Of a stretch of DNA of 64,000 nt, positions 1 through 64,000 are shown piece by piece. The first letter of the stretch is position 1, and every line of letters begins with the position of its first letter. The notes under the pieces are model-generated. The model worked only from the letters and a program-made list of their open reading frames with translations. It did not search any database and was not told the DNA's origin. Made by a program: the position numbers and the translations under genes. This DNA comes from Pleomorphomonas sp. (GTDB taxonomy: Bacteria; Pseudomonadota; Alphaproteobacteria; Rhizobiales; Pleomorphomonadaceae). The stretch covers positions 1-64,000 of the forward strand of contig JAUVXG010000001.1 in the NCBI GenBank assembly GCA_030603685.1, in the 5' to 3' direction.

Positions 1-717
1 GCCATCGTCGCGGCGAACACGAAAGGCATACGGCGCCTTGCCGCCCACCACCCATCCGGGCGGATTGCCGGTCTTGGCGCCGCGCTCCGCGGCTTCGGCG
101 AGAATGACGAAGCGACCGCCGAGACCGTTGCCGGCCGGCAAGGCTGCCACCGACTCGAGGCCACGATTGGCCTGAAGCTGCCGAGTATCCTTCGGCAGAT
201 CGATGGCGGTCAAAGGCCCGACAAAGCCGTCGGCATCCAGCGGTCCGACCATGACCGTCGGTCGTCCCTCGAAGGAAACGACACCGAATGGTCGACCGCC
301 TTCGCCCGGAAAGACATCGAGCGATTCCGTGTCCGAGGCCGACTTGGCGCGCGACAGGATTCCCTTGGTGGTCCGTAATCGGCGAATCGAGGCCGACGAC
401 AGCCCGATCGGCCGCCCGCGAGAATCGCGGTCGACCTGCGCCTTGACCATAAGGCCATCGTCGCTGAGCGCCAGAAAGCGGCGGCCACCATCCCCGATCA
501 CCAGCCCGGAAAGCCCCCCAACCTCCCGTCGGTCGGCACGGATCTCAAATCCACCGACATAGTCGAGACGGCCGAAGCGAACGCGCGACGGATCGGACGC
601 GGAAAAGCCGGCAAGCGGCCGCGCAGTGATACGCGTCGCGATATCGGCGGCGGACGCATCGATCGCCAGCAAAGCCAGGGCAAGCAAGGCGGGAAAAAGC
701 GCCCGCCCGCTCCTCAT
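1..717 (-). CDS. Esterase-like activity of phytase family protein (partial, 3' end off window)
   Basis: Not in the ORF track because its stop lies beyond the left edge; 239 codons are visible. The start ATG overlaps the cobT stop as ATGA, so translation is probably coupled to cobT. Residues 1-24 form a signal peptide ([20 protein letters not shown]), so the product is exported. The following sequence ([28 protein letters not shown], then [10 protein letters not shown]) matches my memory of the 'esterase-like activity of phytase' beta-propeller family. The substrate is unknown, and a role in cobalamin metabolism is only suggested by the overlap. No frame damage is visible. Confidence 0.75.
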
Positions 718-2627
718 GAAAGCCCCAGCGTCGAGATGCGCCTGGGCCTTGGCTTGTTGCCGGCCCGGATCGCCTTCTGGGTCGGCTGTTCCTCGAACAG
801 CGCCGCGAGCTGATCGGTCATGGCGCCGGCCAGTTCCTCGACGTCGACGATTGTGACCGCGCGCTTGTAGAAGCGCGTCACGTCATGCCCGATGCCGATG
901 GCGATCAGCTCCACCGGCGAACGTTCCTCGATCTCCTCGATGACGTAACGCAGATGGCGTTCGAGATAGTTGCCGGGGTTGACCGACAGCGTCGAGTCGT
1001 CGACCGGCGCACCGTCGGAGATCATCATCAGGATGCGACGGTTCTCAGAACGGGCGAGCAGGCGCTGATGCGCCCAATCGAGCGCTTCACCGTCGATGTT
1101 CTCCTTGAGAAGCCCCTCGCGCATCATCAGGCCGAGATTGCGGCGCGCCCGCCGCCACGGCGCGTCGGCCGGCTTGTAGACGATATGGCGCAGATCGTTG
1201 AGGCGCCCGGGACCTGCCGGCTTGCCGGCGGCAAGCCAGGCTTCGCGCGCCTGCCCGCCCTTCCAGGCCTTGGTGGTGAAGCCGAGGATCTCGACCTTGA
1301 CGCCACACCGCTCCAGCGTGCGGGCGAGAATGTCGGCGCAGGCGGCGGCAACCGTGATCGGCCGGCCGCGCATCGAGCCCGAATTGTCGATCAAGAGCGT
1401 CACCACGGTGTCGCGGAAATCGGTGTCGCGTTCCATCTTGAAGGCGAGCGGCGCCAGCGGGTCGGTGACGACACGGGTGATGCGCGCCGTATCGAGGATG
1501 CCTTCCTCGATGTCGAAGTCCCAGGCGCGGTTCTGCTGCGCCATCAGGCGACGCTGCAGGCGGTTGGCAAGTCGCGCCACCACGCCGGCAAGGTTGGCGA
1601 GCTGCTTGTCGAGAAGCCCGCGCAGCCGATCGAGCTCGGCGCCGTCGCAGACGTCTTCCGGCCGGGTCACCTCGTCGAACTTGGCGGTGAACACCTTGTA
1701 GTCGCTGACCGGCGGCTGGTTGGTGAACGGCAGCTCCGGCCGCTTGGCCTCGCCGGGATCGCTGGAGTCGTCCTCTTCGTTGAAGTCGCCGGGATCGTCG
1801 GACATCTCCGATTCGGAGTCCCCTTCCGAGGTTTCCTCGTCCTCGCCCGCCACTTCACGCTCGCGGGCCGCCGTCTGGTCGGCTTCGGCGTCGTCGGCGG
1901 GTTCGGCCGAAGCTTCGCTGTCCTCTGCCTCCTGCTGTTCGCCGTCCTGATTCTCGTTCTGCTCGGGATCGCTGCCGAGCTCGTCTCCCATCTCGAGGTT
2001 GACGAGCAGGTTGCGCGTCGCGCGGGCAAAGGCTTGCTGGCTGGAAATGGCATCGGCGAGGTCGGCCAGGTCATCACCGGCCCGCTCCTCGATGAAATCC
2101 CGCCAGGCCTCCATCAGCGCCTGGGCGCTCTTGGGCGGCGGTGCGCCGGTCAGCTTCTCGCGCACCCTCAGCGCCACCGCTTCGGACAGCGGCGCGTCAT
2201 CGCGGTTCTCGATGTGCTGAAGGTTGGCGCGCAGATAGCGCTCCTCCAGCATGGCGGCAAGGTTTCCGGCGACACCGGGCATGGCGCGGGCGCCGAGCGC
2301 CTCGCAGCGCGCCTGCTCCATCGCTTCGAACACCGCCTTGGCGCGCGGCCCCTCCGGCACGAAGGTACGGTGCACCGCCTCGTTGTGACAGGCAAGGCGC
2401 AGGGCCAGCGCGTCACCGGCGCCGCGGGTGACGGCGACATCGAAGGCGGTCGGCCGGCGCGGCGGGTCGGGAACGCGCGCCTTGTGGCCGGCAAGCGACG
2501 GCCGGTCGGCGGCGAACACCACTTCCAGCTCGCCATCGCCAGAGATCGCCCGCATCGCCGTCGTCACCGCCTTCTTGAGCGGCTCGATGACGATTTCCTT
2601 GCCTTTGGGCTGGTTGGAGGAGGACAC
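714..2627 (-). CDS. cobT: Aerobic cobaltochelatase subunit CobT
   Basis: Chaperone-like subunit of CobNST, which inserts cobalt into hydrogenobyrinic acid a,c-diamide in aerobic cobalamin synthesis. The 637-residue product has the family layout: a conserved N-terminal part (FKKAV-like [20 protein letters not shown]), a very acidic linker at roughly residues 220-300, and a C-terminal von Willebrand A domain with the MIDAS motif DNSGSM near residue 415 and MMISDGAP further on. The track start at 2720 is a TTG inside the upstream gene. I chose GTG at 2627, preceded by GGAG at good spacing and just after the GFA-gene stop. Partner cobS lies two genes upstream; cobN is not in the window. Confidence 0.95.
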
Positions 2628-2640
2628 GATGCTCCGTTCC

Positions 2641-3000
2641 CTAGTAGGAAGCTCCGTCGCAGTGCTTGATCGGCAGGGTGTCGAGGTCGACCCCGTCGAG
2701 GCAGCGGGCATTGACGGCAATGGATGGCGTACCGTCCGGCGCGGTACCGGCGGCGTAGGGCTGGATGCCGCACACCGGACAGAAGCGATGGGCGATCCGC
2801 CCCGTGTTGAAACGGTATTCGGACACGCCGGCCTCGCCGACCGTTACCTGGAAATCGCTTTCCGGAACATAGGCGAGGAGATGGCCAACCCGACGGCAGC
2901 GGGAGCAGTTGCAGGCTACCAGCTCGCCGAGCGCGAGCTCGGCCGAGAACCTGATGTTGCCGCATTGGCAGCTGCCGCTATAGCTCCGCTTGCTGGCCAT
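2641..3000 (-). CDS. GFA-family (glutathione-dependent formaldehyde-activating enzyme-like) zinc protein
   Basis: Small cytosolic protein of 119 residues with the cysteine pattern of the GFA fold: CQCG near the N-terminus, CNCSRC in the middle and FCPVCG later, which in the family bind two zinc ions. The family includes S-hydroxymethylglutathione synthase, but most members have unknown substrates, so no reaction is assigned. The start ATG follows GAGGGAG. The gene begins 7 bp after the cobS stop and ends 13 bp before the cobT start, so it sits inside the cobS-cobT transcription unit. The track extends it upstream to 3132 from a non-ATG codon; that part is a cobS shadow. Confidence 0.85.
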
Positions 3001-3007
3001 CGCTCCC

Positions 3008-3991
3008 TCAGGTGAGCACCATGTTTGCCGCGCTCTCCGGCAGTTCCTTGCCGAAGCAGCGCTGATAGAACTCGGCCACCTGCACGCGTTCGGTCTCGTC
3101 GCACTTGTTGAGGAAGGTGAGACGGAAGGCAAAGCCGACGTCGCCGAAGATCGAGGCGTTCTCGGCCCAGGTCAGCACCGTGCGCGGGCTCATCACCGTG
3201 GAGATGTCGCCGTTGACGAAGGCCGAGCGCGTCATGTCGGCGACGCGCACCATCTTCGACAGCGTGTCGCGACCTTCCGGCCCCGTGAACGACTTGGCCT
3301 TGGCGGCGATGATGCCGACCTCGTGGTCGTGCGGCAGATAGTTGAGCGTGGTGACGATCGACCAGCGGTCCATCTGGCCCTGGTTGATCTGCTGCGTGCC
3401 GTGATAGAGGCCCGAGGTGTCGCCGAGGCCGACGGTGTTGGCCGTCGCGAACAGGCGGAAGGCCGGGTGCGGGCGGATGACGCGGTTCTGGTCGAGCAGC
3501 GTCAGCTTGCCCGCCACTTCCAGCACGCGCTGGATGACGAACATCACGTCCGGACGGCCGGCATCGTACTCGTCGAACACCAGCGCCACGTTGTTCTGCA
3601 GCGCCCAGGGCAGGATGCCGTCGCGGAACTCGGTGATCTGCTTGCCGTCGCGCAGCACGATGGCGTCCTTGCCGACGAGATCGATACGGCTGATGTGGCT
3701 GTCGAGATTGACGCGCACCAGCGGCCAGTTGAGGCGAGCCGCCACCTGCTCGATATGCGTCGACTTGCCGGTACCGTGATAGCCGGAGACCATCACGCGG
3801 CGATTGTGCGCAAAACCGGCGAGGATCGCGAGCGTGGTGGCGCGGTCGAACAGGTAATCCGGATCAAGATCGGGAACGTGCTCGTCCGCCTTGGAATAGG
3901 CGGGCACTTCGATATCGGTGTCGATACCGAACACCTCGCGGACCGAGACCCGGACATCGGGCAACGGCGCGTCATACGTCTGCTGAACCAT
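3008..3991 (-). CDS. cobS: Aerobic cobaltochelatase subunit CobS (AAA+ ATPase)
   Basis: MoxR-like AAA+ ATPase that works with CobT as the motor complex for CobN during cobalt insertion into the corrin ring. The product has 327 residues. Walker A is GYHGTGKST near residue 70 and Walker B is ALVFDEYD near residue 137; the sequences [22 protein letters not shown] and [18 protein letters not shown] are typical of CobS. I chose ATG at 3991 because AGGAGG lies just upstream; the track start at 4012 is seven codons longer and lacks this. It leads the cobS-GFA-cobT-esterase set and lies 66 bp downstream of the J-domain gene. Confidence 0.96.
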
Positions 3992-4057
3992 GAGACCTCC
4001 TGGAGCGACCAAGCGGAGGGAGAAAGTCGCTCCGTCGAATCGGGAAAATGCGGCCGG

Positions 4058-4681
4058 TCAACAGAAACCGGCGGTCTTCAAGTAATTATAGGCTTGGATG
4101 ATCTCCCGCAACCGTTCCTCTGACGACCGATCGCCGCCGTTGGCGTCGGGATGGTGGCGTTTGACCATGACCTTGTACTGCGCCTTGATCTCTTCCTTGG
4201 AGACGCCGACCTCAAGATGCAACGTTTCGAAAGCGCGCTGCGTCATCGGCGACACGCGCCGACGCGGCTCCTCGGGCTCGGCCCGCATGCCGCCCGCCCG
4301 CGACCCGTGGAAGACGCCAAAAGGATCGTTGTAGGTCGGCTCGGCCGGTCGGCGGCGATGGCCGGCATTGGGATCGGTCTGTCCCCAGCGGTTGACCGAG
4401 ACCGTCCAGGTCGGACGATGACCGGTCAGCGCATCCTTCTGGAAGGCGATGACATCGTCGTCTCCCATGCCGGAGAAGTAGTTGTAGGACTTGTTGTAGA
4501 GCTGCACGTGCTCCAGGCAGAAATGGTGATACTGCCCCTCGCGACCGCGGCCTTTCGGCGCGCGATAGGCGCCCGCGCTCTCGCAGCCTTCCCACTCGCA
4601 AGGAGGGAACTGGTCGCGGGCGACGCTTTCCTTGTCCGGCTTGATCCGGAGTTTGTCGAAGAGCTTGGAATAGGAATCCAT
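4058..4681 (-). CDS. J-domain (DnaJ-like) co-chaperone protein
   Basis: A 207-residue cytosolic protein with a C-terminal J domain (about residues 145-205) carrying the HPD signature in KRHHPDANGG, which in the family stimulates Hsp70 ATPase. The N-terminal half (MDSYSKLFDKLRIKPDK, CEWEGCESAGAYRAPKG, HFCLEHVQLYNKSYNYF) contains four Cys/His positions that may bind a metal; I recognise this arrangement from rhizobial J proteins encoded next to bolA and cobS. The start is ATG at 4681. The ORF-track extension to 5047 is the antisense of bolA. It is divergent from bolA and upstream of cobS on the same strand. Confidence 0.85.
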   Translation of the reverse strand: MDSYSKLFDKLRIKPDKESVARDQFPPCEWEGCESAGAYRAPKGRGREGQYHHFCLEHVQLYNKSYNYFSGMGDDDVIAFQKDALTGHRPTWTVSVNRWGQTDPNAGHRRRPAEPTYNDPFGVFHGSRAGGMRAEPEEPRRRVSPMTQRAFETLHLEVGVSKEEIKAQYKVMVKRHHPDANGGDRSSEERLREIIQAYNYLKTAGFC

Positions 4682-4792
4682 GATCCGCCGATTATGGTCA
4701 CTGGAAGCCGAGCCGGCAAGGCGTTGACAATCGTCTCGGCAGGTCGCCAGATACTTGATTGCTTCGCCCGCGCCAACCGACGAGGATGCCCG

Positions 4793-5083
4793 ATGGCTTC
4801 GATGACCCCGCCCGCTTCCGACCGCAAGAGCCGCATCGAGGCGGCGCTCCTCGCCGAGCTGGCACCGTCGCACCTGAACGTGATCGACGACAGCGAGCGC
4901 CACCGCGGACATGGCGGCTGGCGCGAGGGCGGCGAGACCCATTTCGCCGTAGAAGTGGTATCCGCCGCCTTCGAAGGCAAGACCCGACTCGCCCGTCAGC
5001 GCCTCGTCATGGATGCCTTGAAGGCGGAATTCGACACGGGACTGCACGCCCTCTCCGTCACCGCTCGCGCGCCGGGGGAATGA
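4793..5083 (+). CDS. BolA family protein
   Basis: A 96-residue protein of the BolA family, which with monothiol glutaredoxins acts in iron-sulfur cluster handling and iron or stress signalling. The BolA core is visible: RIEAALLAELAPSHLNVIDDSERHRGHGG, then THFAVEVVSAAFEGKTRLARQRLV and HALSVTAR. The conserved histidine of the HRGH segment is present. I chose ATG at 4793, preceded by GAGG. The track version beginning at 4151 is antisense to the J-domain gene for most of its length. It is transcribed divergently from the J-domain gene across 111 bp and converges with the CBS-domain gene. Confidence 0.9.
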   Translation: MASMTPPASDRKSRIEAALLAELAPSHLNVIDDSERHRGHGGWREGGETHFAVEVVSAAFEGKTRLARQRLVMDALKAEFDTGLHALSVTARAPGE

Positions 5084-5101
5084 GTTCGGGCCTGACGCGC
5101 T

Positions 5102-6397
5102 TTACTCCGAGCGGAACACGTCATCGACCGGCCCGACCTTCAGCGCCGTGATGCGGTTTCGCTGTCGCCGGAGCACGCGGAAGCGGAAGCCGTGAAAGGT
5201 GAATGACTGACCGGGGTCGGGGATCATCCGCGCCTCGTGAATGACGAGACCGGCTATGGTCGTGGCTTCGTCGTCCGGCAGGCGCCAGTCCATCATGCGG
5301 TTGAGATCGCGGATCGGCACCGCCCCGTCCACCGAGGCCGAACCGTCGGGATACGGACGGACGCCCTGCACCACCACGTCCTGCTCGTCGGCGATCTCGC
5401 CGACGATCTCCTCGAGAATATCCTCGAGGGTGACGAGACCCTGCACTTCGCCATACTCGTCGACCACCAGCACCAGGTGAAGCTTGCGCTTGAGAAACGC
5501 CCTGAGCTGGTCGGCCGCCAGCGTCGTGTCCGGCACGAACCAGGGCGGCGTCATCAGCGTCTCGACGCAGACCTTGGCGGTATCGCCGTCGACACGGTCG
5601 ATGGCGCGCATCAGTTCCTTGGAATGCAGCACGCCGACGATGTTGTCCGGCTCGTCGCGCCACAACGGATGGCGCGTGAACGGACTGGAGATCAGCGCCT
5701 TCAGGAGATCTCCGACCGGCATGTCGATGTCGAAGGTGCGCATCTTGGTGCGATGCACCATGATGTCCGACAGCGGCAACTCGCTGAGGTCGAGCACGCC
5801 GCCGACCATGTCGCGGTCGTCCTTGACCACGCCGCCCTCGCGATGCAGCAGGTCGACCGCCTCGCGAATTTCCTCATGCGCTGTCCAGGCCGCCTCGCGC
5901 GGCGCCTTGCTGACGAGCCTCAGAGGCGCGATCACCGCCTTCTCGATGCCGGCAATCAGTGGCTCCAGCAGGCGGGCCGACATCTCGATCGCCGGCAGGA
6001 GAACGAGCGCCGACCGTTCCGGCCTGAGCGACACCATCACGCGCGGCACGGCATCGAGCAGGATGGCAAGGACGATGCCGCCAACAGCCCATACGGCGAG
6101 GCGCATGGGATCGGCTTCGAATGACAGAACCGCCCTCGTTGCAAAGATGGTCAGCACCACCGTCGACACCTGGCGTGCGAGGCGAATGGCCGACACCGCC
6201 CGCGCCCGTTCGGCCGTCAGTTCGACAAGGCGCTTGATCCGGCGGTCGCCGAGCCGCTCCATGTGATGCAGCTTGGTGCGGTTGGACGCAAGCAGGGCCG
6301 ACCCGGCCGCCGACAGGATCACGGTGATGACGACGAACAGGGCGACCGGCACGCCGGCAAATACCAGATCGACCAGCGACCCGCCCTGCCCGTTCAT
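5102..6397 (-). CDS. CNNM/CorC-type membrane protein with paired CBS domains (HlyC/CorC family)
   Basis: Inner-membrane protein of 431 residues. The N-terminal part has hydrophobic segments (VFAGVPVALFVVITVILSAAGS; LAVWAVGGIVLAILLDAVPRV) of the DUF21/CNNM membrane domain. It is followed by a CBS pair at about residues 205-325 (MVHRTKMRTFDIDM; LVLVVDEYGEVQGLVTLEDILEEIVGEI) and a C-terminal CorC/HlyC transporter-associated domain (FTFHGFRFRVLRRQRNRI). Family members are linked to magnesium or cobalt efflux; the ion here is not proven. The start overlaps the aroB stop by one base (TGATG), so the two genes are co-translated. Confidence 0.9.
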   Translation of the reverse strand: MNGQGGSLVDLVFAGVPVALFVVITVILSAAGSALLASNRTKLHHMERLGDRRIKRLVELTAERARAVSAIRLARQVSTVVLTIFATRAVLSFEADPMRLAVWAVGGIVLAILLDAVPRVMVSLRPERSALVLLPAIEMSARLLEPLIAGIEKAVIAPLRLVSKAPREAAWTAHEEIREAVDLLHREGGVVKDDRDMVGGVLDLSELPLSDIMVHRTKMRTFDIDMPVGDLLKALISSPFTRHPLWRDEPDNIVGVLHSKELMRAIDRVDGDTAKVCVETLMTPPWFVPDTTLAADQLRAFLKRKLHLVLVVDEYGEVQGLVTLEDILEEIVGEIADEQDVVVQGVRPYPDGSASVDGAVPIRDLNRMMDWRLPDDEATTIAGLVIHEARMIPDPGQSFTFHGFRFRVLRRQRNRITALKVGPVDDVFRSE

Positions 6398-7536
6398 CAG
6401 GCCTGCCCCTCGCCGAGCTTGTCGGTCAGGAAGGCGCGCACCGCCTCGGCCGGCACATCCTTGGCAATGAACGCCTCGCCGATGCCGCGGCTCAGGATGA
6501 AGGTCAGGGAACCGTTCTGCACCTTCTTGTCCTGCCCGATCAGGTCCATGAAGGTCGAAACCGACGGCGCCCCGCCGGGAATGTCGGACAGCTTGGTCGG
6601 CAGCCCGACGTCGGCGAGATGGGAGCGAATTCGCCCGGCATCGTCCGCCGACATCTGGTTGAGCCGCACCGAGAAATCATGGGCGAGCACCATGCCCAGC
6701 GACACCGCCTCGCCATGCACCACGGCGCCGCTGTAGCCGGCCGCCGTCTCGATGGCGTGACCGAAGGTGTGACCGAGGTTGAGCAAGGCCCGGTCGCCGG
6801 TCTCGCGCTCGTCGCGCGCGACGATGGCGGCCTTGGAACGGCAGGAAACGGCGATCGCTTCGGTGCGCGCCGGGCCACCGGCGAACACGTCGCGCCAGGT
6901 CTTCTCCAGTGAAGCGAAGAAGGGGGCGTTGTCGATCAGTCCGTATTTCACCACCTCGGCATAGCCGGCGCGGAACTCGCGCTCGGGCAGCGTGTCGAGC
7001 ACGTTGGTGTCGGCCAGAACCAGATCGGGCTGGTGGAATACGCCGACGAGGTTCTTGCCATGCCGGCTGTTGATTCCGGTCTTGCCGCCGACCGACGAAT
7101 CCACCTGCGAGAGAAGCGTCGTCGGCACCTGCACGAAGCGCATGCCGCGCCGGACGACCCCGGCCACGAAGCCGGCGAGGTCTCCGACCACACCGCCGCC
7201 CAGCGCCACCACCGCGTCGCCGCGCTCGTAGCGGCCACCAACCACCTGGTCGACAACCTGCTCGAACACGTCGAAACACTTGGAGGCCTCGCCGGCCGGA
7301 ATGACGACGGCGCTGGCCGTGACGCCGGCCCGTCGCAGCGACTTCTCGAAAGCGACGAGATGCCGTCCCGACACGTTGGAATCGGTGATGATGCAGGCGC
7401 GCGCCTTCGGCAGCACGGCGCGGAACCACTTCCCGGCGTCGGCGACAAGTCCTTCGCCGATCAGGATGTCGTAGGACCGCTCTCCGAGCGACACCGGCAC
7501 CTTGACGATGCCGTCCGTTTCCCCTTCAACCGTCAT
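6397..7536 (-). CDS. aroB: 3-dehydroquinate synthase
   Basis: Second step of the shikimate pathway: DAHP to 3-dehydroquinate, NAD- and divalent-metal-dependent, cytosolic. The 379-residue length fits the family. Signatures visible are GGGVVGDLAGFVAG (NAD binding), DSSVGGKTGIN, and NLGHTFGHAIE with metal-binding histidines. The start ATG at 7536 is 33 bp after the aroK stop, and the stop overlaps the downstream CBS-protein start. The order aroK-aroB on one strand is usual for alphaproteobacteria and means the kinase and synthase are co-expressed. Confidence 0.97.
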   Translation of the reverse strand: MTVEGETDGIVKVPVSLGERSYDILIGEGLVADAGKWFRAVLPKARACIITDSNVSGRHLVAFEKSLRRAGVTASAVVIPAGEASKCFDVFEQVVDQVVGGRYERGDAVVALGGGVVGDLAGFVAGVVRRGMRFVQVPTTLLSQVDSSVGGKTGINSRHGKNLVGVFHQPDLVLADTNVLDTLPEREFRAGYAEVVKYGLIDNAPFFASLEKTWRDVFAGGPARTEAIAVSCRSKAAIVARDERETGDRALLNLGHTFGHAIETAAGYSGAVVHGEAVSLGMVLAHDFSVRLNQMSADDAGRIRSHLADVGLPTKLSDIPGGAPSVSTFMDLIGQDKKVQNGSLTFILSRGIGEAFIAKDVPAEAVRAFLTDKLGEGQA

Positions 7537-7569
7537 GTCATCCCCCGCCGTTTCCGGCCTCTGGCGCCG

Positions 7570-8202
7570 TCACGGCGCCTTACGTTCTCGTCCCGCGTCC
7601 TCGACGAGCCAGGCCTCCAGGGCGGAAACCACCGCGTCGACCATCGCTTCGTGCGGCACGTCGACCGACTGGACGGTGAGATCCGCTTCGGCATAGACCG
7701 GATAGCGCGCATCCACCAGGGCTCGCAACGTCCCCTCGGGATCGGCCGTCTGCAGAAGCGGCCGCGTCGGCCGGCGGCGTACCCGCTCGAAAAGAAGTTC
7801 CCAATCGGCCCTCAGCCAGATCGATATGCCGGCGCCGCGGATTGCGGCCCGCGTCTCGGGATTCATGAAGGCGCCACCGCCGGTGGCTATGATCTGGCGC
7901 GGCTCACGCAAAAGACGAGCAATCACCCGCCGCTCGCCCTGGCGAAAATAATCCTCGCCATGCTCGGCGAAGATCTCGGACACCGTCTTCTTGGCGGCCT
8001 CTTCGATCGCCGTGTCGGCGTCGATGAAGGTGAGGCCCAGCCGGCCGGCGAGGCGCTTGCCCACCGACGTCTTGCCGGCGCCCATCATGCCCACCAGCAC
8101 CACCGAGCGACCACCGAGCAATTCGACGATACGCGCATTGGCACTGGCGCGCCGATGGGCGGCGTCGGTATCGCGGTTGCGGCTGGTCTTGACGTCGGTC
8201 AT
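7570..8202 (-). CDS. aroK: Shikimate kinase
   Basis: Phosphorylates shikimate with ATP in aromatic amino acid synthesis. Walker A is GMMGAGKTS, the shikimate-binding DADT follows, GGGAFMNPETRAAI matches the family GGG motif, and RPTRPLLQ is the LID region. The start is ambiguous: ATG at 8202 (210 residues) or ATG at 8214 are both possible, neither with a strong ribosome site. The track start at 8238 is TTG and less likely. It is divergent from the small membrane protein/xerD pair and is the first gene of aroK-aroB-CBS. Confidence 0.94.
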   Translation of the reverse strand: MTDVKTSRNRDTDAAHRRASANARIVELLGGRSVVLVGMMGAGKTSVGKRLAGRLGLTFIDADTAIEEAAKKTVSEIFAEHGEDYFRQGERRVIARLLREPRQIIATGGGAFMNPETRAAIRGAGISIWLRADWELLFERVRRRPTRPLLQTADPEGTLRALVDARYPVYAEADLTVQSVDVPHEAMVDAVVSALEAWLVEDAGRERKAP

Positions 8203-8289
8203 GAGAAGTCTCATGGGTTGGGGCGGCGCTTCTGTCAAGCCGTTAGCGCCGCCGAGCGATCTTGCCGGACCGCACCCCCGAGCGGAACC

Positions 8290-8529
8290 ATGCCGACCAT
8301 CACACGCTTTCTCGGCTTCCTTCTCGTTCTGGCCGCCGTCGCCACCGCGGCGGTGCTGGCGCTGGCCTTTCTGGTTACCCCGGAGCCACGGACGTTTACC
8401 GTTCCGATCGATCCCTCGGTGCTGTCGAATGCCCGGCCGCTGCCGCCGCCTGCCGCCTCCACGCCGGAGCCCGCCGTCACGGGCTCAATCGAGAAACCTT
8501 CTGCCGATCTGCCGCCCGACGCCCCATGA
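8290..8529 (+). CDS. Small single-pass membrane protein, unknown function
   Basis: A 79-residue protein with one N-terminal membrane segment (FLGFLLVLAAVATAAVLALAFLV) followed by a short Pro-rich tail ending SIEKPSADLPPDAP, which would lie in the periplasm if the N-terminus stays inside. No known domain is recognised. Its stop overlaps the xerD start as ATGA, so the two are translationally coupled. It sits at the 3' end of a long track ORF (7033..8529) that is otherwise antisense to aroB and aroK. Supported by the clean start and the coupling, not by homology. Confidence 0.6.
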   Translation: MPTITRFLGFLLVLAAVATAAVLALAFLVTPEPRTFTVPIDPSVLSNARPLPPPAASTPEPAVTGSIEKPSADLPPDAP

Positions 8530-9461
8530 GCATCAGCGACGCCACACTGATCGAGACCTATCTCGAGGCGGCGAGCATCGAGAACGCTGCGTCGGACAAC
8601 ACACTCGCCGCCTACCGTGCCGACCTCGATCTCTATGTCGGCTTTCTCTCCGGCCGCGGGCGCGGCCTTCTCGACGCCGCAACGGAGGACGTCGAGGATT
8701 TCGTTGCCGGGCTCGCCGCCGAAGGCTACGCGGCCGCCACCCAGGCCCGCCGGCTGTCCGCCGTCCGCCAGTTGCACAAGTTTCTCTATGCCGAAGGACG
8801 ACGAACCGACGACCCGACCGCCCGGGTGGATCGCCCGCGCACGCGCCGCCCTCTCCCCAAGGTACTGTCCGTCGATGAGGTCGGGCGGCTGATGGACGCG
8901 ACGGCGGCCACGGCCGGCGAACCGGTCGAGGATCAGGCCGAGGCGCTGCGCCGCGCCCGATTCTGGGCCATGCTGGAAACGCTTTACGCGTCCGGTCTGC
9001 GCGTCTCCGAGCTCGTCTCGCTTCCGGCCGGCGCGATCCGCGAGGCCACCTCCGCCATCACCGTACGCGGCAAGGGCGCCAAGGATCGGCTGGTGCCGAT
9101 CGGCGACACGGCGCGCACCGCCGTTCTCTCCTATCGCCACCTGCTGAAGGCCAGCGGACGGCATGCCGGCAGTCCGTTCCTGTTTCCCGCCAACTCCGAG
9201 ACCGGTCACGTGACGCGCCAGAGTTTTGCCCGCGAACTGAAGGACGCCGCCGCTCGGCTGGGCATATCTCCGGACAAGGTATCGCCTCACATCCTCCGCC
9301 ACGCCTTCGCCAGCCATCTGCTCCAGAATGGCGCCGATCTCCGCATCGTCCAGGAGCTGCTCGGCCACGCCGACATCGGCACGACCGAGATTTACACCCA
9401 TGTTCTCGAGCACCGCCTTGCCGCGCTCGTCGCCGATCATCATCCACTGTCGGAGCGATAA
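8526..9461 (+). CDS. xerD: Tyrosine recombinase XerD-type
   Basis: Site-specific tyrosine recombinase that, with XerC, resolves chromosome dimers at dif. The product has 311 residues, standard for Xer. The N-terminal SAM-like domain ends near PKVLSVDEV. Catalytic residues are visible as R in SGLRVSEL, K in VRGKGAKDR, HxxR in HILRHAF, and LGHADIGTTEIYTHV containing the last His and the nucleophile Tyr. XerD rather than XerC is inferred from neighbours (aroK and accA, a common rhizobial order). The start overlaps the upstream small membrane protein by ATGA; the track start at 8262 runs through that gene in another frame. Confidence 0.88.
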   Translation: MSISDATLIETYLEAASIENAASDNTLAAYRADLDLYVGFLSGRGRGLLDAATEDVEDFVAGLAAEGYAAATQARRLSAVRQLHKFLYAEGRRTDDPTARVDRPRTRRPLPKVLSVDEVGRLMDATAATAGEPVEDQAEALRRARFWAMLETLYASGLRVSELVSLPAGAIREATSAITVRGKGAKDRLVPIGDTARTAVLSYRHLLKASGRHAGSPFLFPANSETGHVTRQSFARELKDAAARLGISPDKVSPHILRHAFASHLLQNGADLRIVQELLGHADIGTTEIYTHVLEHRLAALVADHHPLSER

Positions 9462-9620
9462 CCGACTTGGTATTGGCACGGAGATGGTCACAGATTTGCC
9501 GGCATTTGCGGCGATTGGCGTTGACAAGGCGACGATCGGAAGCCAAGTGTGCGCGGTCGCCGCACCTTTGGTTGTCCCTGGGGATCAAGACGGCGGCCGG
9601 GGCACCATGAAGAGAGCCGG

Positions 9621-10580
9621 ATGAGAAGCTATCTCGACTTTGAGAAACCCATCGCCGACCTTGAGGGCAAGGTTCAGGAGCTGAAAGCCCTGGCCGACGG
9701 CGGATCCGCCCTTCCGATCGACGACGACATCGCCAAACTCGAGACGAGCGCCGCACAGGCGCTGGCCGACATCTATGCGCGCCTCACGCCGTGGCAGAAG
9801 GCGCAGGTCGCCCGTCACCCCGACCGGCCGCATGCCGTCCATTACATTGAGCAGTTGATTTCCGACTGGACGCCTCTGGCCGGTGACAGGAACTTCGGCG
9901 AGGACGCCGCGATCCTGGCCGGCCTCGGCAGCTTCCGCGGCCGTCCTGTCGCCGTGATCGGTCAGGAAAAGGGCCATGACACCCAGACGCGCATCCGCCA
10001 CAACTTCGGCATGGCGCGGCCGGAAGGCTACCGCAAGGCCATCCGCATCATGGAACTGGCCGACCGTTTCAACCTGCCGGTGATCTCGCTCGTCGACACC
10101 GCCGGCGCCTATCCCGGCATCGGCGCCGAGGAGCGGGGCCAGGCCGAGGCCATTGCCCGCTCGACGCAAGCCTGCCTCCGGATCGGCGTCCCGATCGTGT
10201 CGGTCGTCATCGGTGAGGGCGGCTCCGGCGGCGCCATCGCCATCGCCACGGCCAACCGCGTGTTCATGCTCGAACACTCCATCTATTCGGTCATTTCGCC
10301 CGAAGGCGCCGCGTCCATCCTCTGGAAGGACTCGGCCAAGGCGCAGGACGCGGCGATGAATATGCGCATCACCGCTCAGGATCTCGTCCGGTTCGGCATC
10401 ATCGAAGGCGTCATCGACGAGCCGGTCGGCGGCGCCCATCGAGCGCCCGAGCGGGTGGTCGAAGCGGTCGGCGGCGTCATCGAGGCGGCATTCGCCACCT
10501 TCGACGGCAAGAGCCGCGACGAAATTCGTGCGGATCGCCGTCGCAAGTTCCTGGCGATCGGCCGCGACCTCAAGGTCTGA
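9621..10580 (+). CDS. accA: Acetyl-CoA carboxylase carboxyltransferase subunit alpha
   Basis: Alpha subunit of the carboxyltransferase that makes malonyl-CoA, the first committed step of fatty acid synthesis; it pairs with AccD, not in this window. 319 residues, usual for the family. Family sequences include [14 protein letters not shown] at the N-terminus, [28 protein letters not shown] and [12 protein letters not shown], ending with a conserved [13 protein letters not shown] region. ATG at 9621 matches family starts; the longer track start at 9549 adds unrelated residues. A TTGACA hexamer lies about 100 bp upstream, without a clear -10. Confidence 0.97.
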
Positions 10581-10713
10581 AAACGGGCGGGCCTCGGCAT
10601 TTTCTGACCGTCTTGCCATGAATTTCTCACGTTTTCATTGGAAACGGGGAGTCCCGCAGCCCGGCAAACGGGTGCACTGGCCATTCGGCGCAACGGCTTG
10701 ACCTTGATACGAC

Positions 10714-10731
10714 GGTAACCTTTCGGTAACC
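10714..10731 (+). promoter_or_regulatory. Tandem GGTAACC repeat upstream of the L,D-transpeptidase gene
   Basis: Two identical GGTAACC heptamers are 11 bp apart, one helical turn, about 110 bp before the start. Read as GTAA-N7-GTAA it has the spacing of a CtrA box but with G for the first T in each half. It may be a regulator site; the binding protein is unknown. Confidence 0.25.
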
Positions 10732-10842
10732 ATGACCGTCGAGGATCGCTTCGTGATATGCTGTCCGGCGCTCGGGGGACGGCCGGACGCCCCCTGCCAG
10801 CACCCGGACGGTGCAGCGGCGTCCATGAGTGAAACGGAGAGC

Positions 10843-12381
10843 ATGACCTCGTTCCGCCCGAACCAGACCTCCCCTGGCATCTCGATGACCGGCCGACTTG
10901 CTCGCCTTGCCGGCGCCCTTGGTCTTGTCGCCCTCCTCGCCGCCTGTCAGGCCGACGAGATCGGTTATGGCTATGGTCCCAAGGACCAGCGCCCGGTATC
11001 GGCGAAGACGCTTGAGCTCATGAAGAAGCTCAACATGAAGCTCTCTTCCCCGGTGCTGATGCGCATCTTCAAGGAAGAGAACAAGTTCGAAGTCTGGAAA
11101 ATGAATGCGAGCGGTCGCTACGAGCTGCTCAAGAGCTACGATATCTGCCGTTGGTCGGGCGATCTCGGGCCGAAGGTCAGGGAGGGCGACCGGCAGGCGC
11201 CGGAAGGCTTCTACTCCATTTCGCCCGGCCTGATGAACCCCAAGTCGGACTGGTACCTGGCCTTCAACACCGGCTTTCCGAACGCCTATGACCGGGCCAA
11301 CGGTCGCACCGGTTCGGCGCTGATGGTGCACGGTTCCTGCTCGTCCCGCGGCTGCTATGCCATGACCGACCCGCAGATCCAGGAAATATACGCCTTGGCC
11401 CGCGAGGCTTTTCGCGGCGGCCAGAAGACGTTTCAGCTGCAGGCCTTCCCCTTCCGTCTGAACGGAAAGAACATGGCCAAGCACTGGAACGATCCCAACA
11501 TGCCCTTCTGGAAGATGCTGAAGGAGGGCTACGACACCTTCGAGATGACCCGCAAGGAACCGAAGGTGGACGTCTGCGGCCGCAAATACGTCTTCAACGC
11601 CAATCCCTCCCAGCCGCTCGACACGGTCGCCGCCTGCCCCGCGGATCTGGGGCAGCCCAAGGAGCTCGTCGCTTCGCTTCAGACCAGGGCCAAGGCCGAC
11701 TATGCCGAGGCCGAGGTGCTGTTCGCAAAGCTCGAGGAAGACCGCAAGGCAGAGGAGGACAAGCGGATCCAGTTGGCGCTGGCCGCCGAGAAGCGCAAGG
11801 CCGACGCGGAAAAGGCTCGGGCCGACGCCGAGGCCGCCCGCATCGATGCCGAGCGCCACCCGAGCACCCTTGCCCGCCTGTCCGGCGCCGACCCCAACCC
11901 GGACGCCGGCATCACCGTGGGCCCGGGGATCGTGCCGCCGACCGGCGCGCCGGTACCGATCGCCGATCCGCGCGGCCCTCGGATTCACGCCGTGGCCATG
12001 ACCGAACCCGTCGAACAGGAACGTGCCGGCGCCATTTCCCGCCTGTGTTCCGTCGTGCCCGGCGACCAGAGCGAGACGGTTGCCGCCGCGCCAGCCACCC
12101 CGGTCGCCGCGGTCGCCCCCGCCCCGCAGCCGGTGCCCGCCTCTCCCTTGGTCGCGCCATCCAAGCCCATTGCGCCGACGCCGCTTGCCGCGCCCTTGCC
12201 CCCGCAGCAGTCGGCGACTGCCGGACAGCCGGCCCCGATCGTGCCGGCGCCGGCCGCCCAGCCGGTCTGTGCGATGCCCGGCGTCACGGTGCCGGCCGGC
12301 ACTCCGCCGTGTCCGGCCGTGGCCACGGCGCCGACGGAACAGGACAAGAGCATCCTCGACCGCATCGGAAACTGGTTCTAG
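10843..12381 (+). CDS. L,D-transpeptidase (YkuD-fold) lipoprotein with coiled-coil and Pro/Ala-rich tail
   Basis: Predicted envelope enzyme that makes or exchanges 3-3 peptidoglycan cross-links or protein links. The 512-residue product has a lipobox (LLAAC), a YkuD-type catalytic segment VHGSCSSRGCYAM with His and nucleophile Cys, then an Ala/Lys/Glu-rich likely coiled coil (EDRKAEEDKRIQLALAAEKR), and a long Pro/Ala-rich low-complexity tail ending KSILDRIGNWF. This fits the 'murein L,D-transpeptidase family' of alphaproteobacteria. The start is ATG at 10843 with GGAG just upstream; ATG at 10825 or 10885 is possible. The C-terminal tail is unusually long. Confidence 0.85.
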   Translation: MTSFRPNQTSPGISMTGRLARLAGALGLVALLAACQADEIGYGYGPKDQRPVSAKTLELMKKLNMKLSSPVLMRIFKEENKFEVWKMNASGRYELLKSYDICRWSGDLGPKVREGDRQAPEGFYSISPGLMNPKSDWYLAFNTGFPNAYDRANGRTGSALMVHGSCSSRGCYAMTDPQIQEIYALAREAFRGGQKTFQLQAFPFRLNGKNMAKHWNDPNMPFWKMLKEGYDTFEMTRKEPKVDVCGRKYVFNANPSQPLDTVAACPADLGQPKELVASLQTRAKADYAEAEVLFAKLEEDRKAEEDKRIQLALAAEKRKADAEKARADAEAARIDAERHPSTLARLSGADPNPDAGITVGPGIVPPTGAPVPIADPRGPRIHAVAMTEPVEQERAGAISRLCSVVPGDQSETVAAAPATPVAAVAPAPQPVPASPLVAPSKPIAPTPLAAPLPPQQSATAGQPAPIVPAPAAQPVCAMPGVTVPAGTPPCPAVATAPTEQDKSILDRIGNWF

Positions 12382-12484
12382 GCCAGGCAGAGGTCGATTG
12401 TCCGCCAAAGCCGACGATCGGCACCGGCCAGACCGCTGCGGTTTTTGTCTTCCGCTCCCAAGGGGTCCGGGTTAAGCTGCCTCA

Positions 12485-13006
12485 ATGAGCACCCTTTCGA
12501 TCGACGTTCAGCGCGCCGCCATGGAGGATGCCGCAGACATCGCGGCGGTCCACGATGCCGCTTGGCGCTACGCCTATCGAGGACTTCTCGACGGCGTCGA
12601 GCTCGAACGGATGATCGAACGGCGCGGTCCTCAGTGGTGGGCCAAGGCCATCTCCCGCAACGTCGCCATGCTCGTGGTCAAGGTGGAAGGCCGGGTTGTC
12701 GGCTATGCGACCCTGGGTCCAAGCCGCATGCGCGCCCTTCCCTTCCGGGGCGAGATCTACGAGCTCTATCTTCATCCCGACATGCACGGCGTCGGCCTGG
12801 GAAGAAGGTTGTTCGAGGAAGCGAGAGCGGCCCTTGCCGACATGCATCTCGACGGTCTGGTCGTTCGGGTTCTCGCGGCCAACGCCGTTGGCGTCGGCTT
12901 CTACGAGCGGCTCGGCGGTCAGGAAGTGGTCGGTTCCAGCGAGAAGATCGCCGGCCGCCTGGTGCCGGTCACCGTCTATGCCTGGCCGCCGGTCGGGCGA
13001 GGCTGA
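12485..13006 (+). CDS. GNAT family N-acetyltransferase
   Basis: A 173-residue cytosolic acetyltransferase of unknown substrate. The GNAT fold is seen from the N-terminal AAMEDAADIAAVHDAAWRYAYRGLL, the beta4 segment EIYELYLHPDMHGVGLGRRLFEEA with the acetyl-CoA-binding V/LHPxxxGxGLG pattern, and the C-terminal ANAVGVGFYERLGG motif typical of RimI-like enzymes. It lies about 100 bp after the L,D-transpeptidase gene and 106 bp before ppa, all rightward. The start ATG at 12485 is the first in frame. Confidence 0.88.
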   Translation: MSTLSIDVQRAAMEDAADIAAVHDAAWRYAYRGLLDGVELERMIERRGPQWWAKAISRNVAMLVVKVEGRVVGYATLGPSRMRALPFRGEIYELYLHPDMHGVGLGRRLFEEARAALADMHLDGLVVRVLAANAVGVGFYERLGGQEVVGSSEKIAGRLVPVTVYAWPPVGRG

Positions 13007-13112
13007 AAATCGGGCATTTTGCCGCCCTTCCGGCGTTCGCTTCGCCTTGCTTTCGCCCCACCATTACGGATAAACACGTGCTCGCGACTTTGTTTCTTTT
13101 CAAGGATTAATC

Positions 13113-13652
13113 ATGCGCATCGACGCCGTTCCCATCGGCAACAACCCGCCCGAGGACATCAACGTCATCATCGAGGTGCCGCTCGGAGGTGAGCCGATCA
13201 AGTACGAGATGGACAAGGCGGCCGGCGCCATGTACGTCGACCGCTTCCTCTACACGGCGATGCATTACCCCGGAAACTATGGCTTCGTGCCGCACACCCT
13301 GTCCGATGACGGCGATCCGATCGACGTGATGGTGGTCAATACCCGCGCCATCGTGCCCGGCGCCATCATGAACTGCCGCCCGATCGGCGTTCTCAAGATG
13401 CAGGACGAGAGCGGCCATGACGAGAAGATCATTGCCGTTCCCTCCAACAAGCTGACCACCCGTTACTCCAAGATCAAGACGGTCGACGACCTGCCCGAGA
13501 TCACGGTTCACCAGATCGAGCACTTCTTCGAGCACTACAAGGACCTGGAACCCGGCAAGTGGGTCAAGGTGATCGGCTGGGGCGGCGTGGACGAGGCTGC
13601 CGAGCTCATCATGGCGGCCATTGCCAACGCCAAGACCAAGGCCGACGTCTGA
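13113..13652 (+). CDS. ppa: Inorganic pyrophosphatase (family I)
   Basis: Hydrolyses pyrophosphate to phosphate, pulling nucleotide, protein and nucleic acid synthesis forward. 179 residues, normal for the bacterial hexameric type. Family features are [33 protein letters not shown], the metal-binding [10 protein letters not shown] and the later [10 protein letters not shown]. The ribosome site AAGGA lies just before ATG at 13113. It converges with msrB with only about 20 bp between the stops. Confidence 0.97.
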
Positions 13653-13673
13653 CGACGAGGCTGGCCGCCGCCG

Positions 13674-14078
13674 TCACTCGGTCGGATGGAAGACCAGCGC
13701 CACGCCGTTGATGCAGTAGCGCAGACCGGACGGTGGCGGCCCATCGTCGAAAACATGGCCGAGGTGCGAGCCGCAGTGGGCGCAATGCACCTCGGTCCGC
13801 ACCATGAGATGACTGCGGTCGACGGACGTCTCGACGGCGCCCGGCTCCGGTTCGTTGAAGCTTGGCCACCCGGTGCCGCTTTCGAACTTGTCGTTCGAAG
13901 CGAACAGCGGCGTGTCGCAGCCGGCACAATGGAACACGCCCCGCCGCTTCTCGTGAAGCAATGCGCAACTGCCCGGCGCCTCGGTGCCGTGACCGCGCAT
14001 GACGCGATACTGCTCCGGGGTAAGCAGGCGCTGCCACTCCTCGTCGGTGTGCGTGATGGGGAAGGTCTCGACGGTCAT
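13674..14078 (-). CDS. msrB: Peptide-methionine (R)-S-oxide reductase MsrB
   Basis: Repairs methionine R-sulfoxide in proteins using thioredoxin; cytosolic. 134 residues. Two zinc-binding CxxC pairs are present (CAGCDT and [10 protein letters not shown]), the core GTGWPSF is there, and the catalytic Cys is in RYCINGVAL near the C-terminus. The N-terminal [21 protein letters not shown] is typical. Single-gene unit convergent with ppa; a small membrane-protein gene lies upstream on the same strand, 71 bp away. Confidence 0.96.
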
Positions 14079-14149
14079 GGCAGGCTCCCGTGAACGGTCT
14101 CGGCGACGATGCCGCCTTCTACGTGGGAACCCCTAGCATAGATCGCAAG

Positions 14150-14422
14150 TCAGCGACGGTCGACGCCTTCGTCACCGTCCGCCCCTTCGGATGTCTCGCC
14201 GCCGCCCGCGACGGTTTCCGCCGGCTTGTCCTGCGGGTCCACCCATTTGATCAGGAATACCCAGGCGGCGTAGACGAAGACGCCGGCGGTCAAAACCATC
14301 CACATCGGATCCTTGACCACGAAATTCTCGTAGCAAGCCCAAGCTCCGGTCACCGCCACCAGCAGCACACGACGCCAAAGGGGACGATAGAAGGGGTGAT
14401 TTAGATCGGAAACGCGCTTCAT
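14150..14422 (-). CDS. Small membrane protein, DUF3329-like
   Basis: A 90-residue protein with two hydrophobic segments (VLLVAVTGAWACYENFV and MWMVLTAGVFVYAAWVFLI) and a charged, Gly/Glu-rich C-terminal tail. The opening LNHPFYRPLWRRVLLV resembles small rhizobial proteins I associate with DUF3329; this is from memory. ATG at 14422 has GGGAGGA just upstream, better than the track start at 14458. Function unknown. Upstream of msrB on the same strand. Confidence 0.7.
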   Translation of the reverse strand: MKRVSDLNHPFYRPLWRRVLLVAVTGAWACYENFVVKDPMWMVLTAGVFVYAAWVFLIKWVDPQDKPAETVAGGGETSEGADGDEGVDRR

Positions 14423-14685
14423 CCGTCCTCCCGCCACCGGCCAGGCAGCCTTCATCATGGCGCCAGATCCCGGAACGCCCGGAACTTAGTGGATGGCGCG
14501 TTGCGAGGCACCCTTGGGGCCTCGCCCGACCTTCCCACCTCGCCGGAGTGTCCTCTCACGCAGTTTTGAGCCCGCGTTTGTTATCCTGATCGGCTTCGCG
14601 TCGCATTCGCACTGGCAAATATCCTGCATCTACGCATAATCACCTAAACAACCGATCTACTCCATTGGACGACGGGAGCCCCGCC

Positions 14686-15264
14686 ATGAAGGATCAATCG
14701 ACGCTCTTCGACCACCCCGAGGGTTATGGCACCATCAGCCGCGCCCTGCACTGGCTGATGGCGGCGCTGTTTGCCTGGCAGTTCCTTTCGGCCATCCTGC
14801 ATGCCGTCGACCGCGAAATGCCCGTTGCCCGTTTCTTCTGGTCCTGGCACATGTCGGTCGGCTTCCTGCTTCTGATCGCCGTCGTCCTGCGTGGGGTCTG
14901 GGCCCTCGTCAACCTCGGCAATCGACCGGTCCATGCCGCCGGCTTTCTAGGCATCGCCGCACGGCTGGGACATCTCGTCCTCTATCTCCTGATGTTGGCG
15001 GTGCCGACGGTGGCCGTGCTCAGAGCCTATGGCAGCGGTCGCGGCCTTTCGGTCTTCGGCATCGAGGTGTTCGCAGGCGGTGGCGAGCGGATCCCGGAGC
15101 TGATGGCCCCGGCCAATGCCGTGCATGGCCTGCTCGGCTGGGCGTTGCTCGCCCTGACGCTCGGCCATATCGTCATGGCGCTCGCCCACGCCTACCTGTG
15201 GCGCGAGGACACCCTGACGCGCATGGTACGCGGCCGCCCCACCCCGATCGCCGGAGTGGAGTAA
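14686..15264 (+). CDS. Cytochrome b561 (di-haem membrane protein)
   Basis: Inner-membrane b-type cytochrome of 192 residues that passes electrons between the quinone pool and a periplasmic or membrane partner. Four hydrophobic segments are visible, and His residues sit in the expected helices (RALHWLMAALFAWQ; FWSWHMSVGFLLLIAVVLRG; LGHLVLYLLMLAVPTVAV; NAVHGLLGWALLALTLGHIVMAL). The start is ATG at 14686 after GGGAG; the track TTG at 14665 is less likely. A 263-bp gap upstream probably holds its promoter. Physiological partner unknown. Confidence 0.9.
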   Translation: MKDQSTLFDHPEGYGTISRALHWLMAALFAWQFLSAILHAVDREMPVARFFWSWHMSVGFLLLIAVVLRGVWALVNLGNRPVHAAGFLGIAARLGHLVLYLLMLAVPTVAVLRAYGSGRGLSVFGIEVFAGGGERIPELMAPANAVHGLLGWALLALTLGHIVMALAHAYLWREDTLTRMVRGRPTPIAGVE

Positions 15265-15288
15265 CCCCCCAGACGGACCGGCATCCGC

Positions 15289-16362
15289 TCACGTGGCGAG
15301 ACGGCAGCCGGTCGCCTTGTCGAACAGGTGGAACGAGCCGGGGGCCGGCTGCAGGGCGACGACATCGCCGGACGTGGGACGAAGACGCTTGTCCATGACG
15401 CGAGCGATGAGCTCGCCGGCCGCCGTCTCGACATGCACGTAATATTCGGCGCCGAGCGCCTCGACCAGACGAATGCGCCCTGCGAGCCCCGGCGCGCCGG
15501 CGTTGGCGATGCGAATGTCTTCCGGACGGACGCCCAGAAGCAAGGCACCGGCGTGATCGGCAGGACGCGTCTCGAGATCCATGGTTCCAAAGGCCGGCGC
15601 CTGTCCTTCGGCCATCTCGATCATGTTCATCTTCGGCGAGCCCAGGAAACGGGCGACGAACAGGTTGGCCGGCCGTTCGTAAAGCTCCTCCGGCTTGCCG
15701 ACCTGCATCAGGTTTCGGCCATGGCCGTCCTTGAGCGGCGCGAAGACGGCGATCCGGTCCCCCATGGTCATCGCTTCGGTCTGGTCGTGCGTCACATAGA
15801 TCATGGTCGCGCGAATGCGCTCGCGAAGCCGCATGATCTCGCCGCGCATCGACACCCGGAGATCAGCGTCGAGGTTCGACAAGGGTTCGTCGAACAGGAA
15901 GACCTCGGGATGCCGGACGATCGCCCTCCCCAGGGCGACGCGCTGACGCTGCCCGCCGGAGAGCTGGGCGGGACGGCGACCGAGATAGGGGCCGAGGTCG
16001 AGAATGTCGGCGGCTTCCTTGACCCGCTCGGCGATCTCGGCGGCGGGCCGCCCGGCCATCTTCAGAGGGAAGCCGATATTGCCGGCCACCGTCATGTGCG
16101 GATAGAGCGCGTAGCTCTGGAACACCATGGCGACATTGCGATCCGACGGCGCAAGCCCGGTTACCGAGCGACTGCCGATCCGAATATCGCCGGAAGTGGT
16201 TTCCTCAAGACCGGCAATCATCCGGAGCGCGGTCGACTTGCCGCAGCCGGACGGCCCCACGAAGACGATGAACTCGCCATCGTCAACCTTGAGGTCGAGA
16301 CCGGCGATGACGCCGACCTTGTCGAAGGACTTGGCAACGGACTTGAACTCGATTTCGGCCAT
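15289..16362 (-). CDS. CUT1-family sugar ABC transporter ATPase (UgpC/MsmK-like)
   Basis: Cytosolic ATPase subunit powering the sugar importer encoded upstream. 357 residues. Walker A GPSGCGKST, Q-loop VFQSYALYPHMT, ABC signature LSGGQRQRVALGRAI, Walker B VFLFDEPLSNLDA and H-loop YVTHDQTEAMT are all present, and the C-terminal TOBE-type domain (about residues 235-357) identifies the UgpC/MalK-like class. It is the last gene of the leftward GntR-nanEK-binding-protein-permease-permease-ATPase set. Confidence 0.93.
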   Translation of the reverse strand: MAEIEFKSVAKSFDKVGVIAGLDLKVDDGEFIVFVGPSGCGKSTALRMIAGLEETTSGDIRIGSRSVTGLAPSDRNVAMVFQSYALYPHMTVAGNIGFPLKMAGRPAAEIAERVKEAADILDLGPYLGRRPAQLSGGQRQRVALGRAIVRHPEVFLFDEPLSNLDADLRVSMRGEIMRLRERIRATMIYVTHDQTEAMTMGDRIAVFAPLKDGHGRNLMQVGKPEELYERPANLFVARFLGSPKMNMIEMAEGQAPAFGTMDLETRPADHAGALLLGVRPEDIRIANAGAPGLAGRIRLVEALGAEYYVHVETAAGELIARVMDKRLRPTSGDVVALQPAPGSFHLFDKATGCRLAT

Positions 16363-16402
16363 GGTCGTTTCCCGGAAATCTCGAGGCGAAGAGGGGATAG
16401 GG

Positions 16403-17236
16403 TCAGCCCTTGACGGCGCCGGCGGTCATCGACCGGCCTATCTGGCGATACATCAGAAGGCCGAGGATGAGGGGCGGCAGCGTCGCCAGGATCATGACGG
16501 CGGCCGCCACGCCCCAACGTACGCCACCGCCGGAGGCGGCGAAGAAGAACGAGGCGCCGACCGACACGGGCGTTGCGCTGTTGGTGGTCAGCATCAGGCC
16601 GAACAGGAACTCGTTCCACGAATAGATGAAGGCCAGCACCGACGAGGCGGCGACGACGTTGAGCGACATCGGCGCCACGACATAGACGAGAAGCCGCAAC
16701 GTGCCCGCGCCGTCGACGCGACCGGCTTCCTCGATCTCCAGCGGCAGATCGGCGATCGAGGAGGCGAACAGCACCAATACGAGCGGCACGTTGACGAGGC
16801 ACAGAATGAGGGCGAGGCCGAAGCGCGTGTCGAGCAGGCCGACCTGCTGGTACATCAGATAGATCGGGATGGCGAAGATGATCAGCGGCACGGCCCGGAG
16901 ATTGACGGCGAGCGGAAGCAGCCAGCTCCTGCCCGCGCCGAAACGCGCCATGGCGTAGGCGGCGGGAAAGGCCAGCGCGATGGCGAGCACCGAGCCGATC
17001 AGCGAGGCGACAAGGCTGTTGGTCAGGAAGTGCAGGATGTCGAAGCGGTCGGCCATGGCAAAGACGGCCGCGTAGTTGTCGAGCGTCGGCGCCTCGATGA
17101 ACAGCGAGGCATTGGTCATGATCTCCGCCTCGCTCTTCAGCGAGGTGACCAGCGTCGCGATCACCGGGAAGTTCAGGATCACCACGGCAGCGATGAACAC
17201 CAGCCACCGCAGGGCGTTGACGAGGGGCTTCCTCAT
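16403..17236 (-). CDS. Sugar ABC transporter permease (MalG/UgpE-like)
   Basis: Inner-membrane subunit of 277 residues with six hydrophobic segments and the EAA loop (EIEEAGRVDGAGTLRLLVYVVAP) that contacts the ATPase. The N-terminus MRKPLVNALRWLVFIAAVVI and central transmembrane set are typical of the second CUT1 permease. ATG at 17236 overlaps the upstream permease stop as ATGA; the longer track ORF (to 17899) is an alternative-frame extension. Substrate inferred from the neighbouring NanE-NanK enzyme to be an amino sugar. Confidence 0.92.
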   Translation of the reverse strand: MRKPLVNALRWLVFIAAVVILNFPVIATLVTSLKSEAEIMTNASLFIEAPTLDNYAAVFAMADRFDILHFLTNSLVASLIGSVLAIALAFPAAYAMARFGAGRSWLLPLAVNLRAVPLIIFAIPIYLMYQQVGLLDTRFGLALILCLVNVPLVLVLFASSIADLPLEIEEAGRVDGAGTLRLLVYVVAPMSLNVVAASSVLAFIYSWNEFLFGLMLTTNSATPVSVGASFFFAASGGGVRWGVAAAVMILATLPPLILGLLMYRQIGRSMTAGAVKG

Positions 17237-18102
17237 AGCGGCGCCTTTCTGGCAGTGAGGCCGTTGATCACCCAAAGCACCACGAAGGATGCCACGAGCA
17301 GCAACATCGAGGCGGCAACGGCGAGGCCTATGTCGCCCACCTTGAAGAAGGCCTGGTAGATGTAGATGCTCATCGACGTTGTGGAACCGCCGGCGCCCGG
17401 TCCGACCAGGGTGTAGAGGTTGTCGAACACCCGGAAGCTGTCGATGAAGCGAATGAAGAAGGTGATGCCGATCGCCGGCATCATCAACGGCAGGTCGATG
17501 TTGAGAAACAGCCGCCGGCCACGCGCCCCGTCCAGCGCCGCCGCCTCGCGAACATCGGGCGAGATCGCCGCATAGGACGAATGCAGGATCAAGAGCGCAA
17601 AAGGCGTCCATTGCAGCGTCTCGACGGTCACCAGCGTCGTAAAGGCCCAGTCGCGGCCGAGGAAGGCGGGAAAATCGCCGTACCACTCGAGAAGATAATA
17701 CGGCACGGCCCCGACAAACTCGTGCAGGATCAGCCGATACATCAGTCCGACCAGCGCCGGCGCCACCATCATCGGCAGCATCAGAAGCGCGATCAGCCAG
17801 GGCCGCTTGGCAAACAGCGGCGCCAGAAACACGGCAAGCGCGAGACCGGCCACCACCTGGATGACTGAGACGATCAGCCCGAAGCGCAGGGAGAACCATG
17901 CGGCGGCCCAGAACTCCGGATCGGCCATGGCCTTGGCATAGTTGGAAAAGCCGATCGGCTCCGGCGCGCGGATGTCCTCGAAACCGACGCGCGAGATCGA
18001 ATAGATGATGTCGAGAACGAGTGGGAACCCGAGAAGGGCGATGAGAAAGGCCGTGAGCGGGGCGATCAGAAGGCGCCCCTCGAAACGGGAAGTCCGCGGC
18101 AT
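17233..18102 (-). CDS. Sugar ABC transporter permease (MalF/UgpA-like)
   Basis: Inner-membrane permease of 289 residues with about six membrane helices and the EAA-type motif DVREAAALDGARGRRLF. It is the partner of the permease encoded immediately downstream, with ATGA overlap. It follows the binding-protein gene by 164 bp, longer than other gaps in the operon and holding a 7-bp stem-loop. Substrate is inferred, not shown, to be an amino sugar or sialic-acid-related compound. Confidence 0.92.
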   Translation of the reverse strand: MPRTSRFEGRLLIAPLTAFLIALLGFPLVLDIIYSISRVGFEDIRAPEPIGFSNYAKAMADPEFWAAAWFSLRFGLIVSVIQVVAGLALAVFLAPLFAKRPWLIALLMLPMMVAPALVGLMYRLILHEFVGAVPYYLLEWYGDFPAFLGRDWAFTTLVTVETLQWTPFALLILHSSYAAISPDVREAAALDGARGRRLFLNIDLPLMMPAIGITFFIRFIDSFRVFDNLYTLVGPGAGGSTTSMSIYIYQAFFKVGDIGLAVAASMLLLVASFVVLWVINGLTARKAPL

Positions 18103-18234
18103 ACGGGTCTCGTCCTCGAAAGATCGGCGACGGCGGAAATGTACCGCGCGCCGGCCGGGGGGAGACCGACGCGCGGAATGGCGGCGCGGCGCTGCTGGCT
18201 CAACTATTTACCGCAATCCGCCGGAGTTGGAACA

Positions 18235-18253
18235 GTGGCGGTCAGGCCGCCAC
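18235..18253. repeat. Stem-loop between binding-protein and permease genes
   Basis: GTGGCGG-TCAGG-CCGCCAC is a perfect 7-bp stem with a 5-nt loop, 14 bp downstream of the binding-protein stop. It has no clear U tract, so it is more likely an mRNA-stabilising or partial-attenuation element than a full terminator. Such elements often raise binding-protein yield over permease; that role is inferred. Confidence 0.4.
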
Positions 18254-18266
18254 CGTCCGGATATGA

Positions 18267-19586
18267 TCAAGGCTTCAGGAGATCGGCCATGCCCGCCTTG
18301 GTCGCGGCCAGCGCCTCGTCGAGCGACTTGTCGCCGGCCCAGTAGGCGGTGAACTCCTTGGCCTGCAGCTCATAGACCTGCAACGCCTTGGCGGCGGTCC
18401 CGCCGTGCATGACGAAGCCATAGGCCCCGGCGAACTGGCCAAGCTTGACGAGGTCCGGTCGTTCGGTACTGACCTTGGCCACCACCTCGTCGCTGAGCGC
18501 CGGCGAGCCGCCGGCCTTGGCGTAGATCTCCATGGCATCGGGCGTGCCAAGCCAGTTCAGGAACTTGACGGCGCCCTCCTTGTTCTTGGACGCCTTGTTG
18601 ATGCCGAGACCGAGACCGTGGATGTGGGTGAAACGGCCCTCCGGGCCGGCAGGCGGCGCGACCGTGCCAATCTTGCCGGCAACGGCGGGCGTCTTTTCCT
18701 TGTTGTCGAGATCGCCGAAGGCGGCGTTCCACTGCACCATTGTCGCCACTTGGCCGGCGCCGAAGGCGGCATTGGCCTCGGCGAACTCGTAGGTGGTCGA
18801 ATCCTTGGGCGACGTGCCCTCGTCATAGAGCTTCTTGTAGATATCGAGCGCCGTGCGATAGGCGGGGCTGTCGACGGTGATCTCGCCCTTGTCGTTCATC
18901 CAGTCGCCGCCCTGGGCGCGCGCGACCGAGTGCCAGACCATCATGTTGAACAAGAGGTTCTTCATCTGGAGAACCGTGCCGTAGCGGGTCGGGCTGTCCG
19001 AGTTGATCGACTTGGTGAAGAACAGCGCCGTCGCCATCCAGTCTTCCCAGGTCCAGGCGTCCGGGTCCTTGGGCTCGAGCGTCTTGCCGAGATATTTCTC
19101 GGAGATCTCGCCGTATTTCGCCTTCCAGTCGGCATCGGAGAGCAGCTTCTCGATGAGGTCGCTGCGGTAATACATGAAGTGCAGCGACAGATCGGTCGGG
19201 ATGCCGTACTGCTTGCCGTCATATTGCATGGTCGCCAGCACCTTCTCGGGGAAGGTCGCCTTGGAGGCGTCCGGCAGCGTGATCGGATCCATGAACGGCG
19301 CATAGCGACCGAGCGCATAGGTAGCGAGAAGGTTGACGTCGAAATCGGTCGAGCCGGCGGCGAGATCGGCGGCCAGCTTGTCGAAGAAGCCGTCGCGATT
19401 GAAGAAGATCAGCTTCACCTTGTCGGCGTCGGAAGCTATAGCGTTGTAGGCGTCCGCCGCCTTGCGCAGGCCGGCCTCCTCAGGTCCTCCCGGCCATCCG
19501 AGAACGGTCACCTCGGCCATGGCTCCGGTCACACCCAACGCCGCGAACAGGGCGGCACTGGTCAGAAGGGTTTTCAGTCGCGTCAT
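18267..19586 (-). CDS. CUT1-family sugar ABC transporter substrate-binding protein
   Basis: Periplasmic binding protein of 439 residues. Signal peptide about residues 1-24 (LLTSAALFAALGVTGAMA-EVTV). The extracellular solute-binding family 1 fold is indicated by VTVLGWPGGPEEAGLRKAADAYN, the length, and the C-terminal FLNWLGTPDAMEIYAKAGGSPA region. The substrate is inferred from the adjacent ManNAc enzymes. It lies 18 bp after the nanEK stop, and ATG at 19586 has AGGGGA upstream. Confidence 0.92.
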   Translation of the reverse strand: MTRLKTLLTSAALFAALGVTGAMAEVTVLGWPGGPEEAGLRKAADAYNAIASDADKVKLIFFNRDGFFDKLAADLAAGSTDFDVNLLATYALGRYAPFMDPITLPDASKATFPEKVLATMQYDGKQYGIPTDLSLHFMYYRSDLIEKLLSDADWKAKYGEISEKYLGKTLEPKDPDAWTWEDWMATALFFTKSINSDSPTRYGTVLQMKNLLFNMMVWHSVARAQGGDWMNDKGEITVDSPAYRTALDIYKKLYDEGTSPKDSTTYEFAEANAAFGAGQVATMVQWNAAFGDLDNKEKTPAVAGKIGTVAPPAGPEGRFTHIHGLGLGINKASKNKEGAVKFLNWLGTPDAMEIYAKAGGSPALSDEVVAKVSTERPDLVKLGQFAGAYGFVMHGGTAAKALQVYELQAKEFTAYWAGDKSLDEALAATKAGMADLLKP

Positions 19587-19604
19587 TTTGTGTCCCCTTG
19601 GATT

Positions 19605-21128
19605 CTATAATGTGCGACGGGCGAGATCGGCGGCGCCGATCACGCCAGCGGATTTTCCGAGAGCCGCAGCGCGGATCTCGGGCTTCAGGTGTGGCGGCAG
19701 ATGCACCAGCCGCGCTTCGAGGCGCGCGCGATAGCCGTCGGCCAGGCCGACGCCACCGCCGACGACCATGACGGCCGGATCGAACAGCAGTTGCAGGTTC
19801 TCAAGAAGCCGCGCGACCACATCGACCGAGCGGTCGACCACGGCGGACGCCCAGGCCTCGCCACGTGCCGCGGCGGCGAAGACGGCCGGGGCGTCGACGG
19901 AGTGGCCGAGCGCCGCAGCCGCGTCGGCCAGAAAGCTGCCGCTCGCCAGCGTTTCGAGCGGAACCCCGGCCGTCTCGTGAGTGAAGCCGACCGAGCCGGC
20001 GACACCACCGCGACCGACGAGCAATCGTCCGCCAATGACGGCGCCACCGCCGATGCCTGTCGAGACGGTGACGAACACAAGATCGCGGCCGGCGCCGGCG
20101 CCGAAGCGGTACTCGCCCCAGGCAGCGGCCTGCGCGTCGTTATGGAGCACCACCGGCCTGCCGAGACGCTTCGCCAGCGCGTCGGCCAACGGATAGTTCG
20201 ATGATACCGGCAGCGTACCGGGGTTGAGCGCCGACCAGCGCCCCTCATGCACGACGCCGGTGACAGCCCCGCCCACCGCGCCATAACCGCCTTGCCAGGG
20301 GGCCGCCAGCTCGGCAATGGCGTCGCACCAGTCATCCGGATCGACCCGCCTGTCCGTGCCTTTCTCGCGCTGGTCTACGACTCGGTCGCCGTCGACCAGA
20401 GCCACCAGCGTCTTGGTGCCGCCGAGATCGAAGGCCAGTGCCGGCTGGGTGGCAGCGGCGCGGGCCACATCGATGGCATCGGCAAACCAGCGCGTGATGT
20501 GCTCGGGACGAGTGATGGCCGAACCGACGACGACACCATGGGCGCCGAGCCGGATCGCCTCCGCCGCCTGTTCCGGCACGCGGATGCGCCCTTCGGCGAT
20601 CACTGGACGGCCAAGCCGCACGGCAGCGGCGAGCAATGGAAAATCAGGCTCCGACGGCTCGGGACCGCCGGTATAGCCGGACATGGTGGTGCCCACGACA
20701 TCGACGCCGAGCGCCACCGCCGCCCTCGCCTCTTCGATGGTCGAGATATCGGCCATCGCAAGCTTGCCTCGGGCGTGCACGGCTTTGCACAGATCGGCGA
20801 CCGGACCCGGCCGGACGCGATCGGTCGCATCGAAGGCGATGATGTCGGCGCCGGCGTCGGCCAGCGCAATGACATCGTCCAGAAAGGGCGTGATGCGGAT
20901 CGGAGAGGTATCGAGATCGCGCTTGATTAGACCGATGATCGGCGCATCCGTCGCCGCCCTGACCGCCCTGAGGTTGGCGATGCCCTCGATGCGAAGCCCT
21001 CGACCGCCCGAGGCCAGGGCAGCCAGCGCGAAGCCAACCACTTGATCGGGATGATCCAGCGGTCCCTCCGGCACCGGCTGGCAGGAAACGACGAGCGATG
21101 AGGCGAAGCGCTTGAGGCAGTCGGACAC
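19605..21128 (-). CDS. nanEK: Bifunctional ManNAc-6-phosphate 2-epimerase / ManNAc kinase (NanE-NanK fusion)
   Basis: One 507-residue polypeptide. Residues ~1-225 match NanE, a TIM-barrel epimerase converting ManNAc-6P to GlcNAc-6P (LVVSCQPVPEGPLD, IIGLIKRDL, ALGVDVVGTTMSGYT, VIAEGRIRVPEQA, GAHGVVVGSAITRPEHIT). Residues ~228-507 match NanK, a ROK kinase (ALAFDLGGTKTLVAL, HNDAQAAAWGEYRFGAG, TVSTGIGGGAVIGGRLL). The usual ROK zinc site CxCGxxGC is not seen: at that place the sequence is GSVGFTHETAG. Start chosen as GTG at 21128 (GAGGAA upstream) instead of the track's TTG at 21185. First enzyme gene after the GntR gene. Confidence 0.88.
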   Translation of the reverse strand: MSDCLKRFASSLVVSCQPVPEGPLDHPDQVVGFALAALASGGRGLRIEGIANLRAVRAATDAPIIGLIKRDLDTSPIRITPFLDDVIALADAGADIIAFDATDRVRPGPVADLCKAVHARGKLAMADISTIEEARAAVALGVDVVGTTMSGYTGGPEPSEPDFPLLAAAVRLGRPVIAEGRIRVPEQAAEAIRLGAHGVVVGSAITRPEHITRWFADAIDVARAAATQPALAFDLGGTKTLVALVDGDRVVDQREKGTDRRVDPDDWCDAIAELAAPWQGGYGAVGGAVTGVVHEGRWSALNPGTLPVSSNYPLADALAKRLGRPVVLHNDAQAAAWGEYRFGAGAGRDLVFVTVSTGIGGGAVIGGRLLVGRGGVAGSVGFTHETAGVPLETLASGSFLADAAAALGHSVDAPAVFAAAARGEAWASAVVDRSVDVVARLLENLQLLFDPAVMVVGGGVGLADGYRARLEARLVHLPPHLKPEIRAAALGKSAGVIGAADLARRTL

Positions 21129-21173
21129 GGTTTCCTCGCTGCTGTTCACTGGATGATTGGTAGCAGCGAAAGA

Positions 21174-21223
21174 ACCAGTCAGCAACCAGTTTGGACTAAA
21201 GGCCTATAATTTGCCCAACTGGT
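21174..21223 (-). promoter_or_regulatory. Putative GntR operator/promoter region of nanEK
   Basis: The 111-bp gap before nanEK holds ACCAGTC, ACCAGTT and the inverted copy AACTGGT; the last two form a 7-bp perfect inverted repeat 25 bp apart around an AT-rich centre (CTATAATTTG). The overlapping GTGATCAC palindrome lies just beyond. Plausible binding sites for the GntR protein encoded next door; promoter elements are not definite. Confidence 0.35.
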
Positions 21224-21239
21224 ATCACAGTGATCACAT

Positions 21240-22007
21240 TCAATCCTGAGCGCGCAGCTCAACCAAAAAGTCGTAGCGCTCCCCGCAATAATAGGTGCGC
21301 GTGAACTCCACGGGGGTGCCGTCGGCCGTGAAGCAGCGACGCTCGGCAACCAGCAACGGCGCGCCGATCTCCAGGTGGAGCAGGCGCCCGTCCTCCATAC
21401 CAGCCACGGCGGCGCGCAGCCGCTGCAAGGCCCTGACAGGCCGACGGTTTCGCTCGGCCAGCACGTCGTAGAGCGAACCCGTGACCACCTCCGGGTCGTC
21501 CAGCACGTCGGCCGGCACCACGGCGTGTTCGATGGCCATCGGCATGCCATCGCCGGTTCTGAGGCGCTTCAGGCGGCAGACGCGGGCACCCACCGACAGA
21601 TGAAGCGCCATGATCTCGGCCGGCGAGGCGGGACCGACTTCCCGGCTGATCCATGTCATACCCGGTTCGATGCCGCGCGAGCGCATGTCCTCGGAAAAGG
21701 ACGTGAGGGCGGACAGCGGCTTCTCGACTCTCTCGGCCACGGCGGTACGCGCGCCGTGGCGGCGAATCAGCACGCCGTCGCCGACCAGCGTCTCTATGGC
21801 CTTTCGCACCGACGTGCGGGAGACGTCGATCGCCTCCGCGAAGTCTCGTTCCCCAGGGAGAACGTCGCCAGTCCCGAGCACCCCTTCGGTAATCGCCTGT
21901 CTGAGCGCCGACGCGAGGTCACGATAGATGACGCCACTCGAATGCCGGTCGAGAGCGCCGCGAAGAAACTGGATAAGGGGCGTTTGGCTGAGCGCGAAGT
22001 CGGACAT
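21240..22007 (-). CDS. GntR/HutC-family transcriptional regulator of the amino-sugar operon
   Basis: A 255-residue DNA-binding regulator. The N-terminal winged helix (YRDLASALRQAITEGVLGTGDVLPGERDFAEAIDVSRTSVRKAIETLVGDG) is a GntR helix-turn-helix. The C-terminal UTRA effector domain (about residues 95-250) ends FTRTYYCGERYDFLVEL, the HutC/NagR type that often binds phosphosugars. ATG at 22007 is chosen; the track's longer form runs through the tRNA region. It sits 111 bp upstream of nanEK on the same strand, so control of that operon, and of itself, is inferred. Confidence 0.92.
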   Translation of the reverse strand: MSDFALSQTPLIQFLRGALDRHSSGVIYRDLASALRQAITEGVLGTGDVLPGERDFAEAIDVSRTSVRKAIETLVGDGVLIRRHGARTAVAERVEKPLSALTSFSEDMRSRGIEPGMTWISREVGPASPAEIMALHLSVGARVCRLKRLRTGDGMPMAIEHAVVPADVLDDPEVVTGSLYDVLAERNRRPVRALQRLRAAVAGMEDGRLLHLEIGAPLLVAERRCFTADGTPVEFTRTYYCGERYDFLVELRAQD

Positions 22008-22157
22008 TGGCCTGCGGAGCGATCGTGAGTTGTGCGTCCGATGTATCAGGTCGGGTCCGAAAGAGAAACACGGCGAGAGGTCATGATGGCGGCGCGTTCC
22101 CGCCCAATAATCGCCACGGGCTCCCGGCACGATCCGGAACCATGCAAAGTGGAAATT

Positions 22158-22243
22158 TGGTGCCCCAGGCCGGACTCGAACCAGCACGTTCTCGCGAACA
22201 ACAGATTTTGAGTCTGCCGCGTCTACCATTTCGCCACTGGGGC
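22158..22243 (-). tRNA. tRNA-Leu (anticodon CAA), CCA encoded
   Basis: The minus strand reads GCCCCAG ... CTGGGGC-A-CCA, a perfect 7-bp acceptor stem with encoded CCA. The anticodon arm CAGA-CTCAAAA-TCTG gives anticodon CAA (UUG codon). The variable arm is long, as expected for Leu, and the T arm reads GCTGGTTCGAGTCCGGC. Length 86 nt. It lies between the GntR gene and the response-regulator gene. Confidence 0.96.
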
Positions 22244-22397
22244 AGCGGAGGCGGAATATAGCCGTCGGCGTTCAGCCGTCAACGGTCGATCGGAAAAAGA
22301 TCGCTTCCGAAAGAGCTTTGTAGGCTAAGCGCCGTGCTTAACAAGGCGGAAAGGTCCCGCGCTTACTGTAGTCATCTCACTTGCCAGGAATCCCATC

Positions 22398-22928
22398 ATG
22401 CCCATGCGTTCGCCCCCAGCCTCTCCGTCCGCCACATCCGGCGGCGCCCAGGCGGTCTTGGGCGGCCGTCGCCTCGTCGGGCACCTCATGGGACGGCGCA
22501 CCGTGACCCAGTCGATCATTGGCGAAAGCGACGACCCGACGTCGGACGAAACCCGTCCGGTGGCTCTCGTCGTTGACGACAGCCCGATCGCCCGCATGTT
22601 GATCGCGAGCATCCTGGAGTCCTTCGAGGTCGATGTGTACGAAGCGGGCGGCAGCGCCGAGGCGCAATCGGTCGTCGCCACCTGCCGGCCGGATGTCGTG
22701 ATCGTCGACTGGACGTTGCGCTCGGAAACCGCGACCGACGTCCTCGACGCGCTTGAGACCCGCTTTAGCGGCGAACTGCCGCCGGTTGTCATGATCAGCG
22801 CCTCGGCGCGCATGCCGACCGAGCTTCGCGCCACCGCGACGCTTCGCAAACCCTTCACGCCGCGCGAACTCTACGCGGCGCTCGCCGCTGCCTTCTCGAG
22901 CAAGGGAAGCGGCGCCGCCGAGGCCTGA
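22398..22928 (+). CDS. Single-domain response regulator (receiver only)
   Basis: A 176-residue protein with a receiver domain at about residues 55-165. The acidic pair is in ALVVDDSPIARML, the phosphoacceptor Asp is near residue 104 in VIVDWTL, the Ser/Thr switch is in VMISAS and the Lys is in LRKPFTP. There is no output domain, so it probably acts by protein contact in a relay, as CheY- or DivK-like proteins do. The first 50 residues are disordered, Ser/Gly-rich. No kinase gene is adjacent. Confidence 0.88.
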   Translation: MPMRSPPASPSATSGGAQAVLGGRRLVGHLMGRRTVTQSIIGESDDPTSDETRPVALVVDDSPIARMLIASILESFEVDVYEAGGSAEAQSVVATCRPDVVIVDWTLRSETATDVLDALETRFSGELPPVVMISASARMPTELRATATLRKPFTPRELYAALAAAFSSKGSGAAEA

Positions 22929-22952
22929 GCGGATCCGGCAGCGCCCTTGTCA

Positions 22953-23552
22953 TCACCTGATGGTCAGACCGACCGACGGCGCAAAGCCGCTTGTGGCGCC
23001 CATCAGCGTGCCACCGGCGGCGACAACAGGCGGATGGGCCAGGATCAGGCACCAGAACACCTTGTACTTGGAGTTCGGGTTGTAGGCGGTAGCGATGCCC
23101 ATCAGACTCATGTCCGGGTCCTTCATGCCGCGATCATGCGGCGGCGATTGTCGCCATCCCGAAAACGCCTCGGCCAACGTGTGATAGCCCGCCGCGACGT
23201 TTTCGCCGGCGTTGGAGAAGGGATAGCCATAGCCCTTGAGGCGAGTGCCGAGCAGGGAATGGCCGTCCACGTCGTGGCCCATCTTGTCGGCGGCCGCCAT
23301 CTTCCTCGCATAGTCCTCGGCGATTCGGTTGAGACGCGGATCAAGCGTCAAAGGCGCGATGCCCGATTGCGCACGATACTGATTGAGCATGGTCAGCGCC
23401 TTGGTCTCGTCGACCCGGGCCGTCGGCGAGGCAAGGTCCTCGTAGAAGGTCGGCTTGGGTGGCGGTGGCGGTGCGCTCTGGCAGGCGGCAAGAAACAATG
23501 CCGCGCAAAGCGGCAGGAAGGCGAAGGCGCGTCCGGACACGGGAATCTCCAT
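22953..23552 (-). CDS. CAP/SCP-domain lipoprotein
   Basis: Predicted exported lipoprotein of 199 residues with lipobox LFLAAC followed by a Pro-rich stretch. The CAP (SCP/PR1-like) domain is at about residues 55-185: ALTMLNQYRAQSG, DPRLNRIAEDYARKMA, HDVDGHSLLGTRLKGYGY, AGENVAAGYHTLAEAFSGW and a late MSLMGIATAYNPNSKYKVFWCL. Function in bacteria is poorly known. ATG at 23552 places a lipobox at the right distance; the track ORF extends 51 residues further upstream without a signal. Confidence 0.85.
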   Translation of the reverse strand: MEIPVSGRAFAFLPLCAALFLAACQSAPPPPPKPTFYEDLASPTARVDETKALTMLNQYRAQSGIAPLTLDPRLNRIAEDYARKMAAADKMGHDVDGHSLLGTRLKGYGYPFSNAGENVAAGYHTLAEAFSGWRQSPPHDRGMKDPDMSLMGIATAYNPNSKYKVFWCLILAHPPVVAAGGTLMGATSGFAPSVGLTIR

Positions 23553-23727
23553 GAAGGCTCGATCGGCAAACCGATCGGCAGGTGGATTTGCCAGCAAGAA
23601 CACGAACGGATGGTTAAATTTCGGCAAGCCTCGGACATCGCGCAAGAGGCTGAATGGCTCTCGCCTTCGCCGTTGCCGGCATGCTAGGCTGACATTTCTC
23701 CGCAATTGTCCGTAGAGAGGTCAACCC

Positions 23728-24894
23728 TTGTCCGCCCTTGAAGAGATTGCCGCCATCGCCGGCGAAGCCGTGCTCTGGCGTCGCGATCTGCATCGCCGTC
23801 CCGAACTGCTCTACGCTCTCGACGAGACCTCCGCCTTTGTTGCCGGAAAGCTCGGCGAGTTCGGCCTCGACGAGGTCGTGACCGGCGTCGGAGGCTGCGG
23901 GGTCGTCGGCGTGCTCCGGGGGCGGCCGGGCAACCGGGCCGTGGCGCTGCGCGCCGACATGGACGCCTTGCCGATCGAGGAAATCACTGGGACTCCCTGG
24001 GCCTCCCAGACGCCCGGGACCATGCATGCCTGCGGCCACGACGGCCATACGGCGACGCTCCTGGCCGCCGCCCGCCATCTCGCGGCTGATCGCGATTTTG
24101 CCGGCACCGTCGTTTTCGTGTTCCAACCGGCCGAAGAGGGTGGCGCCGGAGCCCGGGCGATGATCGAGGATGGCCTGTTCCAACGGTTCCCAGTGGACGA
24201 GATCTACGGAACCCACAACCTGCCGGGACTGCCGGTGGGCCGCTTCGCCGTACGCCCCGGCGCCATCATGGCCTCCACCGACCGCTTCTACATCGATATC
24301 CTCGGCCGGGGCGGACACGCCGCCCGCCCGCACGAGACCATCGACCCCATTCTGGTGGGCGCCCAGATGGTCACGGCCCTCCAGTCGATCGTGGCGCGCA
24401 ACACCGATCCGCTCGCCTCGGGCGTCGTCTCGGTGACGACGTTCCATGCCGGCAACACCGACAACGTCATTCCGCAGACCGCTCGCCTGTCGGGAACGGT
24501 CCGCGCGCTTGATGAAAAGGTTCGCGCGGACCTCGAGGCGTCGGTCGGCCGCATCGCAACGGCCGTCGCTTCGACGTTCGGCGCCGAAGCACGTGTCGCC
24601 TACGAGCGCGGTTATCCGGTGACCGTGAACCACGTGGTGCCCGCGGGACGGGTTGGCGATGTCGTCGAAGGCCTGTTCGGCAGCAAGGCCGTCAATCGGA
24701 CCGGGACGCCGTTGATGGCGGCGGAAGACTTCTCCTACTACCTCGAGCGCGTACCCGGCGCCTACTTCTTCATGGGTAACGGTCCTTCGGCCGGCCTTCA
24801 CCACCCCGCCTACGATTTCGCGGACGACGCCATCGCCCCGGGCGCTGCCGTCTGGGCCGCCCTGGCCAAGGCAAGCCTTGCCGCCGCTACGTGA
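23728..24894 (+). CDS. M20-family amidohydrolase (hippurate/N-acyl-amino-acid hydrolase type)
   Basis: Zinc-dependent cytosolic peptidase/amidohydrolase of 388 residues that cleaves an acyl or amide bond of an N-acylated amino acid; the exact substrate is unknown. Signatures are ALRADMDALPIEE, MHACGHDGHTATLL (metal His/Asp), FVFQPAEEGGAGARAMIEDGLF (catalytic Glu), GTHNLPGLP and HARPHETIDPI in the dimerisation domain, plus late GLHHPAYDF. The start is TTG at 23728 with AGAGAGG seven bases upstream; no better in-frame ATG precedes the conserved N-terminus. Confidence 0.9.
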   Translation: MSALEEIAAIAGEAVLWRRDLHRRPELLYALDETSAFVAGKLGEFGLDEVVTGVGGCGVVGVLRGRPGNRAVALRADMDALPIEEITGTPWASQTPGTMHACGHDGHTATLLAAARHLAADRDFAGTVVFVFQPAEEGGAGARAMIEDGLFQRFPVDEIYGTHNLPGLPVGRFAVRPGAIMASTDRFYIDILGRGGHAARPHETIDPILVGAQMVTALQSIVARNTDPLASGVVSVTTFHAGNTDNVIPQTARLSGTVRALDEKVRADLEASVGRIATAVASTFGAEARVAYERGYPVTVNHVVPAGRVGDVVEGLFGSKAVNRTGTPLMAAEDFSYYLERVPGAYFFMGNGPSAGLHHPAYDFADDAIAPGAAVWAALAKASLAAAT

Positions 24895-24971
24895 TCCGAT
24901 CACCGCTTAATGCTTTGGGAACGACCGCCTTCTAGGCTGTCCGAGCGGTCGATGCGGACCGCCCGGAGGGC

Positions 24972-25484
24972 ATGATGCTCCGTCTCCTGTGGTTGGTATT
25001 GGCGGCAACGGTGGTGATCGGCTTCTTCGCACCGGAGCTGCAGCGATTTGCAACTCTGCCGGAAGCCAAGGACACTCCCGCGCCGGCGGCCAAACCGAAG
25101 CCCGCCCTCCCGTTCGGCAGGGTCGAGATCGCCGCCGACGGTCGTGGCCACTTCGTCTTTACCGGTCGCGTCAACGGCCGGTCGCTCTCCATGCTGGCCG
25201 ACACCGGCGCGACCCTTGTGGCCCTGCGCGCGTCCGACGCCCGAACCGCCGGCCTGATCGTTCTTCCCGGCGATTACACGGCAAAGGTTTCAACCGCCGG
25301 CGGCGTTGCCGAGGCCGCCCGTGTCCGCCTTCGCGAGATCGAAGTCGGCGATATCAGGGTGAGTGATGTCGATGCCTTGGTCCTGTCCGATGAGCAACTC
25401 GCCACCAATCTCTTGGGAATGAGCTTCCTCAGCCGCCTCAAGGCCTTCTCCATCGAGAACGGACGCCTTGTCCTCAGCCAGTAA
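24972..25484 (+). CDS. Retropepsin-like aspartic protease, TIGR02281 type (clan AA)
   Basis: Membrane-anchored protein of 170 residues: one N-terminal hydrophobic helix (LLWLVLAATVVIGFFAP), then a retropepsin fold with the catalytic motif LADTGATLVALRASDA. Family proteins are found across alphaproteobacteria; a Rickettsia homologue is an active aspartic protease. The C-terminal NLLGMSFLSRLKAFSIENGRLVL is the conserved flap/core end. Two adjacent ATGs occur (24972, 24975) after GGAGGGC. Substrate unknown. Confidence 0.88.
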   Translation: MMLRLLWLVLAATVVIGFFAPELQRFATLPEAKDTPAPAAKPKPALPFGRVEIAADGRGHFVFTGRVNGRSLSMLADTGATLVALRASDARTAGLIVLPGDYTAKVSTAGGVAEAARVRLREIEVGDIRVSDVDALVLSDEQLATNLLGMSFLSRLKAFSIENGRLVLSQ

Positions 25485-25545
25485 ACGCCTCGCCACCTTG
25501 CAGCCAAGAGGGCGCAAGACGTTCCGGCGAAGATGCGGCGGAAAC

Positions 25546-27174
25546 CTACTCGGCGGTCTTAGACTTCATCGCCGTCTGCATGCGCTCGGCCGCACCGCGC
25601 AGGGTAATCCTGACGAGAACCGTCCCGCTCTCATCCTTCTCCACGCCAGAGAGCTGGCCGTCGACGCGGGCTACGGCGGCCTTGAGGGCGGCGAGCGCCA
25701 GGTTGCTGTCGGCCGCGCAAGCCCCCTTGGCCCCAGCGGCGGCGCGCACCTGCACCTGCAGGCCGGCGGTCTCGAAGTCGATGCCCCTCAGGTCGATCTT
25801 CATGTCGACCGGCAGGGTGCCAAGCTCCGTGTAGGCGGCAAAGGCGGCAAAGCGTACCACGGACCGAAGGTTGTCCTTGCCGCCGGCAAGCTCCGGATCC
25901 TCGCCCTCGACCTCGAAGAGCTGCACGGCCCCGGCTTCCTTGGCCGCATCGAGCCATTCGCGCACGAAGTCGGCGACCTGCACGTGCTCGCGCCCCTTCT
26001 TACCGCCTCCCATCAACGCGAGGCAGGCTTCCAGCATCTGCTTGTACTCGAAGACCCGCACGGTGGATCGGGTAACCTCGTCCATGCCGGACTTGAGCGC
26101 GGCCTCCGCCGCGATGCGTGCGCCGTATATCGCGCTGATGTCGACGCCGACCAGAACGTTGACCGGCGCCCGCGTTTCCGCGCCAAGCACCAGTGAAGCC
26201 ATCAGCGCCTGCTTCGGCCCGTTCGGCGTCGGAAACTCCACGGCCCGGATACCGCTCTTGTAGGTGTCGACGTAGGCCTTCAGGCCGAGACGCGCCCCAC
26301 TCGTCACGTCGCGGAGCATCAGCGGAGACACCTCGTTGGTTCGCAGAATGTCACGGCCGAACAGACGGGCGCAGGATGGATTGGCGAAGAAGGGGTGGCC
26401 GTCGGTGTTGATCTGCAACACCGCGAAGGGGGAGGACTCGATGATGGTATCGGCGACCATGACGCGCGTCCGCCAAACGTCCGCCAGCATCGAACGAAGA
26501 CACTCGAAGGCGAAGGTCAGCTTGCCGACCTCGCCGCCCCAAGACCGAAGCGGTTGGCCGCGATCGGCTGAGGCGGGATCGTGCAGCATGGCCTCGACGC
26601 CCGCCCGAACCCGACGCAAAGGCCACCACACCATCATCAACATGACAAGCTCGGTGACGCCGGCCGCCGCCATTCCGCCCCCGAGCGCAATCGTGACAGC
26701 CCGTTCGTCGCGGACCGTCTCGAGGCTGGTGATCTCCCCGACGTCCACTCTCAGGAAGATGTGAAAGGGTGTCTGCGATGCCTCCGGCGGATAGTAGAAG
26801 TCGGCCTTGGCGCTTCCGGCCGGGCGGAACACGGTACGCCCCGTGCGCATGACGGCGTTGAAACTCGCCTCGACGCGCTCACCGAACACCTGTTGTTCAT
26901 GCCCGGAGCCATCGTAGAGCCCGCCGCCACGAATGGCGCCGATCACCACCAACCGCTCGGCGACTCGGGTGATCTCGTCGGCCTTGCTCTGGAAGCGAGG
27001 ATCGATTGCCGCGGACAGGATCTTGCCCACATCAGCATAGCGTCGTTCGAGATACCGTTCGTCGTCGTGGTCGCGCACGACGCTGGTAATCGAGAGAAGA
27101 GCGGCGACCACCGCGCCGAACGCCAGTATCGACGGCCTGAGGATCGTGGAGATGTGGAAAGCCGCTGATGCCAC
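25546..27174 (-). CDS. PAS-containing membrane protein with degenerate histidine-kinase-like C-terminus
   Basis: 542 residues from a GTG start; no ATG is near. N-terminal helix (about 12-30), periplasmic loop, second helix (about 165-187), a HAMP-like linker, then a PAS domain (IIESSPFAVLQINTDGHPFF). The last 190 residues follow the order of a histidine kinase (VQVADFVREWLDAAKEAGAVQLFEVEG, GGKDNLRSVVRFAAFAAYTELG, LALAALKAAVARVDGQLSGV) but lack the HELRTPL-type phosphoacceptor, the N-box Asn (NLLxNA replaced by FAAFAAYT) and any DxGxG or GLGLA glycines. I therefore read it as a non-catalytic kinase relative (inference). Leftward, last gene of the tadE arm of the Tad locus. Confidence 0.6.
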   Translation of the reverse strand: MASAAFHISTILRPSILAFGAVVAALLSITSVVRDHDDERYLERRYADVGKILSAAIDPRFQSKADEITRVAERLVVIGAIRGGGLYDGSGHEQQVFGERVEASFNAVMRTGRTVFRPAGSAKADFYYPPEASQTPFHIFLRVDVGEITSLETVRDERAVTIALGGGMAAAGVTELVMLMMVWWPLRRVRAGVEAMLHDPASADRGQPLRSWGGEVGKLTFAFECLRSMLADVWRTRVMVADTIIESSPFAVLQINTDGHPFFANPSCARLFGRDILRTNEVSPLMLRDVTSGARLGLKAYVDTYKSGIRAVEFPTPNGPKQALMASLVLGAETRAPVNVLVGVDISAIYGARIAAEAALKSGMDEVTRSTVRVFEYKQMLEACLALMGGGKKGREHVQVADFVREWLDAAKEAGAVQLFEVEGEDPELAGGKDNLRSVVRFAAFAAYTELGTLPVDMKIDLRGIDFETAGLQVQVRAAAGAKGACAADSNLALAALKAAVARVDGQLSGVEKDESGTVLVRITLRGAAERMQTAMKSKTAE

Positions 27175-27248
27175 AGGATGTGTTCTCTCGAGGAAAGGCT
27201 CCAGACCGCAGTTTCTCGATCCTACCAGCCCCGTGTTGCCGGCTCGTT

Positions 27249-27270
27249 AACTGCCATATCGCCGGCAGTT
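27249..27270. repeat. Inverted repeat upstream of the kinase-like gene
   Basis: AACTGCC-N8-GGCAGTT, 7 bp perfect arms, lies in the 126-bp gap between a tadE-like gene and the kinase-like gene, about 75 bp before the latter. Without a T run it is not a clear terminator. It could be an operator; two TTAA tetramers flank it but not at CtrA spacing. Confidence 0.3.
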
Positions 27271-27300
27271 GCTGGTTAAAGCTGCCACGGCAAGCGACGC

Positions 27301-27888
27301 CTAACCGGTAAAGGTGATCTTGTTCCCCTGGCGTGGCTTCAGAAAGAACACGTGCTCGAGATTATAGACGGTACTGCCGGTGATGCTCTTCATGACGTTG
27401 GCAAAGGGCGAGGTGAAGGCGTAGGTGACCCGCCCCACGACGACCTCGTCGCCGACCGTCGCAATGGTACCGGGAACCGCGAGCCCGGCGGGCGGGGCCA
27501 CATTGACCGTCGCGGCCGTATCGTGGCGCGCCCTGGACCACGCGACCTTCTGTCCCGACGAGGTAATGTCGACAACGACCAGCACGACCTTCGCCGCCGA
27601 GGCGTCGTAGGGCTCGATAATGGCCGTTGTCGCGTCGAATATGTTGTTCATCATCGCCGAGCTGATCGAGCTCTGCTGGGCGACGAGATCGGATATGGTG
27701 CTGGCCGCCCGGCTGACCTTGCGATCGACGATCAGCGCCGTCGTCACCTCACCACAACCGGCATAGATGATCAGCATCAGCGGCAGGATCAGCGCGAACT
27801 CCACCGCCGACACGCCCCGTCGCTCGACCGCGAAGCGCCCGACGAGCCGACCGAGCCGCACCCCGAGCTGCCCGAACCGCACTACCAT
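27301..27888 (-). CDS. TadE/TadF-like pseudopilin family protein
   Basis: 195 residues. The N-terminal VERRGVSAVEFALILPLMLIIYAG is the prepilin-like signal of TadE/G proteins: a charged stretch, Gly just before the cleavage region and Glu five residues in. The rest is exported. It starts 7 bp inside the upstream tadE-like gene stop, so both are co-translated. Expected to be processed by CpaA and to assist Tad pilus assembly; the exact subtype (TadE, TadF or TadG) is not clear. Confidence 0.82.
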   Translation of the reverse strand: MVVRFGQLGVRLGRLVGRFAVERRGVSAVEFALILPLMLIIYAGCGEVTTALIVDRKVSRAASTISDLVAQQSSISSAMMNNIFDATTAIIEPYDASAAKVVLVVVDITSSGQKVAWSRARHDTAATVNVAPPAGLAVPGTIATVGDEVVVGRVTYAFTSPFANVMKSITGSTVYNLEHVFFLKPRQGNKITFTG

Positions 27889-28451
27889 GGAAAAGGCTCC
27901 GTCTGAAAGGCGACGACGGCGCCGAGCAACTGGTCGCCGTTCGCCAGCCTCGTGCTGCTGCGCGCCAGCATGTTGAACATGACCGGCCAGGCGTAGAAGC
28001 TGCGGACCACGATGATCTCGTTCTTGTTGCCGTTGGTGTACTTCGTCGACTTGATGTTTCCATCCTCATCGAGCGGGCTGGTTGGCGCATAGGACCCGAA
28101 GCTCGAATAGGATTGCACGTCGACGTAAAGGCGCGTCTCGCAATCGACGAGGTTGACCATGCCCTCGCAGACCTTGGTCTTGAACTTGTCCTGATCAAGC
28201 GGCAGCGCCTTGGCCTCGCCCGTCCGGATCAGGCGGGAAGCCGACACGGTGGCGGTGTCGAGCAGCTGACCGACGAAGAACATCAGCGCCATTTCGAGAA
28301 TGGCGAACAGCAGCAGGAAGAACGGAATCGAGACGATTGCGAACTCCACGGCCACCGCGCCACGACGATCGGACAGGAGCGCGCGCGGCGACGCGCCATC
28401 GCCGGCCGTACCGGTGGGATGATTACGATGGAAGGGCCAGATCCTGCGCAA
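27882..28451 (-). CDS. TadE-like pseudopilin family protein
   Basis: 189 residues. DRRGAVAVEFAIVSIPFFLLLFAILEMALMFFVG is the classic TadE prepilin-type N-terminus. TTG at 28451 preceded by GGGAGAAG gives a sensible leader of about 30 residues; the track version from 28703 reads through the upstream region and adds unrelated sequence. The reading frame overlaps the next tadE-like gene by 7 bp. Role: minor pseudopilin of the Tad/Cpa machine, inserted in the inner membrane. Confidence 0.78.
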   Translation of the reverse strand: MRRIWPFHRNHPTGTAGDGASPRALLSDRRGAVAVEFAIVSIPFFLLLFAILEMALMFFVGQLLDTATVSASRLIRTGEAKALPLDQDKFKTKVCEGMVNLVDCETRLYVDVQSYSSFGSYAPTSPLDEDGNIKSTKYTNGNKNEIIVVRSFYAWPVMFNMLARSSTRLANGDQLLGAVVAFQTEPFPW

Positions 28452-28534
28452 TGAGGCTTCTCCCGCTGCGAATAGGCTCGCAAGAGCGGAGTGTGCCCCC
28501 AAACACCTTACCAAGCAGTGTAACCGATCGTGAA

Positions 28535-29062
28535 CTATTGGCTGTTCGGCGCGGCGGGAACCGAGGCGCCCGAGGAGTTTCCGCTCGCGCCCGTCGTCGT
28601 GGCGGTCGGGGCGCCGCTGCCCGAGCCATTGTGCTGGGCAACCTGCCCGAGAATGCCGCCGAAATGTTGCGAGTCGTCGCCCGGCACGGCAGCCGGCTGG
28701 CAATCCGGCAGACAGCTCAGGGATTGTCGCTTGGCTCCCTTGTAGACGGTAACCAGGTTCTCCGTCGCGGCGAGCACGGCGAGCTGGACGTCGGTGATGG
28801 TCTCGCCCTGCTCGTCAAGAACGATGAGATTGGTCTGGCCATAGGCTCGCCCCGTGACGATCAGCGTTTGCGCATCCTGCAATGTCGCATCGGCGATCGC
28901 CGGGTTGCCGATCACGATCGTGCTCGCCGGGGCGGCAAGGCGATAGATCCGAGCCTGATCGAGCTCGACCTTCACCATGTCGGCGGCTCGACTGCTGACG
29001 GGCGCGCCGACCGATATCACCACGGCCGCAAGAAGAGCCGAACGCACGAGCCTTGAGGACAT
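28535..29062 (-). CDS. Stand-alone pilus-assembly/secretin N-terminal domain protein (CpaC N-domain-like)
   Basis: Exported protein of 175 residues with a signal peptide (LLAAVVISVGAPVSSRA-AD). The mature part VELDQARIYRLAAPASTIVIGNPAIADATLQDAQTLIVTGRAYGQTNLIVLDEQGETI closely follows the N-terminal 'pilus formation protein N-terminal' domain that precedes the secretin in CpaC, but no secretin domain follows; instead there is a Gly/Ser/Ala-rich tail with four Cys-containing residues (LSCLPDC). ATG at 29062 follows GGAGCG. Divergent from flp. Probably an accessory of the pilus channel. Confidence 0.8.
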   Translation of the reverse strand: MSSRLVRSALLAAVVISVGAPVSSRAADMVKVELDQARIYRLAAPASTIVIGNPAIADATLQDAQTLIVTGRAYGQTNLIVLDEQGETITDVQLAVLAATENLVTVYKGAKRQSLSCLPDCQPAAVPGDDSQHFGGILGQVAQHNGSGSGAPTATTTGASGNSSGASVPAAPNSQ

Positions 29063-29471
29063 GGGACGCTCCGGTAACCATCTGTTCACCGAGATCATCC
29101 CTAGAGTTGGTAAACAAAGCGCCAACGCTATCGCACTTCTCCGCGTTTCGGACCGATGCAGCCCTACGGAGTACAGCGGCCGTTTCAAAATGGATTTGTC
29201 GTGAGCCGTCGCGAAGCAATGGAAAGAAGCCTTTTCTGGACCTCTTTGGTATTTTCCGGCTCTCGACACAAGGTAAATGAAGAGTTTTCTGCCCAGCAGT
29301 TCAGTTAACTTTAACCATCCAACGACTTCCGCCGATAGAGGCGAGTTTCTACGATCACCTTAACTCACTGGAAACAGCTGGCGGTCTAGATTGATCGCGG
29401 TTCAGACGGGTCAGGCGAAAATAGACCATCGAACCTGTGCTGTCAGATATGTGAGCTTAGGAGTACCTCAA
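29063..29471. other. 409-bp divergent intergenic region between pilus N-domain gene and flp
   Basis: No ORF of merit and no RNA gene is seen. It must hold promoters for both arms of the Tad locus. AT-rich segments include GTTAACTTTAACC near 29308, whose two TTAA boxes are too close for a CtrA site, and CCTTAACTCACTGG near 29360. A clear sigma-70 promoter could not be assigned. Confidence 0.5.
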
Positions 29472-29663
29472 ATGAAGGCTCTCGTTTCGCGTTTCCTCAA
29501 GGACGAATCCGGCGCCACCGCCATCGAATACGGCCTGATTGCCTCGCTGATCGCCGTTGCCATCATCACCGCGGCCACCACCCTCGGCAACAACATCAGC
29601 GCCACGTTCAATTCGATTGCCGATGAGATCAAGCCGAAGACCGCCGCCACCACCACCCCCTAA
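29472..29663 (+). CDS. flp: Flp-family major pilin
   Basis: 63-residue type IVb pilin subunit. The prepilin leader ends in ESGATAIEYGLIASLIAVAIITAA: cleavage after Gly leaves a mature N-terminus with Glu at position 5 and the typical EY pair. This is the main subunit of the Tad pilus used for surface attachment. ATG at 29472 with AGGAG eight bases before. It is followed by a strong terminator, so it is probably mainly transcribed alone. Confidence 0.95.
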   Translation: MKALVSRFLKDESGATAIEYGLIASLIAVAIITAATTLGNNISATFNSIADEIKPKTAATTTP

Positions 29664-29746
29664 GCCAAGTTAGGCACGACGGTCCGGTGGATCGTCGACA
29701 GCCGCCTGAAACGATGTTTCGTGGTGGCCTTGGATATCGGGATCCC

Positions 29747-29775
29747 AAAGGGGAGGCCAGGACGGCCTCCCCTTT
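29747..29775 (+). terminator. Rho-independent terminator after flp
   Basis: AAAGGGGAGGCC-AGGAC-GGCCTCCCCTTT is a perfect 12-bp stem with a 5-nt loop, about 85 bp after the flp stop. The 3' arm ends in CCCCTTT rather than a long T run. It separates flp from cpaA and also argues against the upstream cpaA start in the track. Confidence 0.8.
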
Positions 29776-29873
29776 CGATTCCGCGAAGGTCGCCATCGTT
29801 CAGGTGCCGTTTACCCTGGTTGGCTAGTCTCCTGTCCACCTCCAGCCGGAAGGCACCCCGGAGACTACCCGCC

Positions 29874-30386
29874 TTGCACATCGTCGCCATCCTCCTCAGT
29901 GCCGTCTTCCCCATCGTGGTCACAGTCGCCGCCTGTTACGACCTTCTGACCATGCAGATCCCCAATCGCTTTCCGGCCGCGCTCGCCCTCGCCTTTCTTG
30001 CCTTGGCGTTACTGAGTGGCCTGCCGCTTCAGGTGATCGGCCTCCATCTTCTCGCCGGACTCGGTGTCCTCGTCGGCACGTTCGCTCTGTTTGCCTTCGG
30101 CTACCTCGGTGGCGGCGACGCCAAGCTCGCCTCGGCCATCGCGCTCTGGGTGGGCATTGAACAGGCCCTACCTTTCCTGATCCTGACCGCCCTGTTCGGC
30201 GGCGCACTGTCGCTCATCATACTGAGCTATCGCTCGATGCCGTTGCCCGGATTCCTGCTCGGTTGGACGGCCGCTTTGCGTTTGCACGAGAAGGGCGCCG
30301 GCATTCCCTATGGCGTGGCGATCGCAGCCGCAGCATTGATGGTTTTCCCAGATACTCCCTGGTTCGCCGTCTTCGCTTCCATGTGA
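29874..30386 (+). CDS. cpaA: Prepilin peptidase CpaA/TadV
   Basis: Inner-membrane aspartic prepilin peptidase that processes the Flp pilin and TadE-type pseudopilins. 170 residues with about six helices. Conserved Asp residues are in CYDLLTMQIPNR (first) and GYLGGGDAKLASA (GxGD motif, second). No ATG begins the family-like N-terminus; TTG at 29874 (LHIVAILLSAVFPIVV) gives the normal start, with GGAG some ten bases upstream. TTG at 29820 is the alternative. The ORF-track start at 29721 reads through the terminator hairpin. Confidence 0.88.
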   Translation: MHIVAILLSAVFPIVVTVAACYDLLTMQIPNRFPAALALAFLALALLSGLPLQVIGLHLLAGLGVLVGTFALFAFGYLGGGDAKLASAIALWVGIEQALPFLILTALFGGALSLIILSYRSMPLPGFLLGWTAALRLHEKGAGIPYGVAIAAAALMVFPDTPWFAVFASM

Positions 30387-30445
30387 CGCTAAGGAAGCTG
30401 ATTCCTGAACGGCCGAAACAAACCGAGACGATTTCAAACACCTTA

Positions 30446-30460
30446 TTAACCATAAATTCA
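30446..30460 (+). promoter_or_regulatory. CtrA-like box upstream of cpaB (imperfect)
   Basis: TTAA-N7-TTCA (TTAACCATAAATTCA), one mismatch from the CtrA consensus TTAA-N7-TTAA, 65 bp before the cpaB start. Tad genes are under CtrA in some alphaproteobacteria. Single sites of this quality occur by chance, so this is a suggestion only. Confidence 0.3.
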
Positions 30461-30524
30461 GCGTTACCCCGTGTACTTGGACGTCGAATGGAACGTTCGT
30501 CGTCCTGCGTCGCGAGGCAACATC

Positions 30525-31319
30525 ATGCGCCCGATCCAACTGATCATTCTGCTCGTCGCTGGTGTCGCCGCCGCCGGTGCCGGCCTCATCGCGACACGGA
30601 TCGGCACCCGCGACACCGCTGCGCCGCAGGAAGTGGCGGTCCAGCCCGCCCCCCCTCCGATCGACCTCGAAGACGTTCTCGTCGCCGCCAGGGACATCGG
30701 AATCGGCAAGGGTATCGACGCCGACAGCCTCGTCTGGAAACCCTGGCCCAAGGACGGATTGAGCGAGGGTTATATCCAGCGATCGGGTGAGCCGGACGCC
30801 GTCACCGATCTCAAGGGCATGCTGGCGCGTACCCCCATCCTCGCCGGCGAACCCATCCGCAAGGCCAAGCTGGTGCGTTCGGATCGCGGCTTCCTGTCGG
30901 CCGTGCTGCCCGAGGGCATGCGCGCCGTGGCGGTACGCGTCAACGCCGCCTCGACGGCCGGCGGGTTCATCCTGCCGGAAGACCGCGTCGACATCCTGCT
31001 GGTCCGCCAGAAGGACGCCAACGAAGCCGTGGCCGAAACCATCCTCACCGACGTGAGGGTGCTGGCGATCGACCAGTCGGTGCAGCAGACCGGCGACGAC
31101 AAGCAGCCATCGATGGTCGCGCAAAACACGGCAACGCTGGAGCTCACGCCCGACCAGACCGAACTCGTCACCCAGGCCCAGCAGATCGGCTCGATCTCAC
31201 TGGCGTTGCGTCCGCTCGTCGACGCCAACCAGCCCGCCGCGCGGCAACGCAAGCCGACCGGCATCGCCGTCGTGAAATTCGGCGTCGTCTCCCGCGTCAC
31301 GGCCCAGCAAGCGCCATGA
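30525..31319 (+). CDS. cpaB: Flp pilus assembly protein CpaB (RcpC)
   Basis: 264 residues. N-terminal membrane anchor (LIILLVAGVAAAGAGLIATRI), then a SAF/beta-clip domain (VLVAARDIGIGKGIDADSLVWKPWPK) and RcpC/CpaB family core (GMRAVAVRVNAASTAGGFILPEDRVDILLVR). It acts in the periplasm with the secretin CpaC. ATG at 30525 has GAGG upstream; the track start at 30471 lies before it. The stop overlaps the cpaC start as ATGA. Confidence 0.93.
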   Translation: MRPIQLIILLVAGVAAAGAGLIATRIGTRDTAAPQEVAVQPAPPPIDLEDVLVAARDIGIGKGIDADSLVWKPWPKDGLSEGYIQRSGEPDAVTDLKGMLARTPILAGEPIRKAKLVRSDRGFLSAVLPEGMRAVAVRVNAASTAGGFILPEDRVDILLVRQKDANEAVAETILTDVRVLAIDQSVQQTGDDKQPSMVAQNTATLELTPDQTELVTQAQQIGSISLALRPLVDANQPAARQRKPTGIAVVKFGVVSRVTAQQAP

Positions 31320-32746
31320 TCAAAAAGCTTCGACCGATCGCAACTCCAGGAACCCCGGTCATGAACCGCTGCCTAGCGCTGATTCTTCCTCTCGCGGGCC
31401 TTCTTGTCGCCGGTCTCGCGAGCATGCCGGCCCAGGCCGCCGATCCCGCCGCCATTCGTTCGGTGAGCGAGATCGAGGGGCGGGTCGTCAATCTCGGCCT
31501 CAACAAGTCGATGGTGATCGACCTGCCGGAGGATATCCGCGACGTCCTGGTATCCAACCCGACGGTCGCCGACGCGATCGTGCGCAACAATCGGAAGATC
31601 TACCTGATCGGCATGAGCGTCGGCGAGGCCAACGTCTTCCTGTTCGGCGACGGCAACCGCCAGATCGCCCATTTCGAGCTGGTCATTGGCCGCGACACGG
31701 TCGGCCTGGAGAACACGCTCGCGCAGGTCATTCCCGACTCGCATATCAAGGCGCAGTCGCTCGGCGACTCCCTGGTGCTGTCGGGCACCGTCACCTCTCC
31801 GGAGGCCGCGGCGACGGCCGCCACCATCGCGGCCAAGTTCGTCGGCTCCGCCGACAAGGTCGTCAACTCGATCAACGTCTCCGGCTCCGATCAGGTCAAT
31901 CTCCGCGTCGTCATCGCCGAGGTGGAAAAGAACACCGTCAGGAAGCTCGGCATCGACATGGCCGGCACGGTGGGCGCCGTCGCCGCCGCGAGTTCCCCCA
32001 ACAACCTAGCCTACAACCTGGCGGGACTGTCGGCCAAGCCGACCAAATTGTTCGGCATAGCCGATGGCGCCGCCAGCTCGGCGGTCAACATCGGAACGGA
32101 CCACTTCTCCATGATGATCAACGCCCTGAAGACGCAGGGCGTGGTGCGGACACTGGCCGAACCGAACGTGACCGCCATCTCCGGCCAACCGGCCAAGGTG
32201 GTGGTGGGCGGCGAGATCCCCTACACTCTGGTCAGCGACAACGGCAACAGCATCAACTTCAAGGAATACGGCGTCATCCTGAAGTTCACGCCAGTGGTGC
32301 TGAGCTCCGGGCGCATCAGCCTCAACATCAACACCGAGGTGAGCGACATCGACACCTCGCTCAACTCCACCGTGCCGGCCATCAAGAAACGCGGCGCCGA
32401 AACCACGGTCGAAGTTCCGTCGGGCGGTGCGATCGCCATCGGCGGCCTTCTGCGCGACAACATCTCCAAGACCATCAACGGCACGCCCGGCCTGTCCGAT
32501 CTGCCGATCCTCGGCGCGCTTTTCAAGAGCGACGCCTACCAGCGCCAGCAGACCGAGCTGGTGGTCTTCGTGACGCCCTATCTCGTGAAGCCGGTCGCTC
32601 CGTCGGCGATCACCCGGCCCGACCAAAACCTCAACTTCCAGGCCGACGCCCAGAGCTATTTCCTGAACCAGATCAACCGTATCTACCGCGTCAACGGCGC
32701 CGCTTCCGGTTCCTACCAGGGCCGCTACGGCTTCTCCTATGAATGA
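31316..32746 (+). CDS. cpaC: Flp pilus secretin CpaC (RcpA)
   Basis: Outer-membrane channel of the Tad pilus. 476 residues: signal region (LALILPLAGLLVAGLASMPAQA), the pilus-assembly N-domain (VNLGLNKSMVIDLPEDIRDVLVSNPTVADAIV), a BON-like part with NSINVSGSDQVNLRVVIAEVEK, and the C-terminal secretin domain with VVVGGEIPYTL and VPSGGAIAIGGLLRDN. ATG at 31316 overlaps cpaB; ATG at 31361 would also give a signal peptide and is an alternative. Confidence 0.94.
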   Translation: MIKKLRPIATPGTPVMNRCLALILPLAGLLVAGLASMPAQAADPAAIRSVSEIEGRVVNLGLNKSMVIDLPEDIRDVLVSNPTVADAIVRNNRKIYLIGMSVGEANVFLFGDGNRQIAHFELVIGRDTVGLENTLAQVIPDSHIKAQSLGDSLVLSGTVTSPEAAATAATIAAKFVGSADKVVNSINVSGSDQVNLRVVIAEVEKNTVRKLGIDMAGTVGAVAAASSPNNLAYNLAGLSAKPTKLFGIADGAASSAVNIGTDHFSMMINALKTQGVVRTLAEPNVTAISGQPAKVVVGGEIPYTLVSDNGNSINFKEYGVILKFTPVVLSSGRISLNINTEVSDIDTSLNSTVPAIKKRGAETTVEVPSGGAIAIGGLLRDNISKTINGTPGLSDLPILGALFKSDAYQRQQTELVVFVTPYLVKPVAPSAITRPDQNLNFQADAQSYFLNQINRIYRVNGAASGSYQGRYGFSYE

Positions 32747-32768
32747 GCCGGCGCATCGGAGGAGTGCC

Positions 32769-33479
32769 ATGCAGGCGATGAATCCCCTTACCCGTCCTGA
32801 AAGGCTGCTGCGCCGGTCCGCGAGGCCGGCAGCGATCGTCTTGGTGCTCGCGTTGGCGGCCTGCAACCAGAAGGGCCAGGCGCTGACGGATGGCTTGCCC
32901 ACCGACAGCTACCGTACCGCCTACCCGATCGCCGTCACCGAGGCGCCGCAGACGCTGGACATCCCGGTCGGTACCGGCACCGGCGGCCTTTCGCCCGAAC
33001 TCCGGGCCGTCGTGGCCGACTTCGGTGCCGATGCCGCGCGAAACGCAACCGGCCCCGTCGTCGTGATGACGCCGGCAGGGTCGATCAACCAGGCCGCTGC
33101 CGATTATCTCGCCCGCCAGATTCGAACCGTGCTCAAGCAGTCCGGTGTCGCGCCGACCTATCTGAGATCGCAAACCTACGCCGTTGCCGATGCCCGCGTA
33201 CCCGCGCCGATCCGGCTCGGTTTCACCCGCATCAAGGCCGTCAGCCCACCCTGCGGTCGCTGGACGGCCGACATCATGCCCGACAATCAGAAGGGCGACG
33301 ACGGTGCCGAGTTCGGTTGCGCCACCCAGGCCAATCTCGCGGCCATGGTGGAAAATCCGAACGACCTCCTGATGCCGCGGGCCGAGACACCGGTGCGCGG
33401 CTGGCAGCGCTGGGACATGTTGCAGAAGGCAGCCAAGGGATCGAGCCCGTCGGCTACCTATCCGACTTCGACCTTCTAG
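32769..33479 (+). CDS. cpaD: Pilus assembly lipoprotein CpaD
   Basis: 236-residue outer-membrane lipoprotein, pilotin-like partner of the CpaC secretin. Lipobox LALAAC with the next residues NQKG. The middle (LSPELRAVVADFGADAARNATGPVVVMTPAGS) and CGRWTADIMPDNQ, FGCATQANLAAMVENPNDLLMPR are typical CpaD sequences. I chose ATG at 32769, preceded by GGAGGAG; the track ATG at 32739 overlaps cpaC and is weaker. cpaE starts 13 bp downstream. Confidence 0.92.
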   Translation: MQAMNPLTRPERLLRRSARPAAIVLVLALAACNQKGQALTDGLPTDSYRTAYPIAVTEAPQTLDIPVGTGTGGLSPELRAVVADFGADAARNATGPVVVMTPAGSINQAAADYLARQIRTVLKQSGVAPTYLRSQTYAVADARVPAPIRLGFTRIKAVSPPCGRWTADIMPDNQKGDDGAEFGCATQANLAAMVENPNDLLMPRAETPVRGWQRWDMLQKAAKGSSPSATYPTSTF

Positions 33480-33492
33480 GAATCCGACGGCC

Positions 33493-34764
33493 ATGACCAC
33501 CGACGACACGCTCGTTCCCCCCTCTTCCGGCCGCGCCGCCGATTCAGACGGACTGAAGCCGGTGCCGCGCATCGCCATTCAGGCCTTCTGCGAGACACCG
33601 GAAATCGCCGATGTGCTGGAACAGGCGGCCGCCGATCGCCGCATGGCCAAGGCGCATGTCAAGGTGCATCAGGGCGGCGTCGCCGCCGCTCTTGATTTCT
33701 ATGCCGCTGCGCCGACACCGAACCTGCTGTTCGTGGAAACGCGCGAGCGGCGTGAACAGGTGCTGGACCAAGTGGACCAGCTGGCCACCGTCTGCGACGC
33801 CGGGACCAAGGTCGTGCTGATCGGCCACCACAACGATGTCGCTCTCTATCGCGACCTGATGCGCCGCGGCGTGTCCGAGTACATGGTCGCCCCCTTCGAC
33901 CTTTACGACGTCATCCGCGAGATCGGCGAGATCTACCTGGCGCCGGATGTGAAGCCGGTGGGGCGAACCATCGCCTTCATCGGTGCACGCGGCGGCTCGG
34001 GCTCCTCCACCGTGGCGCATAACGTCGCTTTCGCCCTGTCGCGAAACTTCGACGGGGGAGTCGTCCTGGCCGACCTCGATCTGCCCTTCGGGACCGCCAG
34101 CCTCGACTTCAACCAGGAACCGGCGCAGACCCTGGCCGACGCGCTCGCCGCCGGTGAACGGGTCGATGATGGCTTTCTCGACCGGCTGCTGGCCAAATGC
34201 GCCGACAACCTCAGCCTGCTCGCCGCACCGGCAACGCTCGATCGCTCCTTCGATCACGACGAGATGGCCTTCGAGCCGATTGTCGATGCCGCTCGCGTCA
34301 GTGCTCCGGCGGTCATCCTCGATCTGCCGCACGTCTGGACGGCCTGGGCCCGCAGGCTCCTCGGCGCTGCCGACGAGGTGGTGATCACCGCCATGCCGGA
34401 CCTCGCCTCTCTCAGGAACGCCAAGAATCTTATCGATCCGCTGAAGATTGCCCGGCCGAACGACGAGGCGCCGCGCCTCGTCATCAACCAGGTGGGACTG
34501 CCGAAGCGCCCCGAGATCAAGCCCGCCGATTTCCAGAAGGCGCTGCAGCTCGATCCGGCCGCCATCATCCCCTTCGATGCCGCCCTGTTCGGCACGGCGA
34601 CCAACAACGGCCAGATGATCGCCGAGATCAACGCGCGGTCACCGATCGCGCAGATCTTCGAAACGCTCGCCGCGCGGCTGACCGGCCGCACGACGGTGCG
34701 CAGCGGCCGCAAGTCGGCGCTCAGTCCCCTGCTCGCCCGTCTGCCGCGCCTCAAGGCGCACTGA
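33493..34764 (+). CDS. cpaE: Pilus assembly ATPase CpaE (MinD/ParA-like)
   Basis: 423-residue protein with an N-terminal receiver-like part (about residues 20-140) and a MinD/ParA-type domain. The P-loop is AFIGARGGSGSSTVAHNVAFAL, the divergent form typical of CpaE, without the second Walker lysine. DLDLPFGTASLDFNQ is the Walker A' region. In Caulobacter the homologue localises pilus assembly at a pole. ATG at 33493 is 13 bp after cpaD. Confidence 0.93.
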   Translation: MTTDDTLVPPSSGRAADSDGLKPVPRIAIQAFCETPEIADVLEQAAADRRMAKAHVKVHQGGVAAALDFYAAAPTPNLLFVETRERREQVLDQVDQLATVCDAGTKVVLIGHHNDVALYRDLMRRGVSEYMVAPFDLYDVIREIGEIYLAPDVKPVGRTIAFIGARGGSGSSTVAHNVAFALSRNFDGGVVLADLDLPFGTASLDFNQEPAQTLADALAAGERVDDGFLDRLLAKCADNLSLLAAPATLDRSFDHDEMAFEPIVDAARVSAPAVILDLPHVWTAWARRLLGAADEVVITAMPDLASLRNAKNLIDPLKIARPNDEAPRLVINQVGLPKRPEIKPADFQKALQLDPAAIIPFDAALFGTATNNGQMIAEINARSPIAQIFETLAARLTGRTTVRSGRKSALSPLLARLPRLKAH

Positions 34765-34787
34765 CGGTCAGGACGCGGAGAGGTTCA

Positions 34788-36257
34788 ATGTCCTTTGGCA
34801 AGCGTGGCTCTTTCGGTTCGGCACAGGAGAAACCGGCTGCGGCCCCGGCAGCGCGGGTCGTCGAGGCTGCGCCCGTCGTCGCTCCGGCGGCCAAGCCGGC
34901 GCCTGCCCCCGCCGCCCGTTCCGCGCCTCCGGCGCCGGAGGTGCAGGAACGGCGCAAGTCCGACAGCTACTACGACACCAAGTCGTCGATCTTCTCGGCG
35001 CTGATCGAGACCATCGATCTCAGCCAGCTCGCCAAGCTCGACATCGAGACGGCGCGCGAGGAAATCCGCGACATCGTCGGCGACATCATCTCGCTGAAGG
35101 CAGTGGTGATGTCGATCTCCGAGCAGGAAGAGCTGCTCGACGACATCTGCAACGACGTTCTCGGCTACGGTCCGCTCGAACCGCTGCTGGCGCGCGACGA
35201 CATCGCCGACATCATGGTCAACGGGGCCAACGCCACCTTCATCGAAGTCGGCGGCAAGATGGTCAAGACCGGCGTGCGGTTCCGCGACAACGTGCAGCTG
35301 ATGAACATCTGCCAGCGCATCGTCAGTCAGATCGGCCGTCGCGTCGACGAAGCGTCGCCGATCTGCGACGCCCGCCTTCCCGACGGCAGCCGCGTCAACG
35401 TCATTGCGCCGCCACTCGCCATCGACGGCCCGACCCTGACCATCCGCAAGTTCAAGAAGGACAAGCTGACGCTGCCGCAGCTGGTCAAGTTCGGCTCGAT
35501 CACGCCGGAAGGCGCCACCATTCTCGAGATCATCGGTCGCTGCCGCTGCAACGTGCTGATTTCAGGCGGCACCGGCTCGGGCAAGACGACATTGCTCAAC
35601 TGCCTCACCGCCTACATCGAGCCGACCGAACGCGTGATCACCTGCGAGGACGCCGCCGAGCTGCAGGTGCAGCAGCCGCATGTCGTCCGCCTCGAAACGC
35701 GCCCGCCCAACCTCGAGGGCGAGGGTCAGGTCACCATGCGCGACCTCGTGAAGAACTGCCTGCGCATGCGTCCCGAGCGGATCATCGTCGGCGAAGTGCG
35801 CGGCCCCGAGGCTTTCGACCTGCTGCAGGCGATGAACACCGGCCACGACGGCTCGATGGGCACGCTGCACGCCAACACGCCGCGCGAGGCGATCTCCCGT
35901 ATCGAGTCGATGATTTCCATGGGTGGCTACACGCTGCCGTCCAAGACGGTGCGCGAGATGATCGTCACGTCGATCGACGTCATCATTCAGGCGGCGCGCC
36001 TCAGGGATGGCTCGCGCCGTATCACCCACATTACCGAAGTCGTCGGCCTCGAGGGCGACGTGGTGATCACCCAGGACCTCTTCGTCTACGACATCGTCGG
36101 AGAGGAAAGCGACGGCCGGCTGATCGGTCAGCATCGCTCCACCGGCATCGGCCGTCCGAAGTTCTGGGACCGTGCGCGCTACTACGGCGAGGAGCGTCGT
36201 CTCGCCGCCGCGCTCGACGCCTCCGAGGCGCCACCGCCGTCAGGCGCATATAGCTGA
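34788..36257 (+). CDS. cpaF: Pilus assembly ATPase CpaF/TadA
   Basis: 489-residue hexameric secretion ATPase driving Tad pilus extension, and retraction in some species. Ala/Pro-rich N-terminus (about 60 residues), then a PulE/VirB11-type core: Walker [36 protein letters not shown], and the His box [23 protein letters not shown] at 34788 has GGAGAGG upstream and is 23 bp after cpaE. The track ORF beginning at 34197 is in the same frame but runs through cpaE. Confidence 0.95.
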
Positions 36258-36285
36258 TCGAGCGGCGGCAACAGGGAGAAAGAGC

Positions 36286-37284
36286 ATGGAGATCGACATC
36301 CGCATCCTTGCGATGATGGGCCTCGTCGGCTTCTCGATCGCCGCCCTGCTCTACGGCTTTCTCTATGGCCGCATCGAACGGCAGGCATCGGCCGAACGGC
36401 GCCGGACGCTGGTGGCGGCACCAGCCGTCGATATCGATCGAACCAAGACGACCGCCACTCCGAGCGCCCGTCGTCGCAACGTCCAGGAAACGCTGAAGGA
36501 GCTGGAAGCCAAGCAGAAGCACAAGGCATCCAAGTCCACCAACCCGCCGATGCAGCTCCGGCTCGCTCAGGCCGGGCTCAGCCTGACCATTGTTCGCTTC
36601 TACATCTACAGCGTCGTGGCCGGTCTCATCATTTCGGTGGTTTGCTTGCTCGTCGGTCTGCCGATCCTCCTGGTGATCGGCGCCGGTTTCGTTGGCGCCG
36701 TTGGCCTGCCGCGTTTTCTCGTCAACTTCATCCGCAAGCGCCGTCATGCCGCCTTCATCGACGAACTCGCCAACGCCGTCGAGGTGATCGTCCGGGGCGT
36801 CAAGGCCGGCCTGCCGCTCAACGACTGCCTCAGGATGATCGCCAGCGAAGCCAAGGAGCCGGTGAAGAGCGAGTTTCGCACCGTGGTCGAGGCAATGCAG
36901 CTCGGCATGGCGATCGACGAGGCGGTCACCCGCATGTACGAACGCGTTCCGCTGCCGGAGACCAACTTCTTCGGCATCGTGCTGTCCATTCAGTCGAAGG
37001 CAGGTGGCAACCTGTCCGAAGCCCTTGGCAATCTCGCCAAGGTGCTGCGCGAGCGCAAGAAGATGCGCGCCAAGATCCAGGCCATGAGCATGGAGGCGAA
37101 ATCCTCGGCCGGCATCATCGGTTCCCTGCCGATCATCGTCACCGTCCTCGTCTACCTGACCAGTCCCGACTACATCATGGTTCTCTTCGTCACGCCGATC
37201 GGACAGATCGTCCTCGGCATTTCCCTTCTCTGGATGCTGATCGGTGTCTTCGTCATGAAGCGCATGATCGCCTTCGACTTCTGA
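36286..37284 (+). CDS. tadB: Tad pilus inner-membrane platform protein TadB (CpaG)
   Basis: 332 residues. One N-terminal helix (LAMMGLVGFSIAALLYGFLYG), a basic cytosolic loop, two central helices (VVAGLIISVVCLLVGLPILLVIGAGFVGAVGL), and a T2SSF domain (FIDELANAVEVIVRGVKAGLPLNDCLRMIA; AGGNLSEALGNLAKVLRER). ATG at 36286 with AGGGAGA upstream; the track start at 36172 is inside cpaF. Forms the platform with TadC. Confidence 0.94.
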   Translation: MEIDIRILAMMGLVGFSIAALLYGFLYGRIERQASAERRRTLVAAPAVDIDRTKTTATPSARRRNVQETLKELEAKQKHKASKSTNPPMQLRLAQAGLSLTIVRFYIYSVVAGLIISVVCLLVGLPILLVIGAGFVGAVGLPRFLVNFIRKRRHAAFIDELANAVEVIVRGVKAGLPLNDCLRMIASEAKEPVKSEFRTVVEAMQLGMAIDEAVTRMYERVPLPETNFFGIVLSIQSKAGGNLSEALGNLAKVLRERKKMRAKIQAMSMEAKSSAGIIGSLPIIVTVLVYLTSPDYIMVLFVTPIGQIVLGISLLWMLIGVFVMKRMIAFDF

Positions 37285-37292
37285 GAGGCATC

Positions 37293-38264
37293 ATGGGCGC
37301 ACTCATCGACACCCTGCGCGATCCGGTGGCCTTGATGGCCATCCTGGTATCGCTCGCCATCTTCGCTACCATTCTCAGCCTCGCCATGCCCCTCCTGTCG
37401 AGCGACCGGTTGCCGGCTCGCATGCGCGCGGTGGCCGACGAGCGCGAGAAGATCCGCCAGCGCGAGCGTGCCCGTCTCGCCGAGGAGGGACGCGGCTCGC
37501 TGCGTGGCAAGGAATCCAAGGCCTACATGCGCAGCCTCGTCGAACGACTGTCGCTCAGAAAGGCGCTGCTCGACGACAAGGGCGAGGAAAAGCTGAAACA
37601 GGCCGGCTTCCGTAGCGAGGCGGCCACCACCACCTTCCTGTTCGCCCGTTTCGTGCTGCCGTTCGGCTTTCTGATCCTGGCGATCTTTTACGTCTTCATC
37701 GTCTTGAAGATCGATCGCCCCCTGCCCTTCAAGGTGGGCATATGCCTGGTCATCGCCTACGCCGGGTTTTACCTGCCGATTATCTTCGTCTCCAACGCCC
37801 TGCAGAAGCGCCAGCAATCGATCAAGCGGGCCTTCCCCGATTCCCTCGATCTGCTCTTGATCTGCGTCGAAAGCGGCATGTCGATCGAGCACGCGTTCCG
37901 CCGCGTCTCCGAGGAGATCGGCAGCCAGTCGCTGCCGCTGGCCGAGGAACTCAGCCTGACCACGGCCGAACTGTCCTTCCTGCCCGATCGCCGGCAGGCC
38001 TATGAGAATCTGGCCAACCGCACCGGCCTCGACGGCGTCAAGGCGGTCTGCCTCGCGCTGATCCAGTCCGAACGCTACGGCACGCCACTCGGCCAGACCC
38101 TGCGCGTGCTCAGCCAGGAAAACCGCGACATGCGGATGAACGAGGCGGAAAAGAAGGCGGCGGCACTGCCGCCCAAGCTGACCGTGCCGATGATCGTCTT
38201 CTTCCTGCCGGTGCTGTTCGCCGTCATCATGGCGCCGGCCATCATCAAGATCAGCTCGCTGTAA
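37293..38264 (+). CDS. tadC: Tad pilus inner-membrane platform protein TadC (CpaH)
   Basis: 323 residues with four hydrophobic segments and a T2SSF domain (AFPDSLDLLLICVESGMSIEHAFRRVSEEIG; VKAVCLALIQSERYGTPLGQTLRVLSQ). The middle helices (FARFVLPFGFLILAIFYVFIVL) and a C-terminal KAAALPPKLTVPMIVFFLPVLFAVIMAPA are typical. ATG at 37293 follows GAGAGG and is 8 bp after tadB. It ends the rightward arm of the Tad locus and converges with upp across a bidirectional terminator. No tadD gene follows. Confidence 0.94.
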   Translation: MGALIDTLRDPVALMAILVSLAIFATILSLAMPLLSSDRLPARMRAVADEREKIRQRERARLAEEGRGSLRGKESKAYMRSLVERLSLRKALLDDKGEEKLKQAGFRSEAATTTFLFARFVLPFGFLILAIFYVFIVLKIDRPLPFKVGICLVIAYAGFYLPIIFVSNALQKRQQSIKRAFPDSLDLLLICVESGMSIEHAFRRVSEEIGSQSLPLAEELSLTTAELSFLPDRRQAYENLANRTGLDGVKAVCLALIQSERYGTPLGQTLRVLSQENRDMRMNEAEKKAAALPPKLTVPMIVFFLPVLFAVIMAPAIIKISSL

Positions 38265-38282
38265 GCGGTGCCGTCGCAAACG

Positions 38283-38316
38283 AAAAAGCCCCGGCCGATC
38301 GCCAGGGCTTCTCTTT
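38283..38316. terminator. Bidirectional terminator between tadC and upp
   Basis: AAGCCC-c-GGC-cgatc-GCC-a-GGGCTT pairs in nine positions with one C/A bulge pair. On the minus strand it ends in TTTTT, good for upp; on the plus strand CTCTTT follows, weaker, for tadC. It lies 20-25 bp from both stops. Confidence 0.75.
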
Positions 38317-38335
38317 GTCCTGACCAGTGCGGCGC

Positions 38336-38962
38336 TTACTTGGTACCGTACATGCGGTCACCGGCATCGCCGAGACCGGGCACGATATAGCCCTTCTCGT
38401 TGAGGTGGCTGTCGATGGCCGCCGTGAACACCGGCACGTCCGGGTGCGCGTCGGTAAAGTTCTTGATGCCTTCAGGCGCTGCGAGAAGGCAGACGAAGCG
38501 AATGTCGCGGGCGCCGCGTTCCTTCAGCTTGTCGACGGCAGCGATCGACGAGTTGCCGGTGGCCAGCATCGGGTCGACCACGATGGTAAGGCGGTCGGAC
38601 AGATCGGCCGGAGCCTTGAAGTAGTACTCGACCGGCTGCAGCGTTTCGTGGTCGCGATAAATGCCGATGTGCGACACGCGGGCCGCCGGCACCAGATCGA
38701 GCATGCCTTCGAGCAAGCCGTTGCCGGCGCGCAGCACCGAGGCGAAAACCAGCTTCTTGCCCTCAAGGGTCGGCGCCACCATGGTCTGGAGCGGCGTCTC
38801 GATTTCCACTTCGGTGAGCGCCAGGTCGCGCGTCACCTCGTAGCAGAGCAGCGTCGAGATCTCCCGCAACAGCCGCCGGAAGCTCGCTGTCGAGGTTTCC
38901 TGCTTGCGCATGATGGTAAGCTTGTGCTGCACCAGCGGATGATCGATGACCTTGACGCTCAT
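38336..38962 (-). CDS. upp: Uracil phosphoribosyltransferase
   Basis: Salvages uracil to UMP with PRPP. 208 residues, usual length. Family signatures are [43 protein letters not shown], the PRPP loop [12 protein letters not shown] and the uracil-binding [16 protein letters not shown] at the C-terminus. ATG at 38962 follows GAGGAA; the track extends to 39097 without reason. Last gene of the nucleoside cluster. Confidence 0.96.
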
Positions 38963-39054
38963 GGGTTCCTCGCGGACGTTGGGTTTCGGCGACCATAGAG
39001 ACTCGGAGCCGCCTCCGAAACCGGCATTTTCCCCGATCTCCACCAGATTCCGGC

Positions 39055-40041
39055 TCACAGCCGGGCGAGAAGCCGCGCTTTGGTTGCCGCGTCGCAAAAG
39101 GCGTCCTCGACCGCCGTGCGCGTCACCATGGCAAGGTCGGCCCCGGTCAGACCGAACGTGTCGCGCGCCACACGATACTCATGGCCGACCGACGTCCAGA
39201 AGAACGGCGGATCGTCTGTGTTGAGCGAATGGCGCACGCCTGCCGCCCGCAGCGCCGGCAACGGATGGTCGGCGTAGCTCTCATAAACGCCGAGCGTGAC
39301 GTTGGACACCGGGCAGACCTCAAGGTGGATGCCCTCATCGGCAATGCGGCGAACGAGATCGGCATTCTCGATGGCGCGCACGCCATGGCCGATGCGCTTC
39401 ACCGGAATGGCGTCGAGCGTTGCCGCCACTCCCTCCCAGGAACACCACTCGCCGGCATGACAGGTGAGCGGCAGACCAGCCTCGGAAGCGATCTGGAACG
39501 CGGGAGCGAACTCGTGCGGAGCATGAAGGCGCTCTTCGCCGGCCATGCCGAAGCCGACCACCTCCGGTACGAGATTGTTCACGGCGGCCCGCGCTGCCTC
39601 GACACCCCGCTCGGGACCATAGTGACGTTCGACGAGCGGGATCAGACGACCGACGATACCGGTCGCCGCCTCGGCCCGCCGCAATCCTTCGACAATTCCA
39701 TCGAGGTAGGCGCGATAACCGAGACCGGAGCGTTCGCCGAAGTCCGGCGATATGAAGAATTCGGTGTAGATGGAGCCGGCCGCTGCGGCCTGACGCTGGT
39801 AGACCTCGGCGATCTCGGCGAAATCCTCGGGGGTCCGGAAGACGGAGGCCGCAAGGTCGTAGGCGACGAGAAAGGCGGAGAAGTCCGTCCAGAGATAGCG
39901 TCCCTCGTCGTCAAACAGGCGCGACACGTCCACCCCATAGCGAGCCGCGTTGCGGCGGACGAGATCCGGCGCGGCGCCGGCTTCGAGATGAACGTGAAGT
40001 TCGGCCTTCGGCACCGAAGGCACGGCGGTCAGTTCGGTCAT
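39055..40041 (-). CDS. add: Adenosine deaminase
   Basis: Zinc enzyme of 328 residues converting (deoxy)adenosine to (deoxy)inosine, feeding the purine phosphorylase encoded upstream. HVHLEA (metal site), [30 protein letters not shown] and [11 protein letters not shown] (metal Asp pair) are all present. Adenine deaminases of the same family look similar, so the base/nucleoside preference is not certain. 10 bp after the deoB stop. Confidence 0.88.
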
Positions 40042-40051
40042 GGGTCGTCTT

Positions 40052-41269
40052 TCAAATCAGAGAGCGGCCATGCAGGCCGGGCGCAAGGCCAAGCCAGGCG
40101 GCAACGGTTTCGGCCATGTCGGCGAAGGTGTCAGGCCGTCCGGCCGACCCGGGCGGCACGCCGCGCCCCGCAAACAGCGCCGGCACGCGCTCGCGCGTGT
40201 GGTCACTGCCGCGCCATGTCGGATCGCATCCATGGTCGGCGGTGATGAGCAGCATGTCGCCCTCGCCCATCGCCGCCTCTACTTCCGGCAGACGCCGATC
40301 GAAGGCTTCGAGGCAGGCGGCATAGCCGGCAACATCGCGCCGATGGCCATATTCGGTGTCGAAATCGACCAGATTGACGAAAACGAGATCGCCGGCGCCG
40401 GCTTCGCCCAGCGCAGCGATGCCGAGATCGAGGTTGCCGTCGTTGGACTTGCCCTTGCGGGTGATGGTGATGTTCTGATGGGCGAAGATGTCGCCGATCT
40501 TGCCGATGCCATAGACCTTGCCGCCCGCCGCCTCGACGCGGGTGAGCAGCGTCGGTTCCGGCGGCGGCACGGCATAGTCGCGCCGGTTGGCGGTGCGCTT
40601 GAAGGTGTCCCTGGTTTCGCCGACGAAGGGACGGGCGATGACGCGCCCGACACGGTAGGGATCGACCAGCTTGCGGGCGATCTCGCAGTCGGCCAAGAGT
40701 TTGGCGAGGCCGAAATGCGTCTCGTGAGCGGCGATCTGCAGCACCGAGTCGGCCGAGGTGTAGACGATCGGCTTGCCGGTACGGATATGCTCCTCGCCAA
40801 AGCGATCGATGATCGCGGTGCCGGACGCGTGGCAATTGCCAAGAATGCCCGGCACGCCGGTCTCGCGCACATAGGCGTCGATGAGGTCGGCCGGGAAGCT
40901 CGGCGGTTCCGGCGGGAAGTAACCCCACTCGAAGGGCACGGGAACGCCGGCGATCTCCCAGTGGCCGGACGGCGTGTCCTTGCCGCTCGACACTTCGGCG
41001 GGCGCGGCATAGCGCCCTTCGGCAGTGGTTCGAACGAAGCCGGCCGGCTTCTGCCCGGTCGCAAGCTCGGCGGCAAGCCCCAGACCGAGCCGCTCAAGAT
41101 TGGGCAGCAACAGCGGGCCCGACCGCAAGCCGGCCTGGTCACCCCGGCCAGCCGCGCATTCGGCGGCGATATGGCCGAGCGTATCGGAACCCTCGTCGCC
41201 AAAGCGGGCGGCATCTGGCGCACCGCCGATGCCGAAACTGTCGAGCACGATGATGATGGCCCGTTTCAT
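40052..41269 (-). CDS. deoB: Phosphopentomutase
   Basis: Alkaline-phosphatase-superfamily enzyme of 405 residues (family about 406) interconverting (deoxy)ribose-1- and 5-phosphate, linking nucleoside phosphorolysis to central metabolism. The opening [34 protein letters not shown] and late metal ligands [22 protein letters not shown] are characteristic. ATG at 41269, 86 bp after deoA. Confidence 0.96.
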
Positions 41270-41355
41270 GGTTCCTCCCCGGCGCCCGAATGGCGCCTCA
41301 CCCTTGTCCGTCAGTCCCTGGGGCAGCGCCGTCCGCGACCGCCCCTTGGGAAGGC

Positions 41356-42672
41356 TTAGCCATCGACCCGTTCGATCACCGGCGAGCCGCGCTCCGGCCG
41401 ATCGCCGAACCGATAGGCGGCAACCAGGGCTGCCGACGCGGCATCGGCTGCCGCCTCGCTCGCCGCATGGACGAAGCCGAGCGGATGGTCGGGACCGACG
41501 TTCTCGCCAAGACCGGCCAGCGCCGAAAAGCCGACCGACGGGTCGATCGGGTCCTGCGGCCGGGTGCGACCGCCACCGAGCCCGACGACGGCGACGCCGA
41601 TCGCCCGTGCGTCAATGGCCGCGATCGTGCCGGCGTCCGGCGCATAGACCGGCTTCACCACCGGTGCCTTGGCCAGATAGCTGTCGGCCTTGGTGACGAA
41701 GTCGATCGGCCCGCCGAGCGCGCTGACCATGCTGCCGAAAATCTCGGCCGCCCGCCCCGAAGTGAAGGCCTCCTCGATCGCCACCCGCGCTTCGGCAAGG
41801 TCGGGCCTGAGGCCGCCGATCACCAGCATTTCGGCCGACAGCGCTACCGTCACCTCCCACATGCGGGGATCGATGCGCTTGCCCGTGAGGAAATCCACGG
41901 CGAGCTGCACTTCCAGCGCGTTGCCGGCGGCGGTTCCGAGCGGCTCGTTCATGTCGGTGATCAGGCCGACGGTCGGTAGGCCGGCGCCATTCGCCACGTG
42001 GACGAGGCTTTCGGCCAGGGCGCGCGAGTCGTCGAGCGTCGCCATGAAGGCACCGGTGCCGGTCTTGACGTCGAGGACGAGGCCATGGAGACCGGCGGCG
42101 AGCTTCTTGGAGAGGATCGAGGCGGTGATGAGATCGATGCTCTCGACCGTGCCGGTCACATCGCGAATGGAATAGACCCGCTTGTCGGCCGGCGCGAGAT
42201 CCGACGTTTGGCCGATGACGGCGCAGCCGACCTCGAGCACCACCTTGCGAAACAGCTCGTTGTCCGGCTGCGTCGTATAGCCGGGCACCGCGTCGAGCTT
42301 GTCGAGCGTGCCGCCGGTGTGACCGAGACCACGGCCGGAGATCATCGGTACATAGCCGCCACAGGCGGCGATGGCCGGGGCCAGCATCAGCGACACGGTA
42401 TCGCCGATGCCGCCGGTCGAGTGCTTGTCGAGAGCCGGGCCGGGCAGATCCGACCAGTCCAGAACGGTGCCGGAGTCGCGCATGGCGAGCGTCAGCGCCA
42501 CACGCTCGTCGATGGTCATCCCCCGAAAGAAAGTGGCCATGGCAAAGGCGGCCACCTGCCCTTCGGTGACCGATCCCGCCGTCAGGCCCTCGACCATGAA
42601 GGCGATCTCTTCGCGGCTCAGAACCGCGCCGTCGCGTTTGCGACGGATAATTTCCTGCGGCAGGAAGCTCAT
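41356..42672 (-). CDS. deoA: Thymidine phosphorylase
   Basis: 438 residues. Cleaves thymidine (and deoxyuridine) with phosphate to the base and deoxyribose-1-phosphate. Family signatures: the N-terminal [45 protein letters not shown] with the phosphate-binding loop, [21 protein letters not shown]. The start overlaps the punA stop as ATGA, so the two phosphorylases are translationally coupled. Confidence 0.96.
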
Positions 42673-43490
42673 GAGGAGGCTCCGTAAGCGGCAATGACAC
42701 GCGGCAGCATGCGGCGGAGCTTGTCCGCTCCCTTGGGCGCCGCCTCCTTGACCTCTTCGTGGCTGAGCTCCTGATCCGTCAAACCGGCGGCCGGGTTGGT
42801 GACGGTGGAGACGGCGGCCACTTCGAGGCCCATGTAGCGGGCGAGGATCACCTCCGGCACCGTCGACATGCCCACAGCGTCGCCGCCCAGGATCTTGGCG
42901 GCTCGGATCTCGGCCGGCGTCTCGAAGGACGGTCCCGTGAACCAGACGTAGACGCCGGAGTGCAGCGTGATGCCCTCGGTGGCGGCGGCCTCGCGGAACA
43001 GCTTCTGAAGCCGAAGGTCATAGGCCTGCGACATGCCGACGAAGCGTTCGTCGCCGAGCTCGCCGACCAGCGGGTTGGAGCCGGTGAAGTTGATGTGATC
43101 GGTGATCAGCATCAGCTCGCCGGGACTGACCTCGAGATGCAGGCCGCCCGCCGCGTTGGTCAGGATCACCGCCTTGCAGCCGATCAGCTTGAGAACCTCG
43201 ATCGGCGTCTTCATGATCGCCGCTTCGCCATGCTCGTAGTAATGGGCGCGACCGGACAGAACCGCCACGGGCTGACCGGCAATGCGGCCGATGACCAGCT
43301 CACCCTTGTGGCTGGAGACGGTGGATACCGGGAAGCCGGGCAGGTCCGCGAAGGAGAAGCGGACCGCGTCCTCGACGCTGTCGGCAAACGAGCCGAGACC
43401 GGAGCCCAGCCCCATGCCGACGATCGGCTTCAGATCCGTCTTGGCGGCTATCATCGCCGCCGCGCGGGCGGCGTTGGATAGTTCGGACAT
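42669..43490 (-). CDS. Purine nucleoside phosphorylase (PNP/MTAP family, trimeric type)
   Basis: 273 residues. Splits inosine and guanosine type nucleosides to base and (deoxy)ribose-1-phosphate. PNP family features: [74 protein letters not shown] and [39 protein letters not shown]. Encoded between cdd and deoA; ATG at 43490 is 6 bp after the cdd stop. I call it the eukaryote-like PNP class rather than DeoD. Exact substrate range not shown. Confidence 0.93.
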
Positions 43491-43496
43491 GTTCGT

Positions 43497-43916
43497 TCAC
43501 TCCTCCAGAACGAAACCGGCCGGCAACAGCTCGGCCATTGTGAAACGCTGGCTGGCACCCTCGGGATCGGCAGCCCAGACTTCTGTGGACGGGGAGGCCG
43601 CGAACTCCATGAGGCGCTGGCGGCAGCCGCCACAGGGTGTGCAGAAGCGGCCGCCCGGCACGCGTTCGCCGTCGATGCGGTTTGCCACCACCACGGCGCG
43701 AACGATGCGCTTGGCGCCGCCCATCACCAGATGGCCGATGGCCGTCGTTTCGGCACACCATCCTTCCGGGAACGAGGCGTTCTCGATGTTGCAGCCGGCG
43801 TAGATGTTGCCGTCGTCGGCGAGCAGCGCCGCGCCGACGGCGTAGTTGGAATAGGGTGCGTGCGCCTTGGCGCGAGCGGCGCTCGCGGCTGTGAACAACC
43901 TGTGGAAATCGTCCAT
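43497..43916 (-). CDS. cdd: Cytidine deaminase (tetrameric type)
   Basis: 139-residue zinc enzyme deaminating cytidine and deoxycytidine. The zinc site is C in WCAETTAIGHL (CAE in place of HAE, the tetrameric class) plus PCGGCRQRLMEF. N-terminal APYSNYAVGAALLADDGNIYAGCNIENASFPEG is classic. It follows the permease gene by one base and precedes the purine phosphorylase. Confidence 0.96.
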   Translation of the reverse strand: MDDFHRLFTAASAARAKAHAPYSNYAVGAALLADDGNIYAGCNIENASFPEGWCAETTAIGHLVMGGAKRIVRAVVVANRIDGERVPGGRFCTPCGGCRQRLMEFAASPSTEVWAADPEGASQRFTMAELLPAGFVLEE

Positions 43917-43917
43917 C

Positions 43918-44886
43918 TCAGCGCTCCTTGACGTAAGGCACGCCGCCGGCCTTCGGCGGCCGGGCCACGCCGATGAAGCCGGCGAGCAGCACGCAGGTCA
44001 ACACATAGGGCAGCGCCTGGAAGATCTGCACCGGCACCTCGCCGATGCCCGGCACGCTCTTGCCCTGCATGAAGTTGGCAAAGGCGTCGAGGAAACCGAA
44101 CAGCAGACAGGCCAGCATCACGGGTACCGGCCGCCACTTGGCGAAAATCAGCGCGGCGAGCGCGATGTAGCCCTTGCCGGCCGACATGTCTTTGACGAAA
44201 CCGGCCGACTGCGCGATGGAGAGATAAGTGCCCGCGAAGCCGCAGAGAATGCCGGCGCAGATGGTCGCGCGATAGCGCAGGAATGTGACCGAGATGCCGG
44301 CGGTATCGACGGCGCCCGGATTCTCGCCCACCGCACGGAGGCGCAGGCCGAAGCGGGTGCGATAGAGCACCCACCAGGAGGCCGGCACGGCAAGGAAGGC
44401 GAGATAGGTCAGAATGTTGTGGCCGGAGATGATGTTGGCATAGAAGCGGCCGAGGAAGCCGGTGTCCCGGAGTTCGGCGGCATAGGGGAAGACGATCTCG
44501 GTGAAGCGTGCCGAGGCGGCGAGCGGCGGCGTGCGGCCACCCTGGCTGAACCAGGCCTGCCCCAGCACGGCCGTCAGGCCTGACGCCAGGAAGTTGATGG
44601 CGACGCCCGACACGATCTGGTTGCCGCGATTGGTGATCGAGGCGAAGCCGTGGATCAGCGAGATCAGCACCGACACGGTGATGCCGGCTAGAAGGCCAAG
44701 CCAGGGCGAGCCGGTCATGAAGGCGGCGACGGCGGCGGCGAAAGCCGAGAACAGCATCTTGCCTTCGAGGCCGATGTCGAACACGCCGGCCCGCTCGGTG
44801 AACAGACCCGCCAGCGCGGTGAAGATCAGCGGGATCGACAGGCGAATGGTCGAGCCGAGGATCGAGATGAGGTCAAGGTTTTCCAT
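43918..44886 (-). CDS. Nucleoside-type ABC transporter permease (second permease, BMP system)
   Basis: 322 residues, about eight or nine helices, of the branched-chain/ribose-type permease family found with BMP binding proteins. The segments GLFTERAGVFDIGLEGKML, SITNRGNQIVSGVAINFLASGLT and RAVGENPGAVDTAGISVTFLRY match the BMP-type permease. ATG at 44886; the track extends to 45354 into the upstream gene's frame. Pairs with the permease encoded just upstream, 11 bp before it. Confidence 0.92.
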   Translation of the reverse strand: MENLDLISILGSTIRLSIPLIFTALAGLFTERAGVFDIGLEGKMLFSAFAAAVAAFMTGSPWLGLLAGITVSVLISLIHGFASITNRGNQIVSGVAINFLASGLTAVLGQAWFSQGGRTPPLAASARFTEIVFPYAAELRDTGFLGRFYANIISGHNILTYLAFLAVPASWWVLYRTRFGLRLRAVGENPGAVDTAGISVTFLRYRATICAGILCGFAGTYLSIAQSAGFVKDMSAGKGYIALAALIFAKWRPVPVMLACLLFGFLDAFANFMQGKSVPGIGEVPVQIFQALPYVLTCVLLAGFIGVARPPKAGGVPYVKER

Positions 44887-44897
44887 GGATCTCCTCC

Positions 44898-46001
44898 TCA
44901 GGCCTTGCCGAACCGCTGCCACACCCGGACGATGGCCGGGCGGAACAGGTACTCGAGGGCGCCGGCGAACAGGATCACCAGACCCTGGATGACGACGATC
45001 ATGTCGCGGGTGATCTTCGGCATGTCGAAGGACAGGGCGTCGCCGCCCTGATAGAGCACGCCGAACAGGATGGCGGCGAGCACGATGCCGAGCGGATGGC
45101 TGCGCCCCATCAGCGACACGGCGATGCCGACGAAGCCGGCGCCACCGACGAACTCCACCTGCAGGCGGGCCGAAGCGCCGAGCACCGGATTGAGCGCCAT
45201 CATGCCGGCAAGACCGCCGGAGATCAGCATGGTGATGATCACCGTCTTCACATAGGGAATGCCGGCGTAGATGGCGGCCGTCGGGCTGGCGCCCAGCGTG
45301 CGGATCTCGTAGCCGAGCTTGGTTCGCCAGATCAGCACCCAGACCACGACGCACATGAAAAGCGCGATGAGGAACGACACGTTGAACGGCGCCGGGCCGA
45401 GCTTGCCGCCAAACATGGCGATCAGCCAGTCGAGCTTGGGCAACTGGCCGCCTTCCAGGAAGACGCGGGTTTCCGGCGCCATCTTGCCCGGCACGATCAG
45501 CACGTGGACGAGCAGATAGACCATCATCGCCGCGCCGATGAAGTTGAACATGATGGTGGTGATGACGATGTGGCTGCCGCGCTTGGCCTGCAGCCAGGCG
45601 GGGATCAGCGCCCAGGTCGCGCCGAAGATCGCCGCGCCGGCCACGGCGAACGGCATCGTCACGTACCAGGGCACGTAATGGTCGAGGGCCAGCGAGGCGA
45701 GCGCCGCGCCGAGACCGCCGACATAGGCCTGGCCTTCCGAGCCGATGTTGAACAGGCCCGCGTGGTACGCGACTGCCACCGACAGGCCGGTGAAGATGAA
45801 GTTGGTGGCATAGTACAGCGTGAAGCCGATGCCTTCGCCATTGCCGAGGGCGCCCTGCAGCAGCAGCGTCACGGCATCGAGCGGACTTTCCCCGATGAAC
45901 CAGACGACGACGCCGGAGATCAGGAAGGCGACCACGAGGTTGAGAAACGGCATCAGGCCGTAGGTGATCCAGTTGGGAAGCGGAACGGACGCGGTGCTCA
46001 T
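44898..46001 (-). CDS. Nucleoside-type ABC transporter permease (first permease, BMP system)
   Basis: 367 residues with about ten hydrophobic segments. LFNIGSEGQAYVGGLGAALASLAL, GSHIVITTIMFNFIGAAMMVYLLVHVL, IRTLGASPTAAIYAGIPYVKTVIITMLISGGLAGM are typical of the larger permease in BMP/nucleoside systems. ATG at 46001 follows TGAGG; the track start at 46019 is TTG. The start is only 7 bp after the ATPase stop. Confidence 0.92.
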   Translation of the reverse strand: MSTASVPLPNWITYGLMPFLNLVVAFLISGVVVWFIGESPLDAVTLLLQGALGNGEGIGFTLYYATNFIFTGLSVAVAYHAGLFNIGSEGQAYVGGLGAALASLALDHYVPWYVTMPFAVAGAAIFGATWALIPAWLQAKRGSHIVITTIMFNFIGAAMMVYLLVHVLIVPGKMAPETRVFLEGGQLPKLDWLIAMFGGKLGPAPFNVSFLIALFMCVVVWVLIWRTKLGYEIRTLGASPTAAIYAGIPYVKTVIITMLISGGLAGMMALNPVLGASARLQVEFVGGAGFVGIAVSLMGRSHPLGIVLAAILFGVLYQGGDALSFDMPKITRDMIVVIQGLVILFAGALEYLFRPAIVRVWQRFGKA

Positions 46002-46008
46002 CTCGGCC

Positions 46009-47532
46009 TCACGCGGCAATGCCGGCCATCATCAGGCCGAGTGTCTGTTCACCGGTATCCGGCGTTTTCTCGCCAACCACGCGGCCGGCGAACATCACGA
46101 GGATGCGGTCGGAAAGGGAGCGGATCTCATCGAGTTCCACCGACACCAGGAGCACCGCCTTGCCGGCGTCGCGCATGGCGATCAGCCGACGGTGGATGAA
46201 CTCGATGGCACCGATGTCGACGCCGCGCGTCGGCTGTCCCACCACAAGAAGCGCCGGGTCGCGTTCGATCTCGCGGGCGACGACGATCTTCTGCTGGTTG
46301 CCGCCGGAGAAATTGGCTGTCTTCAGCCGGCAGTTGGGCGGGCGAATGTCGTATTTCTCGATCTTGGCCTTGGCATCCTCGCGACAGGCGTCGAGATCGA
46401 GCAGCGGTCCCCGGCCGTAGCGGGAGTCGCGATGATAGCCGAGAACCGAGTTCTCGCTTTCCTCGAACCCCAGCACGAGGCCCATGTGATGCCGGTCTTC
46501 GGGAATGTGGCCGAGGCCGAGCGCCCTTAGACGGGCGGAATCGAAGCCTGTGACCGGCTTGCCGTGGATCAGGATCTCGCCTGACGCCGGCTTGCGGATG
46601 CCGGTGATCGCTTCGAGCAACTCCGACTGACCGTTGCCGGCAACACCGGCGATGCCGACCACCTCGCCGGCCCGCACGTCGAACGAGACATTGTCGACCA
46701 TGGTCACGCCGCGCCCATCCTTGACGGTGAGGTTGCGAACCGACAACACGACGTCGCTCGGCGCCGCCGGTCCCTTCTCGACACGCAGCAGCACACGGCG
46801 TCCGACCATCAGTTCGGCCAACTCTTCCACCGTCGTCTCGGTGGTCCGCCGGGTCGCCACCATCTCGCCGCGCCGCATCACCGAAACCGTATCGGTAATG
46901 GCCATGATCTCGCGCAGCTTGTGGGTGATGAGGACGATGGTCTTGCCCTGGTCGCGCAGCACGCCGAGGATCTTGAACAGGTGGTCCGCCTCGGCCGGCG
47001 TCAGCACACCGGTGGGCTCGTCGAGGATCAGGATCTCCGCGCCGCGATAGAGCGCCTTCAGGATCTCCACGCGCTGCTGCAGGCCGACCGGCAGTTCCTC
47101 GATGATCGCGTCGGGATCGACCTCAAGCCCGTAATCGGCTTCGAGACGCTTCAGCGCCGACCGTGCGTCCGAGACGCCCCGACCGAGCAAGGCTCCCCCC
47201 TCGACGCCGAGAATGACGTTCTCGAGCACCGAAAAGTTCTCGACCAGCATGAAATGCTGGTGAACCATGCCGATACCGGCGGAAATGGCCGCCTGGCTGT
47301 CTTGGATGACCGTGTTCTGGCCATTGATGCGGATCGATCCGGCGTCGGCGTGGTAGAAGCCGTAGAGGATCGACATCAGCGTCGACTTGCCGGCGCCATT
47401 TTCACCGATGATGCCGTGGATCGAACCCTTGGCGACGGTGAGGTTGATGTTCTTGTTGGCGTGGACGGCGCCAAATTTCTTGTCGATGCCGATCAGTTCG
47501 ATGGCGGGCGCTGCGGTCGGTGTTGGGCTCAC
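46009..47532 (-). CDS. Nucleoside-type ABC transporter ATPase with two ABC domains
   Basis: 507 residues with two nucleotide-binding domains in one chain (sugar/nucleoside class). First half: GENGAGKSTLMSILYG, VHQHFMLVENFSV, ILILDEPTGVLTP. Second half: VAGNGQSELLEAITG (divergent Walker A), FSGGNQQKIVVAREI, LLVVGQPTRGVDI. GTG at 47532 is chosen as start; the track TTG at 47565 lies in the terminator hairpin, so it is unlikely. Powers the BMP importer. Confidence 0.93.
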   Translation of the reverse strand: MSPTPTAAPAIELIGIDKKFGAVHANKNINLTVAKGSIHGIIGENGAGKSTLMSILYGFYHADAGSIRINGQNTVIQDSQAAISAGIGMVHQHFMLVENFSVLENVILGVEGGALLGRGVSDARSALKRLEADYGLEVDPDAIIEELPVGLQQRVEILKALYRGAEILILDEPTGVLTPAEADHLFKILGVLRDQGKTIVLITHKLREIMAITDTVSVMRRGEMVATRRTTETTVEELAELMVGRRVLLRVEKGPAAPSDVVLSVRNLTVKDGRGVTMVDNVSFDVRAGEVVGIAGVAGNGQSELLEAITGIRKPASGEILIHGKPVTGFDSARLRALGLGHIPEDRHHMGLVLGFEESENSVLGYHRDSRYGRGPLLDLDACREDAKAKIEKYDIRPPNCRLKTANFSGGNQQKIVVAREIERDPALLVVGQPTRGVDIGAIEFIHRRLIAMRDAGKAVLLVSVELDEIRSLSDRILVMFAGRVVGEKTPDTGEQTLGLMMAGIAA

Positions 47533-47552
47533 GGCTTGACGGCTCCGGATAC

Positions 47553-47597
47553 GAAAAAGGCGCAAGGCACGCCCGGAAACCGGCCATGCCTTGCGCC
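47553..47597 (-). terminator. Strong hairpin terminator between the BMP binding-protein and ATPase genes
   Basis: On the minus strand GGCGCAAGGCA-N17-TGCCTTGCGCC is an 11-bp perfect stem, followed by TTTTT. It sits 16 bp after the binding-protein stop and before the ATPase start. Intraoperon placement suggests partial termination, giving more binding protein than transporter. Confidence 0.85.
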
Positions 47598-47612
47598 CTC
47601 ATGACGGTGAGA

Positions 47613-48608
47613 TCACTTCGGGCAGGAGTTATCCGACATGTAGTCGTGCACCTTGACCGCGCCGGAGACGATATCGGTCTTGGCCTTCTCGACCGCCGCC
47701 AGGATTTCCGGCGTGATCAGAGGCTTGTTGTTGTCGTCGTAGGCCCAGGCGACGCCGTCTTCCTTGATGCCCAGCGCCTGCACGCCGGCCGTGAACTTGT
47801 CGGTCTTGGCATCGGTGAAGGCGTTGTAGACGGCGAGATCGACGCGCTTGACCATCGAGGTCAGCACCGAACCCGGGTGCAGATAGTTCTGGTTGCTGTC
47901 GACGCCGATCGAATACTTGCCCTGGTCGGCCGCCGTCTGCAGCACGCCGATGCCGGAAGCACCAGCCGCCGCATAGATCACGTCCGCACCCTGGTCGATC
48001 TGGCCCTTGGCGAGCTCGCCGCCGCGCACCGGGTCGCTCCACGCGGCGCCGGTGGTGCCGACATAGTTCTGAAGCACCTCGTTACCAGCCTTGGCCGCGC
48101 GGGCGCCCTGCTCGTAGCCGCACTCGAACTTGCGGATCAGCGGAATGTCCATGCCGCCGACGAAGCCGACCTTGCCGGTCTTCGAGAACAGGCCGGCGAC
48201 GGTGCCGACGAGGTAGGAACCTTCCTCCTCCTTGTAGACAACCGAGCGAACGTTCGGCTTGTCGACGACGGCATCGACGATGACGAACTTGGTGTCGGGG
48301 AACTCGGTCGCCACCTTCTCGATCGCCGAGGTCCAGGCGAAGGAAACGGCCACAACCGGATTGAAGCCCTTGGAGGCGAAGTTGCGGATCGCCTGCTCGC
48401 CCTGGGTGTCGCCGGTCGGCTCGAAGTCGCGGTACTCGATGCCGGTCTCGGCCTTGAACTTCTCCGCGCCGCCGTAGGCCGCCTCGTTGAAGGACTTGTC
48501 GAACTTGCCACCGGTGCCATAGACGAGCGCCGGCTTGATGTCCGCGGCCATGGCCGTGCTCGTCAGCATGGCTGCGACAAAGGTAGCGCCGATCAGTTTG
48601 TTGATCAT
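47613..48608 (-). CDS. BMP-family ABC transporter substrate-binding protein (nucleoside type)
   Basis: 331 residues with a signal peptide (LIGATFVAAMLTSTAMA-AD). The mature fold is the Bmp/PnrA family: KPALVYGTGGKFDKSFNEAAYGGAEKF, EQAIRNFASKGFNPVVAVSFAW, GYEQGARAAKAGNEV, GADVIYAAAGASGIGVLQTA, YSIGVDSNQNYLHPGSVLTSMVKRVD. Family members bind purine nucleosides, and the downstream salvage genes support that. First gene of the leftward nucleoside cluster; ATG at 48608 follows GAGGAA. Confidence 0.93.
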   Translation of the reverse strand: MINKLIGATFVAAMLTSTAMAADIKPALVYGTGGKFDKSFNEAAYGGAEKFKAETGIEYRDFEPTGDTQGEQAIRNFASKGFNPVVAVSFAWTSAIEKVATEFPDTKFVIVDAVVDKPNVRSVVYKEEEGSYLVGTVAGLFSKTGKVGFVGGMDIPLIRKFECGYEQGARAAKAGNEVLQNYVGTTGAAWSDPVRGGELAKGQIDQGADVIYAAAGASGIGVLQTAADQGKYSIGVDSNQNYLHPGSVLTSMVKRVDLAVYNAFTDAKTDKFTAGVQALGIKEDGVAWAYDDNNKPLITPEILAAVEKAKTDIVSGAVKVHDYMSDNSCPK

Positions 48609-49031
48609 CGTGTTCCTCACCCCTTTTGGAAGGAGCCCCCGTTCGGGCTGGTCGGCGGAGGAAACCCCAATATGCCCTCCCCCGAGTGGCGCATACCTAA
48701 GCATGCTTTCTACGCGTTTGCATCGTCTTTCTTCTGTTTTTGACCAAATGGACAATATTGATGCACAACGCTTTCGGGGAAGGCACGCGCTGCCGGATAA
48801 CGCGCCAGCCGCCGCTGAATCGCGCCGTTCCGGCTCCGGACCACGCCACGCTGCGCCGAAATGACCGACCAACAGCCAAGCCCACTTTACGTGTTTGCCC
48901 GTAAAGAAGCCGGGTAACACCCCCCTCGCAGCCGAAATTTCCGAGGAACGAGGCGCAAAACCGATACCGTTTCAGGGGGAAAGGCGCTAAGAGCGTGCCC
49001 AGCGAGTTCCCTGCTGCACCCGAAGGACACG
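48609..49031. other. 423-bp divergent intergenic region between the BMP gene and mgsA
   Basis: No gene is supported here. It holds the likely promoter of the nucleoside operon (leftward) and of mgsA-glk (rightward), and the palindromic site listed separately. A 109-residue ORF (48535..48864) lies largely in the BMP coding region and promoter area and has no recognisable content. Confidence 0.5.
48740..48755. promoter_or_regulatory. Palindromic candidate operator upstream of the nucleoside operon
   Basis: TTGACCAAATGGACAA is an imperfect palindrome (TTGnCCAnnTGGnCAA), 132 bp before the BMP start. Its form suits a helix-turn-helix repressor; no regulator gene is adjacent, so the protein is unknown. 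Confidence 0.35.
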
Positions 49032-49457
49032 ATGACCGCGCCCATCGCAACCGCCATCGCCCCGGCCATTGCGCTCGTCGCCCACGACGCCAGGAAGGAC
49101 GAGATGGTCGCCTTCGCTCGCGCCCACGAGCGGCGGCTGTCGGACTTCCGCCTGTTCGCCACCGGCACCACTGGCGGCAGGATCCGGGAAGCCTGCCCCG
49201 CTCTCGACGTCACCCGGCTGAAAAGTGGCCCGCTCGGCGGCGACCAGCAGATCGGCGCCATGATCGCCGAGGGGCGGCTCAGCGGCCTCATCTTCTTCAT
49301 AGATCCCCTGTCGCCGATGCCGCACGACGTCGACGTCAAGGCGCTCACCCGCCTGTCGGTCGTCTACGACATTCCGATGGCGCTCAACCGTGCAACGGCG
49401 GAGCTTCTGATCCGCGCCGACGGCTTTGCCCCCCTCTCTCCCGTTTCCTCCGACTGA
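49032..49457 (+). CDS. mgsA: Methylglyoxal synthase
   Basis: Converts dihydroxyacetone phosphate to methylglyoxal plus phosphate, a glycolytic bypass when phosphate is short. 141 residues. Family features: [46 protein letters not shown] (catalytic Asp and phosphate site), [33 protein letters not shown]. It is 12 bp upstream of glk, so both act on the sugar-phosphate level. Confidence 0.95.
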
Positions 49458-49469
49458 GCGAAGATCACG

Positions 49470-50486
49470 ATGTCCCAGAGCGTTTCCAACGTCGTCACCT
49501 TTCCGGTCCTGTTCGCCGACATCGGCGGCACCAACGCCCGCTTCGCCCTCCTCGTCGACGCCGAGGGTGAAATCCGTCACTTCGATACCGTCGAGACGCG
49601 ACTGTTTCCGACCATCGAGGACGCCATCCAGGGCGCCGTGATCGATGCCGGCGCTCCGACGCCAAAATCGCTGGTCTTTGCGCTGGCCGGACCGATCGGC
49701 GAAGAGAGCACGCAGCTGACCAACTGTCCGTGGGTGGTCACGCCGAAGCGCCTCGTCGAGCGCTTCAAGCTCGAGCACGTCATTCTGTTCAATGACTTCG
49801 AAGCGCTTGGCCTCTGCCTGCCCGGCCTGAAGCCGAAGGATCTCGTCGCCGTTGGAGGCGCCCTGCCGCCCGAGCGCGGCACCAAGGTGGTGATCGGCCC
49901 AGGCACCGGCCTCGGCGCCGCCGGCCTCGTCGACGCCGCCGGCCTTTGGGTGCCCGTGCCCGGCGAAGGCGGCCACATCGATCTCGCCCCGGTGACGGCC
50001 CGCGACTACGACATCTGGCCGCACATCGAACGAGCCGGTGGCCGGGTTACCGGCGAAACCATCATCTGCGGCTCCGGTCTCCTGCGCCTCTATCGGGCGG
50101 TTGCCGCCGCCAGCAAGGCCTTCCCGGCCTGCGACACGCCGGCCGCCGTCACCGCCGCCGCCGAGGCGGGCGACCCGATGGCCGTCGAAACGGTTGCGCT
50201 GTTCGCCGAGCACCTCGGCCGCATCGCCGGCAATCTCGCTCTGACCTTCCTCTCGCATGGCGGCGTCTATCTGGCCGGCGGCATCGCGCCGCGCATCGTC
50301 AAGGTGCTGCAGCAGGGTGGCTTCCGCGCCGCCTTCGAGGACAAGTATCCGCACCAGGGACTGATGGCCTCTCTACCGACGGCGATCATCGTCCACGACC
50401 GTCCGGCGCTCGCCGGCCTCGTCGATTTCGCCCGCCGTCCCGACACCTTCGGCCTTCGCCTCGACGGGCGGCACTGGCGCGGCTGA
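49470..50486 (+). CDS. glk: Glucokinase (ROK-unlike, Glk family)
   Basis: 338 residues, cytosolic, phosphorylates glucose with ATP. LFADIGGTNARFALLVD is the N-terminal phosphate loop, NCPWVVTPKRL and HVILFNDFEALGLCL the glucose site, KVVIGPGTGLGAAGL and EGGHIDLAP the next motifs, and ICGSGLLRLYRAV a late one. This is the hexokinase-fold Glk family, not ROK. Ends 11 bp from the convergent AsmA-like gene. Confidence 0.95.
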   Translation: MSQSVSNVVTFPVLFADIGGTNARFALLVDAEGEIRHFDTVETRLFPTIEDAIQGAVIDAGAPTPKSLVFALAGPIGEESTQLTNCPWVVTPKRLVERFKLEHVILFNDFEALGLCLPGLKPKDLVAVGGALPPERGTKVVIGPGTGLGAAGLVDAAGLWVPVPGEGGHIDLAPVTARDYDIWPHIERAGGRVTGETIICGSGLLRLYRAVAAASKAFPACDTPAAVTAAAEAGDPMAVETVALFAEHLGRIAGNLALTFLSHGGVYLAGGIAPRIVKVLQQGGFRAAFEDKYPHQGLMASLPTAIIVHDRPALAGLVDFARRPDTFGLRLDGRHWRG

Positions 50487-50497
50487 GCGCCAGCTCA

Positions 50498-53425
50498 TCA
50501 GGGAATGCAACGGCCGTCACGCCCCGGCCGGCAGGAGGAGCCCGGCGCCGCAGCCGGTGAAGCAGCACGTCCGGATCTGCCGAGCGCACTGAGATCGAGC
50601 GGTCCGCCGGTAGGAAGAGGCGAGCGCGCAACTTCCCTCTCTCGCCGTGGCACGGCCTGGGCGTCGGCCGGCCTCGCCAGGGGAAGGGGCGGGACGATCG
50701 CCTGTGCGGCGGCTTGCGCGGGCGGCGTGTCTACCGGTTTGGGCGGTTCGGCGAGCTGATCGATCATCGACGTCATGGCGTCCGGCTTGACGGCTTCGAG
50801 CTTGGGGACAGTCCCCTCGCCTTCGGCCAGACGGGCGAAGCCGCCCCCCATGGTTGCCAGGCGCGCATACCCCCAGGTTGGGTCGGCCAGAAGACCCGGC
50901 AGATCGGGATAAAGGCGAGGCGCGGCTAGCCGGCCGACGACAGCCACCGGCACCTCGAAATCGGGATATCCGCTCAGTTTCGGCTTGAGACGCAGATCCA
51001 TGGTGCCGTCCGCAAGACGGAGACTGCCCGAGCCCGACAGATGAAGATCTCCGGCTGCGAAAGCGAGGTCGTCGCTCGTCATCACGCCTTTTGCCAGCTT
51101 CAACTGGCCGGACAGGCTATCGAAACCGACCCGCCGCGCGTCCGATCCGAAGCCGCGTTGTACGGCGCGGGCCACCCGGCCGAGCAACGCCACGGGATCG
51201 ATGCCGTCGAGAACACCATGCGAGACGGAGAAACCGGCCGTGCCGATGGCCGAGTCGAAGAGATCCCCCTGCGTTCGCCCCTCGGCAACGATATCTGCGA
51301 CAAGACCGAACTCACCGTCGGCGACAGTGCCGATCAGCGGCGCAAGGCTGGCCAGGCGCGCGCCCTCAAGCTTGCCCTTGACCGCGAAGGCCGGCCGGTT
51401 GCCGGCCTTGACTGTCAGTGTCGCCGCGCCACTGCCACCGCCAAGTGACAGTCGGGGGAGTTCGATTTCGGCCCTCTTGTCGTCCAGGCGGAGATCGACA
51501 GGGGCGGCGGCGGCCGCCAACGGACCAGCCGCGATACCCCCTGCCTCGATGCGCAAGTCGGCGTCGATCCCGAGTGGTCGATTGGCTCCCGACAGGACAC
51601 CGGCAACGGCGCCGGCCAGCGCCGGAATGTCGATGGTATCGCCGCTGAGGCGCCCGGTGAGCCGACCACGATCGCCGGAGGTGGCCAGATCAAGCACGCC
51701 GGCAAAGGCACTGTCTCCCAGCAACAGGCGTGCGTCGGCCATGGTCAGGCGGCCGGCACCGGCTTCGAGTTGCCCATCCAGGGAGGCGTTGGACGGCAGA
51801 TCGGCAATCCCCACAAGCGTTGGAAGCTGGCGGGTCGTCAGAGCCAGACTGCCGTTAGCAGCAACGGCAACGGGATCAATCGTGCCATCGAAAGCCGCGG
51901 ATAACGCCGGCCCGTCAAGCTTGGCCAGAACCGGAGAGGCAGCTCCCTCGATCAGTCGGCGCGGTGTCGCCTCGATCTCGAAAGTGGCGACACCCGACGA
52001 CGCCTTCGCCTGTCCGGTCAGCCGCGCCGGCTTGTCGAGGCCGATGATGGAAAGATCGGCGGAAAGATCGCTCAATGCCGGCAACGCCACCTTGCCGACG
52101 AGCGGCAATTGTCGGAGAAACCCGTCGCGAAGCCGGCCGGCGCCGTCAATGGCGAGTGTTGCCGCCAGTTCCTCGGCCGAATGCCCTTGGGCCGACATGC
52201 GAATATCTGCCGCAAGGTGGCCGGTAAGCGGCGAGGCGACGCCCGCCATTGCCGCAACGTCGGCAACCGAGACATTCTTGGCGGCCAGGGAAGCACCGAG
52301 CCGCCGGCCTTCGTCGGAAGGCAAGAGATCAACCCGACCGGACACCACGCCGCCACCCACCCCCCCATCGACGCGCGCACCGAAGCGCCCCCCGCGGTCA
52401 ACGGCGGTAATGCGAAGCTTGCGAAGGCTACCGCCGGGGAAAGCCATTTCCGCAAGCTTCAGGTCGAAACCGGCATCGAAGGGCGCCGCACCGCCGAGCG
52501 GATCGAACCCGATCCGGGCCGCAAGCGCGGCAAGCGCCGTCAGCGAGCTCGCCGGCAGCCGCCCGAAATCGGCATGGACATCGACGGACGCACGCGGCCC
52601 GGCAAGATCGCACGCGGCGGACAGACGCCCCGTACTGCCAAAGAGACTGGCGGTGGCGTCGACCATCTCGACCCGACCGGACGATAGCGTGACGGCGCCT
52701 TCGAGCTTCACGGCTCCGGAGGGGCCACCGAGCGCGGCGGCATCCGGCACCGAGAGGTCGAGCCGACCGGCGAAGGCGCCGCCCGCCAACCCGCCGTCGA
52801 GACCAAGGTTCAGAGCCGGAGCGACGAGTTGCGCCCGTGTGGCGCCCGCCGATCCAGCCTCGACCGTCAGCGACAGCGGAGTGCCATTCAGCGTTGCCTT
52901 GAAGGAAAGGCGATCGGCATCGCCCGCACGGCTTGCCGACGCCACTATCCCGTCAAGTTTGGCTTCCGCATCTCCCGCGGAAAACGTAAGCCGCCCGTCC
53001 AGTGCCTGAAAATGTCGGGCGGAAGCCCGATCGGCAAGGCCGGCCAGGGTGCCGATCGCCTTGGCTGGATCGAGATCGCCTTTGCCGAGCGAAAGATGCA
53101 GGACCGGCTGCTCCACCGTCACGCTGGCGAGTTCGGACGAACCGGACAGAAAGGGCAGCGGATCGAGAGCAAGCAGAAGCCGGTCGGCATGCACCGTGCC
53201 CAGACCGTCGGGCAACTCGATCCCGACATCGGAGGCCACGACGCGCGGCGTCGGCAACAGCTGCAAGTCGGCTTCGCCGATTCTGACCGTCGTACCGGTG
53301 TCCGCCTCAAACGCCGCGATCGTCGGCTCCACGAACTTGTCGAGCGGAAAAAGAGGCGCCATCGCCAGGCGTAACGCCAGGACGACCAGCACCAGCCCCG
53401 ACAAGGCCGTGATGACGCGAATCAT
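50498..53425 (-). CDS. Large AsmA-like outer-membrane-biogenesis protein
   Basis: 975 residues. N-terminal membrane anchor (ITALSGLVLVVLALRLAMAPLFPLDKFV) then a long periplasmic body of repeated beta-rich AsmA segments (TTVRIGEADLQLLPTPRVVASDVGIEL; several TPRLIEGA/ATFEIEA units) and an AsmA C-terminal region near residues 760-860. Family proteins bridge inner and outer membranes and move phospholipid. ATG at 53425 has GGGGAGG directly upstream; the track start at 53488 is TTG. The Pro/Arg-rich C-terminus is low complexity. Substrate not known. Confidence 0.85.
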   Translation of the reverse strand: MIRVITALSGLVLVVLALRLAMAPLFPLDKFVEPTIAAFEADTGTTVRIGEADLQLLPTPRVVASDVGIELPDGLGTVHADRLLLALDPLPFLSGSSELASVTVEQPVLHLSLGKGDLDPAKAIGTLAGLADRASARHFQALDGRLTFSAGDAEAKLDGIVASASRAGDADRLSFKATLNGTPLSLTVEAGSAGATRAQLVAPALNLGLDGGLAGGAFAGRLDLSVPDAAALGGPSGAVKLEGAVTLSSGRVEMVDATASLFGSTGRLSAACDLAGPRASVDVHADFGRLPASSLTALAALAARIGFDPLGGAAPFDAGFDLKLAEMAFPGGSLRKLRITAVDRGGRFGARVDGGVGGGVVSGRVDLLPSDEGRRLGASLAAKNVSVADVAAMAGVASPLTGHLAADIRMSAQGHSAEELAATLAIDGAGRLRDGFLRQLPLVGKVALPALSDLSADLSIIGLDKPARLTGQAKASSGVATFEIEATPRRLIEGAASPVLAKLDGPALSAAFDGTIDPVAVAANGSLALTTRQLPTLVGIADLPSNASLDGQLEAGAGRLTMADARLLLGDSAFAGVLDLATSGDRGRLTGRLSGDTIDIPALAGAVAGVLSGANRPLGIDADLRIEAGGIAAGPLAAAAAPVDLRLDDKRAEIELPRLSLGGGSGAATLTVKAGNRPAFAVKGKLEGARLASLAPLIGTVADGEFGLVADIVAEGRTQGDLFDSAIGTAGFSVSHGVLDGIDPVALLGRVARAVQRGFGSDARRVGFDSLSGQLKLAKGVMTSDDLAFAAGDLHLSGSGSLRLADGTMDLRLKPKLSGYPDFEVPVAVVGRLAAPRLYPDLPGLLADPTWGYARLATMGGGFARLAEGEGTVPKLEAVKPDAMTSMIDQLAEPPKPVDTPPAQAAAQAIVPPLPLARPADAQAVPRREREVARSPLPTGGPLDLSALGRSGRAASPAAAPGSSCRPGRDGRCIP

Positions 53426-53668
53426 GCCTCCCCGATCCCTCGACGCCCGCTCGGCACGCACCGTGATCTCCTCCGAAAGCCGGTGCAAGTTTCTACAATA
53501 CCAGTCCTTTCGGGCTTTGGCACCTTTCTCCGGCTATCCGTTGGGAGAAGCGTTCTGCCGCACTGCAAAATCGAATAAGTGCGGGGCAAAAGACTTGGCT
53601 GCACCGCATCATTGCCCATATGCTGGCTAAGCCGCGATGGAGCGCGGCGACGCGGCAAGAGGCTCCCG

Positions 53669-54235
53669 ATGTCCAGGACAAGGCAGGGTACCGTCATCCG
53701 GAAGTACGCCAATCGCCGTCTCTACGACACAGGGACGTCGAGCTACGTCACCCTGCAAGACCTCGCCGCCATGGTGCGCGCCAATGTCGATTTCGTGGTG
53801 ATCGACGCCCGAAGCGATCAGGACATCACTCACGAGGTACTGACCCAGATCATCCTCGAGGAGGAAACGCGCGGACCCCATCTTTTGCCGGTGAACTTTC
53901 TTCGCCAGCTCATCCGCTTCTACGGCGACGAGTTGCAGGCCATGGTGCCGGCCTTCCTCGAATATTCCATCGGCCAGTTCGCCCGAGAACAGGGCAAGAT
54001 GCGCGGCATCGCCGGCGAAGCACTGGGCGCACCTGCCCTCAGCGAGAAGCTGGGCGAACAGGTTCGCCTGAACGCGGAGTCCTTCGAGCGTGCCGTCCGC
54101 GCCGCCCTGCCCGGTGAAGGCCCGGACGATCAGACGCCCCCCGCCGAAAACCGAGCCTCCGACATCGACGCCCTGCGCGACGAGCTGGAAGCCATGCGGC
54201 GGCGGCTCGACCGACTGGCGCCGGAAACCGAATAA
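53669..54235 (+). CDS. phaR: Polyhydroxyalkanoate synthesis repressor PhaR
   Basis: 188-residue regulator that binds PHA granules and represses phasin and PHA genes. The N-terminal PHB_acc_N domain VIRKYANRRLYDTGTSSYVTLQDLAAMVRANVDFVVIDARSDQDITHEVLTQIILEEE is unmistakable, followed by the PHB_acc domain (LRQLIRFYGDELQAMVPAFLEYSI) and an acidic/coiled C-terminus. ATG at 53669 with AGAGG upstream; the track adds 30 residues. No PHA synthase gene is in the window. Confidence 0.93.
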   Translation: MSRTRQGTVIRKYANRRLYDTGTSSYVTLQDLAAMVRANVDFVVIDARSDQDITHEVLTQIILEEETRGPHLLPVNFLRQLIRFYGDELQAMVPAFLEYSIGQFAREQGKMRGIAGEALGAPALSEKLGEQVRLNAESFERAVRAALPGEGPDDQTPPAENRASDIDALRDELEAMRRRLDRLAPETE

Positions 54236-54241
54236 ACCCGT

Positions 54242-55996
54242 TCAGGCCGGCGGGACGACAACCGGCCCATGCAGCCACCCGTCGCCATCGAGGCCATCCA
54301 GCACCGTGGCGCCCGGCCCCGCCCGCAGGCGAGGTTCGCCGATCAATCGTCCCTGAAAGGCGGTGATGCCGAGCTCGGCGAGCAGGGCCGCCGAAGCTTC
54401 GTCCTGCACGAACTCGGCAACCGTGCGAATGCCGAAGTGGTCGGCCAGCGTTGTCAAAGCCTTGACGAAGACCACCGCGTCGGCGTCGTGCCCGATATCG
54501 CGAATGAAGGCGCCATCGATCTTCAGCCAGTCCGGCTTGATGTCGCGCAGCATCCGAAGCGACGTGTGCCCCGACCCGAAGTCGTCGATGGCGATGCGGC
54601 AGCCGATATCGCGCACCGTTGCGACCATGTGCCGGAGGTCATCCATGCGCGACAACGCCGCCGTCTCCGTGATCTCGATGGTCAACCGCCTGAGCGCGTC
54701 GCCGTCGCGGCGGGCGCCGGCCACCAGCATGCTGAGCCAGGCCGGATCGGCCAGCGTTTCCGGCGACACGTTGACGGAGAGCCTGAGTGTCGGCGAAGCC
54801 TGGAGATCGGCCATCACCAGCGTCAGTGCCCGCATGTCGAGCCGGCGAATGAAACCAAGCTTTTCGGCCGCTTCCACATAAGGACCGCCAGAGACGATCT
54901 CCTCCGACGGCAGGACCAGTCGGCTGAGCGCCTCGTAGGAAATGACCGTCCGGTCGGCGGCCGAGGCGATCGGCTGGTAGGCCAGCACGAAACGATCCTC
55001 GGCAAGTCCTCGCTGAATGGTCTCGGCGACTTCGACGTTGCGGCGGCGGAGGGCATCGCGGGCGGCCGAGGGCTCGTAAAGATTGAGATGACGGTCGACG
55101 TCGCGCCGGGCATCGCCCAGCGCCTCCTCCGCCCGGTTGGCGGCCATGGCGCCGGTGAGCGCGTGGTGAGGCAGCATCACCGCTCCAACGGCGACATCGG
55201 CACGGACGGAGGCGCCATCACAGTCGATCGCCTCGTCGCGCACCGCATCGCGGAATCGCTCGGCGGCGATGATCAGCGCGTGCTCGTCGCAGTCGTTGAG
55301 GATGGCGCCGAACTTGTGGCCCGAGAACGAGCCGAACACGTCGCCCTGTCGCATCCGGCGCAGAATGCGCTCGCCGGCGACGTCGATCACCCGGTCGCCA
55401 GCCTCGTAGCCAAAGTTGGCGTTGATACGGCCAATGTCGAGCACTGCAATGATCAGGAACACCGCCGAGCCACCCTCGGCTTCCAGCAGCTTCAACCGAT
55501 CGTCGAGGCTTTGCAGCAACTCGTCGCGGTCGAGACGCCGATCCGGCCCGTAGAGACGAACGGGCGCGGTCGCTTCCGTATCTCGCGGCAGGACGCGGAC
55601 GGTGCCACGGGCTCCGAGCGCCGGTTGTCCGGCTGGACCATACCAGCTGCCGCTCTCCTCGACGCGTATGCCCTGCGGCTTGCCTCCACGCGGCATCAAA
55701 TCGTAGACGAGCCGATAGTCGGGGCTTATGCGGTCTTCCGGCAACACGGGGGGCGGTGTCGCTGCAAGTCTCAGCGTTTCCGCCTGCGGCCCGATCAGGC
55801 GATGGAGTGAACGGCCAGAGAGTGGCACTTCATAGGCGGGAAGATCCAGGACCTCGCCGGCGTTCGACGACCAGCGCAAGCGGTCCTCGGCGTAGTTGTG
55901 GTCGAAAGCGGCTACGCCCGCTGCCGCCATCGCCGCGCCGATGCAGTCGACGCCTGCCAGCCTGTGTCCATCCGGTGAAACGAGATCGTCATCCAT
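54242..55996 (-). CDS. GGDEF-EAL protein with degenerate GGDEF and intact EAL site
   Basis: 584 residues, no membrane helix seen; a possible PAS-like region at 20-115, then GGDEF (about 170-300) and EAL (about 330-560). The GGDEF signature reads SGHKF in RQGDVFGSFSGHKFGAIL, so cyclase activity is unlikely. EAL residues are kept: ISYEALSRL, LSVNVSPE, TIEITE, IAIDDFGSGHTS, DWLKIDG, TVAEFVQ, FQGRLIG. It should hydrolyse c-di-GMP if active. The active-site loop DDFGSGHTS differs a little from DDFGTGYSS. Divergent to the 129-residue unknown gene. Confidence 0.88.
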   Translation of the reverse strand: MDDDLVSPDGHRLAGVDCIGAAMAAAGVAAFDHNYAEDRLRWSSNAGEVLDLPAYEVPLSGRSLHRLIGPQAETLRLAATPPPVLPEDRISPDYRLVYDLMPRGGKPQGIRVEESGSWYGPAGQPALGARGTVRVLPRDTEATAPVRLYGPDRRLDRDELLQSLDDRLKLLEAEGGSAVFLIIAVLDIGRINANFGYEAGDRVIDVAGERILRRMRQGDVFGSFSGHKFGAILNDCDEHALIIAAERFRDAVRDEAIDCDGASVRADVAVGAVMLPHHALTGAMAANRAEEALGDARRDVDRHLNLYEPSAARDALRRRNVEVAETIQRGLAEDRFVLAYQPIASAADRTVISYEALSRLVLPSEEIVSGGPYVEAAEKLGFIRRLDMRALTLVMADLQASPTLRLSVNVSPETLADPAWLSMLVAGARRDGDALRRLTIEITETAALSRMDDLRHMVATVRDIGCRIAIDDFGSGHTSLRMLRDIKPDWLKIDGAFIRDIGHDADAVVFVKALTTLADHFGIRTVAEFVQDEASAALLAELGITAFQGRLIGEPRLRAGPGATVLDGLDGDGWLHGPVVVPPA

Positions 55997-56133
55997 CTGT
56001 CGCCGTCCTCGCCGTTTTGGAACACCTACCGCAACGCCCCTACCAGGGGAACCGCGTTTTTGTTCCGTCCGTCAACGATCCGCGCGCGAAATGCAGAGGC
56101 CATCGGCTCTTTTTCCAAAGCCGGTCTTGCGCA

Positions 56134-56148
56134 TTAAGCCTTTCTTAA
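56134..56148. promoter_or_regulatory. CtrA-type box (perfect TTAA-N7-TTAA)
   Basis: TTAAGCCTTTCTTAA, with CC directly after, is an exact match to the CtrA full-site consensus. It lies about 94 bp before the 129-residue gene and 138 bp before the GGDEF-EAL gene, so it could control either. Nothing experimental shows binding. Confidence 0.6.
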
Positions 56149-56241
56149 CCATTCTCAAGATCTGGCGCGCCGGTTGCTCGGCACCCCTCGAGTCGACACG
56201 ACTTGTGCCGCAACGGCACAGTTCCTGAAAGGCCCGTGACC

Positions 56242-56631
56242 ATGATCGGATCGGTAGGCTCCATCGGCGGAAGCGTCGGCGGCCAAAGCCTTGAAAGGGC
56301 GGCCCGCCGCGCGTCCGGTCGTTATGTCGAAGCGGCGGAGCGCGCCTCCGCCGACAGCGACAACCAGCGGTCCTTCGCCCTCGTCGATCCTCGTGCCGAG
56401 ACCGGGAGCAGGACCGGCCATCGCCCCACAGCGACATCGTCGAGCGACGCCGCCTCTGCCCCCTTCATCGCCCAGCTCGCCGCCCTGGGCCTCGGCGATG
56501 CCGGCAGCGGCGAACGCCGCGTCCGCCGCGACCCCTTGCAGATCGTCGCCCGAGCCGACGCGCTTTATCGCGACGGCTATCGCCGCGTCACAGACCTCGA
56601 GCCCGGCTTCTTCAGCGCTGCCGAGTACTGA
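56242..56631 (+). CDS. Uncharacterised 129-residue protein, CtrA box upstream
   Basis: I do not recognise a domain. The first 20 residues are Gly/Ser-rich (MIGSVGSIGGSVGGQSLERA), the centre is charged and disordered, and the C-terminal 50 residues look folded (SAPFIAQLAALGLG, then LQIVARADALYRDGYRRV, DLEPGFFSAAEY). ATG at 56242 with AAAGG upstream; the track form starts earlier, at 56203. No signal peptide or membrane helix. Regulation by CtrA is suggested by the perfect box; function unknown. Terminator follows. Confidence 0.65.
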   Translation: MIGSVGSIGGSVGGQSLERAARRASGRYVEAAERASADSDNQRSFALVDPRAETGSRTGHRPTATSSSDAASAPFIAQLAALGLGDAGSGERRVRRDPLQIVARADALYRDGYRRVTDLEPGFFSAAEY

Positions 56632-56647
56632 TCCCATTCCCCAGAAA

Positions 56648-56680
56648 ACAAAAAGGCCGGCGCAACGCACCGGCTCTTTT
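56648..56680. terminator. Bidirectional terminator between the unknown gene and rpmF
   Basis: GCCGG-CGCAACGCA-CCGGC with TCTTTT after it on plus and CTTTTTGTTTT after it on minus. It serves the convergent 129-residue gene and rpmF. Confidence 0.75.
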
Positions 56681-56725
56681 CAAGTCGATCCCGGCCGCCA
56701 TCGACGGCCGAGCGGATCTCTCTCG

Positions 56726-56908
56726 TCAGGCTTCCTTGGGGGCCAGGATCTGGCGACCGCGGTACATGCCGGTCTTGAGGTCAACGTGATGGGGACGACG
56801 CAGCTCACCCGAGGTCTTGTCCTCGACGTAGGTCGGCTGCTTCAGGGCATCGGCGGACCGACGCATGCCACGCCTGGACGGCGAGGTCTTTCGCTTGGGA
56901 ACTGCCAT
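56726..56908 (-). CDS. rpmF: 50S ribosomal protein L32
   Basis: 60 residues, large-subunit protein. [22 protein letters not shown] is the conserved L32 start, and [17 protein letters not shown] the end. The four-Cys zinc ribbon of some L32 types is absent, as in many alphaproteobacteria (Cys-minus form). Independent leftward gene with its own terminator. Confidence 0.97.
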
Positions 56909-57076
56909 TGTCTTCTACTCCATCGCCCGCTCTGAAGGAGGAGCCGCAATGGTCCACCATTCGGGCGCGCGGGCGCTCGTTCCTAAAGATGCGGCCTTAT
57001 ACAGACTGATGCGCCACTTTGCCAGTGCCTGCCCGGAAAAAAGTGCGCTCTCCGTCGCAATCCCGATGGGCAGCCG

Positions 57077-57820
57077 TCACGACTTCAGGCACTCGACATA
57101 GGCACCGGACTGACTGACCCGACGCTCGATGATGCGGGCCAGGGTCTTCTGTGCCCGACTTGGCTTCAGAGGGTTGCGAATGGCAGGATTGGGCAGCGCG
57201 GCGGCGATCAGCGCCGCCTCGCGCCGGCTCAGCTTCGACGCCGGCTTCTTGTAGTAATACTGGGCAGCCGCCTCGACGCCGTAAACGTTAGGGCCGAGTT
57301 CGGCGATGTTGAGGTAGATCTCCAGCGTCCGCCGCTTCGACCAGACGAGGTCGGCATAAAGGGCAAGCGGTATTTCCAAGCCTTTGCGGATGTAGGATCG
57401 AGACGGCCACAGGAAGACATTCTTCACCGTCTGCATCGTGATGGTGCTCGCCCCGCGGTTGGGACCGCCATCGCGGCTCAGCACCGATCGAAGCTGTTCC
57501 CAGTCGACGCCGTCATGAAAGCAGAACTGGCCGTCCTCGCTCATCACCACGGCCTGCCTCATGCTCGGTGCGATGTCATCGAGATCGACCCACTGGCGAC
57601 TATACCCCTGGAAACTGAGAAGATCGCCGACCATCAACGTCGATACCGGCCGAACAAAAATGTAGAGCGGCGTCAGAACAAAGGGCAGGATGACGACCAC
57701 CGCTGCGGCGATCGACAGCCTTCTGAGCCAGATCCGCCAGCCAGATCGCCTCACAGCAGCCGCCTCCTCGTCGTCCGCCATCGACTCGCCCTCGGCCATC
57801 GCCTCGCTGAGATCGCTCAT
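57077..57820 (-). CDS. mtgA: Monofunctional biosynthetic peptidoglycan transglycosylase
   Basis: Inner-membrane family GT51 enzyme of 247 residues polymerising lipid II glycan strands. Signal-anchor at about 33-53 (LSIAAAVVVILPFVLTPLYIFV), then GT51 motifs: VVMSEDGQFCFHDGVDW (catalytic Glu of EDxxF), NRGASTITMQTVKNVFLW, KRRTLEIYLNIAELGPNVYGVEAAAQYYY and LSRREAALIAAALPNP. ATG at 57820. Cytosolic N-terminus is acidic. Confidence 0.95.
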   Translation of the reverse strand: MSDLSEAMAEGESMADDEEAAAVRRSGWRIWLRRLSIAAAVVVILPFVLTPLYIFVRPVSTLMVGDLLSFQGYSRQWVDLDDIAPSMRQAVVMSEDGQFCFHDGVDWEQLRSVLSRDGGPNRGASTITMQTVKNVFLWPSRSYIRKGLEIPLALYADLVWSKRRTLEIYLNIAELGPNVYGVEAAAQYYYKKPASKLSRREAALIAAALPNPAIRNPLKPSRAQKTLARIIERRVSQSGAYVECLKS

Positions 57821-57981
57821 GCCCCACCGCCTGTCGCCGCCTCATCAACCAACCGCGCCGGGCCGGCAAACGAGGGATAAGACGGTCGTTGCCCACCCCG
57901 CGCGCCGCGATCGCAGATCAATGCGCGCGACAGCCTGTCGATGCGGCAGTTGCTCGCATTTTATACAGACATGCCAAAAAT

Positions 57982-57987
57982 TTGACA
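57982..57987 (+). promoter_or_regulatory. Candidate -35 hexamer of the small RNA
   Basis: TTGACA, perfect consensus. At 17-bp spacing the -10 reads ACATGA, poor, and at 16-bp AACATG; alphaproteobacterial promoters tolerate weak -10 elements. Predicted start near 58017. Confidence 0.35.
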
Positions 57988-58016
57988 TGGCGCAAATTGA
58001 GGCAACATGAGACCTT

Positions 58017-58128
58017 TGACTTGTGAGCGCTGCTTCGTCGGTCTTCCGTCTGGATCTTCCTCCTGATCCACCGTGGCACTCCAGCTTTCCTCCCAGAACT
58101 CAGGCCGGTAACCCCGGCCTGTTTTTTT
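58017..58128 (+). ncRNA. Candidate trans-acting small RNA with anti-Shine-Dalgarno motifs
   Basis: A 388-bp gap between mtgA and putA holds a compact RNA-like unit. TGGATC-TTCCTCCT-GATCCA (58051-58070) is a 6-bp stem presenting TCCTCC in its loop. A second, mainly unpaired, TTTCCTCCC follows at 58086-58094. The unit ends in a perfect terminator with seven T. Rhizobial alpha-r type and 'cuckoo'-like sRNAs show exposed UCCUCC loops that block ribosome binding to ABC-transporter mRNAs; I see the likeness but assign no family. No good ORF is here. The rest of the gap (57821-57981 and 58182-58208) shows nothing I can name. Confidence 0.55.
58101..58128 (+). terminator. Rho-independent terminator of the candidate small RNA
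   Basis: CAGGCCGG-TAACC-CCGGCCTG followed by seven T. A perfect 8-bp stem with a GC-rich base. No gene on the plus strand lies upstream within 7 kb to need it except the small RNA. Confidence 0.9.
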
Positions 58129-58157
58129 GCGCGGAATCCTCGGTCCGGCAAGCATGG

Positions 58158-58181
58158 AAAAGCCGGAGATCGCTCCCCGGC
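58158..58181 (-). terminator. Rho-independent terminator of putA
   Basis: On the minus strand GCCGGGGA-GCGA-TCTCCGGC (one G-T pair) then TTTT. Eight-pair stem with a GNRA-like tetraloop, 28 bp after the putA stop. Confidence 0.75.
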
Positions 58182-58208
58182 CTTCCGCCCCCCTGCTTTT
58201 ATCCTTGA

Positions 58209-61200
58209 TTAGTCGTCGCCCATGGCAACCAGCGTCGCGTTGCCGCCAGCCGCCGCCGTGTTGATCGACACCACCTGTTCCAGGGCAAACCGGGTGAGAT
58301 AGTTCGGGCTGCCCGCCTTGGGGCCGGTTCCGGACAGACCCGACCCACCGAAGGGCTGGGAGCCGACCACCGCGCCGATCATGTTCCGGTTGACGTAGAC
58401 GTTGCCGACCGGAAGTCGCTCGACGATGCGCTTCACCGTCGCCTCGATGCGCGAATGAATGCCCAGGGTCAGGCCATAGCCGCTCACCGCGATGCTCTCG
58501 ATAACCCTGTCGAGATCCTTCGCCTTGTAGCGGACGACGTGCAGCACCGGACCGAACACCTCGCGATCCAGCGCCGCCGCGTCGGGCAGTTCGATGATCG
58601 TCGGCGCGAAGTAGGTTCCCCCGGCCAGCGTTCCGTCCGGCACGTCACCCGAGAACAGCACGCTGTCCTTGCCCTTCCATGCCGCCACGTGAACGGCGAG
58701 CTTTTCGGTCTGCTCACGATCGATGATCGGCCCAACGTCGGTATCCGGCCGTCGCGGGTCGCCGACCTTGAGCTCCGCCGCCGCTCCCTTCACGAGATCG
58801 ATCATGTGGTCGGCCACATCGTCCTGCACGAAAAGGAGCCTGAGCGCCGAACAGCGCTGGCCGGCCGAACGGAAGGCGGAGGTGATGACGTCGTCGGTCA
58901 CCTGCTCGCCGAGCGCCGTGGCATCGACGATCATGGCGTTGAGGCCACCGGTTTCGGCGATCAGCGGCACGATCGGTCCGCGCTTGGCGGCCAGCGCCCT
59001 GTTGATGGCGAATGCGGTGTCTGTCGAACCTGTGAAGGCAACACCGGCGATGCACGGATCGGCAGTGAGCGCTGCGCCGGCCGTGCCGTCGCCGACGAGA
59101 AGGGCCAGCGCCGAGGCAGGCACGCCGGCCTCGTGCAGCAGCCTGACGGCCATGGCGCCGATGAGCGGCGTCTGCTCCGCGGGCTTGGCAACCACCGAGT
59201 TGCCGGCCGCGAGCGCGGCGACGGTCTGCCCCATGAAGATCGCCAGGGGGAAGTTCCAGGGGGCGATGGTCGCGAATACGCCCCGACCACGGTAGGCCAG
59301 CCGGTTTTCCTCGCCGGTCGGCCCGGGCATGGCGATGGGCGAGACAAACAGTCGCCGCGCCTCGGCGGCATAGTAGCGACAGAAGTCGACCGCCTCGCGC
59401 ACTTCCGCAATGCCGTCGGACAGTGTCTTGCCGGCTTCGAGGCCGAGCACGGCAAGGTAGGCGGGGAGCCTGTCCTCGAGAAGATCGGCCGCCCGTTCGA
59501 GCACTGCCGCACGGGTCTCGGCCGGCGTTTCGGACCACTGCCGGAAGCCCGCGACGGCCGACGCCACAGCCTTCCCGGCGACCTGGGCATCGGCGTCGAT
59601 CGCCTGCCCGATCGCCGTCTTGCCATCCACCGGTGACAAAAGAATGCGCGGCGAACCGGCAACGTCCGCGCCATCGATAATCGAGGCGGCCGTGCCGAAA
59701 TCGCTTCCTGCCGCGGCGGTGGCGGCCAGCAACGGTTCGAGCGCCTGTTCGTCGGCCAGTTCCACCCCGCGCGAGTTGCGGCGGGCGCCGAACAGATCGG
59801 CAGGCAGCGGAATGCGGGCATGACGGGCGCGTTCGCCGCCATCCAGCACGTCGGCGGGACGCTTCAGCAAGGTCGAGATCTCCACTTTGGCATCGCCGAC
59901 GGCGGCGACGAAGGACGAGTTGGCGCCGTTTTCCAGAAGGCGGCGAACGAGATAGGCGAGAAGGTCCTTGTGACCGCCGACGGGCGCATAGATGCGGCAG
60001 GGCTGACCGCCCTTCTCGGTCACCTCGCGGTAGAGCGTGTCGCCCATGCCGTGCAGCCGCTGGAACTCGAAATGACGGTCGGCACCGGCGATCTCCGACA
60101 CCTCGGCCACCGTCAGCGCGTTGTGCGTCGCGAACTGCGGATAGAGACGCGGACGGGCGCTGAGCAGCTTGTCGGCACAGACGAGATAGGAGAGGTCCGT
60201 CGACGCCTTGCGGGTGAACAGCGGATAGTCGTCAAGGCCGCGCTCCTGGCCCCGCTTCATCTCGGTATCCCAATAGGCGCCCTTGACGAGCCGAACCATG
60301 AACCGACGATTCAGGCTCTCGGCGAGCTCGATCATGTAGTCGATCACCGCCGGCGCCCGCTTCTGGTAGGCCTGCACGGCAAGGCCGAAACCGTCCCAGC
60401 CGGCCAGCGACGGATCGGCGGCAACGGCGGCGATGACGTCGAGCGACAGCTTGAGGCGATCCGCCTCCTCGGCATCGACCGTCAGGTTGAGATCGTGGGC
60501 CTTCGCAGCCCGCGACAGCTCCAGGAGTTTCGGCACCAGTTCGGCCATCACGCGCTCGGCATTCAGCGCCTCGTAGCGCGGATGCAAGGCCGACAGCTTC
60601 ACCGAAATGCCAGGCCGGGCCGGCAGAGCCTCGGAACCGGCCGACCGGCCGATCGCCTCGATCGCCTTGGCATAGTCGGCGAAGTAACGCTCCGCATCGG
60701 CCGCCGTGCGGGCGCCCTCGCCCAGCATGTCATAGGAGTGGCGATAGCCCTTGCCGGCCAGGCCGCGGGCGCGTGACAGCGCCGCCTCGATCGAGGTGCC
60801 CAGCACGAACTGGTGTCCCATGATCTTCATCGCCTGCCGCGTGGCGGCGCGCACCGGCGGCATGCCCAGACGCTTGACGAGGCCGGTGATGACGTTCTCG
60901 GGCGTCTCCCCAGGCTGCAGAACGCGCGTCGTGACACCGAGCGCCCAACCGGACGCCGCCACCAGCCAGGGGTCCTCGCCCTTGCCATGAAAGCCGAAGG
61001 CGGCCGAGGCGAGCTTGTCCTCGATCAGCTTGTCGGCGGTAGCGCCATCGGGCACGCGCAAGAGTGCCTCGGCCATCACCATGATGGCGAGGCCCTCGCG
61101 CGTCGTCAGCGAATAGGCCTTCAGAAAATCCTCGACACCGCCGATGGCCGACTTGCCGTCGCGAATGGCAGTAATGAGGCGGCTGGCATGCGCATCGACG

Positions 61201-61325
61201 CGCGCCCGCGCCTCGGGGCTCTCGGGTAGCGCTGTCAGGAGACGCCGGACCACCTCCGTTTCGTCTTCCGCATAGGGCGACGAGAAACACGGAGCCCGGC
61301 GGGGCTCGGAAAGAACTGCAGACAT
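58209..61325 (-). CDS. putA: Bifunctional proline dehydrogenase / L-glutamate-gamma-semialdehyde dehydrogenase PutA
   Basis: 1038 residues. Oxidises proline to glutamate: FAD-linked PRODH (about residues 150-480; MRLVKGAYWDTEMKRGQE, RLYPQFATHNALT, MGDTLY) then NAD-linked aldehyde dehydrogenase (530-990; FATIAPWNFPLAIF, VAFTGSTDTAF, catalytic Cys in SAGQRCSALR). No N-terminal ribbon-helix-helix, so it is the non-autoregulatory type A; control is by the divergent Lrp-type gene. ATG at 61325. Confidence 0.95.
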   Translation of the reverse strand: MSAVLSEPRRAPCFSSPYAEDETEVVRRLLTALPESPEARARVDAHASRLITAIRDGKSAIGGVEDFLKAYSLTTREGLAIMVMAEALLRVPDGATADKLIEDKLASAAFGFHGKGEDPWLVAASGWALGVTTRVLQPGETPENVITGLVKRLGMPPVRAATRQAMKIMGHQFVLGTSIEAALSRARGLAGKGYRHSYDMLGEGARTAADAERYFADYAKAIEAIGRSAGSEALPARPGISVKLSALHPRYEALNAERVMAELVPKLLELSRAAKAHDLNLTVDAEEADRLKLSLDVIAAVAADPSLAGWDGFGLAVQAYQKRAPAVIDYMIELAESLNRRFMVRLVKGAYWDTEMKRGQERGLDDYPLFTRKASTDLSYLVCADKLLSARPRLYPQFATHNALTVAEVSEIAGADRHFEFQRLHGMGDTLYREVTEKGGQPCRIYAPVGGHKDLLAYLVRRLLENGANSSFVAAVGDAKVEISTLLKRPADVLDGGERARHARIPLPADLFGARRNSRGVELADEQALEPLLAATAAAGSDFGTAASIIDGADVAGSPRILLSPVDGKTAIGQAIDADAQVAGKAVASAVAGFRQWSETPAETRAAVLERAADLLEDRLPAYLAVLGLEAGKTLSDGIAEVREAVDFCRYYAAEARRLFVSPIAMPGPTGEENRLAYRGRGVFATIAPWNFPLAIFMGQTVAALAAGNSVVAKPAEQTPLIGAMAVRLLHEAGVPASALALLVGDGTAGAALTADPCIAGVAFTGSTDTAFAINRALAAKRGPIVPLIAETGGLNAMIVDATALGEQVTDDVITSAFRSAGQRCSALRLLFVQDDVADHMIDLVKGAAAELKVGDPRRPDTDVGPIIDREQTEKLAVHVAAWKGKDSVLFSGDVPDGTLAGGTYFAPTIIELPDAAALDREVFGPVLHVVRYKAKDLDRVIESIAVSGYGLTLGIHSRIEATVKRIVERLPVGNVYVNRNMIGAVVGSQPFGGSGLSGTGPKAGSPNYLTRFALEQVVSINTAAAGGNATLVAMGDD

Positions 61326-61418
61326 CTGATCTCCGGAAGGTTGCCGCCTTGAGACGGCGGCTTTTGCTTATGTTCCGCAGGATAGCAGCAGGCTTTCGGT
61401 GACACTCTCCTTATTGAG

Positions 61419-61438
61419 GAATAGAATCCGGGCTATTC
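61419..61438. promoter_or_regulatory. Inverted repeat in the putA-putR intergenic region
   Basis: GAATAG-N8-CTATTC, 6-bp arms, lies in the 172-bp divergent gap, 60 bp from the regulator start. Lrp-type proteins bind dyads of this kind. Likely operator for the adjacent regulator. Confidence 0.4.
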
Positions 61439-61497
61439 GCGGAATGAACCGTTTGTTACCGTGAAAATTCCGGATTGACCGGTCTTGGGGGCTTGTA

Positions 61498-62001
61498 ATG
61501 GCGACAACAGGGGCTGACCGTTCTCATCGCAGCCAGGATATTCCCGGCCTCGATCGCATCGACCGCCGAATTCTCGCCGCACTTCAGGAAGACGGCCGGA
61601 TCACCAACCTGGAACTGGCTGAGAAAATAGGCATGTCTGCGACGGCCACCGCCGAACGCGTCAAACGACTGTCGCGCGATGGATTCATTCTCGGCTATAC
61701 AGCGCGCCTCGACCCTCTGCACCTTCAGCGTGGCCTGCTGGTCTTCGTCGAGATCAAGCTCGACCGCATGAATCCCGAGGTGTTCACCACCTTTGCCGCC
61801 GCGGTAAAGAGGGCGCCGGAAGTGCTCGAGTGCCATCTGATCGCTGGCGGTTTCGACTATCTGGTCAAGGCCCGCGTTCGCGACATGGAGGCCTACCGCG
61901 AGTTCCTGTCCGAGGTTCTGATGACGTTGCCGGGGGTGCGGGAAACGCACACCTACCCGGTGATGGAGGAGGTGAAGAACACCACCGTGCTGCCGATATG
62001 A
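61498..62001 (+). CDS. putR: Lrp/AsnC-family regulator, PutR-like
   Basis: 167-residue regulator: N-terminal helix-turn-helix (LDRIDRRILAALQEDGRITNLELAEKIGMSATATAERVKRLSRDGFILGYTARL), then a RAM/effector domain (LLVFVEIKLD, VLECHLIAGGFDYLVKARVRDMEAYREFL, TYPVMEEVKNT). It is divergent from putA across 172 bp, the usual PutR arrangement, so proline-responsive activation of putA is inferred. Confidence 0.92.
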   Translation: MATTGADRSHRSQDIPGLDRIDRRILAALQEDGRITNLELAEKIGMSATATAERVKRLSRDGFILGYTARLDPLHLQRGLLVFVEIKLDRMNPEVFTTFAAAVKRAPEVLECHLIAGGFDYLVKARVRDMEAYREFLSEVLMTLPGVRETHTYPVMEEVKNTTVLPI

Positions 62002-62077
62002 TACGTTTTCCGCGCCTTGACCGGAGCGAGATCCCGGCGCTACCACAGCGACCGCCTCTTGTCCGATCGGAGCCCCG

Positions 62078-63004
62078 ATGACCGCCGCATTCGACACTGC
62101 CCTTTCCGACTTCGCTTCCAAGCTGGAGGCCGGTCTTGCGGTGCGTCTCGAACCGGTCCCCCGTCCAGGCGAAGTCGCCCGGCCGGCGCGTCTTCTGGAA
62201 GCCATGCGACATGCGGTGCTGGCCGGCGGCAAGCGCCTCAGGCCCTTCCTGCTCAGCGAGGTCGCCCGCCTTCTCGATCCCAGCCAGACGATCGATGCGT
62301 TGATGCCGGCGGCGGCGGCCATCGAGTGCCTGCACTGCTATTCGCTGGTTCACGACGACCTGCCGGCCATGGACGATGATGCACTCAGGCGCGGTCGCCC
62401 GACCGTCCATGTCGCCTACGACGAAGCAACGGCAATCCTGGCCGGCGACGCTCTCCTGACGCTGGCCTTCGACCTCCTCGCCGACCCCGCTTGTCACCCC
62501 GATCCGGCAGTCCGCTCGGCCCTTGTGCTCGACCTCTCCCGCGCCGGTGGCCTCGGCGGCATGGTCGGCGGCCAGATGCTGGACCTAGCGGCCGAGGGAC
62601 GCTTCGGGGACGGAGTGCGCCCCGACGAAGCCGACATTCGCAAGCTGCAGGCGATGAAAACCGGCGCGCTCATCCGCGCCGCCACGGTCATGGGCGCCCG
62701 GCTTGGTGGCGCGAGTGACGACGAACTGCGCCGCTTCGCGCGCTTCGGCGACATTCTCGGCCTCGCCTTCCAGCTCGCCGATGATCTTCTCGACGTCACC
62801 GCCACCGAAAGCGAGATGGGCAAGGCCGTCGCCAAGGATGCGGCCCACGGCAAGGGGACGCTGGTGGCCCGTCTCGGCATCGATGCCGTGCGCGCCGAGC
62901 TCGACCGGCTCGTCAGCGAGGCGACGGACCTGCTCGCCCCCTGGGGCACGCGGTCTGAAACGCTTGCCGCCGCCGCCCGGTTCGTCGCCGACCGGAGGCG
63001 TTAA
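62078..63004 (+). CDS. ispA: Polyprenyl (farnesyl/geranyl) diphosphate synthase
   Basis: 308 residues. Condenses IPP with allylic diphosphates. First Asp-rich motif HDDLPAMDDD after CLHCYSLV, LAGDALLTLAFDLLAD, MVGGQMLDL, KTGALIRAATVMGA and second Asp-rich FQLADDLLDVTA are present. The length and SLVHDDLPAMDD are the short-chain (IspA) type; the chain length is inferred. Upstream gap from putR is 76 bp. Convergent to ispG. Confidence 0.9.
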   Translation: MTAAFDTALSDFASKLEAGLAVRLEPVPRPGEVARPARLLEAMRHAVLAGGKRLRPFLLSEVARLLDPSQTIDALMPAAAAIECLHCYSLVHDDLPAMDDDALRRGRPTVHVAYDEATAILAGDALLTLAFDLLADPACHPDPAVRSALVLDLSRAGGLGGMVGGQMLDLAAEGRFGDGVRPDEADIRKLQAMKTGALIRAATVMGARLGGASDDELRRFARFGDILGLAFQLADDLLDVTATESEMGKAVAKDAAHGKGTLVARLGIDAVRAELDRLVSEATDLLAPWGTRSETLAAAARFVADRRR

Positions 63005-63014
63005 ACCCAGCGAT

Positions 63015-64000
63015 TTACTCCGCCGCCGGCTTGCGGTTGGCGCCGTCACCGAACCGCTGCTCGATATAGTCGAGCACCAGCGACTGGAAGTCGCGGGCGA
63101 TGGTCGGTCCACGCAGCGTGGCAGCCTTCTGCCCATCGATGAACACCGGCGCCGCCGGATTCTCGCCGGTGCCCGGCAGGGATATGCCGATGTCGGCGTG
63201 CTTGGATTCGCCGGGGCCGTTGACGATGCAGCCCATCACCGCCACCTGCAGCGCCTCGACGCCGGGATAGCGCTGGCGCCACTCCGGCATGGCATCACGG
63301 ATCTGGTCCTGGATGGTCTTGGCCAGTTCCTGGAACACCGTCGAGGTGGTGCGGCCGCAGCCGGGACAGGCCGCGACGATCGGCACGAAGCTGCGGAAGC
63401 CCATGACCTGCAACAGCTCCTGGGCCACCATCACCTCGCGCGTGCGGTCGCCGCCCGGCTCCGGCGTCAGCGACACGCGAATGGTGTCGCCGATGCCATG
63501 CTGCAGGAGGTAACCCATCGAGGCCGACGAGGCGACGATGCCCTTGGTGCCCATGCCGGCCTCGGTGAGGCCGAGATGCAGCGCATAGTCGCCGCGCGTG
63601 GCCAGATCGCCATAGACGGCGATCAGATCCTGGACCTGGCTGACCTTGGCCGACAGCACGATGCGATCACGGGCAAGGCCGATCTCCTCGGCGCGGGCGG
63701 CAGAGAGCAGCGCCGACTGCACCATGGCTTCGCGCATCACCTCCTGCGCCGTCATCGGCGAGCCCTTCGCCTTGTTCTCGTCCATCAGGCGCGTCGCCAG
63801 TTCCTGGTCGAGCGAGCCCCAGTTGACGCCGATCCGCACCGCCTTGCCGTGGCGAGCGGCGATCTCGACGATGTCGCTGAAATGCCGGTCGCGCTTGGCG
63901 CGGACACCGACGTTGCCGGGATTGATGCGATACTTGGCGAGCGCCTCGGCGCAGGCCGGGAAGTCGGCGAGAAGCCTATGGCCGATGAAATGAAAGTCGC
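63015..64000 (-). CDS. ispG: 4-hydroxy-3-methylbut-2-enyl diphosphate synthase (IspG), 5' end off window
   Basis: Iron-sulfur enzyme of the MEP isoprenoid pathway. The frame stays open to the right edge ([32 protein letters not shown]), so the track start at 63839 is internal and the gene is cut. The 4Fe-4S ligands are in [10 protein letters not shown] and [27 protein letters not shown]-terminal domain is complete. Adjacent, convergent ispA belongs to the same isoprenoid branch. Confidence 0.96.

Follow-up and report, generated by a model that had tools for sequence, protein, structure and literature searches.

Genetic context of the mtgA–putA gap

The window, a 64,000-nucleotide stretch of a 4.75 Mb genome whose closest relatives are Pleomorphomonas species (Alphaproteobacteria, Hyphomicrobiales, Pleomorphomonadaceae), contains a 388-base gap between mtgA and putA. 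The features in and around this gap are listed in Table 1. A preceding sequence-only reading had described a TTGACA element, a 6-bp hairpin with an anti-Shine-Dalgarno (anti-SD) motif in its loop, a second, unpaired motif and a terminator with seven T, and all of these were found where it had placed them. It had also stated that no protein gene on the plus strand could be served by the terminator, which agrees with the minus-strand orientation of both neighbors. A leader or riboswitch of a plus-strand gene was rejected, as no such gene lies downstream and the sequence continues into 3 kb of putA antisense instead.

Table 1. Features of the mtgA–putA region (positions in the window).
Feature	Position	Strand	Description
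mtgA	57077..57820	-	Transglycosylase (PF00912); divergent neighbor of the sRNA, synteny anchor
Promoter-like conserved stretch	57981..58010	+	TTTGACA (TTGACA at 57982-57987, -35-like), then TGGCGCAAATTGAGGCAACATGA; identity 0.83-0.85 (13 genomes)
sRNA gene as modeled (R1)	58007..58128	+	Defined by conservation, covariance model and fold
Helix P1, 5' strand	58021..58033	+	TTG-T-GAG-C-GCTGC, pairs with 58073-58084 (GTGGC-A-CTC-CAG)
Anti-SD hairpin	58051..58070	+	Stem TGGATC/GATCCA (58051-58056 with 58065-58070), 8-nt loop TTCCTCCT (58057-58064), presenting UUCCUCCU
Second anti-SD seed	58086..58094	+	TTTCCTCCC in an unpaired linker, presenting UUUCCUCCC
Rho-independent terminator	58101..58128	+	CAGGCCGG-TAACC-CCGGCCTG + T7; 8-bp stem, 5-nt loop
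putA	58209..61325	-	Convergent neighbor of the sRNA
Lrp/AsnC-type regulator gene	61498..62001	+	Beyond putA

The presence of a promoter at TTGACA is graded as no more than probable, since a promoter search at the locus found no consensus -10 element and no sigma-70 pair after it, and since TTGACA is retained in nine of the 13 aligned genomes, the other four having TTTAGCA or AGAATA. A conserved ATTGAGGCAACATGA at 57996-58010, immediately 5' of the sRNA, could serve as a binding site or as an atypical -10 region. On the minus strand, putA probably has its own terminator, GCCGGGGA-GCGA-TCTCCGGC-TTTT at 58160-58190, which is distinct from that of the sRNA; it was recognized by eye and is absent from the list of the terminator scan.

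Conservation and folding of the RNA

In a nucleotide search, each of the 13 other genomes of the genus group (Pleomorphomonas and Oryzibacter) proved to carry the segment, at 76-100% identity and next to mtgA. Both neighbors were confirmed in 12 of the 14 genomes, window included; the fragments read from two relatives (L019 and L021) showed mtgA only, so that putA was confirmed in 11 relatives and the window. The sequence-only reading had named loss of the stem and the UCCUCC motifs in relatives with conserved synteny as the observation that would speak against an RNA. Instead, all 14 genomes retain the stem, the two motifs and the terminator.

The mean pairwise identity among 13 genomes, calculated in 15-nt bins, is 0.79-1.00 throughout 57981-58130 and falls to 0.36 and then 0.33 in the two bins just 3' of the T-run. 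It is 0.27-0.44 at 57891-57935 and 0.62-0.81 at the start of mtgA, while positions 58079-58108 are invariant across the genus group. It is this conservation, not the count of motifs, that indicates that the arrangement is more than chance.

Four of the six pairs of the anti-SD stem have changed on both sides with pairing kept, giving GGGTC/GACCC (L019), AGATC/GATCT (Oryzibacter, L021) and GACCG/CGGTC (L022), and the loop CCTCC is kept in all. The covariation score of the structure was not reached by any of 500 shuffles, and structures shifted by one to three columns scored far worse. Judged from these alignments, the pattern is that of a selected RNA hairpin that displays a fixed loop. The longer helix P1 is paired in 98.6% of the alignment cells, with variation confined to one side.

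Folding, one of the checks proposed in the sequence-only reading, gave -38.8 kcal/mol for the 114-nt RNA 58015-58128 (z = -3.57), and none of 200 shuffles was equally stable. A longer stretch including upstream DNA gave an unremarkable fold (z = -1.66); the choice of transcript start therefore matters, and the result agrees with a start around 58010-58020. This is the likely transcript start, and the corresponding length is about 110-120 nt. In the predicted architecture, two hairpins, a small one and the anti-SD hairpin, lie within P1, which is followed by the open linker with UUUCCUCCC and then by the terminator.

These observations bear on two other explanations of the conserved segment. 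The first is that it serves merely as a transcriptional stop, which would either end read-through arriving from the direction of mtgA or act as a bidirectional putA terminator, with no regulatory RNA made. The perfect terminator does lie close to the 3' end of putA; however, its T-run is on the plus strand only while mtgA and putA are both on the minus strand, and putA appears to possess a hairpin-plus-T stop of its own (about 58160-58185, minus strand). Moreover, conservation extends beyond the stem over about 150 bases up to the TTGACA-like element, and a covarying anti-SD hairpin would not be expected of a bare terminator, which makes this explanation very improbable. The second is that a small protein is encoded, since the ATG at 58007 opens MRPLTCERCFVGLPSGSSS followed by a stop, or that a longer overlapping frame is real. 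Several genus members do keep the frame open, but a 1-nt deletion shifts it in one relative (L018) and a stop occurs at codon 4 in Oryzibacter (L021). In addition, substitutions fall equally on codon positions 2 and 3, and constraint tracks the stems, the loops and the terminator. The frameshift and the stop codon largely refute a small open reading frame, and we assign this explanation hardly any probability. As judged by sequence comparison, the locus is thus a real, selected sRNA gene, the transcription of which we infer.

Distribution of the sRNA

A covariance model of the RNA (R1) found at least one copy in 19 of 20 Pleomorphomonadaceae genomes, with scores of 103-154 bits within the genus group and of 24-49 bits in four other genera. 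Among the latter, the copies in G014, G018 and G019 adjoin mtgA, while no mtgA was present within the 7-8 kb read around each of the copies in G016 and G017, and in none of the genera examined outside the genus group was putA found beside the RNA. Retention of the first anti-SD hairpin is not clear in the outgroup genera, two of the loci (L024 and L025) having no CCUCC at that place. A second, weak R1 match in G016 (L110) proved on inspection to be a terminator.

No convincing orthologue was detected outside the family among 249 genomes sampled from the order. Four of the matches there (L111, L112, L113 and L115) were recognized by inspection as terminators only, and a fifth (L114) looks like a true αr8 RNA. 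Similarly, the 30 mtgA loci read revealed no mtgA-linked copy in other families of the order, the window and G014 apart. An exact 24-nt core was found in 11 records among 85,462 one-per-species GTDB genomes, all from Pleomorphomonas, Oryzibacter and soil metagenome-assembled genomes; the named carriers are P. oryzae, P. koreensis, P. diazotrophica, P. carboxyditropha and Oryzibacter oryziterrae. We found no sRNA work on Pleomorphomonas in the searchable literature, and with this locus the genus gains a well-conserved sRNA gene that had not been annotated.

Relationship to known alphaproteobacterial sRNAs

The sequence-only reading had allowed for a new RNA or for a diverged representative of a known family, and both halves of this statement proved apt: no Rfam family matches the locus at the gathering threshold, and the 3' half resembles MmgR/αr8. 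In the Rfam comparison, another of the proposed checks, the best sub-threshold match was suhB/MmgR (αr8, RF00519), which spans UUUCCUCCC, ACU and the terminator and reaches 23.5 bits where the cutoff is 41. This score is non-significant alone because plain terminators elsewhere in the genome score 26-30 bits. Weak suhB matches on two other contigs (C25 and C127) were indeed dismissed as plain terminators without a seed. Orthologues in related genomes score 26.6-37.6 bits, and every one scored falls below the Rfam threshold.

The Caulobacter αr8 RNAs SisA-D share the 10-mer UUUCCUCCCU ahead of the terminator, and SisA represses mRNAs through this 10-mer, a point mutation in the site abolishing repression (PMC12559287). 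In the published description of αr8, the 10-mer is single-stranded and lies 3' of a weak hairpin, together with a Rho-independent terminator (PMC12559287). The locus RNA has the same arrangement: an upstream hairpin, a single-stranded seed with UUUCCUCCC, an ACUU/ACUC element and a terminator. Its linker UUUCCUCCCA matches nine of the ten bases of the 10-mer, the last seed base being A instead of U. The mtgA-linked orthologue in G014 (R1 score 44 bits) carries the exact 10-mer in UUUCCUCCCU-GACUU and reaches 37.6 bits with the suhB model; it is a useful bridge between the window RNA and αr8. The core and score of this orthologue, together with an order of seed and terminator that matches published αr8, strengthen the link to αr8 despite the 23.5 bits at the locus itself. 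In the G014 copy (L108, G014:C8 1505-1625), the P1-type helix comprises some 15 pairs of unrelated sequence, and CUACCUCCCU lies in the large loop of the RNA.

Given this resemblance, the locus might simply be a diverged MmgR copy, to be filed as αr8 without qualification. The matching arrangement of seed and terminator, the near-threshold score of the G014 orthologue and the occurrence in Caulobacter of αr8 paralogues with unrelated promoters (PMC12559287) would fit such a classification. Yet all scored orthologues remain below the Rfam threshold, and the RNA measures about 115 nt compared with 77 for αr8, with an extra 5' domain formed by P1 around the hairpin and with UUUCCUCCCA in place of UUUCCUCCCU. 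Furthermore, αr8 copies adjoin an N-formylglutamate amidohydrolase (FGase) gene in most species, whereas the neighbors here are mtgA and putA. Finally, the genome retains a separate bona fide αr8, which is FGase-linked and scores 64.2 bits (G000:C84:1939-2015; L083 940-1016, minus strand). We therefore regard an unqualified αr8 assignment as quite improbable. The canonical αr8 copy has a second CCUCC motif just upstream, in the hairpin GCCC-GCCCTCCTT-GGGC.

AbcR RNAs (αr15) carry two anti-SD motifs, have the same mode of action as SisA and are 114-120 nt long (PMC7143759), and their motifs M1 and M2 bind targets (PMC5461406). The locus RNA is likewise a three-stem RNA whose two CU-rich anti-SD motifs both lie in unpaired stretches, as in αr15. 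It resembles AbcR1 and AbcR2 in length (114-120 nt, assuming a start around 58010-58020), in its three-helix layout and in the ABC-transporter and solute-uptake targets to be expected. The αr15/AbcR model (RF02345) gave no match at the mtgA–putA locus, and the true AbcR of this genome lies beside a LysR-family gene and scores 44.3 bits against a cutoff of 40 (G000:C74:4799-4933; L086 1300-1434, minus strand). The linker before the terminator of this AbcR, GCATTCCAAAACTTA, is without a UUUCCUCCC-type motif.

An anti-SD motif in the loop of a stem of variable sequence also recalls αr14 (NfeR1) and the 'cuckoo'/CcsR RNAs. However, αr14 presents CCUCCUCCC in each of its three hairpins, in contrast to the UUCCUCCU loop and unpaired UUUCCUCCC of the locus, and CcsR RNAs have a DUF1127 gene, not mtgA, as their linked neighbor. 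Identity with αr14/NfeR1 and with the cuckoo RNAs was excluded because the locus does not display an identical CCUCCUCCC in every hairpin loop. SorY of Rhodobacter (RF02651) scores 15.3 bits where the cutoff is 111, a weak likeness that lies in the linker and terminator.

As the genome holds both a true αr8 and a true αr15, the locus represents a third RNA and not a missing canonical copy. Its best reading is a third, lineage-specific anti-SD trans-sRNA of the αr8/αr15 group. More precisely, we consider it, with a probability of roughly 0.78, to be a free-standing gene for a trans-acting sRNA of about 110-120 nt, restricted to Pleomorphomonadaceae and related to αr8 (MmgR/SuhB/SisA) and αr15 (AbcR) as an anti-SD regulator. 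This assignment rests on computation, namely on conservation, structure, covariation, strand, distribution and seed-complementary sites 5' of start codons; within it, transcription, Hfq binding and repression are the parts that we infer. The locus is new and the mechanism ordinary; the RNA is a relative of known alphaproteobacterial sRNAs and not a new kind of system.

For a more specific proposal we see even odds: that the RNA constitutes a separate, undescribed sRNA family of Pleomorphomonadaceae, which arose as an αr8 duplicate, became joined to a new 5' domain that brought a separate anti-SD loop, and has its own expression signal and a position linked to the peptidoglycan enzyme gene mtgA. 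If so, these bacteria would possess a third parallel regulator of the ribosome sites of sugar-uptake genes. The seed module of αr8/αr15 appears to be reused here at a different locus and under a new 5' domain, beside two canonical copies, and the locus offers a clean case for asking why alphaproteobacteria retain several anti-SD RNAs with overlapping seeds.

Proposed mode of action and candidate targets

By analogy with SisA and AbcR, an RNA that begins around 58010-58020 and ends at the Rho-independent terminator would use its two exposed seeds, UUCCUCCU of the hairpin loop and UUUCCUCCC of the open linker, to pair with purine-rich, GGGAGGAAA-type ribosome-binding sites. Pairing would block translation initiation, and mRNA decay would probably ensue. 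Hfq, which is encoded in the host genome, would probably bind at the U-rich tail. Alternatively, the RNA could act as a sponge or decoy, its CU-rich seeds titrating a G/A-rich regulatory RNA that otherwise binds MmgR or AbcR, with no direct repression of mRNAs. RNA-RNA networks on this seed do exist, since the sponge CrfA of Caulobacter binds to the αr8 10-mer (PMC12559287), and αr8 and αr15 RNAs are also present in the genome. Nevertheless, the known RNAs with such seeds target mRNAs, and we consider a sponge unlikely.

For the preferred reading, a trans-acting repressor, the predicted targets are mRNAs with GGGAGGAAA ribosome sites, probably those for solute-binding proteins of ABC transporters and for sugar-catabolic enzymes. 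The genome holds 14 instances of GGGAGGAAA-N2-9-ATG and none of the reversed pattern, and ten sizeable reading frames lie behind these sites. Nine of these are solute-uptake, sugar-use or carbon-use genes, encoding three solute-binding proteins, an ABC ATPase, RhaA (L-rhamnose isomerase), an FGGY sugar kinase, a zinc-binding dehydrogenase, a GlcNAc 2-epimerase family protein and a LUD protein; the tenth encodes an M16 peptidase. A control with a different strong SD pattern yielded four usable genes only, two of which are also metabolic, too few for an enrichment to be claimed, and the apparent preference for such targets is suggestive only. Duplex energies of the whole RNA with the target sites were uninformative, the method ignoring folding within each RNA.

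The candidate targets would be shared with MmgR and AbcR, which would both recognize similar sites. Eight of the ten candidates retain the GGGAGGAAA pattern in one or both of two further species, in which it also precedes genes for a sugar-binding protein, a PfkB kinase, CstA and a xylose-isomerase-like protein.
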